64,000 nucleotides of DNA from contig NZ_CAKPUG010000001.1 in the NCBI RefSeq assembly GCF_934191625.1, positions 372,001 through 436,000 of the forward strand. The letters run 5' to 3'. The notes below the pieces were generated by a model. That model had not been told where the DNA came from. It saw only the letters and a list, made by a program, of their open reading frames with translations, and made no database searches. How positions within the stretch are numbered: the stretch's first letter is position 1; every line of letters starts with the position of its first letter. A program made the position numbers and the translations under genes. The DNA comes from an uncultured Lactococcus sp. (GTDB taxonomy: Bacteria; Bacillota; Bacilli; Lactobacillales; Streptococcaceae). Positions 1 through 64,000 of this stretch are shown piece after piece.

Positions 1-1
1 T

Positions 2-1075
2 AAAAAATTAGATGAGCAAAAATTATCAATATCTGGCTTTGTAAAACAAGCAATAAAAACTTCAAATTTGGTAATTTTCTATGGTTCGGGTTGTTCAGTT
101 GGGGCTATCCCCATGATGGGGCAAACAATGGCGGAAATCCTCCAAAATGATGATAATAGCGATGTTCAAGAAAAGTTTTCTACGTATCAATCGAAAACGG
201 GAGCTTCTGATAGTGATATTGAAGGTTTTTTAAACTGGTTGCAAAATGGTATTGCTTTTGAGAGTGACTTAACAAAGCAACAAACCTTGGAAACTGTTTT
301 TGAAAAGGTACAAAAAGAATTTATTGAGACAATACCTAAATATAATGATAAGAACTATTTTAGTTCTTCATGTGTTGAAACATATAGTAAGTTTTACCAG
401 AAAATTTTTGAATATCGTACTCCAGAAAGTGATAAATTATCTATTTTCACTCCTAACTATGATTTATTCACGGAATACGCATTAGAGTATAATAATATTA
501 GTTACACCACTGGTTTTACAACAGACTTAACAAATAAATTTGATATCAATCAATTTAAATATAGACTAGTTGATGATACCAATCGTTACAAGGATAAATG
601 GCAACCTGTAAAAAAAGAAGCTAATCTTTATAAAATGCACGGTTCTATTAATTGGGTTCAAGACAGTGAAGGACAACTGTACCAGAGAAATTATAAAACT
701 TTTGAGAGTGAGAGGGTTGTTATTTATCCTACTCAATTAAAGCATCAAGAAACCGCACAAACACCTTATTCAGAACTATTTAGAGAATTTTCAAATTGTC
801 TACAGAAACCCAATACCACTCTTTTGGTTATGGGGTATGGTTTTCCTGATGAGCACATTAATACAATAATTTCTCAAAATCTTCAAAACCCAGATTTTAA
901 TCTTATTATTTTTGGAGATAAAGACGAAGAAAAAATGAAGCAATTTCAAGACAAGAATGGAAAAAATAATTTTCATCTAATTGGTGGTGATATTAGTGGG
1001 GGAAAGGGGCATTATTTTAATGTGATTGTTGATGAGTATTTAGGAAGCCAAGTTGAGAATAAAGATGATGAATAG
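2..1075 (+). CDS. SIR2-family NADase-like defence protein, 5' end outside window
   Basis: The reading frame is open from base 2, so the true start lies upstream of the window; the TTG at 68 is internal, because about 22 codons before it read as a plausible SIR2 N-terminus. Visible SIR2-like signatures are the nucleotide-binding GSGCSVG (canonical GAG-x-S region), a TPNYD motif, and KMHGSINW carrying the likely catalytic histidine. Near the C-terminus is a VMGYGFPDEHIN segment typical of SIR2_2/DUF4917-like proteins. The stop overlaps the start of the HerA gene, so the two are translationally coupled. In known SIR2-HerA systems the SIR2 subunit degrades NAD+ and aborts infection when assembled on the HerA hexamer; this role is inferred from the pairing. 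The gene is clearly more AT-rich than the core genes downstream, which suggests transfer. Confidence 0.85.
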   Translation, partial: KKLDEQKLSISGFVKQAIKTSNLVIFYGSGCSVGAIPMMGQTMAEILQNDDNSDVQEKFSTYQSKTGASDSDIEGFLNWLQNGIAFESDLTKQQTLETVFEKVQKEFIETIPKYNDKNYFSSSCVETYSKFYQKIFEYRTPESDKLSIFTPNYDLFTEYALEYNNISYTTGFTTDLTNKFDINQFKYRLVDDTNRYKDKWQPVKKEANLYKMHGSINWVQDSEGQLYQRNYKTFESERVVIYPTQLKHQETAQTPYSELFREFSNCLQKPNTTLLVMGYGFPDEHINTIISQNLQNPDFNLIIFGDKDEEKMKQFQDKNGKNNFHLIGGDISGGKGHYFNVIVDEYLGSQVENKDDE

Positions 1076-2777
1076 TATAGGGCGTGTTACATTTGTTTCG
1101 TACGATAAATTGACATTTGAAGTTTCTAATTTTGAAAAACTGAAATATAATCTTGACGGTTATTCTTATATTGCTAAAGGCGTAGTAGACTATGTTACCA
1201 TAATTGATGAAAGCAATCAAAAATTTATATATCAAGTTATTAAAGCAGAGGATAAAGAACAAATTTTATCAAAAGAAGAAAACTCGAAATTGGATTATAC
1301 TGGTAAATTTGACTGTATTCCTATAGGTATTATTAGAAATAATAAAATTGAGTTTAATCTTGAAAGCTATCCTTTTTTGAATAACAAAGTCTATTTAACT
1401 ACTGAGCAAGAGAAAGAAATTATATTCTCTATTGATGATACGAAACATTCGATAGTTTTAGGTCATATTGAAGAAAAATATCAAGGGAAAATTTCTCTTG
1501 ATAAATTATTTAGTCATCATGGAGCGGTATTAGGGAATACTGGTTCTGGTAAATCTAATACAGTTCGACAAATTATTTCTGAAGTTCAGAAATATAAAAC
1601 CGAAAATCTTCACCTACATGTTTTTGATGTGCATGAGGAGTATCAGCAACTTGTAAAAGAAGAGGATAAGATAGATGTTTTAGAGGATTTTCAAATTGAG
1701 TTGAATTCTCTTGGATTACAGGACTGGATTAATTTGGTCAAACCATCAGATTTGGTGCAATTACCGGTGTTGCAAACAGCTTTGAAAATCTCATTTTTAT
1801 TGTCAAGTAATATAATAACAAGAAAATGGCTAAAATGTTTTCTTGCTCATACAATGTATAATCGAGTGCAAACAGATGCAGTGGCTAAAAGAACAAAAAT
1901 CATGAGCATTCTTGAAGGGGTAGAGATAAATGGAAAAAAAGATTATGATTCTAAATATGGTAACTTAAATAATTTTAATGAAACCCAGTTTTTAGAGTCT
2001 TTGGTACAAGTTATGGATTCCGAGGCTGACAATCACCATGAAATATCATTTTTACAAAATAAGTTAGAAGGAAGTGAAAGTAAAGTTGATAGTTTTATAG
2101 ACTTGCTTGAAGCATTAGATTACACTTTTTTGTTAGAGGAAACTAGAGGTAATTCACAAATAAGAAGTCATTGTGGAACCTTGGAAACTAGAATAAAATC
2201 TATTCAAGTTAGGTACTCTGTACTTTTAACCTCAGATACTCAAGAAGATATAGAATATAATCAAGTTACTGTGTATGATGTTGGAAGATTAGATGATGAC
2301 TTGTTATTGTTTTTCAGTTCATATTTATTAAAAAATATTTTTAATAAATGTAAGATTTCAAGAAAATCAGAAGAAGAGATTCATATTTTTATTTTTGAAG
2401 AGGCTCATAGATATATTTCAAAAGAAAAAGAAAGTAGTGCTTTTCATGAACTAGAGCTATTTAAAAAGATAGCTCGTGAAGGAAGAAAGTTTGGAACTTT
2501 TTTATTCTTATCTAGCCAAAGACCGAGCGAACTTTCTTCAACAGTTTTATCTCAATGTAATAATTATTTAATCCATAGGATTAAGAATAATCTTGACCTT
2601 GAATATATGCTGAAGACTATACCGTATATTGATAGCAATCAATTGAAACGTGTTTCATATTTGCCTACGGGGAGAACTTTTGTTGTAGGAGAACTATTTC
2701 CAATACCTATAGAAATACAGGTTGTTGATAGAAAAGATGATAAGGTATCAACAACGCCTAGTATAAAGTATAACTAG
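1065..2777 (+). CDS. HerA-like (DUF87) hexameric ATPase/helicase of a SIR2-HerA defence pair
   Basis: A 570-residue ATPase of the FtsK/HerA superfamily. From the ATG at 1065 an N-terminal beta-rich HAS-barrel-like part (about 1-120) precedes a Walker A GNTGSGKS at residues 157-164, a strand HLHVFDVHEEY, and a Walker B/catalytic IFIFEEAHRYI near residue 443, followed by FLSSQRPSELS, the sensor-like segment common in HerA. Two adjacent ATGs (1065, 1068) lie inside the end of the SIR2 gene; the Shine-Dalgarno is weak, so coupling is likely. In characterised SIR2-HerA systems the HerA hexamer scaffolds and activates SIR2 NADase, sometimes with nuclease activity; here that is inference from family and context. 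No NurA nuclease is seen beside it, which argues against a HerA-NurA repair pair. Confidence 0.88.
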   Translation: MMNSIGRVTFVSYDKLTFEVSNFEKLKYNLDGYSYIAKGVVDYVTIIDESNQKFIYQVIKAEDKEQILSKEENSKLDYTGKFDCIPIGIIRNNKIEFNLESYPFLNNKVYLTTEQEKEIIFSIDDTKHSIVLGHIEEKYQGKISLDKLFSHHGAVLGNTGSGKSNTVRQIISEVQKYKTENLHLHVFDVHEEYQQLVKEEDKIDVLEDFQIELNSLGLQDWINLVKPSDLVQLPVLQTALKISFLLSSNIITRKWLKCFLAHTMYNRVQTDAVAKRTKIMSILEGVEINGKKDYDSKYGNLNNFNETQFLESLVQVMDSEADNHHEISFLQNKLEGSESKVDSFIDLLEALDYTFLLEETRGNSQIRSHCGTLETRIKSIQVRYSVLLTSDTQEDIEYNQVTVYDVGRLDDDLLLFFSSYLLKNIFNKCKISRKSEEEIHIFIFEEAHRYISKEKESSAFHELELFKKIAREGRKFGTFLFLSSQRPSELSSTVLSQCNNYLIHRIKNNLDLEYMLKTIPYIDSNQLKRVSYLPTGRTFVVGELFPIPIEIQVVDRKDDKVSTTPSIKYN

Positions 2778-2827
2778 ACGCTCATTAATAGTTGTTTGAT
2801 TAAAATAAAACCAATTGTTTTCTCAAT

Positions 2828-2856
2828 TTGCCTTCCCCTCCGACTTCTGTTATAAT
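2828..2856 (+). promoter_or_regulatory. Promoter of the antisense RNA
   Basis: TTGCCT (2828-2833), a 17-bp spacer, and TATAAT (2851-2856) with an upstream TG (extended -10). No open reading frame follows before the terminator at 2933-2960, so it should make a short non-coding transcript. Confidence 0.75.
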
Positions 2857-2877
2857 CATTCTATACAGAACAACACG

Positions 2878-2903
2878 AAAAAAACTGACCGCTCCAACGG
2901 CCA
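2878..2903 (-). terminator. Intrinsic terminator of the toxin message
   Basis: On the minus strand, TGGCCG and CGGTCA pair around a 6-nt loop and are followed by a run of seven T. It lies inside the antisense RNA. Confidence 0.7.
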
Positions 2904-2932
2904 GCGTGTCTTAGTTCTCTGTAGATGGGTTA

Positions 2933-2960
2933 AACGTTAGTCTTTGGGACTAGCGTTTTT
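2933..2960 (+). terminator. Intrinsic terminator of the antisense RNA
   Basis: AACGTTAGTC (2933-2942) pairs with GACTAGCGTT (2948-2957) with one G-T wobble, loop of 5 nt, ending in TTTTT. The stop codon of the minus-strand peptide lies within this stem. Confidence 0.75.
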
Positions 2961-3035
2961 GTATTCTTTCCAAATCTTAAATAGATCGATAGCAATTGTT
3001 ACAACGTCAAGAACTATCAAAACCCAAACAGTCAT
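2937..3035 (-). CDS. Small membrane peptide, candidate type I toxin (32 aa)
   Basis: Minus-strand ORF from ATG at 3035 to TAA at 2937-2939. The 32-residue product has a single hydrophobic helix (MTVWVLIVLDVVTIAIDLF) followed by a charged tail, the usual shape of type I toxins. A Shine-Dalgarno-like AGAAGGGG lies 12 nt before the ATG. The segment TCTCTGTAGA directly upstream of it is complementary to the message's own 3' region (TCTACAGAGA on the minus strand, 2916-2925), so long-range pairing could hide the ribosome site, as in other type I toxins. Convergent antisense RNA overlaps its 3' end. It is not a sequence match I can name; toxicity is inferred. Confidence 0.55.
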   Translation of the reverse strand: MTVWVLIVLDVVTIAIDLFKIWKEYKNASPKD

Positions 3036-3078
3036 CAGTAAGAATTTCCCCTTCTACAGAGAGTCGGAATGTCATCAT
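3007..3078 (-). CDS. Possible mok-like leader ORF overlapping the toxin start (23 aa)
   Basis: Minus-strand ORF starting with ATGATG at 3078, preceded by a good Shine-Dalgarno (GAGGTGG, 7 nt away) and ending with TGA at 3007-3009, past the toxin start in another frame. Its translation would open the region carrying the weaker toxin ribosome site, analogous to mok/hok coupling. The peptide itself shows no domain; it may equally be non-functional. Confidence 0.3.
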   Translation of the reverse strand: MMTFRLSVEGEILTDDCLGFDSS

Positions 3079-3196
3079 AACCTGTCCACCTCTCATGACT
3101 AGTATTTGCAGGCGACAGATACAGAGTAACATAAGACACGAGAGTTTTTACTCTCACTATATTATCCGTAAAAACTTTAGAAATGTAACAAAAAAT

Positions 3197-5854
3197 ATGG
3201 TAAAAAAACAAAAAACAAGTAAAAAAATAGAACTTCCCCTCATCAAAGAAATCAACGACTTCTTTGGGGATTATTTTACTAATCATGAAGACGAACGTTG
3301 GCTCTGGGGGAAACCGAAGCTGCCTGATTATATATCAATGAATCTCAAGCATGACTTGCGTGAGTATCAGGAAGGGGCTTTGCATGCACTTAATTACACG
3401 CAGAGGGATCGGACGGTAAATAGCCGACTCAACCATCTTCTTTTTCACATGGCCACGGGCTCTGGGAAGACAGACATCATGGCTGCCATCATGCTTTATA
3501 TGTATGCGGAGTTGGGATACCAAAACTTTCTTTTTGTGGTCAATACAAACAGTGTGGTCTCAAAGACTAAGGAAAATCTCCTTAATCCTGCTTCTAAGAA
3601 GTATCTTTTTGCATCAAACATGGTGATAAATGGGCAGCGTTTGGAAATTAAGGAAATGGCGACCTTCCCCAATAATCCAGAACCTGGGGTCATTTATCTT
3701 CGACTGACTACTATTCAAACCCTCTCTAATGAGCTTGGAGAAGGGCGGGAGAATTGCTTGACTTATGAGGATTTGGCTAAGCAGAAGATGGTTATCTTGG
3801 CTGATGAAGCTCATCATTTTTCTGCAGATACCAAGAGTGGGGCAACGCCTACGGAAGCTAAAAATTCTAAGGCTTGGGAAAGTGTGCTGGATCGTATTCG
3901 TCAAGGCAATGCTGAAAACCGGCAGTTTGAATTTACCGCCACTATTGATTTGCAAAATGAGTCCATCCGAAATAAATATTCATCAAAAATTCTCTATCAA
4001 TATGATTTGACCAGCTTTGTAGAAGGTGGCTATTCTAAGCGTGTCCGTTATTTGCAAGCCAATTCCGATGATAAACATAAGATGCTCAATGCCATCTTGC
4101 TTTCTCAATACCGTAAGCATGTGGCTAAAGAAGCAGGAATCAAAGACTTCAAACCCGTCATTCTTTTCAAGGCTAACAAAATAGTCTCCTCGCATCTTGC
4201 TCATCAGCAGTTTGTCGAAATTATTGAAAACTTGACGAAGGAAGACTTGCGTGACTTTATGAGGCAAGGGAAAATATCTAGTAGTTCTCCTACTTTAGAG
4301 AAAGTTTATGATACTTTTCTAGCACGTGATTTGGCACAAGTGGTTGTGGAATTGCAGTCAGACTTTGCTAGCCGTAATATCATCAACGTCAATGACAGTG
4401 ACCGAAATTCTGAAGGAATCCTTGGCGATACAGATACAAAGAATGCACTCAATAGCTTGGAAGAGCCTGATAATCCTTTTCGTGTGGTATTTGCCGTTGC
4501 TAAACTTTCTGAGGGTTGGGACGTGCTCAACCTCTATGACATTGTCAGAATCAGTGAAGGTGCACCAACAAGTGGGAAGACTTTGAAAAACGGGACCAAT
4601 TCTGAGGCTCAATTGATTGGGCGTGGGGCACGTTACTATCCTTTTGAATATGAGGGAGAAAAATCCTTCCAACGTCGCTTTGATAAGACCAACAGAGACT
4701 TGCAAGTTTTAGAGTATTTGGACTATCATACCATTAGTGAACCTGCTTATCTGACCAGTTTGAAAGATTCCTTGGATAAGATGGGACTTCCTGTAGAAGA
4801 CATCACAGACTATGATATTTTCACAGCAAAGGTTAAGCCGGCTTTTAAGAGAACTCAAGTCTTCAAAACAGGGAAGCTTTATTACAATGAAGTCGAAGAA
4901 GTGCCCAAAGAAGATTGGGATTCCCTTTCTAAATACGGCATTAAAATTGCCGATATTCCTAAGGTTGATATTTCACAAGGGGTTAGCGAGTCAGAGAGAG
5001 TAGATGAATCTTCTAAAGTGGAGACAGAGCTAGCTACTTTGGAGCTATCTTATGATAATAATGTCTTGCTGAAAAAAGCGATTGCTAGAAATCCTTTCTT
5101 TAGATTTAATAATCTGAAAGGGTATTTGCCTAACCTCAAATCCATGCGTGAATTTTTAGATGATGCGAACTGGCTAGGAGCAGTTCCAGAATTGAACATT
5201 ACCTTATCCAAAGGTCAAGAATTGACACGAGAGCGTGAATTGCAGGCCGTTGAGAAGTATTTGGAGTATATCCAACGTGCCATTCTTATGAACTATAAGA
5301 AGCAACGTGGTACGAATAAATTTGTCTCTGTCCCTGTTTCTGAGATGGTTGTGGATTATGAGAAGCGCGTGGCGACAACTTCGAGAAAAGAAATCAATGA
5401 AGTAATCATGCCTCATGATGCCAAGAAAATGGATTGGTTCCCCCATGACAAAGCTGTGGTGGACAACTTGGAGTGGAAGCTTATTGAAGAAGTTATTCAA
5501 CCTCATATTGCGAAGCTCCGTGAAGAACATGAGGATGTTTATCTGATTCGTAATGATGAACGGTTGACTCAGTTTGCTCTGCATGATTTTGGTCAGAATA
5601 TCCAAAGCTATGCTGGATTCATGCCTGACTTCATTCTTTATCTTGGAAGTTCAAATGAGATTATTCAAGTCTATATTGAGCCTAAAGGACAAGCTTTTGT
5701 TTATAAGGATCAGTGGAAAGAAGACTTGCTGGCTAAGATAAAGCAAGCAGATATTATCGTTGAAGATGACAATGTCCGCTTGTACGGTGTGAAGTTCTAT
5801 ACTGGGGATAATGGGCGTGAGATTCTGAATGAATTGGATACTAAGGTCAAATGA
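3197..5854 (+). CDS. Orphan type III restriction (Res)-like DEAD/DEAH helicase with C-terminal nuclease
   Basis: An 885-residue superfamily 2 helicase. Counting from the ATG at 3197: Walker A ATGSGKT at 86-92, DEAH box (LADEAHHF) at 203-206, helicase motif VI-like AQLIGRGARYYP near 470, and a C-terminal PD-(D/E)xK-like pair, MPDFIL near 809 with IEPKG near 827. This matches the Res subunit of type III restriction enzymes, which translocate on and cut unmodified DNA together with a Mod methylase, but no mod gene lies within reach in this window. A longer frame begins at 2996, but that part is antisense to the toxin locus, and homologues would be expected to start near 3197. No Shine-Dalgarno is evident before 3197. 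It sits in the defence island, so an anti-phage role is likely but not shown. Confidence 0.8.
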   Translation: MVKKQKTSKKIELPLIKEINDFFGDYFTNHEDERWLWGKPKLPDYISMNLKHDLREYQEGALHALNYTQRDRTVNSRLNHLLFHMATGSGKTDIMAAIMLYMYAELGYQNFLFVVNTNSVVSKTKENLLNPASKKYLFASNMVINGQRLEIKEMATFPNNPEPGVIYLRLTTIQTLSNELGEGRENCLTYEDLAKQKMVILADEAHHFSADTKSGATPTEAKNSKAWESVLDRIRQGNAENRQFEFTATIDLQNESIRNKYSSKILYQYDLTSFVEGGYSKRVRYLQANSDDKHKMLNAILLSQYRKHVAKEAGIKDFKPVILFKANKIVSSHLAHQQFVEIIENLTKEDLRDFMRQGKISSSSPTLEKVYDTFLARDLAQVVVELQSDFASRNIINVNDSDRNSEGILGDTDTKNALNSLEEPDNPFRVVFAVAKLSEGWDVLNLYDIVRISEGAPTSGKTLKNGTNSEAQLIGRGARYYPFEYEGEKSFQRRFDKTNRDLQVLEYLDYHTISEPAYLTSLKDSLDKMGLPVEDITDYDIFTAKVKPAFKRTQVFKTGKLYYNEVEEVPKEDWDSLSKYGIKIADIPKVDISQGVSESERVDESSKVETELATLELSYDNNVLLKKAIARNPFFRFNNLKGYLPNLKSMREFLDDANWLGAVPELNITLSKGQELTRERELQAVEKYLEYIQRAILMNYKKQRGTNKFVSVPVSEMVVDYEKRVATTSRKEINEVIMPHDAKKMDWFPHDKAVVDNLEWKLIEEVIQPHIAKLREEHEDVYLIRNDERLTQFALHDFGQNIQSYAGFMPDFILYLGSSNEIIQVYIEPKGQAFVYKDQWKEDLLAKIKQADIIVEDDNVRLYGVKFYTGDNGREILNELDTKVK

Positions 5855-5923
5855 ACGCTGTGAGCTTGTAAAAGCTATCGAAGAAGAATTTAAGAATCTG
5901 CTCTAAGCCAGCAGAATGATAGG

Positions 5924-5972
5924 AAAAAACGTATGAATTGATGTGCTTTACGTCTAATCTCATGCGTTTTTT
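5924..5972 (+). terminator. Intrinsic terminator after the Res-like gene
   Basis: AAAAAACGTATGA pairs with TCATGCGTTTTTT (one G-T pair) around a loop of about 23 nt; the symmetrical A and T runs suit a bidirectional terminator. Confidence 0.6.
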
Positions 5973-6037
5973 GATTAAGAAGAAAAATCGTCTTTGTTTC
6001 ATGAGGTCGTAATTACTGAATATCGTATTAGGAGTTG

Positions 6038-6046
6038 TGCTATAAT
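6038..6046 (+). promoter_or_regulatory. Extended -10 promoter giving leaderless coaE
   Basis: TGCTATAAT ends 6 nt before the coaE ATG at 6053, placing the transcription start at or beside the A of ATG. No convincing -35. Confidence 0.65.
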
Positions 6047-6052
6047 AAAGCT

Positions 6053-6658
6053 ATGAAGAAAGTAATCGGTTTGACAGGTGGAATAGCTTCTGGGAAATCA
6101 ACAGTGGTTGATTTTTTGCGTTCTCAGGGTTATCCAATCATTGACGCAGATCAAGTGGTTCGTGAATTACAAGCACCAGGTGGTTCCTTATATCGGGCGA
6201 TTCTACAAGAATTTGGTCCTGCATACTTTGATGAGGAAGGACTTTTGAATCGGCGAAAGTTGGGTAATTTGATCTTCTCAAATGATGAAGCGCGAGAAAA
6301 ACTTGCAGCGCTCCAAAATCATATTATTCGCAAAGAACTCTATAAGAGACGTGAAACACTTTTGAAAGATGACAGGATTCAAAAGGCCATAATTATGGAT
6401 ATACCGTTGCTTCTAGAACAATCTTATGACGGTTTTGATGAAATATGGTTAGTCGCTGTTTCAGAAAGTATTCAAATTGAGCGCATCATGAGTCGGGATA
6501 ATATGACGAAAGAAGAGGCAGAAGCGCGTATTAAAGCTCAAATGCCTCTATCAGAAAAGATGAAATATGCAACACGTATTATCGATACTTCAGGAACGAT
6601 TCCTGAAACTTATGAAAAAATCACAGAACTGTTAAAAACAGTAGAAAAGAGGGATTAA
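6053..6658 (+). CDS. coaE: Dephospho-CoA kinase
   Basis: 201-residue kinase that phosphorylates the ribose 3'-OH of dephospho-CoA, the last step of CoA synthesis in the cytosol. The N-terminus has the P-loop GLTGGIASGKST, then the typical IIDADQVVRELQ segment and the IMDIPLLLE substrate-binding region; the length is normal. The upstream in-frame ATG at 6035 lies within the promoter, so MKKVIGLTGG at 6053 is the start. The message is probably leaderless, with TATAAT ending 6 nt upstream. The downstream exporter gene begins immediately after the stop, so they form an operon with rpmG. Confidence 0.95.
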   Translation: MKKVIGLTGGIASGKSTVVDFLRSQGYPIIDADQVVRELQAPGGSLYRAILQEFGPAYFDEEGLLNRRKLGNLIFSNDEAREKLAALQNHIIRKELYKRRETLLKDDRIQKAIIMDIPLLLEQSYDGFDEIWLVAVSESIQIERIMSRDNMTKEEAEARIKAQMPLSEKMKYATRIIDTSGTIPETYEKITELLKTVEKRD

Positions 6659-6659
6659 A

Positions 6660-7895
6660 ACGAGTAAATCAACAAAAAATAGGAATGTTAATTGGAAACA
6701 GAACTTATGGATCACTTGGATTGGCTGCTTTATTGTGGGCTCTTCTTTTTCATTAGTAATGCCATTTTTACCTCTTTATATTCAGAGCTTAGGTGTGACA
6801 GGATCAAATGTAGAGCTCTTTTCTGGTATAGCCTTCGCTTCAACGGCTTTAGTATCAGGTTTAGTTGCTCCTATGTGGGGGAAATTAGCGGATAAGTATG
6901 GCCGGAAACCCATGATGGTAAGGGCTTCTTTTGCCATGACTTTTACCATGTCTGCTATTGCCTTTTCACATCATATGGGTGGCTATTGGTGGCTTTTACT
7001 CATGCGTAGTCTTATGGGTTTCTTTTCAGGCTTTATTCCTAACTCCACAGCAATGATTGCTTCCCAAGCGCCTAAAGAACGCTCCGGATATGCTCTGGGT
7101 GTCTTATCCACTGCGATGATTACGGGTACGTTGATTGGCCCTTCTATTGGCGGTTTACTGGCGCAATGGTTTGGTATGGCAAATGTCTTCCTTATCGTTG
7201 GGAGTCTTCTTGCTCTTGCAACCATTCTGACGGTCTTTTTTGTTCATGAAAACTTTGAACCTGTGGCAAAAGATAAAATGCTATCCACAAAAGAGATTGT
7301 CAACCGTGTAAGTAATAAGCAAATTCTTTTTGGATTATTGGTGACCAGCTTTATTATCCAAGTCACCACACAATCGATAGAGCCTTTTGTAACGCTTTAT
7401 ATTAAAACCTTAACTACCAACACAAATAACTTAATGTTTATCTCAGGTCTTATTGTGTCGGCTGTTGGCTTATCTGCAATGTTATCTTCAAGTACTTTAG
7501 GTAAATTAGGAGATAAATATGGGGCGCATCGCCTGATTCTAATCGGATTAGCCTTTAGCTTCGCTATGTATTTACCTATGGCTTTTGTAAAGTCTCCTCT
7601 CCAATTAGGGCTTTTAAGGTTTATGTTGGGATTCGGCACTGGTGCTCTGATGCCATCAGTCAATTCCCTTTTAGCAAAGATTACACCGAAAGAAGGCGTG
7701 TCACGGATTTTCGCATATAATCAAATGTTTTCTAACTTTGGCGTCGTCGTAGGACCAATAGTTGGTTCAGCAATTGCAGGTTGGATTTCCTATCGTATGG
7801 CTTTTATTGTGACAAGTCTTTTTGTAGTTGTTAATTTCTTCTGGTCCTTAGCTAATTTCCGGAAATATTTAAGAAAACGGAGCATCGTAGAATGA
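6660..7895 (+). CDS. PmrA-like MFS multidrug exporter with apparent ACG start
   Basis: Twelve-helix major facilitator drug:H+ antiporter. Visible signatures are the motif A loop [13 protein letters not shown] between helices 2 and 3, and its second copy [13 protein letters not shown]. The first standard start is GTG at 6735 (386 aa), but that cuts helix 1. The frame stays open upstream and reads a natural N-terminus, [17 protein letters not shown], back to ACG at 6660, which sits 6 nt after a Shine-Dalgarno-like GAGGG at the end of coaE, where an ATG would be expected. So either ACG is used or the ATG was lost (mutation or sequencing error); 411 residues from 6660. The end overlaps rpmG by 4 nt (ATGA). 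Substrates cannot be read from sequence. Confidence 0.85.
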
Positions 7896-8038
7896 GAGTG
7901 AAAATAACTTTAGCTTGCACAAGTTGTAAGAGTAAAAACTATATTAGTAGTAAGAATAAAAGCAGTAACCCTGATAAAGTCGAAACGATGAAGTTTTGTC
8001 CCAAAGAGCGCATGGTAACATTACACCGAGAAGTTTAA
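7892..8038 (+). CDS. rpmG: 50S ribosomal protein L33
   Basis: 48-residue L33 (begins [20 protein letters not shown]). The first zinc-type CxxC pair is present (C9, C12), but the second is reduced to a single cysteine (FCPKER), so it is a partly degenerate zinc form, as known in lactococcal/streptococcal L33. Its ATG overlaps the exporter stop (ATGA), indicating translational coupling. Confidence 0.93.
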
Positions 8039-8117
8039 GGAATGAAGCATTTTTCATTCTAGAAAAATCATTTATTTTTAAAATAATTGCACATCTGTAA
8101 AAATGAATCTGAAAAAA

Positions 8118-8126
8118 TGGTATAAT
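8118..8126 (+). promoter_or_regulatory. Extended -10 promoter of ftsW
   Basis: TGGTATAAT about 42 nt before the ftsW ATG; no clear -35 at the right distance. Confidence 0.5.
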
Positions 8127-8168
8127 AAAAAATGTTAAAAAATAATAGAAATGAAATGATAACTTAAA

Positions 8169-9392
8169 ATGAATGATGGATTGAAGAAAGCAAACTTCCT
8201 GAACTATTCTATCTTGATTCCCTACCTGATAATGTCGGCTGTAGGTATCGTGATGGTTTTTTCAGCAACAGTCCCATATCAGCTGGCGAAGGGACTTTCA
8301 CCTTATAAAATGGCAATCAATCAAGGCGCTTTTATGTTGCTGAGTTTTGTTGCAATCGCTGTGATTTACCGGATGAAACTCCGTGCGCTTAAGAGTAAAA
8401 AAATGATTGGTTGGGTTTTATTTCTTTTGATTTCAGCCATGATTTATTCACGCGTTGGACCCAACACTTCCGCAAATGGAGCTCATGGTTGGATTCCGAT
8501 ACCGGGTGTGGGAACGATTCAACCTGCTGAATATGCAAAATTTTTCGTTGTTTGGTATCTGGCTTCTGTCTTTTCTGAAAAGCAGGACGAAATATATGAA
8601 AAAGATATCGCAGCTATTTTCAAAGGAAAAACCATTTGGCAAAAACTATTTGGTGGATGGCGCTCTGCGATACTCGTAATGTTAGGTATTTTAGTAATTA
8701 TGCCAGACTTAGGTAATGCTTCTATTATGGCAATGATTACAGGAGTGATGATTGCTTCTAGTGGGATCTCCTGGCGCTGGTTTAGTGGCTACGGCAAGAT
8801 AATTTTAGGAGCTATGGTTGCCTTCATCGCCTACCTTTATGCAGTAGGCGGAAATGTTATCCCGGGGCACTACGTTAATGCACGTTTTAAGGCAATGGTT
8901 AATCCTTTTGGAGGATTGTCAACATATGGCCACCAAATGGCTAATTCTTATTACGCCGTAAGTAATGGAGGTTGGTTTGGTCGTGGTCTCGGAAACTCTA
9001 TTGAGAAAAACGGCTTTCTACCTGAAGCGCACACGGACTTTATCTTCTCGATTGTTATTGAGGAGTTGGGCCTAATCGGAGGAATTATCGTTCTTGGTGT
9101 ATTATTCTTTATGATTGTGCGTATCTTAATGGTCGGTATCCGGGCGAAAAGTGCATTTAATTCGATGATCTGTATCGGGATTGGTTCTACCCTTTTGATT
9201 TCAGTATTTATCAATATTGGAGGGGCATTTGGGATTATTCCAGAAACAGGGGTTACCTTCCCATTCCTATCCCAAGGAGGTTCTTCTTTCCTTGTGTTAT
9301 CTTTGGGAATTGCCTTCGTACTCAATATTTCGGCAGATGAAAAGCGCAGAGAAGTCAGAGAACTTTCAAGCACATATGCTAGAAATGTTTAA
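8169..9392 (+). CDS. ftsW: SEDS peptidoglycan glycosyltransferase FtsW
   Basis: 407-residue polytopic membrane protein of the SEDS family, which polymerises lipid II at the division septum with a partner class B PBP. About ten membrane helices. Family signatures visible: PAEYAKFFVVWYLAS, MPDLGNASIM, PEAHTDFIFSIVIEELGL and TGVTFPFLSQGGSS near the C-terminus. FtsW rather than RodA is preferred because of the cytoplasmic loop after helix 4 and the neighbourhood with pyc known in lactococci; RodA cannot be fully excluded. It has its own promoter and is closed by a strong terminator. Confidence 0.88.
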   Translation: MNDGLKKANFLNYSILIPYLIMSAVGIVMVFSATVPYQLAKGLSPYKMAINQGAFMLLSFVAIAVIYRMKLRALKSKKMIGWVLFLLISAMIYSRVGPNTSANGAHGWIPIPGVGTIQPAEYAKFFVVWYLASVFSEKQDEIYEKDIAAIFKGKTIWQKLFGGWRSAILVMLGILVIMPDLGNASIMAMITGVMIASSGISWRWFSGYGKIILGAMVAFIAYLYAVGGNVIPGHYVNARFKAMVNPFGGLSTYGHQMANSYYAVSNGGWFGRGLGNSIEKNGFLPEAHTDFIFSIVIEELGLIGGIIVLGVLFFMIVRILMVGIRAKSAFNSMICIGIGSTLLISVFINIGGAFGIIPETGVTFPFLSQGGSSFLVLSLGIAFVLNISADEKRREVRELSSTYARNV

Positions 9393-9412
9393 TATTAAAT
9401 GCTAAAGTTAAG

Positions 9413-9439
9413 AAAAAGCTAATCAAATTAGCTTTTTTT
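9413..9439 (+). terminator. Intrinsic terminator after ftsW
   Basis: AGCTAAT and ATTAGCT pair around a 3-nt loop, flanked by A and T runs (seven T). Confidence 0.85.
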
Positions 9440-9488
9440 ATAAAGTTTGTATGTTGTGAAAATTCGTAATTTGGTTGCTGATGCTTTC

Positions 9489-9525
9489 TAATACTCAATG
9501 CCCCTATCTCGCTAAAGCAAGAAGG
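9489..9525 (+). repeat. 37-nt direct repeat, copy 1
   Basis: Starts TAATACTCAATGCCCC; copy 2 is at 9604-9640 with three differences. It can fold on itself (CCC with GGG, GC with GC around TAAA). It is followed by a GC-rich hairpin (GCAC-CCCC pairing with GGGG-GTGC, about 9532-9552). Confidence 0.8.
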
Positions 9526-9603
9526 GCCAAACGCACCCCCCGCGGGGATGTGCTAGAGTCTTACTACTTCCTTCGCAAAAAAATATTTTACTGCGTCAGG
9601 TCG

Positions 9604-9640
9604 TAATACTCAATGCCCCTATCTTGCTAAAGAAAGAAGG
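9604..9640 (+). repeat. 37-nt direct repeat, copy 2
   Basis: Second copy, 115 nt downstream of the first. Its CAATGCCCCTATCTT (9611-9625) is complementary, with one bulged G, to AAGATAGGGGATTG at 9693-9706, the ribosome binding region of pyc. Confidence 0.8.
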
Positions 9641-9706
9641 TCATTGAATTATAAGGTATCGTCAACCATATTACATAACATACTAGGGAATAAAGATAGG
9701 GGATTG
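9604..9706 (+). promoter_or_regulatory. Possible RBS-sequestering leader of pyc
   Basis: Repeat copy 2 (9611-9625) can pair with the pyc Shine-Dalgarno AGATAGGGG; alternatively TCAATG (9610-9615) pairs with CATTGA (9642-9647), which would release it. The two structures are mutually exclusive. This only matters if pyc is transcribed from upstream of 9604; a weak promoter (TTGAAT 9644-9649, CATATT 9667-9672) could start downstream instead. Confidence 0.4.
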
Positions 9707-9707
9707 T

Positions 9708-12700
9708 ATGAAAAAACTGCTCGTTGCCAACCGTGGTGAAATTGCCATTCGTGTTTTTCGTGCCTGTAATGAACTTGGTCTGTCCACTGTAGCCATCTAC
9801 GCAAAAGAAGATGAGTACTCTGTACACCGTTTCAAAGCAGACGAAGCATACTTAGTCGGACAAGGTAAAAAACCGATAGATGCTTATCTTGATGCGGATG
9901 ATATTATTCGTATTGCTCTTGATGCAGGAGTGGATGCAATTCACCCAGGATATGGTTTGCTTTCTGAAAACTTAGAATTTGCGACAAAGGTACGTGAAGC
10001 TGGTCTAGTTTTTGTAGGACCGGATTTAGAACATTTGGATATTTTTGGCGATAAAATTAAAGCTAAGAAAGCAGCTGATTTAGCAAAAATTCAAGGTATT
10101 CCAGGAACGGAAGGTGCTGTCGATTTGGATGGTGCCCTTGCCTTTGCCGAAACCTACGGTTATCCTGTCATGATAAAAGCAGCTCTCGGTGGTGGCGGAC
10201 GTGGAATGCGTGTTGCTCGCAATAGCGAAGAGATGCGTGACGGTTATGCGCGTGCCAAGTCAGAAGCACAAACAGCTTTTGGTTCAGCAGAAATTTATGT
10301 TGAAAAATATATTGAAAATCCAAAACATATTGAAGTGCAGATTTTGGGAGATACACATGGCAACGTAGTCCATCTTCATGAACGAGATTGTTCTGTGCAA
10401 CGCCGCAATCAAAAAGTCATCGAGATTGCACCAGCTGTAGGATTAGATCCAGAATTTAGAAATGAAATCTGTCAAGCAGCTGTTCAACTCTGCCAAGCTG
10501 TGGGTTATGTTAATGCAGGGACAGTTGAGTTCTTAGTTAAAGATAATCAATTTTACTTTATTGAAGTTAATCCACGGGTTCAAGTAGAACATACGATTAC
10601 GGAGATGGTCACTGGAGTAGATATTGTCACAGCACAAATTCTTATTGCACAAGGCAAAGATTTACACCAAGATATCAAAATTCCCGCACAGGATGAAATT
10701 CCATGTTTAGGCGCAGCCATCCAATGCCGTATCACGACTGAAGATCCGGAGAATAATTTTCTTCCCGATACAGGAAAAATAAACACATACCGCTCACCCG
10801 GAGGATTTGGTGTACGTCTTGATGTAGGTAATGCTTATGCCGGATATGAAGTGACGCCTTATTTCGACAGTCTTTTAGTCAAGGTTTGTACTCATGCTAC
10901 AGACTTTGAAGAAGCGGTGCATAAGATGCAGCGTGTCTTACGTGAATTCCGCATTCGTGGGGTAAAAACTAATATCCCATTTTTGGAAAATGTTATTGAA
11001 GATGAGCAATTCACCAGTGGACAAGCAACGACAACCTTTATTGACAATACGCCACACCTCTTCAAGTTTTCTCGTAAACGCAATCGTGGAACAAAAATGT
11101 TGAAGTATATTTCGAATATCACTGTGAACGGTTTTCCAGGGATTGATAAAACGGAGAAGCGCTATTTTGAAGCTGCTCGTCAACCCGAGATCGATATTGT
11201 TCAGAAAAAGACCACAAAAAATATACTTGACCAAGAAGGTGCTGCAGCCGTAGTAGACTTTGTTAAAAATTCTCATGAAGTTTTACTCACAGATACGACT
11301 TTTCGTGATGCGCATCAAAGTCTTTTAGCAACGCGCTTACGCCTGCAAGACATGAAGGGAATTGCAACTTCTGTAGATCAAGGTCTATCAGACTTGTTCT
11401 CTGTTGAGATGTGGGGTGGAGCAACTTTCGATGTTGCCTACCGTTTCTTAAATGAATCACCATGGTATCGCTTAAGAAAACTGCGCGAGCAAATGCCCAA
11501 TACACTTTTCCAAATGCTATTCCGTGGCTCAAACGCAGTGGGATATCAAAATTATCCTGATAATGTCATTCAGGAATTTATTCAAAAAGCAGCAGCTGAA
11601 GGCATTGATGTTTTCCGCATATTTGATAGTCTCAACTGGTTGCCACAAATGGAAAAATCTATCCAAACTGTGCGTGACACAGGAAAAATTGCCGAAGCGA
11701 CGATTTGTTATACTGGCGATATCTTAGATAAAACGCGTCAAAAATATGATTTGAAGTATTATAAAGATCTAGCTAAAGAATTGGAAGCTAGTGGAGCTCA
11801 TATTCTGGCGATTAAAGACATGGCTGGACTGCTAAAACCACAAGCTGCCTATGTGTTAATAACAGCTTTGAAAGAAACAGTCAATTTGCCGATTCACTTG
11901 CATACACATGACACGGCGGGGAATGGTATTATCACCTATTCTGGGGCGATTAAGGCAGGAGTAGATATCGTCGATGTAGCGACAGCGTCACTGGCTGGAG
12001 GCACATCGCAGCCTTCGATGCAGTCACTATATTATGCTTTGGAGCATGGTGGACGTCATGCGGCCTTGAACATTACGAATGCAGAACAAATTGATCATTA
12101 TTGGGAAGATACGCGTCGTTATTATGCGCCGTTTGAAGCTGGAATCACGAGTCCACAAACTGAAGTTTACAGACATGAAATGCCAGGTGGACAATATACC
12201 AATCTTAAAGCACAATCTGCTGCAGTTGGATTGGATGCTCGTTTTGATGAAGTTAAAGCGATGTATAGTAAAGTAAACATGATGTTTGGAGACATTATTA
12301 AAGTGACTCCAAGTTCGAAAGTTGTTGGAGATATGGCACTCTTTATGGTGCAAAATGACCTTACAGAAGAAGATGTTTATGCAAAGGGTGCAGAGTTAAA
12401 CTTCCCAGAGTCAGTTGTTTCCTTTTTCCAAGGGGATTTAGGACAACCAGTGGGTGGTTTCCCCGAGAAACTTCAAGCGCTAGTTCTTAAAGGGAAACAA
12501 GCTTTAACAGATCGTCCTGGGCTTCATGCACCATCTGTTGACTTTACACAAGTGGAAAAGGAACTCTCAGACATATTAGGTCATGCGGCAGAGGAACATG
12601 AAGTTTTAAGTTATATTATGTATCCGCAAGTTTTCTTAGACTATCAAAAAATGCAAGATGCTTTTGGTTCCGTAACCCTACTAGATACAGAAACATTCTT

Positions 12701-13127
12701 ACATGGTATGCGTATGGGTGAACAAATTGAGGTACAGATTGAAAAAGGTAAAACTCTAATTATTCGTCTTGATGAGATAGGTGAGCCAGATGTTTTAGGA
12801 AATCGTGTGCTCTTCTTTAACCTTAACGGTCAAAGACGTGAAATTAGTGTGAAAGACCATTCCATTAAAACCCAAGTTGTTGCCAAACGTAAAGCCGATA
12901 GTACAGACCCACATCAAATCGGAGCAACCATGCCAGGTTCTGTTTTGGACATCCTAGTGAAAAAAGGCGATCAGGTCAAAAAAGGACAAGCGCTCATGGT
13001 TACAGAGGCGATGAAGATGGAAACAACCATTGAAGCACCGTTTGATGCAACCATTGAAGATATTCATGCAGTAGCAGGGGAAGCAATTCAGACGAAAGAT
13101 CTTCTTATTGAGCTACGTGAGCAATAA
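9708..13127 (+). CDS. pyc: Pyruvate carboxylase
   Basis: 1139-residue biotin enzyme making oxaloacetate from pyruvate, bicarbonate and ATP; in lactococci it feeds aspartate synthesis. Order of domains: biotin carboxylase (about 1-450; MIKAALGGGGRGMRVA ATP-grasp loop, EVNPRVQVEH), carboxyltransferase (about 535-800; TTFRDAHQSLLATRLR, HTHDTAGNG metal site), allosteric linker, and C-terminal biotin carrier with TEAMKMET, the lysine near residue 1103 being biotinylated. Full length and intact. The Shine-Dalgarno AGGGG lies 5 nt before the ATG. A bidirectional terminator separates it from clpP. Confidence 0.97.
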   Translation: MKKLLVANRGEIAIRVFRACNELGLSTVAIYAKEDEYSVHRFKADEAYLVGQGKKPIDAYLDADDIIRIALDAGVDAIHPGYGLLSENLEFATKVREAGLVFVGPDLEHLDIFGDKIKAKKAADLAKIQGIPGTEGAVDLDGALAFAETYGYPVMIKAALGGGGRGMRVARNSEEMRDGYARAKSEAQTAFGSAEIYVEKYIENPKHIEVQILGDTHGNVVHLHERDCSVQRRNQKVIEIAPAVGLDPEFRNEICQAAVQLCQAVGYVNAGTVEFLVKDNQFYFIEVNPRVQVEHTITEMVTGVDIVTAQILIAQGKDLHQDIKIPAQDEIPCLGAAIQCRITTEDPENNFLPDTGKINTYRSPGGFGVRLDVGNAYAGYEVTPYFDSLLVKVCTHATDFEEAVHKMQRVLREFRIRGVKTNIPFLENVIEDEQFTSGQATTTFIDNTPHLFKFSRKRNRGTKMLKYISNITVNGFPGIDKTEKRYFEAARQPEIDIVQKKTTKNILDQEGAAAVVDFVKNSHEVLLTDTTFRDAHQSLLATRLRLQDMKGIATSVDQGLSDLFSVEMWGGATFDVAYRFLNESPWYRLRKLREQMPNTLFQMLFRGSNAVGYQNYPDNVIQEFIQKAAAEGIDVFRIFDSLNWLPQMEKSIQTVRDTGKIAEATICYTGDILDKTRQKYDLKYYKDLAKELEASGAHILAIKDMAGLLKPQAAYVLITALKETVNLPIHLHTHDTAGNGIITYSGAIKAGVDIVDVATASLAGGTSQPSMQSLYYALEHGGRHAALNITNAEQIDHYWEDTRRYYAPFEAGITSPQTEVYRHEMPGGQYTNLKAQSAAVGLDARFDEVKAMYSKVNMMFGDIIKVTPSSKVVGDMALFMVQNDLTEEDVYAKGAELNFPESVVSFFQGDLGQPVGGFPEKLQALVLKGKQALTDRPGLHAPSVDFTQVEKELSDILGHAAEEHEVLSYIMYPQVFLDYQKMQDAFGSVTLLDTETFLHGMRMGEQIEVQIEKGKTLIIRLDEIGEPDVLGNRVLFFNLNGQRREISVKDHSIKTQVVAKRKADSTDPHQIGATMPGSVLDILVKKGDQVKKGQALMVTEAMKMETTIEAPFDATIEDIHAVAGEAIQTKDLLIELREQ

Positions 13128-13160
13128 AAAAAACGTTCAACTCTTAGGTTGAACGTTTTT
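13126..13160. terminator. Bidirectional terminator between pyc and clpP
   Basis: AACGTTCAAC (13132-13141) pairs perfectly with GTTGAACGTT (13148-13157), with A run before and T run after, serving both convergent genes. Confidence 0.9.
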
Positions 13161-13186
13161 CTATTTGTAGTGGAGTAGGTTACATT

Positions 13187-13786
13187 TTATTTCAAGCTAT
13201 TGGCTTCCATAATTTCATCAATGAAACCATAATCCAATGTTTCTTGGGCTGTCATCCAGTTGTCGCGCTCTGCATCTTCATGTACTTTTTCCAGAGTTTG
13301 ACCAGAGTTTTCAGCTAAAATCTTTTCTAAAGTACGACGTGTTTTGAGCAAATGTTCTGCAGCGATGGCCATATCTGTTTGCTGTGTTCCACCACCAGTA
13401 CCACCCATAGGTTGGTGCATCATATATTCCGCATGTGGCAACATGAAACGTTTACCTTTTGCACCGCTAGATGCAATGATTGTACCCATAGATGCAGCAA
13501 TCCCCATGACGATTGTCTGAACATCAGATTTGATGAAGTTCATAGTATCAACAATCGCCAGACCAGCAGAAACAGAACCACCAGGTGTGTTGATGTAGAG
13601 GTAGATGTCCTTTGTGCTGTCTTGGGCGTCCAAGAAGAGGAGTTGTGCGATGATTGAGTTAGCCATACCATCCTCAACTTGGCCTGTTAACATGATGATA
13701 CGGTCTTTCAGTAGACGGCTATAAATGTCATATGCGCGTTCACCACGGCTTGATTGCTCGATGACAGTAGGTACTAAATATCCCAT
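13187..13786 (-). CDS. clpP: ATP-dependent Clp protease proteolytic subunit
   Basis: 199-residue serine peptidase forming the tetradecameric chamber used with ClpX, ClpC or ClpE. The catalytic triad is intact: S99 in GIAASMG, H124 in YMMHQP, D175 in ERDNW. Shine-Dalgarno AAAGGAG precedes the ATG. The promoter overlaps a CtsR operator, so heat-shock class III control is expected. It stands alone on the minus strand, convergent with pyc. mecA, encoding a ClpC adaptor, is also in the window. Confidence 0.97.
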
Positions 13787-13817
13787 AGATAAGTCTCCTT
13801 TTTCAATGTTTTATTCT

Positions 13818-13846
13818 ATTATAAATCAAAGGTCAAAAAAGGTCAA
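13818..13846 (-). promoter_or_regulatory. clpP promoter
   Basis: On the minus strand TTGACC, 17-bp spacer, TATAAT. The -35 and spacer lie within the CtsR box. Confidence 0.85.
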
Positions 13847-13847
13847 A
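13831..13847. promoter_or_regulatory. CtsR operator at clpP
   Basis: GGTCAAA-AAA-GGTCAAA, the tandem heptad bound by the heat-shock repressor CtsR, placed over the clpP promoter. Confidence 0.9.
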
Positions 13848-13964
13848 AAATAAGTACGATTAAAGAGGTGGGAATAAAGATATAGTTAAAAAGAAAAATG
13901 TTTCAAAGAAAGAAACACTTTACCTTGATAGAGTATATTATAATAGTTCTAAGGAGATGTATAG

Positions 13965-14342
13965 ATGAAAGTTGAACATATCGGAATTTGGGTAAAAGAC
14001 TTAGAAATGATGAAGATATTTTATGAAACATTTTTTTCTGCAAGAGCAGGTCAGAAATATCACAATTCGCAAACAGGATTTACCTCTTATTTTATGAGTT
14101 TTGAAGAAGGAGCGCGTATAGAGCTTATGCACCGCGCAGATATTGAACAAGTAATACCAGAGGGCCTGGGTCTTGCTCATCTTGCTTTACAGGTGGGAGA
14201 TGAAGACGAAGTAGATAAGCGTACTCAAGATTTTTTAGAGAAGGGTTTTCAAGTTTTATCTGGGCCAAGGAGGACTGGAGATGGTTATTATGAAGCAGTT
14301 ATTCTTGATCCGGAGGGGAATAAGATAGAGATAACAGCTTAG
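13965..14342 (+). CDS. VOC-superfamily (glyoxalase-like) protein
   Basis: 125-residue single-domain vicinal oxygen chelate protein. Metal-ligand-like residues are visible at the expected places: H5 (KVEHIGIWV), E in ARIELMHR, H in LAHLALQV, and E near the end in NKIEITA. The family includes glyoxalase I and fosfomycin-resistance-like enzymes; the substrate here cannot be told. Shine-Dalgarno AAGGAG lies 9 nt before the ATG and a TATAAT at 13939-13944. It appears monocistronic. Confidence 0.85.
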   Translation: MKVEHIGIWVKDLEMMKIFYETFFSARAGQKYHNSQTGFTSYFMSFEEGARIELMHRADIEQVIPEGLGLAHLALQVGDEDEVDKRTQDFLEKGFQVLSGPRRTGDGYYEAVILDPEGNKIEITA

Positions 14343-14387
14343 GCATATAAATTTTAGAGAAATAAGTTTTAAATCATTAGTCATTTT

Positions 14388-14395
14388 GCTATAAT
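14388..14395 (+). promoter_or_regulatory. Extended -10 promoter giving a leaderless message
   Basis: TGCTATAAT-type element (TATAAT 14390-14395) ends 6 nt before the ATG at 14402. Confidence 0.6.
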
Positions 14396-14401
14396 AATAG
14401 T

Positions 14402-14932
14402 ATGAATTCAGAACTTATTATTTCTATGATTATTGCTATGATTGCGGGTGCTTGGCTTTTTATTGCGGGTATGTATATTTACAAACGCTTTGACGAAAAT
14501 CGCTATAAGAAGCGTTTAGCTATTGAGAAACTCTTACGTGAAATTGAAGTCAGAAACACTTTGAATCAAAAAATTATCGAAATCTTGAACCGTCCGATTA
14601 TTGGAGATGATGAAGAAATCGTTAATCCTCGTAGTGATGTAAAAGTACCATTCTACGACTATAATTTTTTGAAAAATTACACTTCAATGTACAATTTGTA
14701 TATCCCGGCTTATTTCTTAAGCACCTTCTTTAAAAATCTTTCCCATCATTTGGCTGTTTTTGAAGACGAGCAAGATTTGAAAAATGGCGGCTATATTTTC
14801 AAAGAAGCACGCCCTATTTTTGAAAATTTTTCTGTCGAAATTACCGAAGATATCGAAAATAAGAAAAAAGAACTGGAAGAAGCAAAGAACATTTATCCAT
14901 CTATGCTAAAACGCCAGTATTACAACATTTAA
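14402..14932 (+). CDS. Membrane-anchored protein of unknown function (176 aa)
   Basis: Not recognised. Residues 4-28 form one strongly hydrophobic helix (IISMIIAMIAGAWLFIAGMY), followed at once by basic residues, so the rest is probably cytoplasmic (N-terminus out). The soluble part is predicted to be helical and rich in charged residues, with a coiled-coil-like stretch at about 150-165 (EDIENKKKELEEAKN). No enzymatic motif seen. Leaderless start with no Shine-Dalgarno. It is followed by a strong terminator and sits alone between a VOC protein and spx. Confidence 0.7.
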   Translation: MNSELIISMIIAMIAGAWLFIAGMYIYKRFDENRYKKRLAIEKLLREIEVRNTLNQKIIEILNRPIIGDDEEIVNPRSDVKVPFYDYNFLKNYTSMYNLYIPAYFLSTFFKNLSHHLAVFEDEQDLKNGGYIFKEARPIFENFSVEITEDIENKKKELEEAKNIYPSMLKRQYYNI

Positions 14933-14943
14933 ATACTTTTTTT

Positions 14944-14970
14944 AATCTGTCCAATAGGACAGATTTTTTT
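14944..14970 (+). terminator. Intrinsic terminator
   Basis: AATCTGTCC pairs with GGACAGATT around AATA, followed by seven T in all. Confidence 0.9.
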
Positions 14971-15011
14971 AGAATAAAAGGGGAAAGGGTCTTTTTTTTG
15001 TCTTTCAATTG

Positions 15012-15020
15012 TGCTATAAT
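15012..15020 (+). promoter_or_regulatory. spx promoter
   Basis: TGCTATAAT extended -10, about 74 nt before the spx ATG, giving a leader of roughly 67 nt. Confidence 0.6.
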
Positions 15021-15029
15021 AGCAAATGC

Positions 15030-15047
15030 TAATACCGCTAGGTATTA
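15030..15047 (+). promoter_or_regulatory. Hairpin in the spx 5' leader
   Basis: TAATACC-GCTA-GGTATTA, a perfect 7-bp stem just after the transcription start, without a T tract; could stabilise the message or be an operator. Confidence 0.45.
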
Positions 15048-15093
15048 TAAATAAGATCATGGATTGTTCCATATTAATATAAAGGAGAGAGGG

Positions 15094-15492
15094 ATGCTTA
15101 CTATTTATACGGCCCCATCTTGTACGAGTTGTAAAAAAGCTAAAACTTGGCTTACTTATCACAATATTCCATTTCAAGAACGTAACCTCATTGGCGACCC
15201 ACTTTCAGCAGAAGAAATTAGTCGGATTCTTGAAAAATGTGATGATGGTGTAGAAGGGCTTATTTCTAGCCGCAATCGCTTTGTGAAGACATTGGGCGTT
15301 GATTTTGAAGACTTATCGCTTTCAGCAGCTATCAAAATCATTTCAGAAAATCCACAAATTATGCGCCGTCCAATCATTATGGATGAGAAACGTTTACATG
15401 TGGGATACAATGAAGAAGAAATCCGTGCTTTCTTACCGCGTACAGTACGTATTTTAGAAAATGGCGGCGCTCGTTTGCGCAATGCCATCTAA
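15094..15492 (+). CDS. spx: Spx-family global regulator
   Basis: 132-residue ArsC/Spx fold protein that binds the RNA polymerase alpha C-terminal domain and reprogrammes transcription in oxidative stress. The redox CxxC is intact (C10, C13 in APSCTSCKKAK), as is RRPIIMD around residue 92. The start at 15094 is fixed by AAAGGAGAGAGGG just upstream; an earlier in-frame ATG at 15064 has no ribosome site and would add ten unrelated residues. Spx levels are normally set by ClpXP, whose ClpP is encoded nearby. Lactococci carry several Spx paralogues, so which one this is cannot be told. Confidence 0.9.
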   Translation: MLTIYTAPSCTSCKKAKTWLTYHNIPFQERNLIGDPLSAEEISRILEKCDDGVEGLISSRNRFVKTLGVDFEDLSLSAAIKIISENPQIMRRPIIMDEKRLHVGYNEEEIRAFLPRTVRILENGGARLRNAI

Positions 15493-15512
15493 AAGCAAAT
15501 GCAATTATTATA

Positions 15513-15535
15513 AACACCCTAATCGGGTGTTTTTT
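15513..15535 (+). terminator. Intrinsic terminator after spx
   Basis: AACACCC pairs with GGGTGTT around TAATC, followed by T run. Confidence 0.9.
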
Positions 15536-15615
15536 GCTACATAATTTTAGTAAAGCAAAAACTTATTTTTAAAATAGAACGGTTTTTCTAAGAGAAGATT
15601 TGCTTTGTTTTGGGT

Positions 15616-15621
15616 TATAAT
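15616..15621 (+). promoter_or_regulatory. -10 element giving leaderless tatD
   Basis: TATAAT ends 6 nt before the ATG at 15628; no Shine-Dalgarno between. Confidence 0.55.
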
Positions 15622-15627
15622 AGAAGA

Positions 15628-16398
15628 ATGGATATTTTTGACACGCACACACACCTCAATTCAGACGAATTTATTGGTAGAGAAAAGGAAATTATTACTC
15701 AGGCACACGAGCTAGATGTTCATCGTATGAATATTGTTGGAGTGGACCGTAAAACAAACGATTGGGCGATAAAACTAGCAGCAGAATTTGCCGAATGCTA
15801 TGCTACGATTGGTTGGCATCCTGATGAATGTGGAAGCTTTGATCAAGATGCAGAACAGTATTTGCTGGAAAATTTGCAAAAAGATAAGGTACTAGCAGTG
15901 GGTGAAATCGGGCTAGATTATCACTGGATGGTCGAATCGAAAGAACTGCAAGAACAAACTTTTAGGCGTCAGATTCAAATTTCAAAGGAAGCAAACGTCC
16001 CTTTTGTTGTCCATACACGTGATGCTTTAGCTGATACTTATGAGGTTATAAAGTCTGAGGGGGTTGGCCCTCGTGGAGGAATCATGCACAGCTTTTCTGG
16101 AACTTATGCAGAAGCACAACAGTTTCTAGAGCTTGGTCTGATGATTTCTTTCTCTGGTGTTGTGACGTTTAAAAAGGCGCTTGATGTTCAAGAAGCAGCA
16201 ACAAATCTGCCTTTAGATCGCATACTTGTTGAAACCGATGCTCCTTATCTTTCGCCAATGCCTTATCGTGGGAAGGAAAATCAGCCAGCTTACACGCGTT
16301 ATACAGCAGAGAAAATTGCGCAGTTACGTGGACTGAGTTTGGAAGAAGTCGCTGAGCAAACCTATGCCAATGCATTAAAAATATTTGGTTTATTGTAA
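15628..16398 (+). CDS. tatD: TatD-family metal-dependent DNase
   Basis: 256-residue TIM-barrel hydrolase. All metal-site motifs are present: H7xH9 (DTHTHLNS), GEIGLDYH, VHTRDA, MHSFSG and ETDAPYL. The family shows 3'-5' exonuclease activity on DNA and is implicated in repair. The start at 15628 (MDIFDTHTH) is preferred over in-frame 15610, which falls in the promoter. The stop shares one base with rnmV, and rnmV overlaps the ABC gene: a tightly coupled tatD-rnmV-ABC operon. The tatD-rnmV pairing is conserved in Firmicutes. Confidence 0.93.
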   Translation: MDIFDTHTHLNSDEFIGREKEIITQAHELDVHRMNIVGVDRKTNDWAIKLAAEFAECYATIGWHPDECGSFDQDAEQYLLENLQKDKVLAVGEIGLDYHWMVESKELQEQTFRRQIQISKEANVPFVVHTRDALADTYEVIKSEGVGPRGGIMHSFSGTYAEAQQFLELGLMISFSGVVTFKKALDVQEAATNLPLDRILVETDAPYLSPMPYRGKENQPAYTRYTAEKIAQLRGLSLEEVAEQTYANALKIFGLL

Positions 16399-16943
16399 TG
16401 AAAGAAAAAATTGAAAAAGTTATCGTCGTTGAAGGTCGAGATGACACAAGGAATCTGAAGCGTTTTTATGATCTGGACACCTATGAAACTGGTGGAAGTA
16501 GTATAGATGATACTGATATTGAGCGTCTAAAGGTACTCCATGAAAAACGGGGACTTGTTGTTTTTACTGATCCAGATTTTCAAGGAGAACGCATCCGAAA
16601 AATTATTATGCAAGCTATTCCTGAGGCGCAGCATGCCTTTCTGAAGCGTGAAGAAGCTCGTCCTAAAGGTAAGGGGTCTCTCGGGGTAGAGCATGCGAAA
16701 TATGAAGACTTACAAAAAGCTTTGGGACATTTGACAGGGGGAGAGAATATCAAGCCAACTGTGGTTCAAGCAGATCTGATTAACTTCGGTCTCATTCTCC
16801 GCTCAGATAGCCGACAGCGTCGTGAATATCTCTGTGAGGAACTTCGCATAGGGTATGCTAATGGCAAACAAATACTCAAAAGACTCAATATGTTTGGCAT
16901 TGAGATTCAACAAATAGAAGAAATAATGAAGGGCTACAAATGA
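16398..16943 (+). CDS. rnmV: Ribonuclease M5
   Basis: 181-residue Toprim-fold nuclease that matures the 5S rRNA precursor. The Toprim signatures VVEGRDDTRNL and FTDPDFQGERIR (acidic catalytic residues) are visible, then the C-terminal RNase M5 region. The ATG overlaps the tatD stop by one base (TAATG), and its own TGA overlaps the next ATG by four. Confidence 0.95.
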   Translation: MKEKIEKVIVVEGRDDTRNLKRFYDLDTYETGGSSIDDTDIERLKVLHEKRGLVVFTDPDFQGERIRKIIMQAIPEAQHAFLKREEARPKGKGSLGVEHAKYEDLQKALGHLTGGENIKPTVVQADLINFGLILRSDSRQRREYLCEELRIGYANGKQILKRLNMFGIEIQQIEEIMKGYK

Positions 16944-17866
16944 AAAAAGCACTTGAAATAAAAAACTTAAGAAAAGTATACGATTCTGGTACGGAAGCCT
17001 TAAAAGGTATTGATTTAGCGGTTGAAGAAGGTGATTTTTATGCCTTACTTGGTCCTAATGGAGCAGGTAAATCAACAACTATTGGTATTATTACCTCCCT
17101 CGTAAATAAGACGTCTGGAACAGTTAAAGTTTTTGACTATGATATTGATAAAAATCTGGTACAAGCCAAGCAACAACTCGGGCTTGTGCCTCAAGAATTT
17201 AACTTTAATCAGTTTGAAACAGTTCAACAAATCTTAGTAAATCAGGCGGGATATTATGGCGTTCCGCGCAAGGAAGCACTCAAGCGCTCAGAAAAGTATC
17301 TTACCCAATTGGAACTTTGGGAGAAACGTAATGACCGTGCAGGTCGTCTTTCAGGCGGGATGAAACGGCGTTTGATGATTGCACGGGCGTTAATGCATGA
17401 ACCTAAACTCTTGATTTTAGATGAACCAACAGCTGGCGTCGATATAGATGTACGTCGCTCAATGTGGGAATTTCTCGCACAGCTTAATGCTTCAGGTACA
17501 ACGATTATTTTGACGACGCACTATTTGGAAGAAGCCGAAATGCTTTGTCGAAATATTGGGATAATCCAATCAGGGCAAGTGATTGAAGATACAAGTATGA
17601 AAAACTTATTATCCAAATTACAGTCAGAAACATTTATTCTCGACATTAAAGCTGAGGGGCAAATACCAGTAATTACTGGCTATGAGATGAACTTGGTGGA
17701 TTCGCAGACCTTGGAACTTAAGATTGAACGCAATCAAGGTATAAATGCAGCTTTTGAGCAATTGTCAGCGCAAGGTGTTCAGGTTCTCTCAATGCGCAAT
17801 AAATCAAATCGACTCGAAGAGCTTTTTGTTAAGCTTACTCATGAAGAGGAGGAAAAAAATGTTTAA
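16940..17866 (+). CDS. ABC transporter ATP-binding protein (ABC-2 exporter)
   Basis: 308-residue ATPase. Walker A GPNGAGKST (about 38-46), signature LSGGMKRRLM, Walker B LLILDEPTAGVD, H-loop TTHYLEEAE. A C-terminal extension of about 80 residues follows the ABC domain, as in YadG/drug exporter ATPases. The next gene encodes its ABC-2 permease and overlaps by 8 nt. The exported substrate is unknown. Confidence 0.92.
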   Translation: MKKALEIKNLRKVYDSGTEALKGIDLAVEEGDFYALLGPNGAGKSTTIGIITSLVNKTSGTVKVFDYDIDKNLVQAKQQLGLVPQEFNFNQFETVQQILVNQAGYYGVPRKEALKRSEKYLTQLELWEKRNDRAGRLSGGMKRRLMIARALMHEPKLLILDEPTAGVDIDVRRSMWEFLAQLNASGTTIILTTHYLEEAEMLCRNIGIIQSGQVIEDTSMKNLLSKLQSETFILDIKAEGQIPVITGYEMNLVDSQTLELKIERNQGINAAFEQLSAQGVQVLSMRNKSNRLEELFVKLTHEEEEKNV

Positions 17867-18629
17867 ACTCTACTGGACTGCAGGAAAATCCCTTGCTATC
17901 AAGGAAGTAACACGTTTTATGCGCATTTGGGTGCAAACCCTTGTTCCACCAGTGATTACGACAACGCTTTATTTTATTATCTTTGGTAAAATGATTGGTT
18001 CACGTATTGGGGATATGCATGGTTTTTCTTATATGCAATTTATTGTACCCGGACTCATCATGATGTCTGTTATTACCAGTTCATATGCGAATGTTTCTTC
18101 TAGCTTCTTTTCGCAAAAATTCCAAAAAAATATTGAAGAGTTGCTCGTAGCACCAGTACCAACGCATGTGATTATTTTGGGATTTGTGGCTGGAGGAAGC
18201 CTTCGAGGCATTTTTGTCGGTACGCTGGTGACTATCATTTCGCTTCTCTTTGTTCCTTTAGTAGTGAAATCTTGGCTTGTGATTGTTGTAACTTTATTGT
18301 TGACGGCCTTTCTCTTCTCCTTGGCCGGTCTTCTTAACGGTGTTTTCGCTCGTTCTTTTGACGATGTTTCGATTGTACCTACCTTTGTCTTACAACCTTT
18401 AACTTATCTTGGAGGTGTCTTTTATGCTATCTCCATGTTGCCACCAATTTGGCAAGATATATCGAAAGTTAACCCAATTGTATATATGATTTCAGGCTTC
18501 CGCTATGGCTTTTTAGGGGTACAAGATGTTGCCTTGTGGGTTAGCTTAATAGTTCTACTTGGCTTTGTTATTGTTCTATATGCTATTTGTTATTACTTTA
18601 TTGAACGTGGGCGTGGTTTAAGATCATAA
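17859..18629 (+). CDS. ABC-2 type transporter permease
   Basis: 256-residue permease with six predicted helices, YadH-like, pairing with the preceding ATPase. The start at 17859 is chosen because a strong GAGGAGG precedes it; the longer in-frame start at 17745 would lie within the ATPase gene without a ribosome site. Closed by a terminator at 18646. Confidence 0.9.
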   Translation: MFKLYWTAGKSLAIKEVTRFMRIWVQTLVPPVITTTLYFIIFGKMIGSRIGDMHGFSYMQFIVPGLIMMSVITSSYANVSSSFFSQKFQKNIEELLVAPVPTHVIILGFVAGGSLRGIFVGTLVTIISLLFVPLVVKSWLVIVVTLLLTAFLFSLAGLLNGVFARSFDDVSIVPTFVLQPLTYLGGVFYAISMLPPIWQDISKVNPIVYMISGFRYGFLGVQDVALWVSLIVLLGFVIVLYAICYYFIERGRGLRS

Positions 18630-18645
18630 AAATAGTGAATGTGGA

Positions 18646-18670
18646 AATAGCTATTGTTAGCTATTTTTTT
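18646..18670 (+). terminator. Intrinsic terminator
   Basis: AATAGCTA pairs with TAGCTATT around TTGT, then a run of T. Confidence 0.85.
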
Positions 18671-18793
18671 TATATCTTTATTTTTTGTGCGTTTTCATTC
18701 TAGTAAAAATGAGTGAATATTCTTAGCAAGTAATCCTCCACTAAAGATTTCTTGCTGGGATGTAAGGTTAATCTAGAGTTGCACCAGTAATTC

Positions 18794-18802
18794 TGCTATA
18801 AT
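18794..18802 (+). promoter_or_regulatory. Extended -10 promoter giving leaderless rsmA
   Basis: TGCTATAAT ends 6 nt before the ATG at 18809; the 15 bases up to the ATG are the same as at coaE. Confidence 0.65.
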
Positions 18803-18808
18803 AAAGCT

Positions 18809-19699
18809 ATGACAACTTCAAATATAGATCGTATCTCAAATGTTATTCGCACGCAGGATATACTACGTCGACATGACTTTAACTTTAAGAAAAAATTTGG
18901 TCAAAACTTTTTAACGGACCATAATATTTTGACAAAAATTACAGCAACCGCAGAACTTTCAGAACAAGTAAATGTTATTGAGATTGGCCCCGGTATTGGT
19001 TCACTCACGCAGTATTTACTTGAAGAAGCGGCAGAAGTAATGGCTTTTGAAATTGATAAAACCTTGATTCCTATTTTGGAAGAAACTTTAGCACCTTACG
19101 ATAACTTTCAACTCGTGAATGCGGATGTTTTGAAAGTCGATATGCGTGAACACATCAAGAAATTCAAAAATCCGGACTTGCCTATAAAAGTCGTAGCGAA
19201 TCTTCCCTATTACATTACAACACCAATTCTAATGCACTTGATTGAATCCAAGATACCCTTTACTGAATTTGTAGTGATGATGCAAAAAGAGGTTGCTGAT
19301 CGTATTGCGGCTAAACCAAGTACAAAGGCATATGGCTCGCTTTCGATAGCTGTTCAATATTATATGGAGGCACAAGTTGCTTTTACTGTACCGCGCACTG
19401 TTTTTGTTCCAGCGCCTAATGTAGATTCTGCTATATTGAAGATGACACGTCGTGAGCACCCTTTGGTCGCCGTGAAGGATGAAGATTTCTTTTTTAAAAC
19501 TATGCATTCAACTTTCGTTCACCGTCGTAAAACCTTGATGAACAATTTACAAGCCGCCTTCGGTAAGGATAAAAAGCCACAAATTACTGAACTTTTACTT
19601 CAGGCTGATATTTCGCCTACCATTCGTGCTGAAGCACTCTCAATACCAGAATTTGCACGATTAGCAGATGTTCTACTTCCTCTTAAAGAAGGAGAATAA
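18809..19699 (+). CDS. rsmA: 16S rRNA (adenine1518/1519-N6)-dimethyltransferase
   Basis: 296-residue KsgA/RsmA, dimethylating two adjacent adenosines in the 3' helix of 16S rRNA during 30S assembly. SAM-binding [15 protein letters not shown], the acidic FEIDK loop, and the catalytic [10 protein letters not shown] are all visible, plus the C-terminal helical domain. Leaderless start. The next gene begins on the base after the stop. Confidence 0.96.
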
Positions 19700-20281
19700 A
19701 TGGATAAGCTGACAGAAATTTTTCAAGCGATAAAGGAAGATCCGCAAAATTCTTCTTATACTTCGCAAGGGATTGAACCGCTCTACTCTGTACATAAAGA
19801 AGCAAAAATTCTTATCGTTGGACAGGCACCAGGTATTCGAGCCCAGGAAAGTCGCCTTTTTTGGAACGATCCTTCCGGAGATCGTCTCCGCGAATGGCTG
19901 GGGATTTCTTATGAAGAATTTTACAGCTCTGCTAAGCTTGCCATTTTACCGATGGATTTTTATTTTCCTGGAAAAGGAAAATCTGGCGATTTACCGCCAC
20001 GTAAAGGCTTTGCAGAAAAATGGCACCATTTACTGATTGAAGAAATGCCTCAGCTACAGCTTATTGTTCTCGTTGGTTCTTATGCAATCCCTTACTATCT
20101 TAATATGCCAAAGAACACTCGGGTTACGGAAGTTATTCGTGATTTTAAACACTATTTACCCCAATATTTTCCTATCGTGCATCCTTCACCTCGTAATAAT
20201 ATTTGGTTACGTAAAAATCCATGGTTTGAAGCTGAGGTCTTACCAGAGTTAAAATTAAGAGTAAAAAACCTCCTTGATTGA
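19700..20281 (+). CDS. Uracil-DNA glycosylase family protein
   Basis: 193-residue UDG-superfamily protein. The water-activating loop region LIVGQAPGIRAQES and the C-terminal HPSPRNN motif, which in the superfamily inserts into the minor groove, are visible. It is expected to excise uracil or related bases from DNA; the exact subfamily is not clear. Shine-Dalgarno GAAGGAG lies at the end of rsmA, so the two are cotranscribed. Its 3' end overlaps a terminator. Confidence 0.88.
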   Translation: MDKLTEIFQAIKEDPQNSSYTSQGIEPLYSVHKEAKILIVGQAPGIRAQESRLFWNDPSGDRLREWLGISYEEFYSSAKLAILPMDFYFPGKGKSGDLPPRKGFAEKWHHLLIEEMPQLQLIVLVGSYAIPYYLNMPKNTRVTEVIRDFKHYLPQYFPIVHPSPRNNIWLRKNPWFEAEVLPELKLRVKNLLD

Positions 20282-20300
20282 ATCAAAGAGGTTTAGTTTT
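20266..20300 (+). terminator. Intrinsic terminator overlapping the UDG stop
   Basis: AAACCTC-C-TTGATT pairs with AATCAA-A-GAGGTTT (one mismatch), followed by a T-rich stretch. Confidence 0.75.
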
Positions 20301-20339
20301 GTTTAAGGAAGACTTAATATAATGCATATAAATAAAGGA

Positions 20340-20372
20340 AAGCGCTCTCCAACGGTGAATAGGTGAGCGCTT
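20340..20372 (-). terminator. Terminator of the GNAT gene
   Basis: AAGCGCTC and GAGCGCTT pair around an 17-nt interior that itself can extend the stem (CC with GG). A T-rich stretch lies on both sides. Confidence 0.6.
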
Positions 20373-20376
20373 ATTT

Positions 20377-20823
20377 TTATTTAATATCAAAGGACATAGT
20401 TACATGGTCGATGCCTGCTTCTGTAAACACTTCGCCTTGAGTTTGAAAGCCAAATTTCTCATAAAGACCTTTGGCGCTAAGTTGCGCGTGCAAGGTTAAA
20501 TGTGTAATTTTTGCTTGATTGCAAAAATCAAGGAGGCTCTGTAAGAGGATGTTTGCATAACCTTTACCACGTTCCTCTTTTAAAACGGCCATTCGTTGAA
20601 CAACAGCATGTTTTTTATCTTCGCTATCTACCAACAAGCGAACGGTCGCTAAGGCTTTTCCATTTTTGTAACCAACGAAATGTACGGAATGTGCCTCATC
20701 AATGGGACTTCCGACCTCTAAATCAAAAGGAACACCTTGCTCCTTTACAAAAACAGTATTACGAATGCGCAGTGCATCACAGTAAATTTCCGACATGGTG
20801 TCACGGGTTTGCTTGATTTGCAT
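20377..20823 (-). CDS. GNAT-family N-acetyltransferase
   Basis: 148-residue acetyltransferase. Acetyl-CoA binding region VVQRMAVLKEERGKGYANILL (the RxxGxG/A P-loop as RGKGYA) and the C-terminal LYEKFGFQTQGEVF are typical. Most like the ElaA/YjcF type; substrate unknown. Shine-Dalgarno GGGAGGA precedes the ATG. Monocistronic, convergent with the UDG gene. Confidence 0.88.
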   Translation of the reverse strand: MQIKQTRDTMSEIYCDALRIRNTVFVKEQGVPFDLEVGSPIDEAHSVHFVGYKNGKALATVRLLVDSEDKKHAVVQRMAVLKEERGKGYANILLQSLLDFCNQAKITHLTLHAQLSAKGLYEKFGFQTQGEVFTEAGIDHVTMSFDIK

Positions 20824-20932
20824 AAATTTCCTCCCGAAATCTTGAATTTGCGTAAAAATCTTATTTCAATTATAATATAAATAGCTTTAAAAAAAAAGAA
20901 AGGGTGCCTGTTGCCCTTATTAGTAGGAAATT

Positions 20933-22054
20933 ATGTTTAAAAATAGTAAATTATTTTTTTGGACAGTGGAAATTTTAGCAGCGACCCTGCTTATTTTTAT
21001 GCTCATGCAACTAGAGTTTCTCTTCCAACCGGTCAAAACTCTTCTGGCCTTACTCTTTATTCCCTTCATCATTGCGGGTTTTCTTTACTACATCTTCAAA
21101 CCTGTAGTAACTTATATGGAGAAACGTTGGAGAATTAAACGTTTCTTTGCAATTTTGATTGTCTTGATTACTTTGCTAGGGATTGTAGTTTGGAGTGTTG
21201 CTTCTATCATTCCTAACGTGGTTTCTCAGTTAAGCAGCCTTATTGATGCTAGCACAAAAGCTTTTCCTGAGTTTCGTCATTGGATTGAATCTTTACAAGA
21301 TGATCCGCGTTTTGCTCATCTTTATCGCCAGATGGATATTAATGGTATGATTAGCAATATCAATGTGTCTTATACTGATATCCTGAATAACTTACTGAAA
21401 AACTTGACGGACAGTGTTGGGAGCATCGTAAGTATCATTTCCTCAGTGGTTATGGTTGCTATTTTAGTTCCTATCTTACTGTATTACATGCTGAAAGACG
21501 GCGAAAAACTACTTCCTTCTTTGAAACGTACAATTTTTCGGGAAGACCCACTTGGCTTTGTTGAACTTCTCGAGAAGATGAATGCGACAATATCACGTTA
21601 TATTTCCGGTGTGGCTTTGGACTCACTTTTGGTCTTCGTCTTTGTCTTTGTAGGCTATATGTTATTTGGTATCCCTTATGCTTTCTTATTTGCTAGTTTT
21701 TCGGCTATTACTAACTTGATTCCTTATGCAGGCCCCTACATCGGTGTATTGCCAGTAATTTTTACTTTGGCATTTACACAACCTTGGACGGCTGTACTCG
21801 CCGTAGCTTATGTCTTAATCCTACAACAGATTGATGGGAACCTTGTATATCCCAAGATTGTAGGTAATGCCGTACGCGTTCACCCTGTGACTGTTATGGT
21901 TTTGATGTTGGTTTCAGGAAGTTTGTATGGTATTCTAGGTATGATTATTGCCGTACCTGTATATTCATTAGTTAAAGAAATTGTGAAGTTCCTTGCTGGC
22001 TTATGGCATAATCATAGAGAGCAAGAAAAGAAAAAAATATTTCAAAACGATTAA
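20933..22054 (+). CDS. AI-2E family transporter
   Basis: 373-residue polytopic membrane protein of the AI-2E/PerM family. About eight helices with the typical large extracytoplasmic segment after helix 3 and the C-terminal signature LIPYAGPYIGVLP and YPKIVGNAVRVHPVTVM. Members are implicated in export of small signalling molecules or Na+/H+ exchange; which applies is unknown. No real Shine-Dalgarno is seen (GTAGGAAATT is weak). Confidence 0.88.
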   Translation: MFKNSKLFFWTVEILAATLLIFMLMQLEFLFQPVKTLLALLFIPFIIAGFLYYIFKPVVTYMEKRWRIKRFFAILIVLITLLGIVVWSVASIIPNVVSQLSSLIDASTKAFPEFRHWIESLQDDPRFAHLYRQMDINGMISNINVSYTDILNNLLKNLTDSVGSIVSIISSVVMVAILVPILLYYMLKDGEKLLPSLKRTIFREDPLGFVELLEKMNATISRYISGVALDSLLVFVFVFVGYMLFGIPYAFLFASFSAITNLIPYAGPYIGVLPVIFTLAFTQPWTAVLAVAYVLILQQIDGNLVYPKIVGNAVRVHPVTVMVLMLVSGSLYGILGMIIAVPVYSLVKEIVKFLAGLWHNHREQEKKKIFQND

Positions 22055-22099
22055 ACTATGATATAATAGTTTTCATATTACTAAAAAATAGGAGTAAAA

Positions 22100-23428
22100 A
22101 TGGCACACCCTGACCCCGAGAGCACCTCGATAATTTTACAGATTTTATTACTTGTTTTTCTTACTGCTTTGAATGCGTTTTTCTCAGCAAGTGAGATGGC
22201 ACTTGTTTCTCTATCGCGATCGCGAGTAGAGCAAAAAGCGAGTGAAGGCGATGAACAATATCAATACTTACTTAGTGTAATCGATAATCCGACACACTTT
22301 CTGTCAACCGTTCAAGTTGGGATTACCTTCTTGAATATTGTGGCAGGTGCAAGTTTGGCTGATACATTAGCTGCACAGCTTGCACCATTGTTTGGTGATT
22401 CAAGTTTTGCACAAACATTAAGTAAAATCATTATCTTGGTTATTTTGACTTTCTTCACGATTGTATTTGGTGAGCTTTTCCCTAAACGTATCGCTCAGGC
22501 CCTTAAAGAAAAAGCAGCTTTGAAAATGGTCCGCCCCTTGATGGCGATTGGTGTAGTTTTAAAACCTTTCATTTGGTTACTGACCATTTCTATTAATGGG
22601 CTTGCAAGAATCTTCCCTATTAAGTTTGATAGCAGTGACGATGACATGACACGTGATGAAATTGAGTATCTTGTTCACACAGACGAAACTGCCCTGGATG
22701 ATTCAGAGCGTGAAATGATTACAGGTGTTTTTAGTCTTGACGAACTTGTGGCGCGTGAAATCATGGTTCCACGTACGGATGCCTTCATGATTGATATCAA
22801 TGATGATCCGCGTGAAAATATTGAAAAAATGCTTAGTGAGTCTTACTCCCGTGTTCCTGTTTATGATGATGATAAAGACAATATTTTAGGGATCATTCAT
22901 ACCAAACGTATCCTCGCTCGAGGCTTTGCTGATGGTTTTGATAACATTGATTTCCGTGAGATGTTGCAGGAACCTCTCTTTGTTCCTGAGACAGTCTTTG
23001 TGGATGACTTGATGCTCCAGATGCGTAATACTCAAAATCAAATGGCTATTTTGCTGAATGAATATGGGGGCGTTGAAGGTATCGTCACACTTGAAGACTT
23101 GATTGAAGAAATCGTCGGAGAGATTGAGGATGAAACAGATATTGCAGAAGCAGAAGTTCATAAAATTGGTGAGAACATGTACGTGGTTCAAGGTAAAATG
23201 ACCATCAATGACTTTAATGACGAATTTGGCACACATTTGGTCAACAATGATGTGGACACAATGGCTGGTTTCTTCCTTTCAGAAACAGGTCAAATTCCAG
23301 AAAAAGGTCAGCAAGTGATGTGTAAGATTGACAACTTAGAAGATCATTTCTCATTAACGAGCTTGGAAGTAGATGGAAATCGTATATTAAAACTGCGTGT
23401 GGAGTTCGATGTAGAGCTTCCTGAATAA
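22100..23428 (+). CDS. CNNM/HlyC-CorC family membrane protein with CBS pair
   Basis: 442 residues: N-terminal DUF21/CNNM membrane domain (about 10-190, three to four helices; NAFFSASEMALVSLSRSR), a pair of CBS domains (about 205-335; VPRTDAFMIDI, LIEEIVGEI) and a C-terminal CorC_HlyC domain (about 345-432). Relatives act in Mg2+/Co2+ efflux and resistance; older annotation as haemolysin is probably misleading. Shine-Dalgarno TAGGAG. Terminator follows. Confidence 0.9.
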   Translation: MAHPDPESTSIILQILLLVFLTALNAFFSASEMALVSLSRSRVEQKASEGDEQYQYLLSVIDNPTHFLSTVQVGITFLNIVAGASLADTLAAQLAPLFGDSSFAQTLSKIIILVILTFFTIVFGELFPKRIAQALKEKAALKMVRPLMAIGVVLKPFIWLLTISINGLARIFPIKFDSSDDDMTRDEIEYLVHTDETALDDSEREMITGVFSLDELVAREIMVPRTDAFMIDINDDPRENIEKMLSESYSRVPVYDDDKDNILGIIHTKRILARGFADGFDNIDFREMLQEPLFVPETVFVDDLMLQMRNTQNQMAILLNEYGGVEGIVTLEDLIEEIVGEIEDETDIAEAEVHKIGENMYVVQGKMTINDFNDEFGTHLVNNDVDTMAGFFLSETGQIPEKGQQVMCKIDNLEDHFSLTSLEVDGNRILKLRVEFDVELPE

Positions 23429-23432
23429 AAGT

Positions 23433-23464
23433 AAAAGGTAGATTGTATTAATCTATCTTTTATT
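23433..23464 (+). terminator. Intrinsic terminator
   Basis: AAAAGGTAGATT pairs with AATCTATCTTTT around GTATT, one mismatched or wobble pair, T-rich end. Confidence 0.8.
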
Positions 23465-23538
23465 TTGCTGTTCTGACTTTCTGAAAAAAACTATGATAAA
23501 ATATAAAAGAAATGAAGATAGGGAACAGAGGAGGGAAT

Positions 23539-24999
23539 ATGAAAAGAAAAGAACATTTGGCTATTGTTATAGCTATTTTTATTGCAACATTTATGACATC
23601 TGTTGAGGTTACTATTGTTACCACAGCTATGCCAACCATTATTTCTCAGTTGAAAGGGCTGGAACTACAAAGCTGGGTATTTGCTATTTATTTACTTATT
23701 TCTGCTATTGCTACGCCAATCTATGGAAAGCTTGCGGATAACCTTGGCCGAAAAAATATCTTTATCTTTGGTCTCGTTTCTTTTGTAATTGGTTCGGTAC
23801 TTTGTGGTATTGCACCAAACATGTTATTTCTTATTATTTTTCGAGCAATTCAAGGTGTCGGAGCAGGAGCTGTGATGCCACTAACATTCACAATTATTGC
23901 TGATTTATTTGATTTTGAAGAACGTGCAAAAATTATGGCGCTGAATAATACAGCTTGGGCCATTTCTGCCTTGGTGGGACCATTGCTTGGTGGATGGATT
24001 GTTGATTCGCTTGGGTGGCATTGGGTTTTCTTTATTAATGTACCTTTGGGATTCATAACTCTTCTACTTACAATTTTTGGTTACAAGGATGTACACGAAA
24101 AAACAGCAAAACAGCCAATGGACTGGGCAGGAATTGCAACACTATCTGTACTTTTAGTTTCATTGCTACTGATGTTTCAAGAAATGTCAGCTTCCACTAT
24201 TAATTGGCTATTGGAAGTTGTGCTCCTACTCTTGATTGTTACGGCCAGCATCATTTTTATTCGTACAGAGAAAAAAGCAGTCGATCCTTTATTTAATTTA
24301 GAAATGTTTAAAACAAGGACTTTCAGTATTCAGATTATTATTTCAATGCTTTTAAGTGGCTGCTTGATTGCCTTCAATATTTATTTTCCTATTTGGTTAC
24401 AAGCCATTTACCGTGTTCCAGCCTTTGTTGCAGGACTCGCTTTAACACCAACATCGTTATTTTGGATGGTGACAAGTTTCTTTGTGGGTTTTCTCTTGCG
24501 GCATTTTGCGCCAAAGCGTCTTTATGCTGTTTTAGTAGGGATTCTTATCCTTGTCTACATCCCTTTAGTTCTTTCAAGTGTCGATTTCCCGATTGAAGGA
24601 TTCTATGTTATTTCGGCTTTCACAGGAAGTGTTATGGGAGTTATCCTTTCAACAACGACACTTTTGGCCCAAAAAATGGTTCCTGCCGAAATGGTTGGAC
24701 AAGCAAGTTCGCTCGTTGTATTAGGACGTACTTTAGGTCAAGCGATGATGACCGGGATATTAGGACTTGCTTTTTCCCTAGGTATTAATGCGGGGCTAAG
24801 TAAATTCCCAGAAGTAAGCTTTAAAAATGTCAATGAGTTTATCAGTACAGCTTCTAACGCAGTCGTACCAGAGAAAATCCATGGTCAATTAGAACAAATC
24901 GTTCTTGGTGCTGTGCATAATGTTTTCTTCTTGGCATTGCTTCTTTGTGTGATTACTTTTGTGGTCAACCTCTTTGATGATGGAAAATTAAGAGCTTAG
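23539..24999 (+). CDS. DHA2-family MFS multidrug exporter
   Basis: 486 residues, 14 predicted helices, EmrB/QacA type. Motif A appears as GKLADNLGRKNIF, and motif C-like GPLLGGWIVDSLGW in helix 5 is the antiporter signature. The start at 23539 is preceded by GAGGAGGGAAT; the alternative ATG at 23512 has no ribosome site and falls near the promoter. Substrates unknown. Confidence 0.9.
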   Translation: MKRKEHLAIVIAIFIATFMTSVEVTIVTTAMPTIISQLKGLELQSWVFAIYLLISAIATPIYGKLADNLGRKNIFIFGLVSFVIGSVLCGIAPNMLFLIIFRAIQGVGAGAVMPLTFTIIADLFDFEERAKIMALNNTAWAISALVGPLLGGWIVDSLGWHWVFFINVPLGFITLLLTIFGYKDVHEKTAKQPMDWAGIATLSVLLVSLLLMFQEMSASTINWLLEVVLLLLIVTASIIFIRTEKKAVDPLFNLEMFKTRTFSIQIIISMLLSGCLIAFNIYFPIWLQAIYRVPAFVAGLALTPTSLFWMVTSFFVGFLLRHFAPKRLYAVLVGILILVYIPLVLSSVDFPIEGFYVISAFTGSVMGVILSTTTLLAQKMVPAEMVGQASSLVVLGRTLGQAMMTGILGLAFSLGINAGLSKFPEVSFKNVNEFISTASNAVVPEKIHGQLEQIVLGAVHNVFFLALLLCVITFVVNLFDDGKLRA

Positions 25000-25066
25000 A
25001 AAAAGGATTTGATAATAAGTAAGATTTGAGGTATGATAAAAGCATACTGAAGAAGAGGAAAAGCTT

Positions 25067-25861
25067 ATGACTGATACAAATATTGAAGAAGCCAAAAAAG
25101 TAACGGGACTGATTCACTCTACAGAATCCTTTGGGTCTGTAGATGGTCCAGGTGTACGTTTCATTGTTTTTATGCAAGGCTGTCAAATGCGTTGCAAATA
25201 TTGTCATAACCCGGATACCTGGGCTCTAAAAAATGAAAAAGCAACTACACGTACGGTAGAAGATGTGATGGACGAAGCACTACGCTTCCGTGGCTTTTGG
25301 GGTGAAAAAGGAGGTATCACTGTATCAGGTGGTGAAGCTATGTTGCAAATTGACTTCGTCATTGCTCTTTTCCAATATGCCAAAAGCTTAGGGATTCATA
25401 CAACGTTAGATACTTCAGCACGACCATTTAGAACAGACGAGTATATTACATCTCGCATTGACGAACTTCTTGAAGTCACTGATCTTGTATTGCTAGACTT
25501 GAAAGAAATTGATTCAAAACGTCATAAGGCTTTGACTGGACACCCTAATGAAAATATTTTAGAGTTTGCACGCTACCTTTCGGATAAAGGGCAAGCGATG
25601 TGGATTCGCCACGTTCTTGTACCAGGCGAAACCGATATTGATGAAGATTTGAAAAAGCTTGGAGAATTTGTTCAAACTTTAGATAACGTTTTAAAATTTG
25701 AAATTCTACCCTATCACACCATGGGTGAATTTAAGTGGCGCGAACTTGGTTGGAAGTACCCTCTTGCTGGGGTTAAACCTCCAACAAAAGATCGGGTAGC
25801 AAATGCAAAAGAGATTATGAAAACAGAAACTTACCAAGAATATTTGGAGAGAATTAGATAG
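25067..25861 (+). CDS. pflA: Pyruvate formate-lyase activating enzyme
   Basis: 264-residue radical SAM enzyme that installs the glycyl radical on pyruvate formate-lyase under anaerobic conditions. The 4Fe-4S motif CxxxCxxC is seen in GCQMRCKYCHNPDTW, and the SAM-binding TVSGGEAMLQ follows. Length normal. The pfl gene itself is not adjacent, as usual in lactococci. Shine-Dalgarno GAGGAAAAG; terminator follows. Confidence 0.95.
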   Translation: MTDTNIEEAKKVTGLIHSTESFGSVDGPGVRFIVFMQGCQMRCKYCHNPDTWALKNEKATTRTVEDVMDEALRFRGFWGEKGGITVSGGEAMLQIDFVIALFQYAKSLGIHTTLDTSARPFRTDEYITSRIDELLEVTDLVLLDLKEIDSKRHKALTGHPNENILEFARYLSDKGQAMWIRHVLVPGETDIDEDLKKLGEFVQTLDNVLKFEILPYHTMGEFKWRELGWKYPLAGVKPPTKDRVANAKEIMKTETYQEYLERIR

Positions 25862-25862
25862 G

Positions 25863-25896
25863 AACTTGAAGGCCAGTTTGGCTTTCAAGTTTTTTC
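25863..25896 (+). terminator. Intrinsic terminator after pflA
   Basis: AACTTGAA-GGCC pairs with GGC-TTTCAAGTT around AGTTT, then six T. Confidence 0.85.
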
Positions 25897-26005
25897 ATTA
25901 CACAAATTAATGCAAGAACACTTCCAGCAATAGATTGAAAGTGTGCGTTAATCCTCTTTTTTTGATATAATTAAGCGAATATAAATATAAAAATGAGGTA
26001 CAGAA

Positions 26006-26950
26006 ATGTCAGATAAAATTTTTGTCTTTGGTCATCAAAAACCAGATACAGACGCAATCGCATCATCTTATGGTTTCTCATATTTGAGTAACCATCGTCC
26101 AGTTGGCGCTTTGAACACAGAATGTGTTGCATTAGGAACCCCTAATGAAGAAACACAGTTTGCCTTGGACTATTTTGGTGTGGAAGCACCACGTGTCGTA
26201 ACATCAGCAGCAGCTGAAGGCGTGGATACAGTTATCTTGACGGATCACAATGAATTCCAACAATCAATCGCTGATATTGCTTCATTAAATATCTTTGGCG
26301 TTGTGGATCACCACCGTGTTGCTAACTTCAATACTGCTTCTCCTTTATTTATGACAATTGAACCTGTTGGATCAGCTTCTTCAATTGTTTACCGCAAATT
26401 CCTTGAAGCTGGAGTTGAGATTCCACGTGAAGTGGCTGGTCTCTTGCTTTCAGGTTTGATTTCAGATACATTGCTTTTGAAGTCACCAACAACCCACGCA
26501 ACTGACCATAAAGTTGCAGAAGAATTGGCTAAAATTGCTGGTGTTGATCTCCAAGAATATGGTATGGCTATGCTCAAAGCTGGTACAAACTTGGACAACA
26601 AGTCAGCAGATGAACTCATTGATATTGATGCGAAAACATTTGAACTTAATGGCAGTCGTATCCGTATCGCTCAGGTAAATACAGTTGAAATTCAAGATGT
26701 ACTTTCTCGCTTACACGATGTCAAAGTTGCCATCAAGAAAGCAATGGAAGTTGAACATTATGATGATTTTGTCTTCATGATTACAGATATCGTAAATTCT
26801 AACTCAGAAATTGTCGAAATCGGTAGCCACAAAGATAAAGTTGAAGCAGCTTTCCACTTTACGTTGGAAGACGACCATGCTTTCTTAGCTGGTGCCGTTT
26901 CACGTAAAAAGCAAGTTGTACCACAACTTACTGAAGAGTTTAACAAATAA
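26006..26950 (+). CDS. ppaC: Manganese-dependent inorganic pyrophosphatase (family II)
   Basis: 314-residue DHH-family phosphatase hydrolysing pyrophosphate in the cytosol. Visible metal-site motifs: [13 protein letters not shown], the DHN variant LTDHNEF and the DHH triad [11 protein letters not shown]-terminal [10 protein letters not shown] substrate-binding residues. No CBS insert, so the constitutive type. Shine-Dalgarno GAGG. The stop shares a base with the next ATG (TAATG). Confidence 0.96.
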
Positions 26951-27714
26951 TGCCTATTCGCGTTTTTAATGAAAATAGGCTGACTTGTCAGCCTTTTTTC
27001 TTAAAACTGATTAATTATCTGCACGTGCATGAAGATGTAACGTTACGCCAAATTCATAAAGTTTTTGAACAAGAGAAAAACTTAGATCGCCAGCTTGATA
27101 GCTTCATTGCTGCTGGTTTTATCTGGCGTAAGGATAAACGTTATGGTAATAATTTTAAAGTTTTTACGGATACCGATTTCGATCTCGTTTCAAAAATAAG
27201 TCCTGTAACTATTAATGTCTATGAGGACCCCTTTTTTGTGGCAACGGGAAGTCAAGTAGAGCAGAGACTTGCTCAGTCCATTGTCCAACAAAAGCTCCAA
27301 AATAAAACCAACGCCATCACGTTACATTTTTCAAGTCGATATGATTTGGCCACTGATAGTTTATTTAACTATTTTTATAAGGTGGCACATCATCTACCTC
27401 TCACGATACTTGAGCAAGAGGTATATCAAATTATAGGTGATGTTGATCCTGAGTATGCTCTGAAATACATGACGAGCTTTTTACTTAAATTTACACGTAA
27501 AGATGTCGTCAAAGCCCGACCAGATATTTTCATTAGAGCTTTAGAAAAATATGGCTACATCTCTGCAGTAGGTGAACGAGAGTATATGTCAAATCTTGAG
27601 TTTAATGACACACTTCAACTTGAAGAGATTTATTTTGATTCTCCTCAAGACTTCATCTCCGCTCAAATCCAACAAACAAAGGTATTAAATAACTTCATTT
27701 CCATAGGAGGATAA
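26950..27714 (+). CDS. DUF1803-like protein of unknown function
   Basis: 254-residue soluble protein, probably the DUF1803 family that follows ppaC in streptococci; this is a judgement from context and length, not a search. The first 75 residues look like a small winged-helix domain ([20 protein letters not shown] then [20 protein letters not shown]). The rest is mixed helix/strand with no catalytic motif I recognise. It shares one base with ppaC and lies 2 nt before pepT, so all three form an operon. Confidence 0.7.
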
Positions 27715-27716
27715 AA

Positions 27717-28958
27717 ATGAAATACGAAAAATTGTTACCCCGTTTCCTTGATTATGTTAAAGTGAACACACGTTCAGATGAAAATTCAACAACTGTTCCA
27801 TCTGTTCCGGCTCTTGTCGACTTTGCTCACAAAATGGCAGATGAGATGCGTGAAATTGGTATCCAAGATGTCCACTATCTTGAATCAAATGGTTATGTTG
27901 TAGGGACTATCCCAGCGACGACAGACAAAAATGTCCGTAAAATTGGTTTAATTTCTCACATGGATACAGCAGACTTTAATGCTGAAGGTATCAATCCACA
28001 AATCCTTGAAAACTATGATGGTGAGTCTGTTATTAAACTTGGTGATTCTGGTTTCAAGCTTGATCCAGCCGAGTTTCCAAATTTGAAAAACTACAAAGGT
28101 CAAACTTTAATCCATACGGATGGTACAACATTGCTGGGTGCGGATGACAAATCTGGTATTGCTGAAATCATGACTTTGGCTGATTATTTAATTAATATCA
28201 ATCCTGATTTTGAACATGGTGAAATCCGTATTGGTTTTGGTCCGGATGAAGAAATCGGTACAGGTGCTGATCGCTTTGATGTTGAGGATTTCAATGTTGA
28301 CTTTGCTTATACTGTGGATGGTGGACCCCTTGGCGAATTGGAATATGAAACATTCTCAGCTGCGGGAGCTGTTTTAGAGTTTCAAGGTAAAAATGTTCAC
28401 CCAGGTACAGCCAAAAATACAATGATTAACGCTTTGCAATTAGCAATGGATTATCATGCTCAATTGCCAGAATTTGATCGACCAGAAAAAACAGAAGGAC
28501 GTGAGGGTTTCTTCCACCTCTTGAAATTAGATGGTACTGTCGAAGAAGCACGCGCGCAATACATTATTCGCGACCATGCTGAAGATAAATTCAATGAACG
28601 CAAGGCGTTAATGCAAGAAATTGCTGATAAAATGAATGCTGAACTTGGTTCTGAACGTGTGAAAGCAACAATCAAAGATCAATATTACAATATGGCTCAA
28701 GTTATTGAGAAAGACATGTCAATCATTGATCTTGCTGAAGAAGCAATGAAAAACTTGAACATCGAACCAAAAATTGAACCTGTGCGTGGTGGTACAGATG
28801 GCTCTAAGATTTCATTTATGGGCTTACCAACACCAAATATCTTTGCTGGCGGGGAAAATATGCACGGTCGTTTTGAGTTTGTAAGCTTACAAACCATGGA
28901 AAAAGCAGTTGATGTGCTTCTCGAAATGCTCAAACTCAATACTAAAGTTGAAAAATAA
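27717..28958 (+). CDS. pepT: Peptidase T (tripeptidase)
   Basis: 413-residue M20B zinc aminopeptidase that removes the N-terminal residue of tripeptides, part of casein and peptide use. Zinc-site motifs: [53 protein letters not shown]. Full length. Shine-Dalgarno TAGGAGG overlaps the end of the upstream gene. Confidence 0.96.
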
Positions 28959-28972
28959 AGTATAATAAGCTA

Positions 28973-29086
28973 AAATAGTTCTTAAGGTTGGGAAGAATAT
29001 CTTTCCACTAGTGAATCTTTCGCGAGAACTTACTTTTCTCTTAAATAAACCAATAAACAAGTCGCCTTCTGGCGGCCTGTTTTAGG
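28973..29086 (+). ncRNA. Candidate structured RNA or leader between pepT and the YjeM-like gene
   Basis: TATAAT at 28961-28966 could start a transcript. Downstream AGTTCT (28977-28982) pairs with AGAACT (29025-29030), enclosing GGGAAG (28990-28995) pairing with CTTTCC (29001-29006), and the segment ends in the terminator hairpin at 29057-29082 with TTTT. No ORF with a ribosome site is present. It may be just the 3' UTR of pepT, a small RNA, or an attenuating leader. Confidence 0.35.
29057..29086 (+). terminator. Intrinsic terminator downstream of pepT
   Basis: AACAAGTCGCC pairs with GGCGGCCTGTT around TTCT (one mismatch, one wobble), then TTTT. The stretch 29087-29297 beyond it shows no gene; it holds only AT-rich promoter-like sequence (for example TATAAT near 29110). 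Confidence 0.75.
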
Positions 29087-29297
29087 TTTTACTTAAAATT
29101 GTCGCACAATTATAATGAATTCTAGTTATGATTGTTCTATTCTATCTTTTATAAAAGACAGTATACTTCAATGGTGAGCCTTTTGATTAATCTATCAGCT
29201 CGCCTTTACTTATGGTAATTATCCAAGTACTTTTAGTTGCTTGATTTACAAATATTTTCAATCAGTTAAACTGATTATAAAAAAAGGAGGACATTTG

Positions 29298-30899
29298 ATG
29301 TCTGATAAAGCAAAAGGGAAACTTTCTCTTGTCGGCTTGTGCCTGATGATTTTCACGTCAGTATATGGTTTTAACAATATCCCACGTGCATTCTACATGA
29401 TGGGTTATGCGGCAATTCCATGGTATATTGTTGGAGGATTATTCTTCTTCCTACCCTTTGCATTCATGGTAACTGAACTTGGTTCAGCTTTCAAAGAAGA
29501 AAAAGGTGGAATTTACTCTTGGATGGAGAAAGCAGTTGGACCAACATTCGCCTTCGTGGGAACATTTATGTGGTACGCTTCATATTTGGTATGGATGGTC
29601 AACGTTTCAAATGGGATCATGGTACCTATCACAAACATGATTTTTGGTAACTCGCTTCACGTACCAGATCCATGGATACTCTCAATCATTGCCATGATTT
29701 GGGTAGCTGCAATCACTTTCTTTGCACTTCGTGGTTTAGATGCAGTTAAAAAATTCGCTACACTTGGTGGTATTGCTGTTCTTTCATTGAATGCAATTCT
29801 TCTGATTTGTGCTCTTTTAGTTCTTATTCTTAATGGGCACCCAACAACACCGATTACTGCTGAAGCTTTTGTAACAAGTCTTAACCCTAACTTCAATAAC
29901 AGTTCTGCGATTGGATTTATTGCCTTCATGGTATTTGCTATCTTTGCATATGGAGGAGTTGAAGCTGTTGGTGGTTTGGTTGATGAAACAGACCAACCTG
30001 AGAAAAACTTCCCACGTGGTGTTGTAACATCAGCGCTCATCATTGCTATCGGTTATTCGGTAATGATTCTCTGTGTTGGTTTCTTCATGAACTACCAAAC
30101 AGGTGGCGCATTCTATGAAGGCGTAAAAGCGGGAACAATTAACCTTGGTAATGCAGGTTATGTAACAATGCAATATCTTGGTGAAGCCCTCGGTGCTGCC
30201 TTTGGTATGAGTCATTCAGGTGCGGTAGTTATCGGTTCAATTCTTGCCCGTTACATGGGTCTTGCAATGTTGCTTTCATTAATGGGTGCTTTCTTTACAT
30301 TGATCTACAGTCCAGTTAAACAAATTATTTCTGGTACACCAGATAAACTTTGGCCTGGTCGCTATGGACAACTTGATAAAGAATCAGGTATGCCAAAATT
30401 TGCCATGGTTATCCAATTCGTAATTGTCTTTGTTATCATCTTGCTGAACATGCTCATCAACCTTGGTGGTGGTGCAGAAGCAGCGGCGAAATTCTTTGCA
30501 ATCTTGACAAACATGGCCAACGTTGCGATGACATTGCCTTACCTCTTTATCGTTATTGCCTATGCAAAATTCAAGCTCAATGATAATATTGAAAAACCAT
30601 TTACGCTTTATAAATCTAAAGGTGTAGCGATGGCGGCTGTAACGGTAACATTTCTTGTTGTTGCTTTTGCAAATGCCTTCACAGTAATCCAACCTATCAC
30701 AGATTACTTTGCTTTGCCAGTTGCTGAACGCTCTGCAGTCCTTGGAGATACAATCCAAACAGTTGTATCAATGATTGCTGGTCCAGTTATCTTTGGTTTG
30801 GTAGCCTTCTTTATGATGAATCGCTACAAGAAACGTTACCCTGCAGAATATGCCTCATTAACAGACCTTTCTGAAGATGAACTACATAATGCTAAATAA
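29298..30899 (+). CDS. yjeM: APC-family amino acid permease, YjeM-like
   Basis: 533-residue transporter with about 12-14 helices. The N-terminus (LSLVGLCLMIFTSVYGFNN, then EKGGIYSWMEKAVGP) is the YjeM/glutamate:GABA antiporter-like branch of the APC superfamily. The substrate is unknown. The start at 29298 follows a strong AAAAAGGAGGAC; the longer ORF from 29241 begins within the AT-rich leader. Terminator follows. Codon use is strongly biased, suggesting good expression. Confidence 0.85.
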   Translation: MSDKAKGKLSLVGLCLMIFTSVYGFNNIPRAFYMMGYAAIPWYIVGGLFFFLPFAFMVTELGSAFKEEKGGIYSWMEKAVGPTFAFVGTFMWYASYLVWMVNVSNGIMVPITNMIFGNSLHVPDPWILSIIAMIWVAAITFFALRGLDAVKKFATLGGIAVLSLNAILLICALLVLILNGHPTTPITAEAFVTSLNPNFNNSSAIGFIAFMVFAIFAYGGVEAVGGLVDETDQPEKNFPRGVVTSALIIAIGYSVMILCVGFFMNYQTGGAFYEGVKAGTINLGNAGYVTMQYLGEALGAAFGMSHSGAVVIGSILARYMGLAMLLSLMGAFFTLIYSPVKQIISGTPDKLWPGRYGQLDKESGMPKFAMVIQFVIVFVIILLNMLINLGGGAEAAAKFFAILTNMANVAMTLPYLFIVIAYAKFKLNDNIEKPFTLYKSKGVAMAAVTVTFLVVAFANAFTVIQPITDYFALPVAERSAVLGDTIQTVVSMIAGPVIFGLVAFFMMNRYKKRYPAEYASLTDLSEDELHNAK

Positions 30900-30904
30900 A
30901 AAAG

Positions 30905-30927
30905 AGCAGCTTAGGCTGCTTTTTTTA
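30905..30927 (+). terminator. Intrinsic terminator after the YjeM-like gene
   Basis: AGCAGC pairs with GCTGCT around TTAG, then a run of seven or more T. A weaker minus-strand hairpin at 30940-30960 (TGCC/GGCA) lies at the end of murE. Confidence 0.9.
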
Positions 30928-30960
30928 TTCCAAAACATAAAAATGCCGATGAGGCAATTT

Positions 30961-32412
30961 TTAAATAAATTTTTCTGCTACGGCTCTATCACCAGGATAA
31001 GGTTCACGTTTATCATTGACTAACTGGAACTTGTCTGCACCCTTTCCAGCAATAATAACAGCATCATTTTGATCTGTCACACGTTGAATGGCTTGTTTTA
31101 TAGCCTCTGCTCGATCTGCTTCAAAATCACAGGAACGTGAAACATAACTTGCGATTTCATCAGCAATGGCTTTAGGGTCTTCGTGGTTAGAATCATCTTG
31201 AGTAAGGATGACTTCTAAGCGTTTGTGTGCTTCGATAACTTGGCCGAAATCCTTACGACGACTTTCACCTTTATTACCTGTAGCTCCTAAAACCAAGACG
31301 ATTTTACCGTTATGATGAGGTTCAACAACAGACACTAAGTTTTGCAAACTAATACCGTTATGGGCATAATCGACATAAATGCGTGCACCATTTTTTGTAG
31401 TCAACATCTCCATGCGTCCAGGTACTACGGCTTTTGCTAAGCCGTTTTTAATTTGTTCGATTGTGGCTCCTAGATGTTGGGTTGCTAAAGCTGTTGCTAA
31501 GGCGTTTTCTTGGTTAAATTTTCCGAGTAACCGAATGTCAAAGTGGTCAGCTATTTTACCGCTTGTTGTAAAATCGTGTGCATGCGATTCGATGATTTGA
31601 TTGTCAGATTTTTCACCATAAAAATCATGCGGAATTTTAAGATCTTCTAGCTCTTGTTTAATCACGTTGAAATGAGTCATTTCACTGTTGGCTACAAAAT
31701 AACCAGAGTGATGTAAAAGTTGACGCTTGCAGTAAAAATAATCTTCAAGTGTAGGGTGTTCCACGGGCCCAATGTGGTCGGGAGAGATATTAAGGAAGAC
31801 ACCAACATCGAAGTTAATAGCATAGACACGCTCAGTCTTATAAGCTTGTGAACTTACTTCCATTACAAGATGTGTCATCCCGTTATCCACAGCTTGGCGC
31901 ATCATTTTGAGTAAGTCAAGACTTTCAGGTGTAGTTAACTCAGATTTGAAGAAAGTCTTGCCATCAAGAGTTGTTTCTGCTGTAGAAAGTAAGGCAGTTT
32001 TTTGCCCATTCATTTCATCTAAGATTGATTTGGCAAAGTAAGCAGAAGTAGTCTTTCCTTTTGTGCCAGTCAAGGCTAATATTTTAAGCTCATTTTGTGG
32101 ATAATCATAAAAAGATTGAGCCAAGAGACTCATTGCGCGCTTAACATTCGAAACGATGATTGCAGGTATTTCCACTTCATAATCTATTTCAGAAATGTAG
32201 AAAGGTGCCGCTAAGTTTTCTAAATATTCTGCTTTAAAATTTAAACCTTTCGCAAAAAATAGAGTTGATTCAGAAGTGTTACGGCTATCATAGCTTAATT
32301 GTTCGAAGGTAAAATCTTCTTCCCAGTTATAGTAATATTCCTTTTTAAAGACAATCTCGTGGAAGTTTTCATCTTTTTTCAGAATTTCTAAAACATCTTG
32401 TATTTTGAGCAT
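30961..32412 (-). CDS. murE: UDP-MurNAc-L-Ala-D-Glu--L-lysine ligase
   Basis: 483-residue Mur ligase adding the third stem-peptide residue in cytosolic peptidoglycan synthesis. ATP site [14 protein letters not shown] (116-122), [21 protein letters not shown], and the substrate-recognition motif DDSNHEDP. The DDxN form, rather than the DNPR of diaminopimelate enzymes, indicates L-lysine, fitting lactococcal walls. Shine-Dalgarno AAGGAGG. Minus-strand TATAAT at 32464-32469. Alone on the minus strand. Confidence 0.95.
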
Positions 32413-32610
32413 GGATTTTTCTGCCTCCTTTTTTTATACCATTTAACTCTGGAAGAGAGCTAAATTATAAGGCACTTCACTTAAATATGGTTTGGTGCTT
32501 TTCTTATATGTAGGCTTAATTATATCATTTTCACTCATGTTTTGGTAACTTGATAGCTGTTTCATATTTACGTTAATAAGGAGGAGATAGCTTTAGCAAA
32601 GACAATTATT

Positions 32611-33492
32611 TTAGTTTTTAGGTTTTAATATAGCCTCTAAGTTTTTAATTTCCTTTTCAAGCTTCTGAGCAATTTGATAGGACTCACATAGTTCATAAAT
32701 ATATTGACATCTTTTCATTGTTTCTATAGCACTTGCATCTCCAAAAGTCACTTCAAAATGTGCTTTTTGATATATGAAATTTACTCTTTCAAAAAGATTG
32801 ATTTCTGGAATATTTAAAGTACTCACAAAGTGAATTAGTTCCTCTGCTAAGTATTTCTGCTTATGTTTTATAAAAATCTCCAGGAGGTTTATTGCAGCCT
32901 TTATTTGTGCTTTTTGAGTGAGAGCGTGTATACTCCTAAATTGTGAAGTTTTGAAGATTTTATGACTAAACCTTGATAAGGTGCCTAAGTCTAGAAGTTC
33001 TGCTACGTCACTTAACACAGCGAACTCGTACTCGCCCCATATCTTAATGTTGCTTAAGTATTGTTTAATAGCATTAAGATTTTTAGAAGAGAAGTGGAAG
33101 TGTGTATCCATCTGGCTCATAGTTGACTCTAAGCGGAATTTATCCAAGCTTAATCTTTTAGGAAGAGACGAGTTTGTGGTAAGTAAATTTTCATATCTTT
33201 GAATAATTTTTTGAAGATGGAGTGAATTACTGTTTAAATGCGCTGTATCACGTTCTTCAAGCCAGTCTAAGTGGTTGAGCTTGGTGTTGAGATGATGGAA
33301 AAATTCGTGAGAAGAGACGTTTATGTTATTCAGAAGATAGAGCAATACAAGACAGGAAACATAGCTTCGACCGTTTTCAAAATTAGAGAGTTGGGAAGTA
33401 GAGATGCAGTCTTTAGCAGCTTCCTTAAGTGCGAAATTTTTCGATGTGCGGAAATAACGATATATTTCTCCAATGGGGAGTATTTTTTTCAT
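32611..33492 (-). CDS. Rgg/GadR/MutR-family transcriptional regulator
   Basis: 293 residues. N-terminal HTH_3-type domain (about 7-62: AAKDCISTSQLSNFENGRS) and a C-terminal all-helical TPR-like domain that in Rgg proteins binds a short peptide pheromone. The family commonly controls an adjacent, divergently transcribed gene, here the secreted protein at 33767. Shine-Dalgarno AGGAGAC precedes the ATG; a TTGACA at about 33598 (minus strand) could be its -35. The gene is AT-rich. Cognate peptide not identified with certainty (see 33693). Confidence 0.88.
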   Translation of the reverse strand: MKKILPIGEIYRYFRTSKNFALKEAAKDCISTSQLSNFENGRSYVSCLVLLYLLNNINVSSHEFFHHLNTKLNHLDWLEERDTAHLNSNSLHLQKIIQRYENLLTTNSSLPKRLSLDKFRLESTMSQMDTHFHFSSKNLNAIKQYLSNIKIWGEYEFAVLSDVAELLDLGTLSRFSHKIFKTSQFRSIHALTQKAQIKAAINLLEIFIKHKQKYLAEELIHFVSTLNIPEINLFERVNFIYQKAHFEVTFGDASAIETMKRCQYIYELCESYQIAQKLEKEIKNLEAILKPKN

Positions 33493-33692
33493 AAAAGTCT
33501 CCTATATTTTTAATATCTTTACGCTTTGAAACTGTGGTAAAAGAGTAACGAATAACTTAACCGTAGTAATTCATACCTTAACTAACTCAACAAAGACTTG
33601 TCAATATATAATAATTTGAGTGGGTGCTATAACTATCTTTGATAACAGCTCTGTAGTAGACTAACTATAAGCAATGAAAGGGAATAAGGCTC

Positions 33693-33731
33693 ATGGACTA
33701 TGTTAAGTATTATTCGTATTTTTGTTGGTAA
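33693..33731 (+). CDS. Possible 12-residue signal peptide ORF (speculative)
   Basis: Between rgg and the secreted protein, ATG at 33693 opens MDYVKYYSYFCW followed by TAA. A weak AAGG lies 6 nt upstream, and a promoter-like TTGATA-17-TAACTA precedes it. Rgg pheromone genes are tiny and lie here in other systems, and aromatic C-termini occur in ComS/XIP-type peptides, but it lacks the usual basic N-terminus and longer hydrophobic body. It may be chance. Confidence 0.2.
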   Translation: MDYVKYYSYFCW

Positions 33732-33766
33732 ACTCACATATAAAAAATTCTCAGAAAGGAAATTTA

Positions 33767-34267
33767 ATGAAAAAACAAGCCAAAAAAGTGATAGTGGCTA
33801 TGGGAGTAAGTATTCTCTTGTTTTCAACAGTTGTGCCATCTATGACAGAGATAGGAAAAGCTAATAATCTTCAAGTTAATCAACAGCAAGTAGAAATTTT
33901 GAATTCAATCCAACCTGGAGATTTTGATGATACTGATCTAACTTTTTTAAGACAAAAGGAAGTTGAAATTCTAGCGAGTCAAAGTTTACCGTTATTAGCT
34001 CCTCGGGCTTTCTCACTACGAATGGTGGGGCGAAATTTAGAAGGCTTATGGCATCGTTCAGCGGGGATGCGCAGAGCCTTAGCTGCAATAGGTTTTGGTT
34101 GGTCACAAATTAAGGCTATTACACGTGGAATTTATGTCTATAGCTATAGAGTTATTGCTGCGAAAATAGCCACAATTGCCGCTTGGAATTGGACAATTGG
34201 TGCTATAATCGGAGTTTCATCAGGTGCGGCCATCTATACAATGGGCAATTTCCGTCTTTTTTATTGA
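33767..34267 (+). CDS. Secreted cationic protein, candidate bacteriocin-like precursor
   Basis: 166 residues, not recognised. The start at 33767 follows a good AGAAAGGAAA; the in-frame TTG at 33722 is rejected. Residues 1-34 form a Sec signal peptide (basic MKKQAKKV, hydrophobic core to about 24, likely cleavage after GKA). Residues 35-75 are acidic (DFDDTD, EVEI). From about 76 on, the sequence is strongly cationic and aromatic with almost no acids (RMVGRNLEGLWHRSAGMRR) and ends with a glycine/alanine-rich hydrophobic helix (IGAIIGVSSGAAIYTMG). That acidic-pro plus basic-amphipathic layout resembles antimicrobial precursors. It shares one base with a membrane-protein gene and is divergent from an Rgg regulator. 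No cysteines, no GG leader. Function is inference. Confidence 0.6.
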   Translation: MKKQAKKVIVAMGVSILLFSTVVPSMTEIGKANNLQVNQQQVEILNSIQPGDFDDTDLTFLRQKEVEILASQSLPLLAPRAFSLRMVGRNLEGLWHRSAGMRRALAAIGFGWSQIKAITRGIYVYSYRVIAAKIATIAAWNWTIGAIIGVSSGAAIYTMGNFRLFY

Positions 34268-34827
34268 TGCTTATGAAAAAAAATAACCAAACATATCTTT
34301 ATAGCAGTATGATTTTTCTTGGGTCTAGCTTTCTCCTTCTTCTCTCAGAAGAAAGTGCATTCAGGGATTTTGATTCGCTTATAGGACTTCTGGTAGTAAT
34401 TCAGGGAAGTTTCATTCTGAGTTACATTGGTATCTTCATCTTCCAAAAAGTTGCACTCATGGAAATACCAGAGGAGCTAAGCTATTACAAAAAACAACTA
34501 CCAAAAATTCAGGCTCTTTCTTACCTAATGGCTCTTTCTTTTTTTACTGTAATTTCGTCCATGGATATAACTGTAGTCTTGGCAACGGTTTTCTTAATAG
34601 TAACGAATATCGTAATCCGGGCTTATTTTATCAGTATACGTATGTTAAAGTTAATGTATATCCAACGACAGATAAAGGAGCATTTTTTTGGAGGGCTTCT
34701 AGGCTTAGCTTTTATTCTGCTTATAACTTATTTTAATTTTTATACCGTGTCATTTTTTTCGTTGCTGCTTTTGTGTCGAACGTTCTCGAATTTCAAGCTA
34801 ATTGTATCTCATGGTTCTAGTAAATAA
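34267..34827 (+). CDS. Multi-spanning membrane protein, candidate partner or immunity protein
   Basis: 186 residues, not recognised. The ATG overlaps the upstream TGA (TGATG), with a second in-frame ATG at 34273, so translation is coupled to the secreted protein. Five or six hydrophobic helices are visible: about residues 10-25, 36-60, 86-105, 108-130 and a long hydrophobic stretch 143-175. Short charged loops, no transporter or protease motif. In two-gene peptide cassettes such a protein often confers self-protection; export or processing is also possible. Confidence 0.6.
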   Translation: MLMKKNNQTYLYSSMIFLGSSFLLLLSEESAFRDFDSLIGLLVVIQGSFILSYIGIFIFQKVALMEIPEELSYYKKQLPKIQALSYLMALSFFTVISSMDITVVLATVFLIVTNIVIRAYFISIRMLKLMYIQRQIKEHFFGGLLGLAFILLITYFNFYTVSFFSLLLLCRTFSNFKLIVSHGSSK

Positions 34828-34904
34828 AGGAACTAAACTCATTCTTCTGAAAATTGTAGTTCGAAATGAAGCTTATTTTATCTAATACGTGATATAAACT
34901 TTTA

Positions 34905-34934
34905 TTGTCAAAAAAGCCTACTTCATGGTAAAAT
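34905..34934 (+). promoter_or_regulatory. Promoter giving leaderless ytgP
   Basis: TTGTCA (34905-34910), 18-bp spacer, TAAAAT (34929-34934) with TG extension, ending 6 nt before the ATG at 34941. Confidence 0.7.
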
Positions 34935-34940
34935 AGAAAA

Positions 34941-36659
34941 ATGAATAGTACAGAAATGACTGATAATCTCAGCATGGAAGAAAAGCTCCAACAAATGGAT
35001 GCGGAAACCAAGCGTAAAGAGGTTCGAGACAATAAAGCAGCACAGCAAGACACGATGATGCGCGGTACCTTATGGTTCACTCTAGCAGATATTTCGTCAC
35101 GACTCTTGGGTGCAATTTACATCATTCCGTGGTTTGCGTGGATGGGAGAACACAATAATGAAGCGAATGCTCTTTTCTCAATGGGGTATAATATTTATGC
35201 GCTATTTCTCTTGATCTCAACCGCAGGACTACCTGTAGCTATTGCGCGTGAGGTAGCTCATTACAATGCCATGGGGGATGAAAATCTAAGTAATCGATTA
35301 GTCCGTCACATCTTTATTTTTATGATAGGACTTGGTATTGTAGCAGCTGGTATAATGTATGTCGGCGCACCGGTATTAGCAGCTATGTCTGGTGGGGGAG
35401 AAAACCTCACAGAGGTAATGCGCTCACTTTCACTAGCCATTTTAATTTTCCCAGCTATGTCAGTCATTCGAGGGTATTTCCAAGGCCTTAATGACATGAA
35501 GCCAATAGCCTTGAGTCAAATTTATGAACAAGTTGTCCGTGTAATCTGGATGTTGGTATTCACGTTTATGATTATGAAGCTGGGCTTCTCAGGTGGCGAC
35601 TGGACACAAGCAGTTGTTCAATCTACAACAGCAGCCTTCATTGGTATGTTAGGCTCTTGCGCTGTTCTGCTTTGGTATTTGATCAAAAACAATATGCTCG
35701 GCAAGATTATTAATCCGGGTCCTAGTATTACAAAAATTAGTGCTTGGCGCCTCCTTTCACAAACCATCTACCAAGCTATTCCTTTTGTCGTTATTGGTTC
35801 TGCCATTCAAATTTTTAAAATTGTTGACCAAGCGACCTTTGTTACGGTCATGCGTTGGGTATCTGACTATAGTGATACACAGCTTTTAGTTTTCTTCTCA
35901 TACTTTTCTGCTAATACTGACAAGCTGACAATGATTCTTATTGGTGAGGCGATGACTTTAGGAGCTGTAGCCTTGCCCCTTATTGCCTCTAACTTTGTCA
36001 AGAAAAACTATAAAGAAACAGCGCATTTAATTTCTTACGATTTTCAACTGTTTGTGGCCTTTATGTTGCCTGCAGTCTTAGGGATGACAATATTAGCTGC
36101 CCCAATTTACACACTCTTCTATGGTTCAGTTAATAGTTTGCAGCTTGCGCTCTTTATTTGGGCTGTTCTTCAAAGTTTCTTACTGGCCTTGTACACCATG
36201 GTTGCCCCAATCTTGCAAGCTTTGCACTATTCTAAAGTGGCAATGCGTTATTTCATTATCACTTTAGTGATTAAATTAATTTTGCAAGTTCCATCCATTA
36301 TGATTTTCCACTCTTATGGTCCGCTGGTAGCAACAACTATTGCCTTCGGGTACGGAACATGGATAATCATTCGTAAGATTCATGAAGTTACGGGCTTCCG
36401 AGTGAAGAGCACATTGAAGGGAATTGTAGGTATCTCGATTATCACAGCTATTATGGCTGTGGTGACTCTCCTTCTTTACGGCTTAGTTTCGTTGATTTTG
36501 ATGCCTCTTTCTCCAGGCCATTTCAAAGCCATGCTTATCGTGGCAGTGGCTGGTGGTGGGGGGTGCTTCACCTACATTTATATTGCAGCCAAAGCAGGAT
36601 TGCTTGAAAAATTAATGGGGAGCCGAGGCACAAGACTTCGACAAAAACTTCATATTTAA
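34941..36659 (+). CDS. ytgP: Lipid II flippase-like membrane protein (YtgP/MurJ family)
   Basis: 572-residue MOP-superfamily protein with about 14 helices after a 40-residue charged cytoplasmic N-terminus. Segments such as STAGLPVAIAREVAHYN and IRGYFQGLNDMKP are typical of the YtgP branch, which flips lipid II across the membrane in streptococci and can replace MurJ. Annotated elsewhere as polysaccharide biosynthesis protein. Leaderless promoter; a terminator-like hairpin follows. murE, earlier in the same precursor pathway, lies 2.5 kb upstream. Confidence 0.85.
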   Translation: MNSTEMTDNLSMEEKLQQMDAETKRKEVRDNKAAQQDTMMRGTLWFTLADISSRLLGAIYIIPWFAWMGEHNNEANALFSMGYNIYALFLLISTAGLPVAIAREVAHYNAMGDENLSNRLVRHIFIFMIGLGIVAAGIMYVGAPVLAAMSGGGENLTEVMRSLSLAILIFPAMSVIRGYFQGLNDMKPIALSQIYEQVVRVIWMLVFTFMIMKLGFSGGDWTQAVVQSTTAAFIGMLGSCAVLLWYLIKNNMLGKIINPGPSITKISAWRLLSQTIYQAIPFVVIGSAIQIFKIVDQATFVTVMRWVSDYSDTQLLVFFSYFSANTDKLTMILIGEAMTLGAVALPLIASNFVKKNYKETAHLISYDFQLFVAFMLPAVLGMTILAAPIYTLFYGSVNSLQLALFIWAVLQSFLLALYTMVAPILQALHYSKVAMRYFIITLVIKLILQVPSIMIFHSYGPLVATTIAFGYGTWIIIRKIHEVTGFRVKSTLKGIVGISIITAIMAVVTLLLYGLVSLILMPLSPGHFKAMLIVAVAGGGGCFTYIYIAAKAGLLEKLMGSRGTRLRQKLHI

Positions 36660-36674
36660 AAATTTAAAAAGTCT

Positions 36675-36724
36675 AAAAAAGCATACTTCAGAATGCAGCG
36701 TTGTTCGGAAGTTTGCTTTTTCTT
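36675..36724 (+). terminator. Intrinsic terminator after ytgP
   Basis: AAAAAAGCATACTTC pairs with GAAGTTTGCTTTTT with small imperfections; inner GAA/TTC. Confidence 0.75.
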
Positions 36725-36762
36725 TTATGTTATAATATAAAAAACGTTTTCAGGAGGTTATA

Positions 36763-38646
36763 ATGACACGAATACAAGATGATTTATTTGCAACAGTAAA
36801 TGCCGACTGGCTTGAACAGGCACAGATACCAACTGACAAACCTCGTATCTCTGCTTTTGACGAACTGGTATTGGAAAATGAAAAAAACTTAACAGCTGAT
36901 TTGCAGCACATGTCTGTGGAACTTCCAGAGGAAAATCCAGAGCTGCTAGAAGCTATAAAATTTTACAAAAAGGCGGGAGATTGGGAAAGTCGTAACAAAA
37001 ACGATTTTTCTGCCGTAACTAGAGAAATGGGCAAGGTGAATAATCTTAATTCATTCGAGGATTTTCGTATACATTTACTTGACCTAATCTTACATTCCCA
37101 AGCTCCCCTGCCTTTCACTATCAGTGTTGATGCAGACATGAAGGATGCAGTGCATCATTCTCTGGGATTCACTGGACCTGGTCTTATTTTACCTGATACA
37201 ACTTACTATGAGGAAGCTCATCCTCGGAAAACTGAGCTTTTGAACTTTTGGCAGGAAAATACTAAAGAAATATTAGAACATTTTGGACAAGAAAATGCCC
37301 AAGAAATTGCTGCTAAAGCTGTAGCTTTTGATAGTCTGCTGGTGGAATCAGCAAATACAGCGGAAGAGTGGGCTAAATATGCGGATCTCTATAATCCAGT
37401 TCCTTTTAAGGAGTTTGTAGGACATTTTAAAAATATAGACTTTGACTCATTTATTAAAGGGTTGGTTAACACTGAGCCTGAAAAAATAGTTGTCTTTGAA
37501 AATCGTTTTTATGATTTATTTGACAATATCATTAACGAAGAAAATTGGCCATTGATTAAAGCATGGATGCTGGTGAAAATTGCACGTAAAGCAACTGGCT
37601 TACTTTCGGATGAATTACGACTTTTAGGCTCTGCATATGGTCGATTTTTATCTAATGTAGCAGACGCAAGAAGTCAAGAAAAGCATCAACTTGATGTAAC
37701 GGAGAGTTATTTCAGTCAAGTGATTGGCCTTTATTATGGCTTGAAATATTTTGGAGAAGAAGCCAAATCAGATGTTAAACATATGACTTCTGAGATGATA
37801 AAAGTTTATCAAGAACGCTTAGATAAAAATGAATGGCTCAGTCGTGCAACGATTGATAAGGCTATTGAAAAATTGAGTGCGATTACAGTTTTCATTGGCT
37901 ACCCTGATAAACTCCCAGAAATTTACAGTAGATTGAAGGTTGGAACTGGTAGTCTCTACGAAGATGCTTGTCATTTTGATGAATTGCTTACTGCCCGTCA
38001 TTATGAAAAATTTAGCGAAGATGTCGACAAGACTTTGTGGCATATGCCTGCTCATATGGTCAATGCTTACTATAGTCCTGACAGTAATACAATTGTTTTT
38101 CCGGCAGCGATCTTACAAGCACCTTTCTATAGTCTTGAGCAGTCTGCCAGTCAAAATTATGGCGGTATTGGTGCAGTAATTGCCCATGAGATTTCGCATG
38201 CTTTTGACAATAATGGAGCACAGTTTGACAAGTATGGCAACCTCAACAAATGGTGGACAGACGAAGATTATGAAGCTTTTGAGAAGAAACAAGAAGAAAT
38301 GATTGCAGCTTTTGATGGAGTGGCGACTGAAGCTGGCCCAGCAAATGGCAAGCTGATTGTTTCTGAAAATATTGCTGATCAAGGAGGGATAACAGCTGCG
38401 ATGGCTGCTGCCCAAAAAGAAGCTGATGTTAATCTCGCAGATTTCTTTAGCCAATGGGGTAAAATTTGGCGCATGAAAGCCAGCATGGAATTTCAACAAA
38501 TGCTACTTTCAATGGATGTTCATGCTCCGGCGAAATTGCGTGCCAATATTCCACCAACAAACTTAGAAGAGTTCTATCAAACTTTTGACGTGCAAGAAAG
38601 CGACGGTATGTACCGCGCACCTGACCAACGTGTAAAAATATGGTAA
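36763..38646 (+). CDS. pepO: M13-family neutral endopeptidase
   Basis: 627-residue zinc endopeptidase (neprilysin family) of the length of lactococcal PepO, acting on oligopeptides in the cytosol; no signal peptide is seen. Zinc site HEISH at about 476-480 and the third ligand in ENIADQGG at about 535 are intact. Strong AGGAGG before the ATG; TGTTATAAT promoter at 36728-36736. The 3' end overlaps the alkyltransferase-like gene by 7 nt. Confidence 0.95.
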   Translation: MTRIQDDLFATVNADWLEQAQIPTDKPRISAFDELVLENEKNLTADLQHMSVELPEENPELLEAIKFYKKAGDWESRNKNDFSAVTREMGKVNNLNSFEDFRIHLLDLILHSQAPLPFTISVDADMKDAVHHSLGFTGPGLILPDTTYYEEAHPRKTELLNFWQENTKEILEHFGQENAQEIAAKAVAFDSLLVESANTAEEWAKYADLYNPVPFKEFVGHFKNIDFDSFIKGLVNTEPEKIVVFENRFYDLFDNIINEENWPLIKAWMLVKIARKATGLLSDELRLLGSAYGRFLSNVADARSQEKHQLDVTESYFSQVIGLYYGLKYFGEEAKSDVKHMTSEMIKVYQERLDKNEWLSRATIDKAIEKLSAITVFIGYPDKLPEIYSRLKVGTGSLYEDACHFDELLTARHYEKFSEDVDKTLWHMPAHMVNAYYSPDSNTIVFPAAILQAPFYSLEQSASQNYGGIGAVIAHEISHAFDNNGAQFDKYGNLNKWWTDEDYEAFEKKQEEMIAAFDGVATEAGPANGKLIVSENIADQGGITAAMAAAQKEADVNLADFFSQWGKIWRMKASMEFQQMLLSMDVHAPAKLRANIPPTNLEEFYQTFDVQESDGMYRAPDQRVKIW

Positions 38647-38951
38647 AAGAACTTAAAGATCTTAAGCCAGAAACTCAACGAATACTGAAGGAAATCAAAG
38701 CAGTCCCCTTTGGTCAAGTGAGCTCTTACAGAGATATTGCATTGCGAGCCGGATTAATAAATGGCGCGCGGCAAGTTGCTAGAGTTCTCCACGGTTTATC
38801 AAAAACACATCACTTGCCATGGTGGCGCATCATCAGATCAGATGGCACAATAGGTTTGCATGGTGAAGGACGTATTGAACAAATTCGTTTGTTGAAATTA
38901 GAAGGTGTTGAAGTGACAGATAGAGGTAAAGTTAATCCCAAAGAAAAGTAA
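38640..38951 (+). CDS. MGMT-family alkyltransferase-like protein (ATL)
   Basis: 103-residue DNA-binding domain of O6-alkylguanine transferases. The recognition helix region GARQVARVLHG is present, but the catalytic PCHR cysteine is replaced (PWWRII), so it cannot accept alkyl groups. ATLs bind alkylated guanine and hand the lesion to nucleotide excision repair. Overlaps pepO by 7 nt, so expression is coupled to a peptidase with no obvious link. Confidence 0.85.
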   Translation: MVKELKDLKPETQRILKEIKAVPFGQVSSYRDIALRAGLINGARQVARVLHGLSKTHHLPWWRIIRSDGTIGLHGEGRIEQIRLLKLEGVEVTDRGKVNPKEK

Positions 38952-38970
38952 TTAAAAGGAATTTAGACCT

Positions 38971-38999
38971 TGTAAATACAGTCGATAAATGATATAATA
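38971..38999 (+). promoter_or_regulatory. rpoB operon promoter
   Basis: TTGTAA, 17-bp spacer, TATAAT (38994-38999); start expected near 39006, 229 nt before the rpoB start. Confidence 0.75.
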
Positions 39000-39006
39000 T
39001 AGGGTA

Positions 39007-39057
39007 ATGGTTTGTCGACAAATTCTGTGGGAAATATTGTCCCCATGGGTTTTGTAA
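39007..39057 (+). CDS. Candidate leader peptide of rpoB (16 aa)
   Basis: ATG lies 7 nt after the -10 hexamer, so it would be at the very 5' end of the message. It encodes MVCRQILWEILSPWVL and stops with TAA at 39055-39057, immediately before the terminator stem that begins at 39058. A ribosome at the stop would cover the stem's 5' arm. No experimental support. Confidence 0.35.
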   Translation: MVCRQILWEILSPWVL

Positions 39058-39089
39058 GCAACGAAACGTCAAGTTTTCGTTGCTTTTTT
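39058..39089 (+). terminator. Intrinsic terminator inside the rpoB leader (possible attenuator)
   Basis: GCAACGAAA (39058-39066) pairs with TTTCGTTGC (39075-39083), followed by TTTTTT. It lies between the promoter and rpoB, so readthrough is needed for rpoBC unless another promoter exists downstream. Confidence 0.85.
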
Positions 39090-39092
39090 GCC

Positions 39093-39168
39093 GTTTCTGA
39101 ACTATGAAAAATCGAAAAAGTAATGAAAAAGACAAACTACTGACTTTTCAGAATTTTTCATAAGAAAC
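39093..39168 (+). promoter_or_regulatory. Long-range stem in the rpoB leader
   Basis: GTTTCT...ATGAAAAAT (39093-39112) is complementary to ATTTTTCAT...AGAAAC (39153-39168); inside, AAGT and ACTT can extend it. A smaller hairpin CCAG-AAAAA-CTGG follows just before the Shine-Dalgarno. Confidence 0.5.
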
Positions 39169-39234
39169 TTAAAATCGACAAATCTTGTATAACACATCCA
39201 GAAAAACTGGAAAAATAGAATGAGGAGAATCAAC

Positions 39235-42200
39235 TTGGCAGGACATGACGTAAAATACGGTAAACACCGTACAAGACGCAGTTTTTCACGAATCAAAGAA
39301 GTAATTGGTTTGCCGAACTTGATCGAAGTTCAAACAGCAAGTTATCAAAACTTCCTTGACGAAGGTTTGGCTAACGTCTTCAAAGAAATGTTTCCAATTG
39401 ACAACTTTGCGGGCACAATGGAGCTTGAATTTGTTGGATATGAAATGAAAGCCCCTAAATACACTGTGGATGAAGCCCGTGCTCACGATGCAAACTATTC
39501 TGCACCAATTCATGTGACTTTCCGCCTTGTAAATAAAGAAACAGGCGAATTGAAAACACAAGAAGTTTTCTTCGGTGATTTCCCACTTATGACTGAAATG
39601 GGTACATTCATCAACAACGGTTCTGAACGTTTGATCGTCAGCCAGTTGGTACGTAGCCCAGGTTCATACTTCCACCTTAAAACAGATAAAAATGGGTTGG
39701 AATCTTATGGTCATACAACTATTCCTAACCGTGGTGCGTGGTTTGAATTAGATACAGACGCTAAGGGTGTTGGTTATGTACGTATTGACCGTACACGTAA
39801 GTTAACATTTACCACAATGTTGCGTGCACTTGGTTTTGGTAGTGACGATGAAATCCTTGAACTTATGGGACCAAGTGAACTCCTCAATACAACATTAGGT
39901 AAAGATGTTCACAAAAACCCTTCAGACACTCGTGTTGAAGAAGCTCTTAAAGATATCTATGACCGCCTTCGTCCGGGAGAACCTAAAACAGCGGACAGCT
40001 CACGTGGACTTTTGATTGCACGTTTCTTCGACCCACGTCGTTACGACTTTGCACCTGTTGGTCGTTATAAATTCAACAAAAAACTTGCCCTTAAAAACCG
40101 CATCCTCGGTTTGACTTTGGCTGAGCCTATCGTTGACCCTGAAACGGGCGAAATTCTCGTTGAATCTGATACTCTCGTAACACGTGATGTTTTAGATTCT
40201 ATCGAAAACCTTTTGGACAATGGTCTTAATACAACAGTTTATCAACCATCTGAAGATGCTGTTATTCCAGAACCAATTGAACTTCAAACATTGAAAGTTT
40301 ACTCTCCAAAAGATCCAGAACGTGTAGTGACATTGATTTCTAACGGTCAAATTCCTGCAGAAAATCGTGTGTTGATGCCTGCAGATGTGATTGCTAACAT
40401 CAACTACTGGTTAGGTCTTTCTGAAGGTATTGGTAAAGTTGACGATATCGACCACTTAGGTAACCGTCGTATCCGTTCAGTGGGTGAATTGCTTCAAAAC
40501 CAAGTACGTATCGGACTTTCACGTATGGAACGTGTGATCCGTGAGCGTATGTCATCTTCTGAAAATGAAAATATGACACCACAAGGATTGATCAACATTC
40601 GTCCTGTAACAGCTGCAATCAAAGAATTCTTTGGTTCATCACAGTTGTCACAATTTATGGACCAACACAATCCTTTGTCAGAGCTTTCACACAAACGCCG
40701 TTTCTCTGCCTTAGGTCCTGGTGGTATCTCACGTGACCGTGCTTCATATGAAGTACGTGACGTTCACTACACTCACTATGGCCGTATGTGTCCAATCGAG
40801 ACTCCTGAGGGACCAAATATCGGGTTGATCAACAACTTGTCATCATATGCCAAAATCAATGAATATGGTTTTATTATGTCACCATACCGTCGTATTGATC
40901 GTGCAACGGGTACAGTTACGGATGAAGTCGAGTATTTGACAGCTGACGAAGAGGACAACTACACAGTTGCCCAAGCTAACTCACCATTGACGGATGATAA
41001 TAAATTTGTCAACGAAACAGTAATGGCACGTCACGTTGGTAACAATATTGAGGTTGATGCTTCAACTGCAGACTACATGGACGTTTCTCCTAAACAGGTT
41101 ATTGCGGTAGCAGCAGCTTGTATTCCTTTCTTGGAAAATGACGACTCCAACCGTGCGCTTATGGGTGCCAACATGCAACGTCAAGCCGTTCCATTGATTG
41201 ATCCGCATGCACCTTGGATTGGTACAGGTATGGAACATCAAACAGCACGTGACTCAGGTGCTGCTGTGATTGCTAAACATGATGGTACTGTTGAATATGT
41301 AGATGCTGACGAAATACGTGTCCGTCGTACATCAGGTGAGCTTGATATTTATAACATCATGAAATACCGTCGTTCTAACTCAGGGACTTCATATAACCAA
41401 CGTCCACTTGCTGAACTTGGCGATAAAGTAGAAGCTGGTGATATCATCGGTGATGGCCCATCAATGGAAAAAGGAGAAATGGCACTCGGCCAAAACCCAC
41501 TTGTGGCTTACATGACTTGGGAAGGTTATAACTTCGAGGATGCTATTATCATGTCTGAACGTTTGATTAAAGATGACGTTTATACATCTATTGCTATTGA
41601 AGAGTATGAATCAGAAACACGCGATACAAAGCTTGGCCCTGAAGAAATTACACGCGAAATTCCAAATATTGGTGATGAAGCCCTTAAAAACTTAGACGAA
41701 GACGGTATTATCCGCATTGGTGCTGAGGTTGAAGATGGGGACTTGCTCGTTGGTAAAGTAACACCAAAAGGTGAAACTGATCCAACACCTGAAGAACGTC
41801 TTCTTCGTGCTATCTTCGGTGAAAAAGCACGTGAAGTTCGTGATACATCACTCCGTGTACCACATGGTGGTGGCGGTATCGTGCATGATGTTCGTGTCTT
41901 CACACGTGAAAATGGTGATGAATTGCCATCAGGTGTGAATAAATTGGTACGTGTCTTCATTTCACAAAAACGTAAAATCCACGTTGGGGATAAAATGGCC
42001 GGACGTCACGGTAACAAAGGTGTCGTTTCAAATATCGTTCCTGTAGAGGATATGCCTTACTTACCAGACGGTACACCAATCGATATTATGTTGAATCCAC
42101 TTGGTGTCCCATCTCGTATGAATATCGGACAAGTTATGGAACTCCACTTAGGTATGGCTGCACGTACATTAGGTATTCATATTGCTTCACCAGTCTTCGA

Positions 42201-42825
42201 TGGTGCAAGTGATGAAGATATCTGGAACACTGTTAAAGAAGCTGGGATGGCTGACGATGCCAAAACAGTACTTTATGACGGACGTACAGGTGAAGCTTTT
42301 GATAACCGTATTTCTGTTGGTGTTATGTACATGATTAAACTTCACCACATGGTTGATGATAAACTTCACGCACGTAGCGTTGGTCCTTACTCACTTGTTA
42401 CACAACAGCCACTCGGTGGTAAAGCACAGTTTGGTGGACAACGTTTCGGGGAAATGGAAGTTTGGGCTCTTGAAGCTTATGGTGCGGCAAATGTCCTCCA
42501 AGAGATCTTGACTTATAAGTCAGATGATGTTATTGGACGTACACGTGCCTATGAAGCGATTGTTAAGGGCGAACGTATTCCTAAACCAGGTCTTCCTGAA
42601 TCCTTCCGTGTCCTTGTAAAAGAATTGCAAGCACTTGGTATGGATCTTAAAGTCCTTGATGGTGAGAAAAATGTCCTTGATCTTCGTGAACTGGATGATG
42701 AAATCGAAGTTCGTCAAGAAAATATTGACATTACACCAGAAATGCTTGAAGCTCAGGAGCAAATTGTTACTGAGGCAGTAGAAACTGAACAAGCATTGAT
42801 TAGCGAAGCAAAAGAAGAAAAATAA
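39235..42825 (+). CDS. rpoB: DNA-directed RNA polymerase subunit beta
   Basis: 1196-residue beta subunit. The start is TTG at 39235 ([17 protein letters not shown]), 7 nt after GAGGAG; the upstream ATG at 39220 overlaps that ribosome site and is rejected. The rifampicin region ([20 protein letters not shown], then [10 protein letters not shown]) is wild-type in form with no typical resistance change evident. The active-site segment [13 protein letters not shown] is present. A long structured leader precedes it, and a 297-nt structured spacer separates it from rpoC. Confidence 0.98.
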
Positions 42826-43122
42826 TTGTTCTTTTCTGTGAACAAGAAATTTGTAAAGGCGGGCATACCTCGTCGTAATAAATTTAGTATAAAAGCCTTT
42901 TAAGGTAAACCGCTGTGCAAGTGCGCTAGGCGGTAATGTAGAACCTATTTATTTAAATAGGTTCTACATTACCGCCTGCCGTACGAGTTTTTGTCCGCTG
43001 ATAGAAGAATTTCGGACAAAGCTGTGTATTTAAAATGCAGATAGTGGTCTTCACAGGAATGTTTTTCCAGCAGAAAAACATTCAACAGAAAAGAAATAAA
43101 TACAAAGAAAGTGGAGAAAACA
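42826..43122 (+). promoter_or_regulatory. Highly structured rpoB-rpoC spacer
   Basis: No ORF. Hairpins in order: TTGTTC/GAACAA (42826-42845); AAAGGC/GCCTTT (42855-42900); ACCGC (42909) that can pair with GCGGT (42930); the 24-bp palindrome (42928-42977); TTTGTCCG/CGGACAAA (42990-43020); GAATGTTTTTC/GAAAAACATTC (43057-43083). The ACCGC pairing competes with the palindrome arm, so alternative folds exist. Confidence 0.7.
42928..42977. repeat. 24-bp perfect inverted repeat between rpoB and rpoC
   Basis: Left arm 42928-42951 begins AGGCGGTAATGTAGAACC; right arm 42954-42977 is its exact complement; only TT separates them. No T tract follows directly, so it is not a standard terminator. It could be an RNase III site, or a small inserted repeat. 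Confidence 0.9.
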
Positions 43123-46100
43123 TTGGTCGATGTAAATAAATTTGAGAGTATGCGAATTGGTATCGCATCTCCCCAAAAAATTCGTTACTGGTCATTTGGT
43201 GAAGTCAAAAAACCAGAAACCATCAACTATCGTACGCAAAAACCTGAACGCGAAGGACTCTTCGATGAGCGTATCTTTGGTCCACAAAAGGACTGGGAAT
43301 GTGCTTGTGGTAAGCTTAAAGGCGTTTTCTACAAAAACCAAGTCTGCGAACTCTGTGGTGTTCAAGTAACGACAGCGAAAGCTCGTCGTGAACGTATGGG
43401 CCACATCGAGTTGGCAGCACCAACTTCACACATCTGGTATTTCAAAGGGATTCCATCACGTATGGGGCTTGCTCTTGATATGAGCCCACGTGCTCTTGAA
43501 GAAGTTATTTACTTCGCAAGTTATGTCGTTATTGATCCTAAGGAAACAGATCTTGAAAAGAAACAACTTTTGACAGAACGTGAATATCGTGAACAACTTT
43601 TGAAAAATGGTTTTGGTTCATTTGTTGCAAAAATGGGAGCAGAAGCTATCCAAGATTTGCTTAACGATGTGGATATTGATGCAGAAGTTGCTGAACTTAA
43701 AGAAGAACTAAAAAATGTTAGCGGACAACGTCGTGTGAAAATCATCCGTCGTTTAGATGTATTGACAGCCTTCAAAAAATCTGGCAATAAATTAGCATGG
43801 ATGGTGCTTAATGTATTACCGGTTATTCCACCAGATCTTCGTCCAATGGTTCAATTAGATGGTGGACGTTTTGCCACATCTGACTTGAATGACCTTTATC
43901 GTCGTGTTATCAACCGTAATAATCGTTTGAAACGTTTGATGGAGCTTAATGCCCCAAATATTATCGTCCAAAATGAAAAACGTATGTTGCAAGAGGCTGT
44001 TGATACATTGATTGACAATGGTCGTCGTGGACGTCCAATCACAGGTGCCGGAAACCGCCCACTTAAATCCCTCAGCCACATGCTGAAAGGTAAACAAGGA
44101 CGTTTCCGCCAAAACTTGTTGGGTAAACGTGTAGACTACTCAGGTCGTTCAGTTATTGCGGTTGGTCCAACACTTAAAATGTACCAATGTGGTGTCCCAC
44201 GTGAAATGGCTATTGAACTCTTCAAACCATTCGTAATGTCCGAATTAGTAAAACGTGAAATGGCTGCTAATATCCGTGCGGCTAAACGTAAAGTTGAGCG
44301 CCAAGATGCTGAAGTTTGGGATGTCCTTGAAGAAGTTGTTAAGGAACACCCTGTTCTTCTTAACCGCGCACCTACACTTCACCGCTTAGGTATTCAAGCT
44401 TTTGAGCCTGTACTTATTGACGGTCGTGCAATGCGTTTGCACCCATTAGCTTGTGAAGCTTATAATGCCGACTTTGACGGTGACCAAATGGCGATCCACG
44501 TTCCATTGTCAGAAGAAGCGCAAGCCGAAGCACGTTTGCTTATGCTTGCTGCTGAACACATCCTTAACCCTAAAGATGGTAAACCAGTCGTTACACCTTC
44601 TCAAGATATGGTCTTGGGTAACTACTACTTGACAATGGAAGCTAAAGGACGTGAAGGAGAAGGTATGATCTTCTCTAATCCTGAAGAAGTTGAAATTGCA
44701 ATGCGTAATGGATATGTTCACTTGCATACACGTATTGGTATTGCAACACAATCAATGAATAAACCTTGGACAGAATTCCAAAAGGGTAAAATCTTGATTA
44801 CAACTGTCGGTAAAGTAATGTTCAACTCAATCATGCCTGAAGGAAATGAAATTTATCCAGAAGGTATGCCTTACTTGAATGAAAATACCGATGAGAATAT
44901 CACAACTCAAACGGATGACCGTTTCTTCATGGAACCTGGTGAAGATATCCATAAACGTTTAGCTGAAATTGATACAGTCTTGCCATTCAAGAAAAAACAC
45001 TTGGGTAATATTATCGCTGAAGTCTTCAAACGTTACCGTACAACAACAACTTCTGAGTTCCTTGACTTGCTCAAGAACTTAGGTTACCACCAATCAACAT
45101 TGGCTGGTTTAACAGTTGGTATCGCGGATATTCCTGTGGTTCCTGAAAAAGCAGAAATCATTGGTGCTGCACACAAACGTGTAGAACAAATCACTAAACA
45201 ATTCCGTCGTGGTTTGATTACTGATGATGAGCGCTACAATGCGGTTACTGATGTTTGGCGTGGTGCAAAAGATACACTTGAAAAACGCTTGATTGAAGAA
45301 CAAGATTTGACTAACCCAATCGTTATGATGATGGACTCTGGTGCCCGTGGTAACATTTCCAACTTCTCACAATTGGCCGGTATGCGTGGTTTGATGGCTG
45401 CTCCTAATGGACGCATCATGGAATTGCCTATCATTTCTAACTTCCGTGAAGGTCTTTCTGTCTTGGAAATGTTCTTCTCAACTCACGGTGCGCGTAAAGG
45501 TATGACCGATACGGCCCTTAAGACTGCCGATTCTGGTTATCTTACACGTCGTTTGGTTGACGTCGCTCAAGACGTTATCATCCGTGAAGTGGATTGTGGT
45601 ACAGACCGTGGACTCTTGATCTCTGATATTGCCACTGGTAAAGAAATGGTAGAACCGTTGGTTGAACGTCTTGAAGGACGTTATACACGCAAAACAGTTG
45701 TACATCCAGAAACTGGTGAAGTAATTATTGGTGATGATCAATTGATTACAGAAGATATCGCGAAGCAAATCGTTGCTGCAGGTATCAAAGAAGTTACAAT
45801 TCGTTCAGTATTTACATGTAAAACACCACATGGTGTATGTAAACACTGTTACGGTAAAAACTTGGCAACAGGTGAAGCTGTTGAAGTTGGTGAAGCTGTT
45901 GGTACAATCGCCGCTCAATCAATCGGTGAACCTGGTACACAGTTGACAATGCGTACATTCCACACGGGTGGTGTTGCGTCAAGTTCAGATATCACTCAAG
46001 GTTTGCCGCGTGTACAAGAAATCTTTGAAGCACGTAATCCTAAAGGGGAAGCAATCATTACCGAAGTTACTGGTACGGTTGAATCTATTGTGGAAGATGC

Positions 46101-46770
46101 TGCGACACGTACACGTGAAATCACAGTTAAAGGTAAAACAGATACACGTTCATACACAGTATCAATGGCTGATGTACTTATGGTTGAAGAAGGTGAATTT
46201 ATCCACCGTGGTCACCAATTGATCCAAGGTTCAATTGAACCTAAACACTTGCTTCAAGTACGTGATGCTTTATCTGTTGAAACTTACTTGCTCGGCGAAG
46301 TTCAAAAAACTTACCGTTCACAAGGGGTTGAAATCGGAGATAAACACATCGAGGTTATGGTTCGCCAAATGCTTCGTAAAGTCCGCGTAATGGATACTGG
46401 TGATGTTGATATCTTGCCTGGTGGACTTATGGATATTTCTGACTTTGAAAAAATCAATGAAGAAGCTCTCCTTTCAGGTAAAACACCAGCGACAGCACGT
46501 CCTGTTCTTATGGGTATTACCAAAGCTTCCTTGGAAACAAATTCATTCTTGTCAGCTGCATCCTTCCAAGAAACGACACGTGTCTTGACTGATGCTGCAA
46601 TCCACGGTAAAGAAGATCACTTGCTTGGTCTTAAGGAAAATGTTATTATCGGTAAGATTATTCCTGCCGGTACAGGTATGTTCCGTTACCGTAATCTTGA
46701 GCCATTGTCAGATTTATCAGATGCTCCAGAAGTAACTGTTTCAGAAACAGAAATTGAAGAAGTGAAGTAA
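43123..46770 (+). CDS. rpoC: DNA-directed RNA polymerase subunit beta'
   Basis: 1215-residue beta' subunit. The start is TTG at 43123 ([17 protein letters not shown]), 6 nt after GGAG; the in-frame GTG at 43111 overlaps that site. Zinc ribbon cysteines at 60, 62, 75 and 78 (ECACGKL, CELCGV), catalytic NADFDGDQM near 447, second zinc site [11 protein letters not shown]. Full length, highly biased codons. A strong terminator follows. Confidence 0.98.
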
Positions 46771-46777
46771 AATAAAA

Positions 46778-46807
46778 AATAGCGATGTTAAATCGCTATT
46801 TTTTTTT
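46778..46807 (+). terminator. Intrinsic terminator after rpoC
   Basis: AATAGCGAT pairs with ATCGCTATT around a 5-nt loop, followed by nine T. Confidence 0.92.
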
Positions 46808-46811
46808 GTAA

Positions 46812-46858
46812 AAAGAAACCGGAAGTTGAGCTCTTATTTGAAGAGAAGGGTGTCCGGT
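46812..46858 (-). terminator. Terminator of the lipid kinase gene
   Basis: On the minus strand ACCGGA pairs with TCCGGT, with CTCTT/AAGAG inside, followed by TTCTTTTT. Confidence 0.6.
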
Positions 46859-46864
46859 ATATTA

Positions 46865-47773
46865 TTAACAAATGATCTTTCGTTTTTCAGAAGTTAGAGT
46901 CAAAGTGTCATTAGCTTGGATAGTGAACGACTCACCATCGATTTGAACAGGTTGAATAGACTGCGAAGTTACTGAAGCTGCTGTGGACACACTATGATGG
47001 AAAAGATCATTTTCTAAATGCTTGCCTTTAAGTACGCTAGGAATTAAAGAAAATATTTTTGGAATACTGTGTCTGTCCAACTCAACCAAATGAATTTCTT
47101 GATTAAGATTAGTAGCTTCAGGAGCAATTTGAATACCACCGCCAAAATAGGGGTGTTTAGTAAAAGTCAGGAGAAAAGCATTGTCAAATTTAAAAACATT
47201 TTTCATATTATAAATGCTAATTTCAAACGGAGTTTTGCTGAATAAAACATGAAGCGCAGTCAGGAAGTAAGAAAGTCTTCCTAACTTCAGAAAGTTCAGG
47301 AAACTTTTCATACGTCCTCCATTAGCTGCTTTGACAATGGCTGCATCTAAACCGATTCCTACATTATTAAGCGCATAACCAGAGAATGATTGAGATTTAT
47401 AGTGCATAACGTAGAATTCTCTGGTCTTATTTTGACGAATATTCTTGAAAGCTTGGATAGGGTCAAAAGAGAGCCCCAAACTCCGAGCAAAATCATTGCC
47501 TGAACCTGAAGGAATGTAACCAAAAGAGAGATCTTCAGGTAAAGCATTGAGAGCCAACGATATAGTACCATCACCTCCTAAAATAATAAGCTGATCTTCT
47601 GTTGCTTTTTCTTTTAGGATTTGTTGTATAATAGTTTCTTCTTGCCCAGTATTGTCTGTTGCAAAGAGTTTGTAAGTGAGCCCCTCTTTTTTTAGATAAG
47701 GCAGTAAAAGTTTCAATGAACGCTCCCCTTTGCGAGAACCAGCATTGGGATTGGCAAGAATGTAATAAATCAT
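46865..47773 (-). CDS. Diacylglycerol/lipid kinase family protein (YegS-like)
   Basis: 302-residue DAGK-catalytic-domain protein. N-terminal IANPNAGSRKGE-type loop (ILANPNAGSRKG) and the nucleotide site GGDGTISLALNAL, then GSGNDFARSLG, are clear. Such cytosolic proteins phosphorylate diacylglycerol or related lipids; the exact substrate is unknown. The start is predicted leaderless. Alone on the minus strand between rpoC and mecA. Confidence 0.9.
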   Translation of the reverse strand: MIYYILANPNAGSRKGERSLKLLLPYLKKEGLTYKLFATDNTGQEETIIQQILKEKATEDQLIILGGDGTISLALNALPEDLSFGYIPSGSGNDFARSLGLSFDPIQAFKNIRQNKTREFYVMHYKSQSFSGYALNNVGIGLDAAIVKAANGGRMKSFLNFLKLGRLSYFLTALHVLFSKTPFEISIYNMKNVFKFDNAFLLTFTKHPYFGGGIQIAPEATNLNQEIHLVELDRHSIPKIFSLIPSVLKGKHLENDLFHHSVSTAASVTSQSIQPVQIDGESFTIQANDTLTLTSEKRKIIC

Positions 47774-47779
47774 AGAACT

Positions 47780-47788
47780 ATTTTATCA
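47780..47788 (-). promoter_or_regulatory. Extended -10 promoter giving a leaderless lipid kinase message
   Basis: Minus-strand TGATAAAAT ends 6 nt before the ATG at 47773; no Shine-Dalgarno. Confidence 0.5.
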
Positions 47789-48018
47789 AAAAATTATATT
47801 TTAGAGGTAAATAACATAATAATTTCTAATGATACAAAAAATTTCGTAAAAGTAACAAAAAAATTAGAAAAAAAGCCTATTGTATGGCAAAAAGCGCGAA
47901 CCGCCTTTTATATGTTATAATTAGAAGAAACAGTTAAATATAAGTGAAAACAAATCTGCAATGTAAACTAAAAGTTAGTGTGTTCATTGAGGATAATTAA
48001 GAATAATAGGTTAAAGAT

Positions 48019-48702
48019 ATGCAATACGAAGAAATAAACGAAAAAACGATAAAGATTAGCCTAACCTTTCAAGATTTGGTTGATCATGATGTCAAACTCT
48101 CAGATTTTTTTACTAACCAGTCGATGGTTGAAAATCTTTTCTATGAATTAGTAGAAGAGCTGGGACTTGAGGAAAGATTCTCATCAGGTCTTTTGACTTT
48201 CCAAATACAACCTTTCCCTAAAGGTGTAAATATTATTGTAACCGAAGAAAATATTGATATTGATCCCAATAATCTACCGGATGATCCCGAAGAATTTGAG
48301 CAACTCATGACGGATTTCTTTGGACGTGTAGAAGATTTAAAACAAAACGGCGGCGCAATGGCAGATACAGATACAACTGAAACTAAAGAAGCGAAAGTAG
48401 AGACTAAACCAGATCCCGATTTTGTCTTCTATTCCCTAGAATTTGAAAATATGTCGCAACTTTTAACGGCAGTAAAAAATGTTAAAATTCAAGCAGAAGA
48501 ATCTGAACTTTACAGTTATCAAGACAAATTTTACTTGATCATTTTGGATAATCAAAAATCAAAAGGCAAGACTGCCGTAAGTTCAATGCGTGCTCGAATG
48601 TTAGAATACGGACAGGAGACTATTAACAGTCGCGAAACACTACAAGAATACGGCGAGATATTAATAAATACTCGTGCTTTGGAAGTTCTCTCTAAAATTT
48701 AA
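48019..48702 (+). CDS. mecA: Adaptor protein MecA
   Basis: 227-residue ClpC adaptor. The N-terminal substrate-binding domain (MQYEEINEKTIKISLTFQDL), an acidic linker (about 85-135, DTTETKEAKVETKPD) and the C-terminal ClpC-binding domain are all present. In streptococci and lactococci MecA with ClpCP destroys ComX and so limits competence, relevant to comEA-comEC in this window. TGTTATAAT promoter at 47913-47921, leader about 90 nt; weak Shine-Dalgarno TAGG. tagO follows 3 nt downstream. Confidence 0.93.
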   Translation: MQYEEINEKTIKISLTFQDLVDHDVKLSDFFTNQSMVENLFYELVEELGLEERFSSGLLTFQIQPFPKGVNIIVTEENIDIDPNNLPDDPEEFEQLMTDFFGRVEDLKQNGGAMADTDTTETKEAKVETKPDPDFVFYSLEFENMSQLLTAVKNVKIQAEESELYSYQDKFYLIILDNQKSKGKTAVSSMRARMLEYGQETINSRETLQEYGEILINTRALEVLSKI

Positions 48703-48705
48703 GAT

Positions 48706-49962
48706 ATGATAGATACCATAAAAGAAATCCCAATTAAGGGTATTCCCTTCACAGTAGAGTTCTTCATTGTGCTCTTTGTGACATTTGGGATGTCCTTGAT
48801 TTTCACCCCATTAATGACCTTTGTTTCCCGGCGAATTGGAGCTGTCGATAAACCCAATAAGCGCCGTGTAAATACAAAAATAATGCCCTCAGCAGGTGGT
48901 TTAGCTATTTTTGCATCCTTTGCAATTGCGACGCTTTTTATCCTTCCGATAATTGTTTATCCACAGCTTCCGCTAATGAGTCCCAAACAGTTGGCTGCAG
49001 GAATTAAGCCCCAGTTTGTGACTTATATTAGGTACATTGTCCCTTTTATTATCGCTGGCGGTATTGTTGTTTTGACGGGATTGATTGATGACATCAAAGA
49101 AATCTCACCTAAGATGAAGATGGCTGGGCTTCTCCTCGCTGCGTCAATCACATGGTTTTTTACCCATGCACGCTTTGATAATCTAAAAATTCCTTTTGGT
49201 GGTCCTTTTCTTGAGTTTCCCGCTTGGTTATCTTTTATTTTTACCGTTTTTTGGATTGTTTCGATTACAAATGCGGTTAATCTAATCGACGGACTAGATG
49301 GTTTAGCCAGTGGTGTCTCCGTAATTTCACTATTTACCATGGGGATTGTATCCTACTTCTTTTTGCCAGGGTCAAGCATCTTCTTGCCTATTACTATTTT
49401 CACCTTAGTTGCAGCTATTATGGGATTCTTCCCGTATAACTATCATCCAGCAATAATCTACCTTGGAGATACTGGAGCCTTATTCTTAGGCTTTATGATA
49501 TCAGTCGTCTCGCTGCAGGGATTAAAAAATGCAACTGCTGTAGCTGTCCTTACGCCACTCTTGATTTTAGGGGTTCCATTAACAGATACTATCGTGGCGA
49601 TGGTGCGGCGTAAACTAAATAAACAAAGAATTTCCAGTGCTGATAAAATGCATCTGCATCATCGTTTGATGTCTATTGGATTTACTCACCGAGGTGCCGT
49701 ATTAGTTATTTATGGTATAGCAGGGATTTTTGCATTTATCTCATTGATACTACAAGTGTCAAGCCGGGTTGGGGGAATATTCTTAATTATTGCTTTGCTA
49801 CTTGGACTTGGGCTCTTTATTGACTTGGTCGGTATACTTGGAAAAGATCGACAACCTTTCCTGAATATTTTGAGGTTTATTGGCAGCTCTGAGTACCGAG
49901 AGCAGATCATAAGTAAGAAACATAAAAGAAAATATAAACACGACAAAACAGAACGGAAATGA
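48706..49962 (+). CDS. tagO: Undecaprenyl-phosphate GlcNAc-1-phosphate transferase
   Basis: 418-residue MraY/WecA-family membrane enzyme starting synthesis of wall teichoic acid or other wall polysaccharide by loading GlcNAc-1-P onto the lipid carrier. About eleven helices; catalytic motifs VDKPNKRRVN, NAVNLIDGLDGLASG, YLGDTGALFLGF and HLHHRL. The 3-nt gap after mecA and lack of a strong Shine-Dalgarno suggest re-initiation. Its 3' terminator-like region runs into the suf promoter. Confidence 0.92.
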   Translation: MIDTIKEIPIKGIPFTVEFFIVLFVTFGMSLIFTPLMTFVSRRIGAVDKPNKRRVNTKIMPSAGGLAIFASFAIATLFILPIIVYPQLPLMSPKQLAAGIKPQFVTYIRYIVPFIIAGGIVVLTGLIDDIKEISPKMKMAGLLLAASITWFFTHARFDNLKIPFGGPFLEFPAWLSFIFTVFWIVSITNAVNLIDGLDGLASGVSVISLFTMGIVSYFFLPGSSIFLPITIFTLVAAIMGFFPYNYHPAIIYLGDTGALFLGFMISVVSLQGLKNATAVAVLTPLLILGVPLTDTIVAMVRRKLNKQRISSADKMHLHHRLMSIGFTHRGAVLVIYGIAGIFAFISLILQVSSRVGGIFLIIALLLGLGLFIDLVGILGKDRQPFLNILRFIGSSEYREQIISKKHKRKYKHDKTERK

Positions 49963-49981
49963 GCTTTTCGTCTGTTTTTTT

Positions 49982-49990
49982 TGTTATAAT
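49982..49990 (+). promoter_or_regulatory. suf operon promoter
   Basis: TGTTATAAT directly downstream of a T run that may terminate tagO; start about 43 nt before sufC. Confidence 0.55.
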
Positions 49991-50039
49991 GGAGGGTGAA
50001 GTGTAAAAGATATTTTACTTATGAATTGAAGGAGTAAGA

Positions 50040-50810
50040 ATGGCAACTTTAGAAATTAAAAATCTTCATGTAAGTATTGAAGACAAAGAAATCCTCAAGG
50101 GTGTAGACCTTACAATTAATACCAATGAAGTACATGCAATCATGGGACCAAATGGTACAGGGAAATCAACCTTGTCAGCAGCAATTATGGGAAATCCAAG
50201 TTACACCGTCACTGAAGGAGAAATTCTATTTGATGGTGAAAATGTTCTTGAATTAGAAGTCGATGAACGTGCACGTCTGGGGTTATTCCTTGCGATGCAA
50301 TATCCATCAGAAATCCCAGGAATTACCAACGCTGAATTTATGCGTGCAGCCATCAATGCTAAACGTGCCGAAGATGATAAAATTTCTGTTATGGATTTCA
50401 TTAAAAAATTGGACCAAAATATGGAATTACTCAACATGAAAGAAGAGATGGCAGAACGTTACCTCAATGAAGGCTTCTCTGGTGGGGAGAAAAAACGTAA
50501 TGAAATCCTCCAACTCTTGATGTTAGAACCAACTTTTGCTATTTTGGATGAAATTGACTCTGGGCTAGATATCGACGCGCTTAAGGTAGTTTCAAAAGGT
50601 GTGAATGCTATGCGTGGTGATAGTTTTGGTGCTCTTATTATTACCCATTATCAACGTTTGCTTGACTATATTACCCCAGATGTTGTTCATATCATGATGG
50701 AAGGTCGTGTCGTTATGACAGGCGGAGCTGAACTTGCGAAACGTCTTGAAAAAGAAGGCTATGCTAAAATCTCTGAGGAATTAGGGATTGAATATAAGGA
50801 AGAAGCATAA
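50040..50810 (+). CDS. sufC: Fe-S cluster assembly ATPase SufC
   Basis: 256-residue ABC ATPase of the SufBCD scaffold complex. Walker A GPNGTGKST (about 37-45), signature FSGGEKKRNEI, Walker B FAILDEIDSGLD with the Suf-specific DEIDSGLD. First gene of sufC-D-S-U-B, transcribed from 49982. Shine-Dalgarno AAGGAG. Confidence 0.97.
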   Translation: MATLEIKNLHVSIEDKEILKGVDLTINTNEVHAIMGPNGTGKSTLSAAIMGNPSYTVTEGEILFDGENVLELEVDERARLGLFLAMQYPSEIPGITNAEFMRAAINAKRAEDDKISVMDFIKKLDQNMELLNMKEEMAERYLNEGFSGGEKKRNEILQLLMLEPTFAILDEIDSGLDIDALKVVSKGVNAMRGDSFGALIITHYQRLLDYITPDVVHIMMEGRVVMTGGAELAKRLEKEGYAKISEELGIEYKEEA

Positions 50811-50880
50811 GTTGAGGTCGTGTGAGGTGTTAAAAGACAGATAATCTTAAACATCAAACATATCATGGAGATACAATTAA

Positions 50881-53348
<2,468 letters not shown>

Positions 53349-53372
53349 TATTGAAAAAATTGGAGAAAAAGA

Positions 53373-53828
53373 ATGGCACTTTCAAAATTAGATAATTTAT
53401 ACCGTGCAGTAATTCTTGATCACTCTTCTGCTCCGCGCCATGCAGGTGAATTACAGCAAGCTTGTGTTGTTGATTTGAACAATCCAACCTGTGGTGATGT
53501 CATTCGCTTGACTGTTGCGTTTACAGAAGATAAGATTAGCGATATTGCCTTTAGTGGGCACGGTTGTACAATTTCAACAGCATCTGCTTCAATGATGACG
53601 GAAGCTGTGATTGGCAAGACCAAAACAGAAGCCTTGGAATTGGCACAGATTTTTTCAGAAATGGTGACAGGACACGTAGAACCAGCACAAGAGCGTTTAG
53701 GAGATGCGCAATTCCTTGCTGGAGTTTCGAAATTTCCGCAACGTGTAAAATGTTCAACACTAGCGTGGAATGCCCTGAAAAAAGCGATTGAGACAGAGGG
53801 TACTGCTACTGTATCTGAATCTCACTAA
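53373..53828 (+). CDS. sufU: Zinc-dependent sulfurtransferase SufU
   Basis: 151-residue SufU. Zinc and transfer ligands are visible: C40 and D42 in NPTCGDV, C65 in GHGCTIS, and a C near 127 in RVKCSTLAW. It accepts sulfur from SufS and passes it to SufBCD. Shine-Dalgarno TTGGAGAAA. Confidence 0.96.
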   Translation: MALSKLDNLYRAVILDHSSAPRHAGELQQACVVDLNNPTCGDVIRLTVAFTEDKISDIAFSGHGCTISTASASMMTEAVIGKTKTEALELAQIFSEMVTGHVEPAQERLGDAQFLAGVSKFPQRVKCSTLAWNALKKAIETEGTATVSESH

Positions 53829-53852
53829 AATGCAAATAAAGAGAGGAAAATA

Positions 53853-55250
53853 ATGACAGAAGAAGTTCCAGTATTAGAAGAATATAAATTTGGTTTTCAT
53901 GATAATGCTGAATTAGTCATGTCTACAGGAACAGGTTTGACAGAGGACGTGATTCGTAAAATGTCGGCCGCAAAAGAAGAACCAGAATGGATGCTGGATT
54001 TCCGCCTCAAGTCCTTCGAAGCCTTCAAAAAATTAGATCTCCCAGAATGGGGACCTGATTTATCAGACATTGATTTTGATGATGTGGTGTATTACCAAAA
54101 ACCCACCGATAAACCTGCACGTACTTGGGAAGAAGTCCCTGATGAAATAAAAGAAACCTTTGAAAAAATTGGTATCCCAGAAGCAGAGCGTGCTTATTTG
54201 GCAGGAGCTTCAGCCCAGTATGAGTCAGAAGTTGTTTACCACAACATGAAGGAAGAGTTTGAGAAACTGGGGATTGTCTTCACCGATACGGATTCTGCTC
54301 TGAAGGAATATCCGGAGCTTTTCAAAAAATACTTTGCAAAACTTGTCCCACCAACGGACAATAAATTAGCTGCCTTGAATTCAGCAGTTTGGTCTGGAGG
54401 AAGTTTCGTTTATGTGCCTAAAGGGGTAAAATGTGAAATTCCTATTCAAGCCTACTTCCGTATTAATAACGAAAAATCAGGTCAGTTTGAACGTACTTTA
54501 ATTATTGTTGATGAGGGCGCTTCTATTCAATATGTAGAAGGCTGTACTGCACCGACATATTCTTCAGCCAGTTTACATGCTGCTGTTGTTGAAATCTTCT
54601 GTGAAGAAGGTGGATATATGCGTTACTCAACTATTCAAAACTGGTCAGATAATGTCTATAACTTGGTAACAAAGCGTGCCAAAGCAGAGGCAAATGCAAC
54701 TGTCGAATGGATTGATGGTAATTTAGGTTCACGTGTCTCTATGAAATATCCAGCTGTCTATTTAGATGGTCCAGGAGCACGAGGTACAATGCTCTCAATA
54801 GCCTTTGCTAACGCAAATCAAGAGCAAGATACAGGCGCTAAAATGATTCATAATGCACCAAATACAAGTTCTTCGATTATTTCTAAGTCTATTTCTAAAT
54901 CGGGTGGAGCTGTAAATTATCGTGGTCAAGTAACCTTCAATAAAAATTCTGCACACTCTAAATCCCATATTGAATGTGACACGATTATCATGGACGATAT
55001 TTCCAAATCAGATACAATTCCATTTAATGAGATACATAACTCACAAGTTGCTTTGGAACACGAAGCCAAAGTATCTAAAATTTCAGAAGAACAATTGTAT
55101 TATTTGATGAGCCGGGGGTTAACCGAGAAAGAAGCAACGGATATGATCGTTATGGGCTTCATTGAACCCTTCACTAAAGAACTCCCAATGGAGTACGCAG
55201 TAGAACTCAACCGATTGATTTCATATAGTATGGAGGGTTCAATCGGGTAA
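53853..55250 (+). CDS. sufB: Fe-S cluster assembly protein SufB
   Basis: 465-residue scaffold subunit on which clusters are built. Typical segments: [20 protein letters not shown], and the C-terminal [20 protein letters not shown]. Last gene of the suf operon; Shine-Dalgarno AGAGAGGA. Several hairpins and a terminator follow. Confidence 0.97.
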
Positions 55251-55606
55251 AGAAAAAGCAATGTTTTTTTCCTGATTGAATCAGCGTCTAGAGATTTTCA
55301 GAATGTTTTTCAGACAGCTTGTCTGAAATAAGCCAAATATCAAACCAAAAACTCCTCAAGCAAGGAGTTTTTTTCATAAAGTTAAAGAATTTAATACAAA
55401 AAACTGCTCTAATCTTCAATAAAAATATATTGAAAGCAAGGAGTATTTTTATTGATATAGCTATCAATATTTATGGGTTTTGGCAGCAGAGCGATAATAG
55501 TAAAAAATGAAAAAATAACAAATTTTACTGAGGTGAGTGTTAACTTCCTACTTTTAACTTTTTGTGTTAAACTATTAAACAGTATGCAAAAAGAAAGAGC
55601 TGTAAT
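55251..55606 (+). other. Gene-free spacer with hairpins after sufB
   Basis: 356 nt without a supported gene. Contains CTGAT-TGA-ATCAG (55272-55284), a perfect TTTCAGACA-GCT-TGTCTGAAA hairpin (55308-55328), the terminator at 55348-55374, an AT-rich stretch, and the promoter region of the ABC-F gene. A 63-codon frame at 55319 crosses the terminator and has no ribosome site. Confidence 0.7.
55348..55374 (+). terminator. Intrinsic terminator of the suf operon
   Basis: AAACTCCT pairs with AGGAGTTT around CAAGCA, followed by T run. Confidence 0.88.
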
Positions 55607-57163
55607 ATGAGTATTATTAATGTAAAAAATTTATCCCACGGCTTTGGCGAGCGCGTGATTTTTGAAAATGTGTCTTTCCGTCTCCTTAAAGGTGAACACG
55701 TCGGACTGGTCGGTGCGAATGGTGAAGGTAAATCCACCTTTATGAATATCATCACAGGAGCCTTACAACCTGATGAAGGAAAAGTGGAGTGGTCCAAAAA
55801 AGTACGCGTTGGTTATTTAGACCAACATGCAGTCTTACAAAAAGGGCAAACGATTCGTGACGTTCTTTCAAGCGCCTTTCAGTATCTTTTTGATATTGAA
55901 ACAGAAATCAATGATCTTTATCTAAAAATGGGGGATGTAACTCCTGAAGAAATGGAACAACTTTTGGAAGAGGTCGGCGAACTGCAAGATATTCTGGAAC
56001 AAAGTGACTTTTATCAAATTAACTCTAAAGTAGAAGAAATTGGGCGTGGACTTGGGCTTCATGAAATCGGCTTTGAGCGAGATGTTGAAGACCTTTCTGG
56101 AGGGCAACGTACCAAGGTTCTTTTGGCAAAGCTCTTGCTGACGAAACCCGAAATCCTCATGCTAGATGAGCCAACTAACTATTTAGATGAAGAGCATATT
56201 GCATGGCTTAAGCAGTACCTTTTAGACTATGAAAATGCCTTTATCTTGATTTCACATGATATTCCTTTCTTGAGTTCTGTTATCAATATCATTTATCATA
56301 TGGAAAATGGCTCTTTAAATCGTTATGTTGGTAACTACGAGTCTTTTCAATCTGTCTATGAAATGAAGAAAAAACAAGAGCTAGCAGCATATAAACGTCA
56401 GCAATCAGAAATCGCAGACCTTAAAGATTTTGTTGCTCGCAATAAAGCACGTGTAGCTACACGAAATATGGCGATGTCTCGTCAGAAAAAGCTGGATAAA
56501 ATGGACATGATAGAGTTAAGTGCAGAGCGACCAAAGCCACAGTTTGACTTCAAAAAAGGGGCTACCTCAAGCAAACTTATTTTTGAGACTAAGGACTTAG
56601 TAATTGGTTATACTGAGCCCTTATCGCGTCCGCTCAACTTACGGGCTGAACGCGGCCAGAAGATAGTTTTTACAGGGGCAAACGGGATTGGTAAAACAAC
56701 ACTATTGCGCAGTATCTTGGGAGAAATACCAGCTATTGACGGCGAAGTTCAACGCGGTGAAAAATTAGAAATTGGTTACTTTGAACAAGAAGTGAAAAGT
56801 GATAACGGTAAAACATGTTTGGAAGAGATTTGGGACACTTTCCCAGCAATGAATCAAGCGGAAGTTCGTGCTGCTTTGGCACGTTGTGGCTTAACAAAAA
56901 AACATATTGAAAGTAAAGTTGCGGTTTTAAGTGGTGGTGAAAAAGCTAAGGTGCGTTTGTGTAAATTAATGAATACTGAGAGTAACGTTCTTGTTCTTGA
57001 TGAGCCAACCAATCACTTGGATGTGGATGCCAAGGATGAACTTAAACGTGCCTTACAAGAATATAAGGGAACAATTCTTTTAATTTCACATGAGCCAGAA
57101 TTCTACCAAGATGTTGCTACTGAAACTTGGAATTGTGAATCTTGGACAACAAAAGTACTGTAA
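55607..57163 (+). CDS. ABC-F family ATPase
   Basis: 518-residue soluble protein with two ABC domains and no membrane part. Domain 1: GANGEGKST, LSGGQRTKV, LMLDEPTNYLD. Linker helices of about residues 240-310 (AAYKRQQSEIADLK). Domain 2: GANGIGKTT, LSGGEKAKV, LVLDEPTNHLD. ABC-F proteins bind the ribosomal E site and act on stalled translation; some give antibiotic resistance, but the short linker suggests a housekeeping type (YkpA/YbiT-like). The stop lies in the loop of its terminator. Confidence 0.92.
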   Translation: MSIINVKNLSHGFGERVIFENVSFRLLKGEHVGLVGANGEGKSTFMNIITGALQPDEGKVEWSKKVRVGYLDQHAVLQKGQTIRDVLSSAFQYLFDIETEINDLYLKMGDVTPEEMEQLLEEVGELQDILEQSDFYQINSKVEEIGRGLGLHEIGFERDVEDLSGGQRTKVLLAKLLLTKPEILMLDEPTNYLDEEHIAWLKQYLLDYENAFILISHDIPFLSSVINIIYHMENGSLNRYVGNYESFQSVYEMKKKQELAAYKRQQSEIADLKDFVARNKARVATRNMAMSRQKKLDKMDMIELSAERPKPQFDFKKGATSSKLIFETKDLVIGYTEPLSRPLNLRAERGQKIVFTGANGIGKTTLLRSILGEIPAIDGEVQRGEKLEIGYFEQEVKSDNGKTCLEEIWDTFPAMNQAEVRAALARCGLTKKHIESKVAVLSGGEKAKVRLCKLMNTESNVLVLDEPTNHLDVDAKDELKRALQEYKGTILLISHEPEFYQDVATETWNCESWTTKVL

Positions 57164-57176
57164 GCAGTACTTTTTT
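57151..57176 (+). terminator. Intrinsic terminator overlapping the ABC-F stop
   Basis: AAAAGTACT pairs with AGTACTTTT around GTAAGC, then further T; the TAA stop is in the loop. Confidence 0.88.
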
Positions 57177-57328
57177 ATTTTTCTAAATAAGTTTTTTTAG
57201 GCTGGATAATCTTTGTTAGAAATATTCTTATTAAAAAAAACGATTTTTTTATAATCTTTTTCGTAATTTCATGGAAAAAAGTTGTATAATTGTAGGAGTG
57301 CAATTAATCAGTTTTTTAAGGAGAAAAC

Positions 57329-58504
57329 ATGGAACAGCAAATCGCAGGAAAGCCAAATAATGCTTTCAAAAAGTTGACCCAGTTTTTTATTGTGGACAAG
57401 GTCTTTCTTGTATCGTTTATTATCGCCATTATTTCAGTGAGTATGGGCGGAATACAGACAGAATTTTTTGATAACAAAGTCATAGTGACTGTTTTTGGTT
57501 TAATGTTAGTTATTGCTGGTTTTCGATCTACTGGTATTTTGTCCTATATGGGCCAAACATTAGTTAAAAGAAGTAAAACAACGCGTCAGCTTGTACGATT
57601 CACCACAATGCTGGCTTTCTTTTTTGCCGTATTTTTTACGAACGATCTTACCATATTGACGATTTTACCACTCTACTTGACGATTACTCGAGAAATCAAA
57701 AATCGTAAGTCCGTTTACATTGGAGCTGCGATGATAGTGCCTGCCTGTCATACGGGATCAAGTCTTTTACCTCAAGGTAATCCACACAATCTTTATTTAT
57801 ATTCTTTTTATCAAAATCCAGTACACCATTTGGGACAGTCATTGACAAATTTGGAGTTTTTTAAAGGAACAGGTTTGCTTTGGCTTGCAGGCTTCCTGCT
57901 CTTGAACTTGGCTTGTCAATTTATTGACAACGAACCGTTGGTCATTGAAACAAAGGTAAATAAGTTTAACCGTTTGGAAACTTCTATCTTTATTGCTTTA
58001 ATGATTTTAATGGCTGCGGCTGTGTTTGGTTATGTTAACTTTTATCTTGCCGTAGCTATTGTAGCTGTAATAGTCCTCTTCTACCGTCCAGAACTTTTTA
58101 AGGGTGTCGACTACCATTTACTTCTTACATTTGTTTTCTTTTTCCTGATTGTTGGAAATATCGCAAATATTCAAGTGCTTACTGATTTTATTAGTAATAC
58201 CTTTGTTGGCCCACAAATGTCCTTCTTAGGTACGGTCTTTATGAGTCAGATTATTTCTAATATTGCAGCACCAATTCTTATATCTCCTTTTACTCCTCAT
58301 GCCGTTTCGGTCGTTATTGGTGCAGACATTGGTGGTATCGGAACGATGGTAGCCTCAATGGCAACATTAATTGCCTATAAAATAATACGCGTTCAAGCAC
58401 GTGGTGAAACAGCAGGTTTTGTAAAATACTTTGCCTTAGTAAACGCTGGTTTTCTTGCAGTTTTAGTGATCGTGGGCTTAACTATCGTAAGTTTTGGTAT
58501 TTAA
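57329..58504 (+). CDS. SLC13/ArsB-NhaD-like anion permease
   Basis: 391 residues with about eleven helices. FFTNDLTILTILPLYL and VPACHTGSSLLPQGNPHNL match the ion-transporter superfamily helical hairpins (citrate/arsenite/Na+:H+ types), and the second-repeat equivalent is SQIISNIAAPILISPFTP. The substrate is not determinable. Shine-Dalgarno AAGGAG; TATAAT at 57285-57290; terminator follows. Confidence 0.82.
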   Translation: MEQQIAGKPNNAFKKLTQFFIVDKVFLVSFIIAIISVSMGGIQTEFFDNKVIVTVFGLMLVIAGFRSTGILSYMGQTLVKRSKTTRQLVRFTTMLAFFFAVFFTNDLTILTILPLYLTITREIKNRKSVYIGAAMIVPACHTGSSLLPQGNPHNLYLYSFYQNPVHHLGQSLTNLEFFKGTGLLWLAGFLLLNLACQFIDNEPLVIETKVNKFNRLETSIFIALMILMAAAVFGYVNFYLAVAIVAVIVLFYRPELFKGVDYHLLLTFVFFFLIVGNIANIQVLTDFISNTFVGPQMSFLGTVFMSQIISNIAAPILISPFTPHAVSVVIGADIGGIGTMVASMATLIAYKIIRVQARGETAGFVKYFALVNAGFLAVLVIVGLTIVSFGI

Positions 58505-58521
58505 AAATATTTTTATAAATG

Positions 58522-58548
58522 CATGTAGTGAAAAACTGCATGTTTTTT
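58522..58548 (+). terminator. Intrinsic terminator before comEA
   Basis: CATGTAG pairs with CTGCATG (one G-T) around TGAAAAA, followed by six T. Confidence 0.8.
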
Positions 58549-58561
58549 CGTACTTAGAACT

Positions 58562-59206
58562 ATGAAAAAAATAACAGAATATATAAATGAAAATTTGAAA
58601 ATCGTTGTTGGGATTATTTTGACAGTGACTATTTTAGGTGTCTTTTACTGGAGCAAAAGGATCTCAGATATCCCCAAACAAGAAGAAAGTAGGTCCACTT
58701 GGACGGAGATGAGCAAGGAAAAGGAAACTTCAGAAAATAATAAAAGAGAAAAAGAAGAAGATGTGAATGAAATCATCGTTGATGTCAAAGGTGCCGTCAA
58801 AAAACCGGGTATTTATAAGTTATCCCCAAAGAAGCGCGTATCTGATGCAGTAGCAAGTGCTGGTGGGTTTACGAAAGAGGCAGAGAGAAAAGGAATAAAT
58901 CTAGCAAAAAAATTGCAAGATGAAGCTGAAATCTATGTCCCTTTGCGAGGGGAAGTAGACACAAATCATTTGTTAGAAACCAAAGACAATAACAGCGCAA
59001 CGGCGGAAAAAACAAAAATTAACATTAACACAGCTGATCTTACAGAATTGCAACAGCTTAGTGGTGTGGGAGCCAAAAAAGCCCAAGATATTCTGGATTA
59101 TCGCTCTGAAAATGGTTCTTTTCAGTCAGTAGAAGAATTGACCAAGGTGAGTGGATTTGGCCCTAAAACGTTAGAAAAATTAAAAGGAACAATCACAGTA
59201 GATTAA
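58562..59206 (+). CDS. comEA: Competence protein ComEA (DNA receptor)
   Basis: 214 residues: one membrane anchor at about 12-30, a charged linker, an SLBB domain (about 72-140; VDVKGAVKKPGIYKL), and two C-terminal helix-hairpin-helix motifs (INTADLTELQQLSGVGAKKA and VSGFGPKTLEKLKG) that bind double-stranded DNA. Intact. No Shine-Dalgarno. A weak match to a ComX box (TTCGTACT, 58547-58554) lies just before the ATG, at a distance that would give a leaderless message. comEC follows after 19 nt. Confidence 0.93.
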   Translation: MKKITEYINENLKIVVGIILTVTILGVFYWSKRISDIPKQEESRSTWTEMSKEKETSENNKREKEEDVNEIIVDVKGAVKKPGIYKLSPKKRVSDAVASAGGFTKEAERKGINLAKKLQDEAEIYVPLRGEVDTNHLLETKDNNSATAEKTKININTADLTELQQLSGVGAKKAQDILDYRSENGSFQSVEELTKVSGFGPKTLEKLKGTITVD

Positions 59207-59225
59207 GAAAGGCTCCGTCCGCTAA

Positions 59226-61436
59226 ATGAAACAAAACTTTTCACTTACCTATTTAGTTTATCTCTTAGTTTTTATTTATTTTCTTGTTTTTAGTTTTTCG
59301 TGGCTTTTACTTATTCTTAGTTTGTTTACTCTCATCATCGCTTTTTATCGACAATATTATAGTTTGCTAGCTCTTTTACTGTGTTTTAGTGTATTTTTAC
59401 TCATGGTAAAAAAAGAAACGGAAGTACAAGAAAGAGAGCAACCCGTTAAAATATCGGAAATTACCCCTTATATGGATACTCTTCAAGTAAATGGAAGTAA
59501 GCTCAGTTTTAGAGGGGAAGTAAATGGAAGAGATTTCCAAGCATTTTACACACTGACTTCGGAAAAGGAAAAAGAATACTTTAAAAAACTTACGGTAAAG
59601 GGTACTTTTTACCTTGAAGGAACTTTGGAGATTCCAGAAGAACAAAGAAACTTTTCGGGTTTTGATTACAGAAAGTATTTAAGGACTCAAGGTATTTACC
59701 GACTTCTTAAAATAGAAAAAATTCATGGATTTGAAGAAAAACATGACTTTGATTTAAGGCTGGTACGCCGGAAAGCAATTCTTTGGATACAAGAACATTT
59801 TCCTGCTCCCATGTCATCCTATATGACAGGTCTTCTTTTTGGCTGGTTAGATAAAGACTTTGAAGAAATGGGAGAGCTTTACACTAGCCTTGGTATTATC
59901 CATTTATTTGCTCTGTCAGGTATGCAGGTAAATTTTTTTATTGCACTCCTCCGAAATATTCTACTAAGATTAGGCTTATCACGAAAGTTAGTCTTTTTTG
60001 TCCAAATCCCCTTTTCGGTATTTTATGCATTTCTTACAGGATTATCTCTTTCGATTTTACGCGCGCTCCTACAAAAAAATATACCTCTTAAAAATCCAAG
60101 CGATAGATTTTCTATCACTTTTCTTCTTTTAATGATGTTTAGTCCTTATTTCCTAATGACAAAAGGGGGGCAACTGACGATGCTCTATGCTTTCTTAATT
60201 ACATTTTTTTCAAATAAGTTTAAAGAACTAAACGGTTTAAGAAAGTCTTTACTTGATTCTACTGTTCTAGCGGTTGGGGTTCTTCCACTTTTGATTTTTC
60301 ACTTCCATAATTTTCAACCTTTCTCGGTTATCTTAACTATATTATTTAGTCTGATTTTTGATTTTTTACTCTTGCCTGGTTTACTTTTTATCTTTATCCT
60401 TTCCTTGCTCGGTACTGACCTCATATTATTTAATTCATTTTTTGTTGGTTTAGAATCAATAGTAAAACTTGTGGGTACATTTTTTGATAAGCCCATAGTA
60501 TTTGGCAAACCAGACCTAATATTTTTGCTTTTGCTTTTTGTGGTAAGCGGTCTAACTCTTGATTTTTATAAAAAAAGAAACTGGAACTTCGTTTTAATAA
60601 TTGTCCTTTTCTTACTATTTTTTCTTGTTAAGAATCCTAAACACCCAAGCATTACAATGGTGGACGTGGGACAAGGAGACAGTATTCTCTTACAAGATGC
60701 TTGGAACAGAAAGAATATACTCATAGATACTGGGGGAAGACTAAGGTTCAGAAGTGATGAACAATGGAAGGAAGGCCATTATAAAAGCAATGCTGAAAGT
60801 ACGCTTCTGCCCTATCTGAGAGCGCGTGGAGTGAGTAAGCTAGATGTTCTGATTGTTACACACCCAGATGAAGATCATATTGGAGATTTAGAGACTGTTT
60901 CTCAGAAAGTACCAATAAAAAATATATATGTGTCAGCGCGTGCATTAGAGAAGAAAAGTTTTGTTGAAAAGCTAGATAATTTAAAAAGCAAGATTCACAT
61001 TGTGCAGGAAGGCGATAAGCTTCCTATCTTTAACAATTACCTTCGATTTTTGACCACGGGTATGGGAGAAAAAAGTGATAATGATAATTCATTAGTGACA
61101 TTTGGTGACTTCTATGGGAAAAAGTTTCTCTTTACAGGTGACTTAGAGGAAGAAGGAGAGATCCAACTTCAGAAGGAATATCCTCATTTAGAAGTAGATG
61201 TCCTAAAAGTTGGCCATCATGGCAGTAAGACTTCTTCAAAGGAAGCTTTTTTAGAAGCGATCAAGCCTAAGCTTGCTCTTATTTCCGCTGGAAAGAATAA
61301 TAGATACAACCATCCCCATCAAGAAACGCTCCAGCAATTAGCTGCGCAAGGAATAAAAAGCTATCGGACAGATCGCCAAGGGGCTATTCGTTTTCTTTAT
61401 CAAAAAGGCAAGTGGCAAATTCAAACAGTAAAATAA
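59226..61436 (+). CDS. comEC: DNA internalisation protein ComEC
   Basis: 736-residue polytopic protein forming the channel for single-stranded DNA uptake. N-terminal helices and OB-like domain, the Competence membrane domain (about 195-450; HLFALSGMQVNFF), and a C-terminal metallo-beta-lactamase domain (VDVGQGDSILLQ, THPDEDHIGD near 545, VGHHGSKTSS) likely degrading the non-transported strand. No frameshift is seen, unlike in many domesticated lactococci, so the uptake pair looks functional. Confidence 0.94.
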   Translation: MKQNFSLTYLVYLLVFIYFLVFSFSWLLLILSLFTLIIAFYRQYYSLLALLLCFSVFLLMVKKETEVQEREQPVKISEITPYMDTLQVNGSKLSFRGEVNGRDFQAFYTLTSEKEKEYFKKLTVKGTFYLEGTLEIPEEQRNFSGFDYRKYLRTQGIYRLLKIEKIHGFEEKHDFDLRLVRRKAILWIQEHFPAPMSSYMTGLLFGWLDKDFEEMGELYTSLGIIHLFALSGMQVNFFIALLRNILLRLGLSRKLVFFVQIPFSVFYAFLTGLSLSILRALLQKNIPLKNPSDRFSITFLLLMMFSPYFLMTKGGQLTMLYAFLITFFSNKFKELNGLRKSLLDSTVLAVGVLPLLIFHFHNFQPFSVILTILFSLIFDFLLLPGLLFIFILSLLGTDLILFNSFFVGLESIVKLVGTFFDKPIVFGKPDLIFLLLLFVVSGLTLDFYKKRNWNFVLIIVLFLLFFLVKNPKHPSITMVDVGQGDSILLQDAWNRKNILIDTGGRLRFRSDEQWKEGHYKSNAESTLLPYLRARGVSKLDVLIVTHPDEDHIGDLETVSQKVPIKNIYVSARALEKKSFVEKLDNLKSKIHIVQEGDKLPIFNNYLRFLTTGMGEKSDNDNSLVTFGDFYGKKFLFTGDLEEEGEIQLQKEYPHLEVDVLKVGHHGSKTSSKEAFLEAIKPKLALISAGKNNRYNHPHQETLQQLAAQGIKSYRTDRQGAIRFLYQKGKWQIQTVK

Positions 61437-61533
61437 GTTGGGAATAAAAACGCTTATACAATATATGACAAAAAAGAGCCGCTTTTTGATTGAATAGCAA
61501 TGAGAATAAGGCGATATGTAATAATTCTTATGT

Positions 61534-61575
61534 TATAATAGTAGGAAACGTTTACTTGGAATATAAAAGTAAACG
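61534..61575 (+). promoter_or_regulatory. estA promoter with downstream operator-like inverted repeat
   Basis: TGTTATAAT-type -10 (TATAAT 61534-61539). Just downstream CGTTTACTT (61549-61557) and AAGTAAACG (61567-61575) form a perfect 9-bp inverted repeat with a 9-nt spacer. The segment 61543-61556 also resembles a catabolite cre site with two mismatches. Confidence 0.55.
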
Positions 61576-61589
61576 GGATGGGAGGAAAA

Positions 61590-62366
61590 ATGGCTATTAT
61601 AAATATTGAATATTACTCCGAAGTGCTGGGGATGAATCGTAAATTTAATGTAATTTACCCAGAAGCCAGCAAGACGGGTATAAAAGATGGAATTGATATT
61701 CCAGTGCTTTATTTATTACATGGAATGTCTGGGAATGAAGATTCATGGCTTATAAGAACGGGAATTGATCGTTTAATTCGTCATACTCAACTTGCTATTG
61801 TCATGCCTTCAACTGATTTGGCCTTCTATACGAATACCAATTATGGTATGAGATACTTTGATGCAATTGCAAAGGAATTACCACAGGTGGTCCATAATTT
61901 CTTTCCTAATTTGAGTACCAAGAGGGAAAAAAATTTTATTGCAGGCTTATCTATGGGTGGCTATGGAGCATTCAAACTAGCATTAGCGACTGAAAATTTT
62001 AGCTATGCAGCAAGTTTATCAGGAGCTTTGGATATGACTGACCTAAAAGAGCAAAGCACTGAAAACTTGGACTATTGGACAGGAATTTTTGGCGATCTTG
62101 ACCATTTTAATGAGAGTGAAAACAGTATTCTCTATTTAGCAGAACATCACACAGGTGAAAAACCAAAGCTTTACAGTTGGTGTGGTGAGCAAGATTATCT
62201 TGTCTCGGGAAATAATAGAGCTGCTCAACTTCTGGAGGATAAAGGATTTGAGCTCCGCTATGAAAGTACGCCTGGTACACATGAATGGTACTATTGGACA
62301 AAACAAATCGAGAGCGTTTTAAAATGGCTTCCTATTGATTATAAAGAAGAAGAACGTCTCAGTTAA
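61590..62366 (+). CDS. estA: Esterase EstA (tributyrin esterase type)
   Basis: 258-residue alpha/beta hydrolase of the esterase D family, hydrolysing short-chain acyl esters and able to form flavour esters in lactococci. LYLLHGMSGNEDSW oxyanion region, nucleophile in GLSMGGYG (about residue 121), acid in DYLVSG, and histidine in GTHEWYYW. The start at 61590 follows GGGAGG; the upstream in-frame ATG at 61578 overlaps the ribosome site. Cytosolic, no signal peptide. Confidence 0.92.
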   Translation: MAIINIEYYSEVLGMNRKFNVIYPEASKTGIKDGIDIPVLYLLHGMSGNEDSWLIRTGIDRLIRHTQLAIVMPSTDLAFYTNTNYGMRYFDAIAKELPQVVHNFFPNLSTKREKNFIAGLSMGGYGAFKLALATENFSYAASLSGALDMTDLKEQSTENLDYWTGIFGDLDHFNESENSILYLAEHHTGEKPKLYSWCGEQDYLVSGNNRAAQLLEDKGFELRYESTPGTHEWYYWTKQIESVLKWLPIDYKEEERLS

Positions 62367-62481
62367 ACAGCTTAAAATTAAAATATAAAACCTTGAAACT
62401 TAAACAAATCCTAAAGAAAACGGTTGCTCAATAAAGGCCGAACGATTTACCGAAAAATGTTTGATAATCTTAGGTTAAGTT

Positions 62482-62510
62482 TTGACAAACGGATTGAATA
62501 GGACTATAAT
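62482..62510 (+). promoter_or_regulatory. atp operon promoter
   Basis: TTGACA, 17-bp spacer, TATAAT: full consensus, about 45 nt leader, with a small TGCGA-AAAA-TCGCA hairpin before the ribosome site. Confidence 0.92.
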
Positions 62511-62561
62511 TTCATAGTAATAAAAATTTGCGAAAAATCGCACATAGAAAGAGGTCATTAA

Positions 62562-62777
<216 letters not shown>

Positions 62778-62831
62778 AAATCGTTGATTTAACTTTTATA
62801 CTCAACAATTATTTAGAAAGGAAGACTAGCT

Positions 62832-63545
62832 ATGGAATCAACATGGACTTTTAATGTTGGACCAGTTACTTTTGACGGTGTCATCCTATATATGACAGCT
62901 TTGACCGTTTTAATTGTTTTTGGTTTGATTTATTGGGCAAGTCGTAATATGCAACTTAAGCCTACAGGTAAGCAAAACGTCCTTGAATGGGTAGTTGACT
63001 TTATTAACGGCATCGGACGTGAAAATCTAGGTGCTAAAGAGTCTCCAAAGTATACCCTCATGAGTTTTACACTCTTTTCTTTCCTTTTGATTTCGAATAT
63101 TATTGGGCTAGTTACTAAAATCACTGCACCGGGAGACATCAGCTTGTGGCGTTCTCCAACAGCAAACTCAACAGTTGACTTGACTTTAGCAGTCTTAGTC
63201 ATTGTGCTCGCCAATACCCTTGGTGTGAAACAGTTTGGCTTTAAAGGCTATCTTAAAAATGCCTTTTGGAAAGAACCTAAAGCAATGCTTCCGATGACTA
63301 TCATGGAAGAATTTACAAATGCTCTTTCTATGGGACTTCGTCTTTACGGTAATATCTTTGCCGGAGAAGTTCTCCTAGGAATTATTGCCGGAATGATTGA
63401 TTCTGGCTGGTTTATTCTTCCTGTGACATGGATTTTAGCAATGGCTTGGATAGCATTCTCAATCTTTATTTCATCTCTTCAGGCTTATGTTTTTGTTCTT
63501 TTGACAAATCTTTACATTAGCCACAAAATTTTAGCAGAACACTAG
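62832..63545 (+). CDS. atpB: F-type ATP synthase subunit a
   Basis: 237-residue membrane subunit forming the proton half-channels. The essential arginine is in ALSMGLRLYGNIFAGE; five to six helices. Shine-Dalgarno AAAGGAAG. Confidence 0.96.
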   Translation: MESTWTFNVGPVTFDGVILYMTALTVLIVFGLIYWASRNMQLKPTGKQNVLEWVVDFINGIGRENLGAKESPKYTLMSFTLFSFLLISNIIGLVTKITAPGDISLWRSPTANSTVDLTLAVLVIVLANTLGVKQFGFKGYLKNAFWKEPKAMLPMTIMEEFTNALSMGLRLYGNIFAGEVLLGIIAGMIDSGWFILPVTWILAMAWIAFSIFISSLQAYVFVLLTNLYISHKILAEH

Positions 63546-63558
63546 GAAAGGAGTAGAA

Positions 63559-64000
63559 ATGCTTACTACATTATTAGAAACTGCTCCGAATACAGTTCTT
63601 GGTAATATTATCGTCGTCAGTGGTGCTTTCATCATCTTGCTGATCTTGGTACGTAAATTTGCGTGGGGAGCCATTACAGGTATCTTTGAAGAACGCGCAA
63701 ATAAAATCAATAACGATATTACAACTGCAGAACTGTCAAAAAAAGAAGCAGAAACATTATTAGCGCAACGTGAAAATGAACTTGCAGGTTCTAAAGAAGA
63801 AGCTGCAAACATTATCCAAACAGCCAATGATACAGCTAAACAAAATCGCGCAAACATTTTGGCAACAGCCAATGAAGAAGCTGCGAATGTAAAAAAACGT
63901 GCCCAAGAAGATATTGAACAAGAGCGTAAAGAAGCACTTAGTTCAGTTAAAGGGGATGTTGCTGATATTTCAGTACAAATTGCTGAAAAACTCATCGGAC
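63559..64000 (+). CDS. atpF: F-type ATP synthase subunit b, 3' end outside window
   Basis: Starts at ATG 63559 after AAAGGAG and stays open to the window end (147 codons seen; the full protein is expected near 165-170). N-terminal membrane helix (NIIVVSGAFIILLILVRKF) and then a long charged coiled-coil stator stalk (ELSKKEAETLLAQRENELAG). Truncated only by the window. Confidence 0.95.
   Translation, partial: MLTTLLETAPNTVLGNIIVVSGAFIILLILVRKFAWGAITGIFEERANKINNDITTAELSKKEAETLLAQRENELAGSKEEAANIIQTANDTAKQNRANILATANEEAANVKKRAQEDIEQERKEALSSVKGDVADISVQIAEKLIG

Follow-up and report, generated by a model that had tools for sequence, protein, structure and literature searches.

A putative bacteriocin cassette of Lactococcus with an Rgg-type regulator, a Sec-type precursor and a membrane partner

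What is made by a locus in which a gene for an Rgg-type regulator diverges from two closely spaced genes, here called A and B, the first for a protein with a secretion signal and the second for a membrane protein? The question was raised by a preliminary description of a stretch of 64,000 nucleotides of Lactococcus DNA (referred to below as the window), in which it was proposed that the basic tail of A is released as an antimicrobial or signalling peptide, and that B protects the producer or helps export. From the sequence comparisons presented here, it is most likely that the cassette encodes a regulator, a secreted protein with antibacterial action and a membrane protein by which the producer is protected.

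Layout, location and rate of change of the cassette

The features of the cassette are listed in Table 1. The Rgg gene is divergent from the A–B pair, as first described, and this layout recurs in relatives. Rgg, A and B lie between murE and the same polysaccharide flippase gene (names taken from a reading of the ORFs) in the window, in L. petauri (L001), in L. formosensis (L002) and also in genome G005, a recurrence which argues that the layout is not due to chance. The same two genes flank the locus in G006, G008 and G010. Thus, its place is identical in all seven genomes read, and Rgg adjoins it in every one; the conserved link with Rgg on which the first proposal had been made to depend is present. 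The window flanks are 88-96% identical to those of L. petauri, L. formosensis and G005, which places the window in the L. garvieae group.

Table 1. Features of the cassette, in positions of the window
Feature	Position	Strand	Basis or remark
Rgg-family regulator, 293 aa	32611..33492	-	Divergent from gene A; Rgg_C, RGG_Cterm and MutR-named PDB chain matches
Divergent intergenic region	33493..33766	.	Six-locus alignment; candidate promoter and putative regulator sites
Likely ribosome-binding site of gene A, AAAGG	33755..33759	+	7 nt before ATG; sequence reading
Gene A, 166 aa	33767..34267	+	ORF
A residues 1-32, Sec-type signal sequence	33767..33862	+	Hydropathy, charge
A residues 33-80, acidic pro-region ending PLLAPR (predicted cut)	33863..34006	+	Charge
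A residues 81-166 and stop, cationic mature domain	34007..34267	+	Charge; GG-peptide homology
GG-peptide homology in A, residues 88-166	34028..34264	+	Sequence comparison
Gene B, multi-span membrane protein, likely immunity	34267..34827	+	Conserved start 34273

Gene B had been described as overlapping A and as encoding a 186-residue multi-span protein. A start at 34267 yields both this length and an overlap of 1 nt. The copies from L. petauri, L. formosensis and G005 have just the second of the two ATGs (34273 in the window); its use would give 184 residues and a gap of 5 nt after the A stop codon. The multi-span character was upheld by hydropathy, with four separate 19-residue segments at 1.6 or above and overlapping stretches (residues 9-27, 33-68, 78-129 and 135-181) at 1.3 or above.

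In a large protein collection, eight clusters, including A itself, were matched by A at E values up to 10. Two of them carry a name, from L. formosensis and L. petauri, and a scan of genome contigs yielded two loci, from the same two species. Nine of 18 genomes of the genus gave some match to an A profile at E values up to 10. An intact, full-length A is carried by two of these, G001 (the L. petauri record) and G005, and a broken one by two others, G008 and G010; the remaining matches are to the signal or to other short stretches. B was found in five of the 18 genomes, and the same five were recovered among 335 genomes of the family. Seven records were matched by A in a plasmid collection (E values from 0.2 to 8), none of them convincing, and a phage collection gave no match.

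Rates of change were estimated by the NG86 method on few sequences, and the figures are accordingly rough. Between the window and L. petauri, dN was 0.17 for A, 0.10 for B and 0.12 for Rgg, as compared with 0.009 for murE, 0.010 for the flippase, 0.031 for PepO and 0.007 for PepT. The corresponding values against L. formosensis were 0.18, 0.16 and 0.14 for the cassette and 0.027, 0.021, 0.030 and 0.006 for the flanking genes. It is apparent that the cassette changes at the protein level several times faster than its neighbours. The dS of A is also raised (1.0), and dN/dS is below 1 for the cassette and well below 1 for A, so that the fast change alone is no sign of positive selection.

The A precursor and the relatives of its cargo

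The division of A into a Sec signal, an acidic middle and a basic C-terminal half was borne out by hydropathy and charge. The signal is hydrophobic, with a possible cut between VPSMTEIGKA and NN; the pro-region has a net charge of -4 and a pI of 4.1, and the tail (9.5 kDa) a net charge of +9 and a pI of 11.3. The reported lack of cysteines and of a double-glycine (GG) leader was confirmed, in that no cysteine occurs in the sequence, tail included, and a Sec-type signal stands at the start in place of the MELV...GG layout of C39-type leaders. An A-like signal was seen in another Lactococcus precursor and, weakly, in EntV-type proteins. The motif PLLAPR is invariant in four aligned rows, and the predicted cut near residue 80 follows the domain boundary there. 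By eye, the junction motifs of A and of the precursors L013, L014 and L016, described below, are alike (PLLAPR, PLLRR, PMRLR and PLRAR), as if one protease might serve several precursors. A housekeeping envelope family had been named as the affiliation that would tell against a peptide system; A has no Pfam or NCBIfam match at E values up to 10. An AlphaFold2 model from 10 rows (pLDDT 49) gave no usable Foldseek match (best E value, 0.96).

The A profile matched 11 of the 335 family genomes at an E value of 0.01. Beyond A itself, these matches were to the signal or other short stretches and to short ORFs in G273 and G231. The latter encode 103-aa peptides with a classic GG leader, and they match A residues 88-166. 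In a one-pair BLASTP comparison, A and the G273 peptide gave 42% over 79 aa (E value, 1e-8). Residues 73-166 of A, compared with 113 clipped GG peptides, reached 52.4 bits, as against a maximum of 32.7 in 300 shuffles, and a profile of GG rows only, free of A rows, aligned with the A profile in hhalign at 98.1% (E value, 7.2e-14). By these comparisons, A is homologous over its C-terminal 79 residues to the mature portion of GG-leader peptides. In the alignment with the GG-only profile, on which the estimate of the cut site rests, cargo position 6 is matched to A residue 88. This would put the GG cut at about A residue 82-83, not far from the predicted cut between PLLAPR and AF. A itself is not a GG peptide.

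In G273, the GG-peptide gene follows genes for a C39-peptidase ABC exporter (TIGR01193 above cut-off) and an accessory protein, the latter read in two pieces, and there is a divergent HTH regulator. In the G231 locus, the exporter is present together with an uninterrupted accessory gene, and the regulator lies on the same strand, not divergently from the exporter. HTH-type models are matched by both regulators; Rgg C-terminal models gave no match to the G273 regulator in either library, nor to the G231 regulator in NCBIfam. No C39-peptidase ABC exporter or accessory protein was seen by eye near A among the large ORFs of window positions 27000-41000.

For the G273 peptide, the named record is from an unclassified Streptococcus. 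The G307 peptide is identical to one of S. suis, and other full-cover GG relatives occur in S. ruminantium and Enterococcus cecorum. Among the best 120 of 337 matches (E values up to 1), the full-cover relatives, where named, are all 'hypothetical protein', bacteriocin-like names go with matches of 22-57% coverage that largely reflect the shared leader, and many matches share the leader only and are uninformative on cargo. The leader of the relatives reads MELVLPNNYV...DGG, with a proline at -18. According to PMC7018657, proline -18 matters for export by RtgAB and is also present in the RtgG signal sequence, and the pneumococcal rtg locus is under Rgg/SHP-like control (RtgR/S). SP_0115 is RtgC, which is listed among the peptides exported by RtgAB (PMC7595303, Table 1). 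From leader and exporter, we infer that the A-type peptides belong among the rtg peptides; of the rtg paper's own peptides, those named SP_0115 were compared with A.

The leaders that accompany this cargo were surveyed with a profile that held both A and GG rows. It matched 11 of the 335 genomes at an E value of 0.001; the cargo is full length and unbroken behind a GG leader in four (G273, G231, G307 and G308) and in a Sec precursor in two (G001 and G005), and it is partial or broken in five (G008, G010, G209, G287 and G306). A second profile, of SP_0115-type cargo (five rows, two with their GG leaders kept, and the L013 row from G008), matched 12 of the 335 genomes. Here, a GG leader is present in eight (G209, G261, G285, G065, G206, G254, G320, with an internal stop, and G039) and a Sec signal with an acidic region in two (G008 and G010, the start in G010 being near a contig end). 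G014 combines a Sec signal with a longer N-terminal region, and G004 shows an open frame with no visible leader. The last four genomes are within the 18-genome Lactococcus set, and the eight GG genomes are outside it.

The Sec precursor in G008 (L013, 1501-2169) and G010 (L015) has 223 aa, with an acidic pro-region and an RtgC/SP_0115-like cationic cargo, the link to RtgC being by name. L013 scored 91.3 bits against GG cargo, as compared with at most 30.0 in 300 shuffles. No clear kinship between A-type and SP_0115-type cargo was seen (one pair, 16 bits, E value 0.054). The cargo of L016, L008 and L019 did not score above shuffles as GG-peptide homologues, and that of L084 was barely above them (32.7 versus 31.6 bits), so no homology is claimed.

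We lean towards the view that the same presumed killing domain is carried by a GG leader and ABC exporter in streptococci and by a Sec signal and acidic pro-domain in lactococci. Cargo of at least two types (A-like and RtgC/SP_0115-like) would have moved between export routes, with the pro-domain taking over the silencing by the GG leader; in Lactococcus, Sec signal and acidic pro-region stand in place of the GG leader, as in EntV.

Several further precursors were observed. Two small membrane-protein ORFs follow L013 in G008, and the N-terminal 90 residues of the L013/L015 precursor align to the EntV-type profile (hhalign, 95%). L014, L016 and L018 (in G005, G008 and G010) form a further family of Sec precursors, in which the tail has MNAWAAG..YAGG and a gene for a small membrane protein lies downstream; the G008 copy is open, that of G005 is broken and that of G010 shortened. 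L008 (1501-2118 in G016) is a 206-aa Sec precursor with a glycine/alanine-rich tail, adjoining an Rgg-type gene (RGG_Cterm, E value 3e-32) and a small membrane protein, and its locus is possibly another such cassette. L113 (808-1821 in G014), a Sec protein of 338 aa, has a long N-region and ends in SP_0115-like cargo. A gene for a small membrane protein overlaps it, and L113 represents a third leader type for one cargo.

Gene B, regulation and the proposed mechanism

B has no Pfam or NCBIfam match at E values up to 10, hence none to a protease or transporter family in those libraries, and no match among 124 ORFs in eight loci with related cargo. The best match of its predicted fold (pLDDT 62) was to MurJ (E value 3.5, probability 0.09), which is not believed.

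At the main locus of G006, Rgg, B (39% identical) and the flanks are kept, and A is a 16-codon remnant. A second locus in G008 and G010 holds Rgg, an internally deleted A, of which the start of the signal and the last residues remain, and an open B paralogue. The deletions in G006 and in G008/G010 end differently, and at least two events are therefore likely; that of G008 and G010 may be one shared event. The presence of an open B where A is a remnant fits a protective role, as had been proposed at the outset, and is the behaviour expected of an immunity gene whose toxin has gone; by this pattern B is likely an immunity protein. Two observations count against this reading. The orphan B of G008 and G010 is loosely constrained (dN 0.049, dS 0.107), and at the main locus of these genomes (L005 and L006) both A and B are broken while Rgg is intact.

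It is probable, on this evidence, that A is a bacteriocin precursor exported by Sec and cleaved at about residue 80, and that B is its immunity protein. A would be exported by Sec and lose about 32 residues to signal peptidase. The acidic pro-region would silence the cationic helical domain until cleavage near PLLAPR-AF (residue 80) by a protease that is extracellular or located in the cell wall. Once released, this domain, about 86 residues long, would attack related bacteria, probably at the membrane, and B, made from the same transcript as A, would sit in the membrane and protect the producer. The divergent Rgg protein would switch the pair on. It counts against a bacteriocin that no function of the GG peptides is proven in PMC7018657 or PMC7595303, those of rtg being only supposed bacteriocins to their discoverers (PMC7018657).

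Three alternatives were weighed. A could instead give rise to a secreted factor that acts as a signal or against biofilms, with B as a membrane receptor or transporter. Rgg proteins answer peptides. RtgR/S is an example (PMC7018657), and EntV, which has the same precursor layout, restrains a fungus too, according to PMC9562342. B, were it a receptor, would be expected to decay once its ligand is gone, yet it is open where A is a remnant; the tail of A is, moreover, large and very basic, and its cargo is common to presumed bacteriocins. We regard this alternative as improbable. The export role that the preliminary description had also allowed for B, in which B would be a helper in export or processing of A and no immunity protein, is less probable again. 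B does lie directly after A and is multi-span, but it outlives A in G006, G008 and G010, it lacks a protease or transporter family match, and Sec export needs, to our knowledge, no dedicated partner. That A and B are an envelope pair specific to the lineage, serving housekeeping or stress, is very unlikely, since, although the named matches to full-length A and to B are from L. garvieae, L. formosensis and L. petauri only and all five B-bearing family genomes are within the genus set, A has been lost with B kept, the proteins change fast and the cargo is homologous to GG peptides.

The regulator of the window is an Rgg protein, with an N-terminal HTH and the Rgg C-terminal domain. Its C-terminal part matches Rgg_C (Pfam, E value 3.6e-18) and RGG_Cterm (NCBIfam, 3.8e-17), both above cut-off, its N-terminus matches HTH_3 below cut-off (0.011), and the protein matches a PDB chain named as a MutR-family regulator (4.8e-16). 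The A–B pair is its presumed target. In an alignment of the Rgg–A intergenic region from six loci, three islands are kept wholly or largely: CAATATATAATAATTT at 33602-33617, ACTAACTATAAGC at 33660-33672, which is poorly kept in G006, and TTATTCGTAT at 33710-33719, the first eight bases of which are present in all six loci while the surrounding reading frame is not kept. The last, lying before A, is a candidate promoter or binding site. A consensus promoter scan of the region found sites no richer than in shuffles, which would fit an activator-dependent promoter. No pheromone ORF with a start kept in all four species was found. A candidate pheromone ORF before A (33693-33731, MDYVKYYSYFCW) was rejected; its ATG is there in two of the four species, and its kept part resembles a DNA element. 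The main-locus Rgg of G008 and G010 is constrained (dN 0.016 and dS 0.150 for the pair of genomes), and its survival beside broken A and B suggests that Rgg may have other targets.

Comparison with known systems

No description of the cassette or of the leader swap was found in titles and abstract openings among the open-access papers listed for L. garvieae, garvicins, Rgg, EntV, rtg, SP_0115 and leader exchange, and the word Lactococcus is absent from the main text of a 2026 review of streptococcal Rgg systems (PMC13361665). The present data add relatives of rtg-type cargo behind a Sec signal and place A in a transporter-free three-gene cassette with its own membrane partner. If the proposal is true, the export route of a bacteriocin can be swapped and its active domain kept. 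As the cassette is Sec-borne and transporter-free, and nature has already made partner-only versions (B without A), activity and immunity are testable in laboratory L. lactis.

Closticin 574, a Sec-type prepro-bacteriocin with an active C-terminus, may be likened to A. The closest precursor layout is that of EntV (enterocin O16, EF1097), which is of similar length and, like A, has a Sec signal, an acidic N-terminal half and a cationic C-terminal half. EntV is a 170-aa Sec precursor from which a protease frees a 68-aa active C-half (PMC9562342). The NCBIfam model EntV_fam (NF058576) was over cut-off in eight of the 335 family genomes, one copy having internal stops. Among 17 EntV-type loci read, over or under the family cut-off, a small membrane protein is right behind the gene in 11, and a divergent Rgg-like gene accompanies precursor and small membrane protein in three (L060, L062 and L068). 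Rgg_C was just above cut-off for the regulators of L060 and L068, the two tested, and the L068 regulator gave 28% over 178 residues with the window Rgg. Membership of A in the EntV family was nevertheless rejected. A gave no match to NF058576, there being no NCBIfam match at E values up to 10; two cysteines that are invariant in all 13 aligned EntV-type rows are absent from A; and hhalign of A with the EntV-type profile covered 35 signal columns only (65.7%). A would thus share EntV's way of working but not its family.

The rtg GG peptides differ from A in having an rtg-like leader, where A has a Sec signal and acidic pro-region, and the 314-aa membrane protein encoded after the GG gene in L092 and L093 is unlike B. 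In contrast, the mature domains are homologous, the GG copies of G273 and G231 lack cysteine, as does A, and both kinds of locus have a regulator and membrane proteins near a presumed bacteriocin. The first reading of the locus is supported as regards the tail, now found homologous to cargo of the rtg kind, and as regards a B kept without A; its export-helper option is disfavoured, and its statement that the system fits no class that can be named is corrected. With a cargo that fits the rtg-type GG peptide group and a precursor layout that is EntV's, A is less isolated than was thought.
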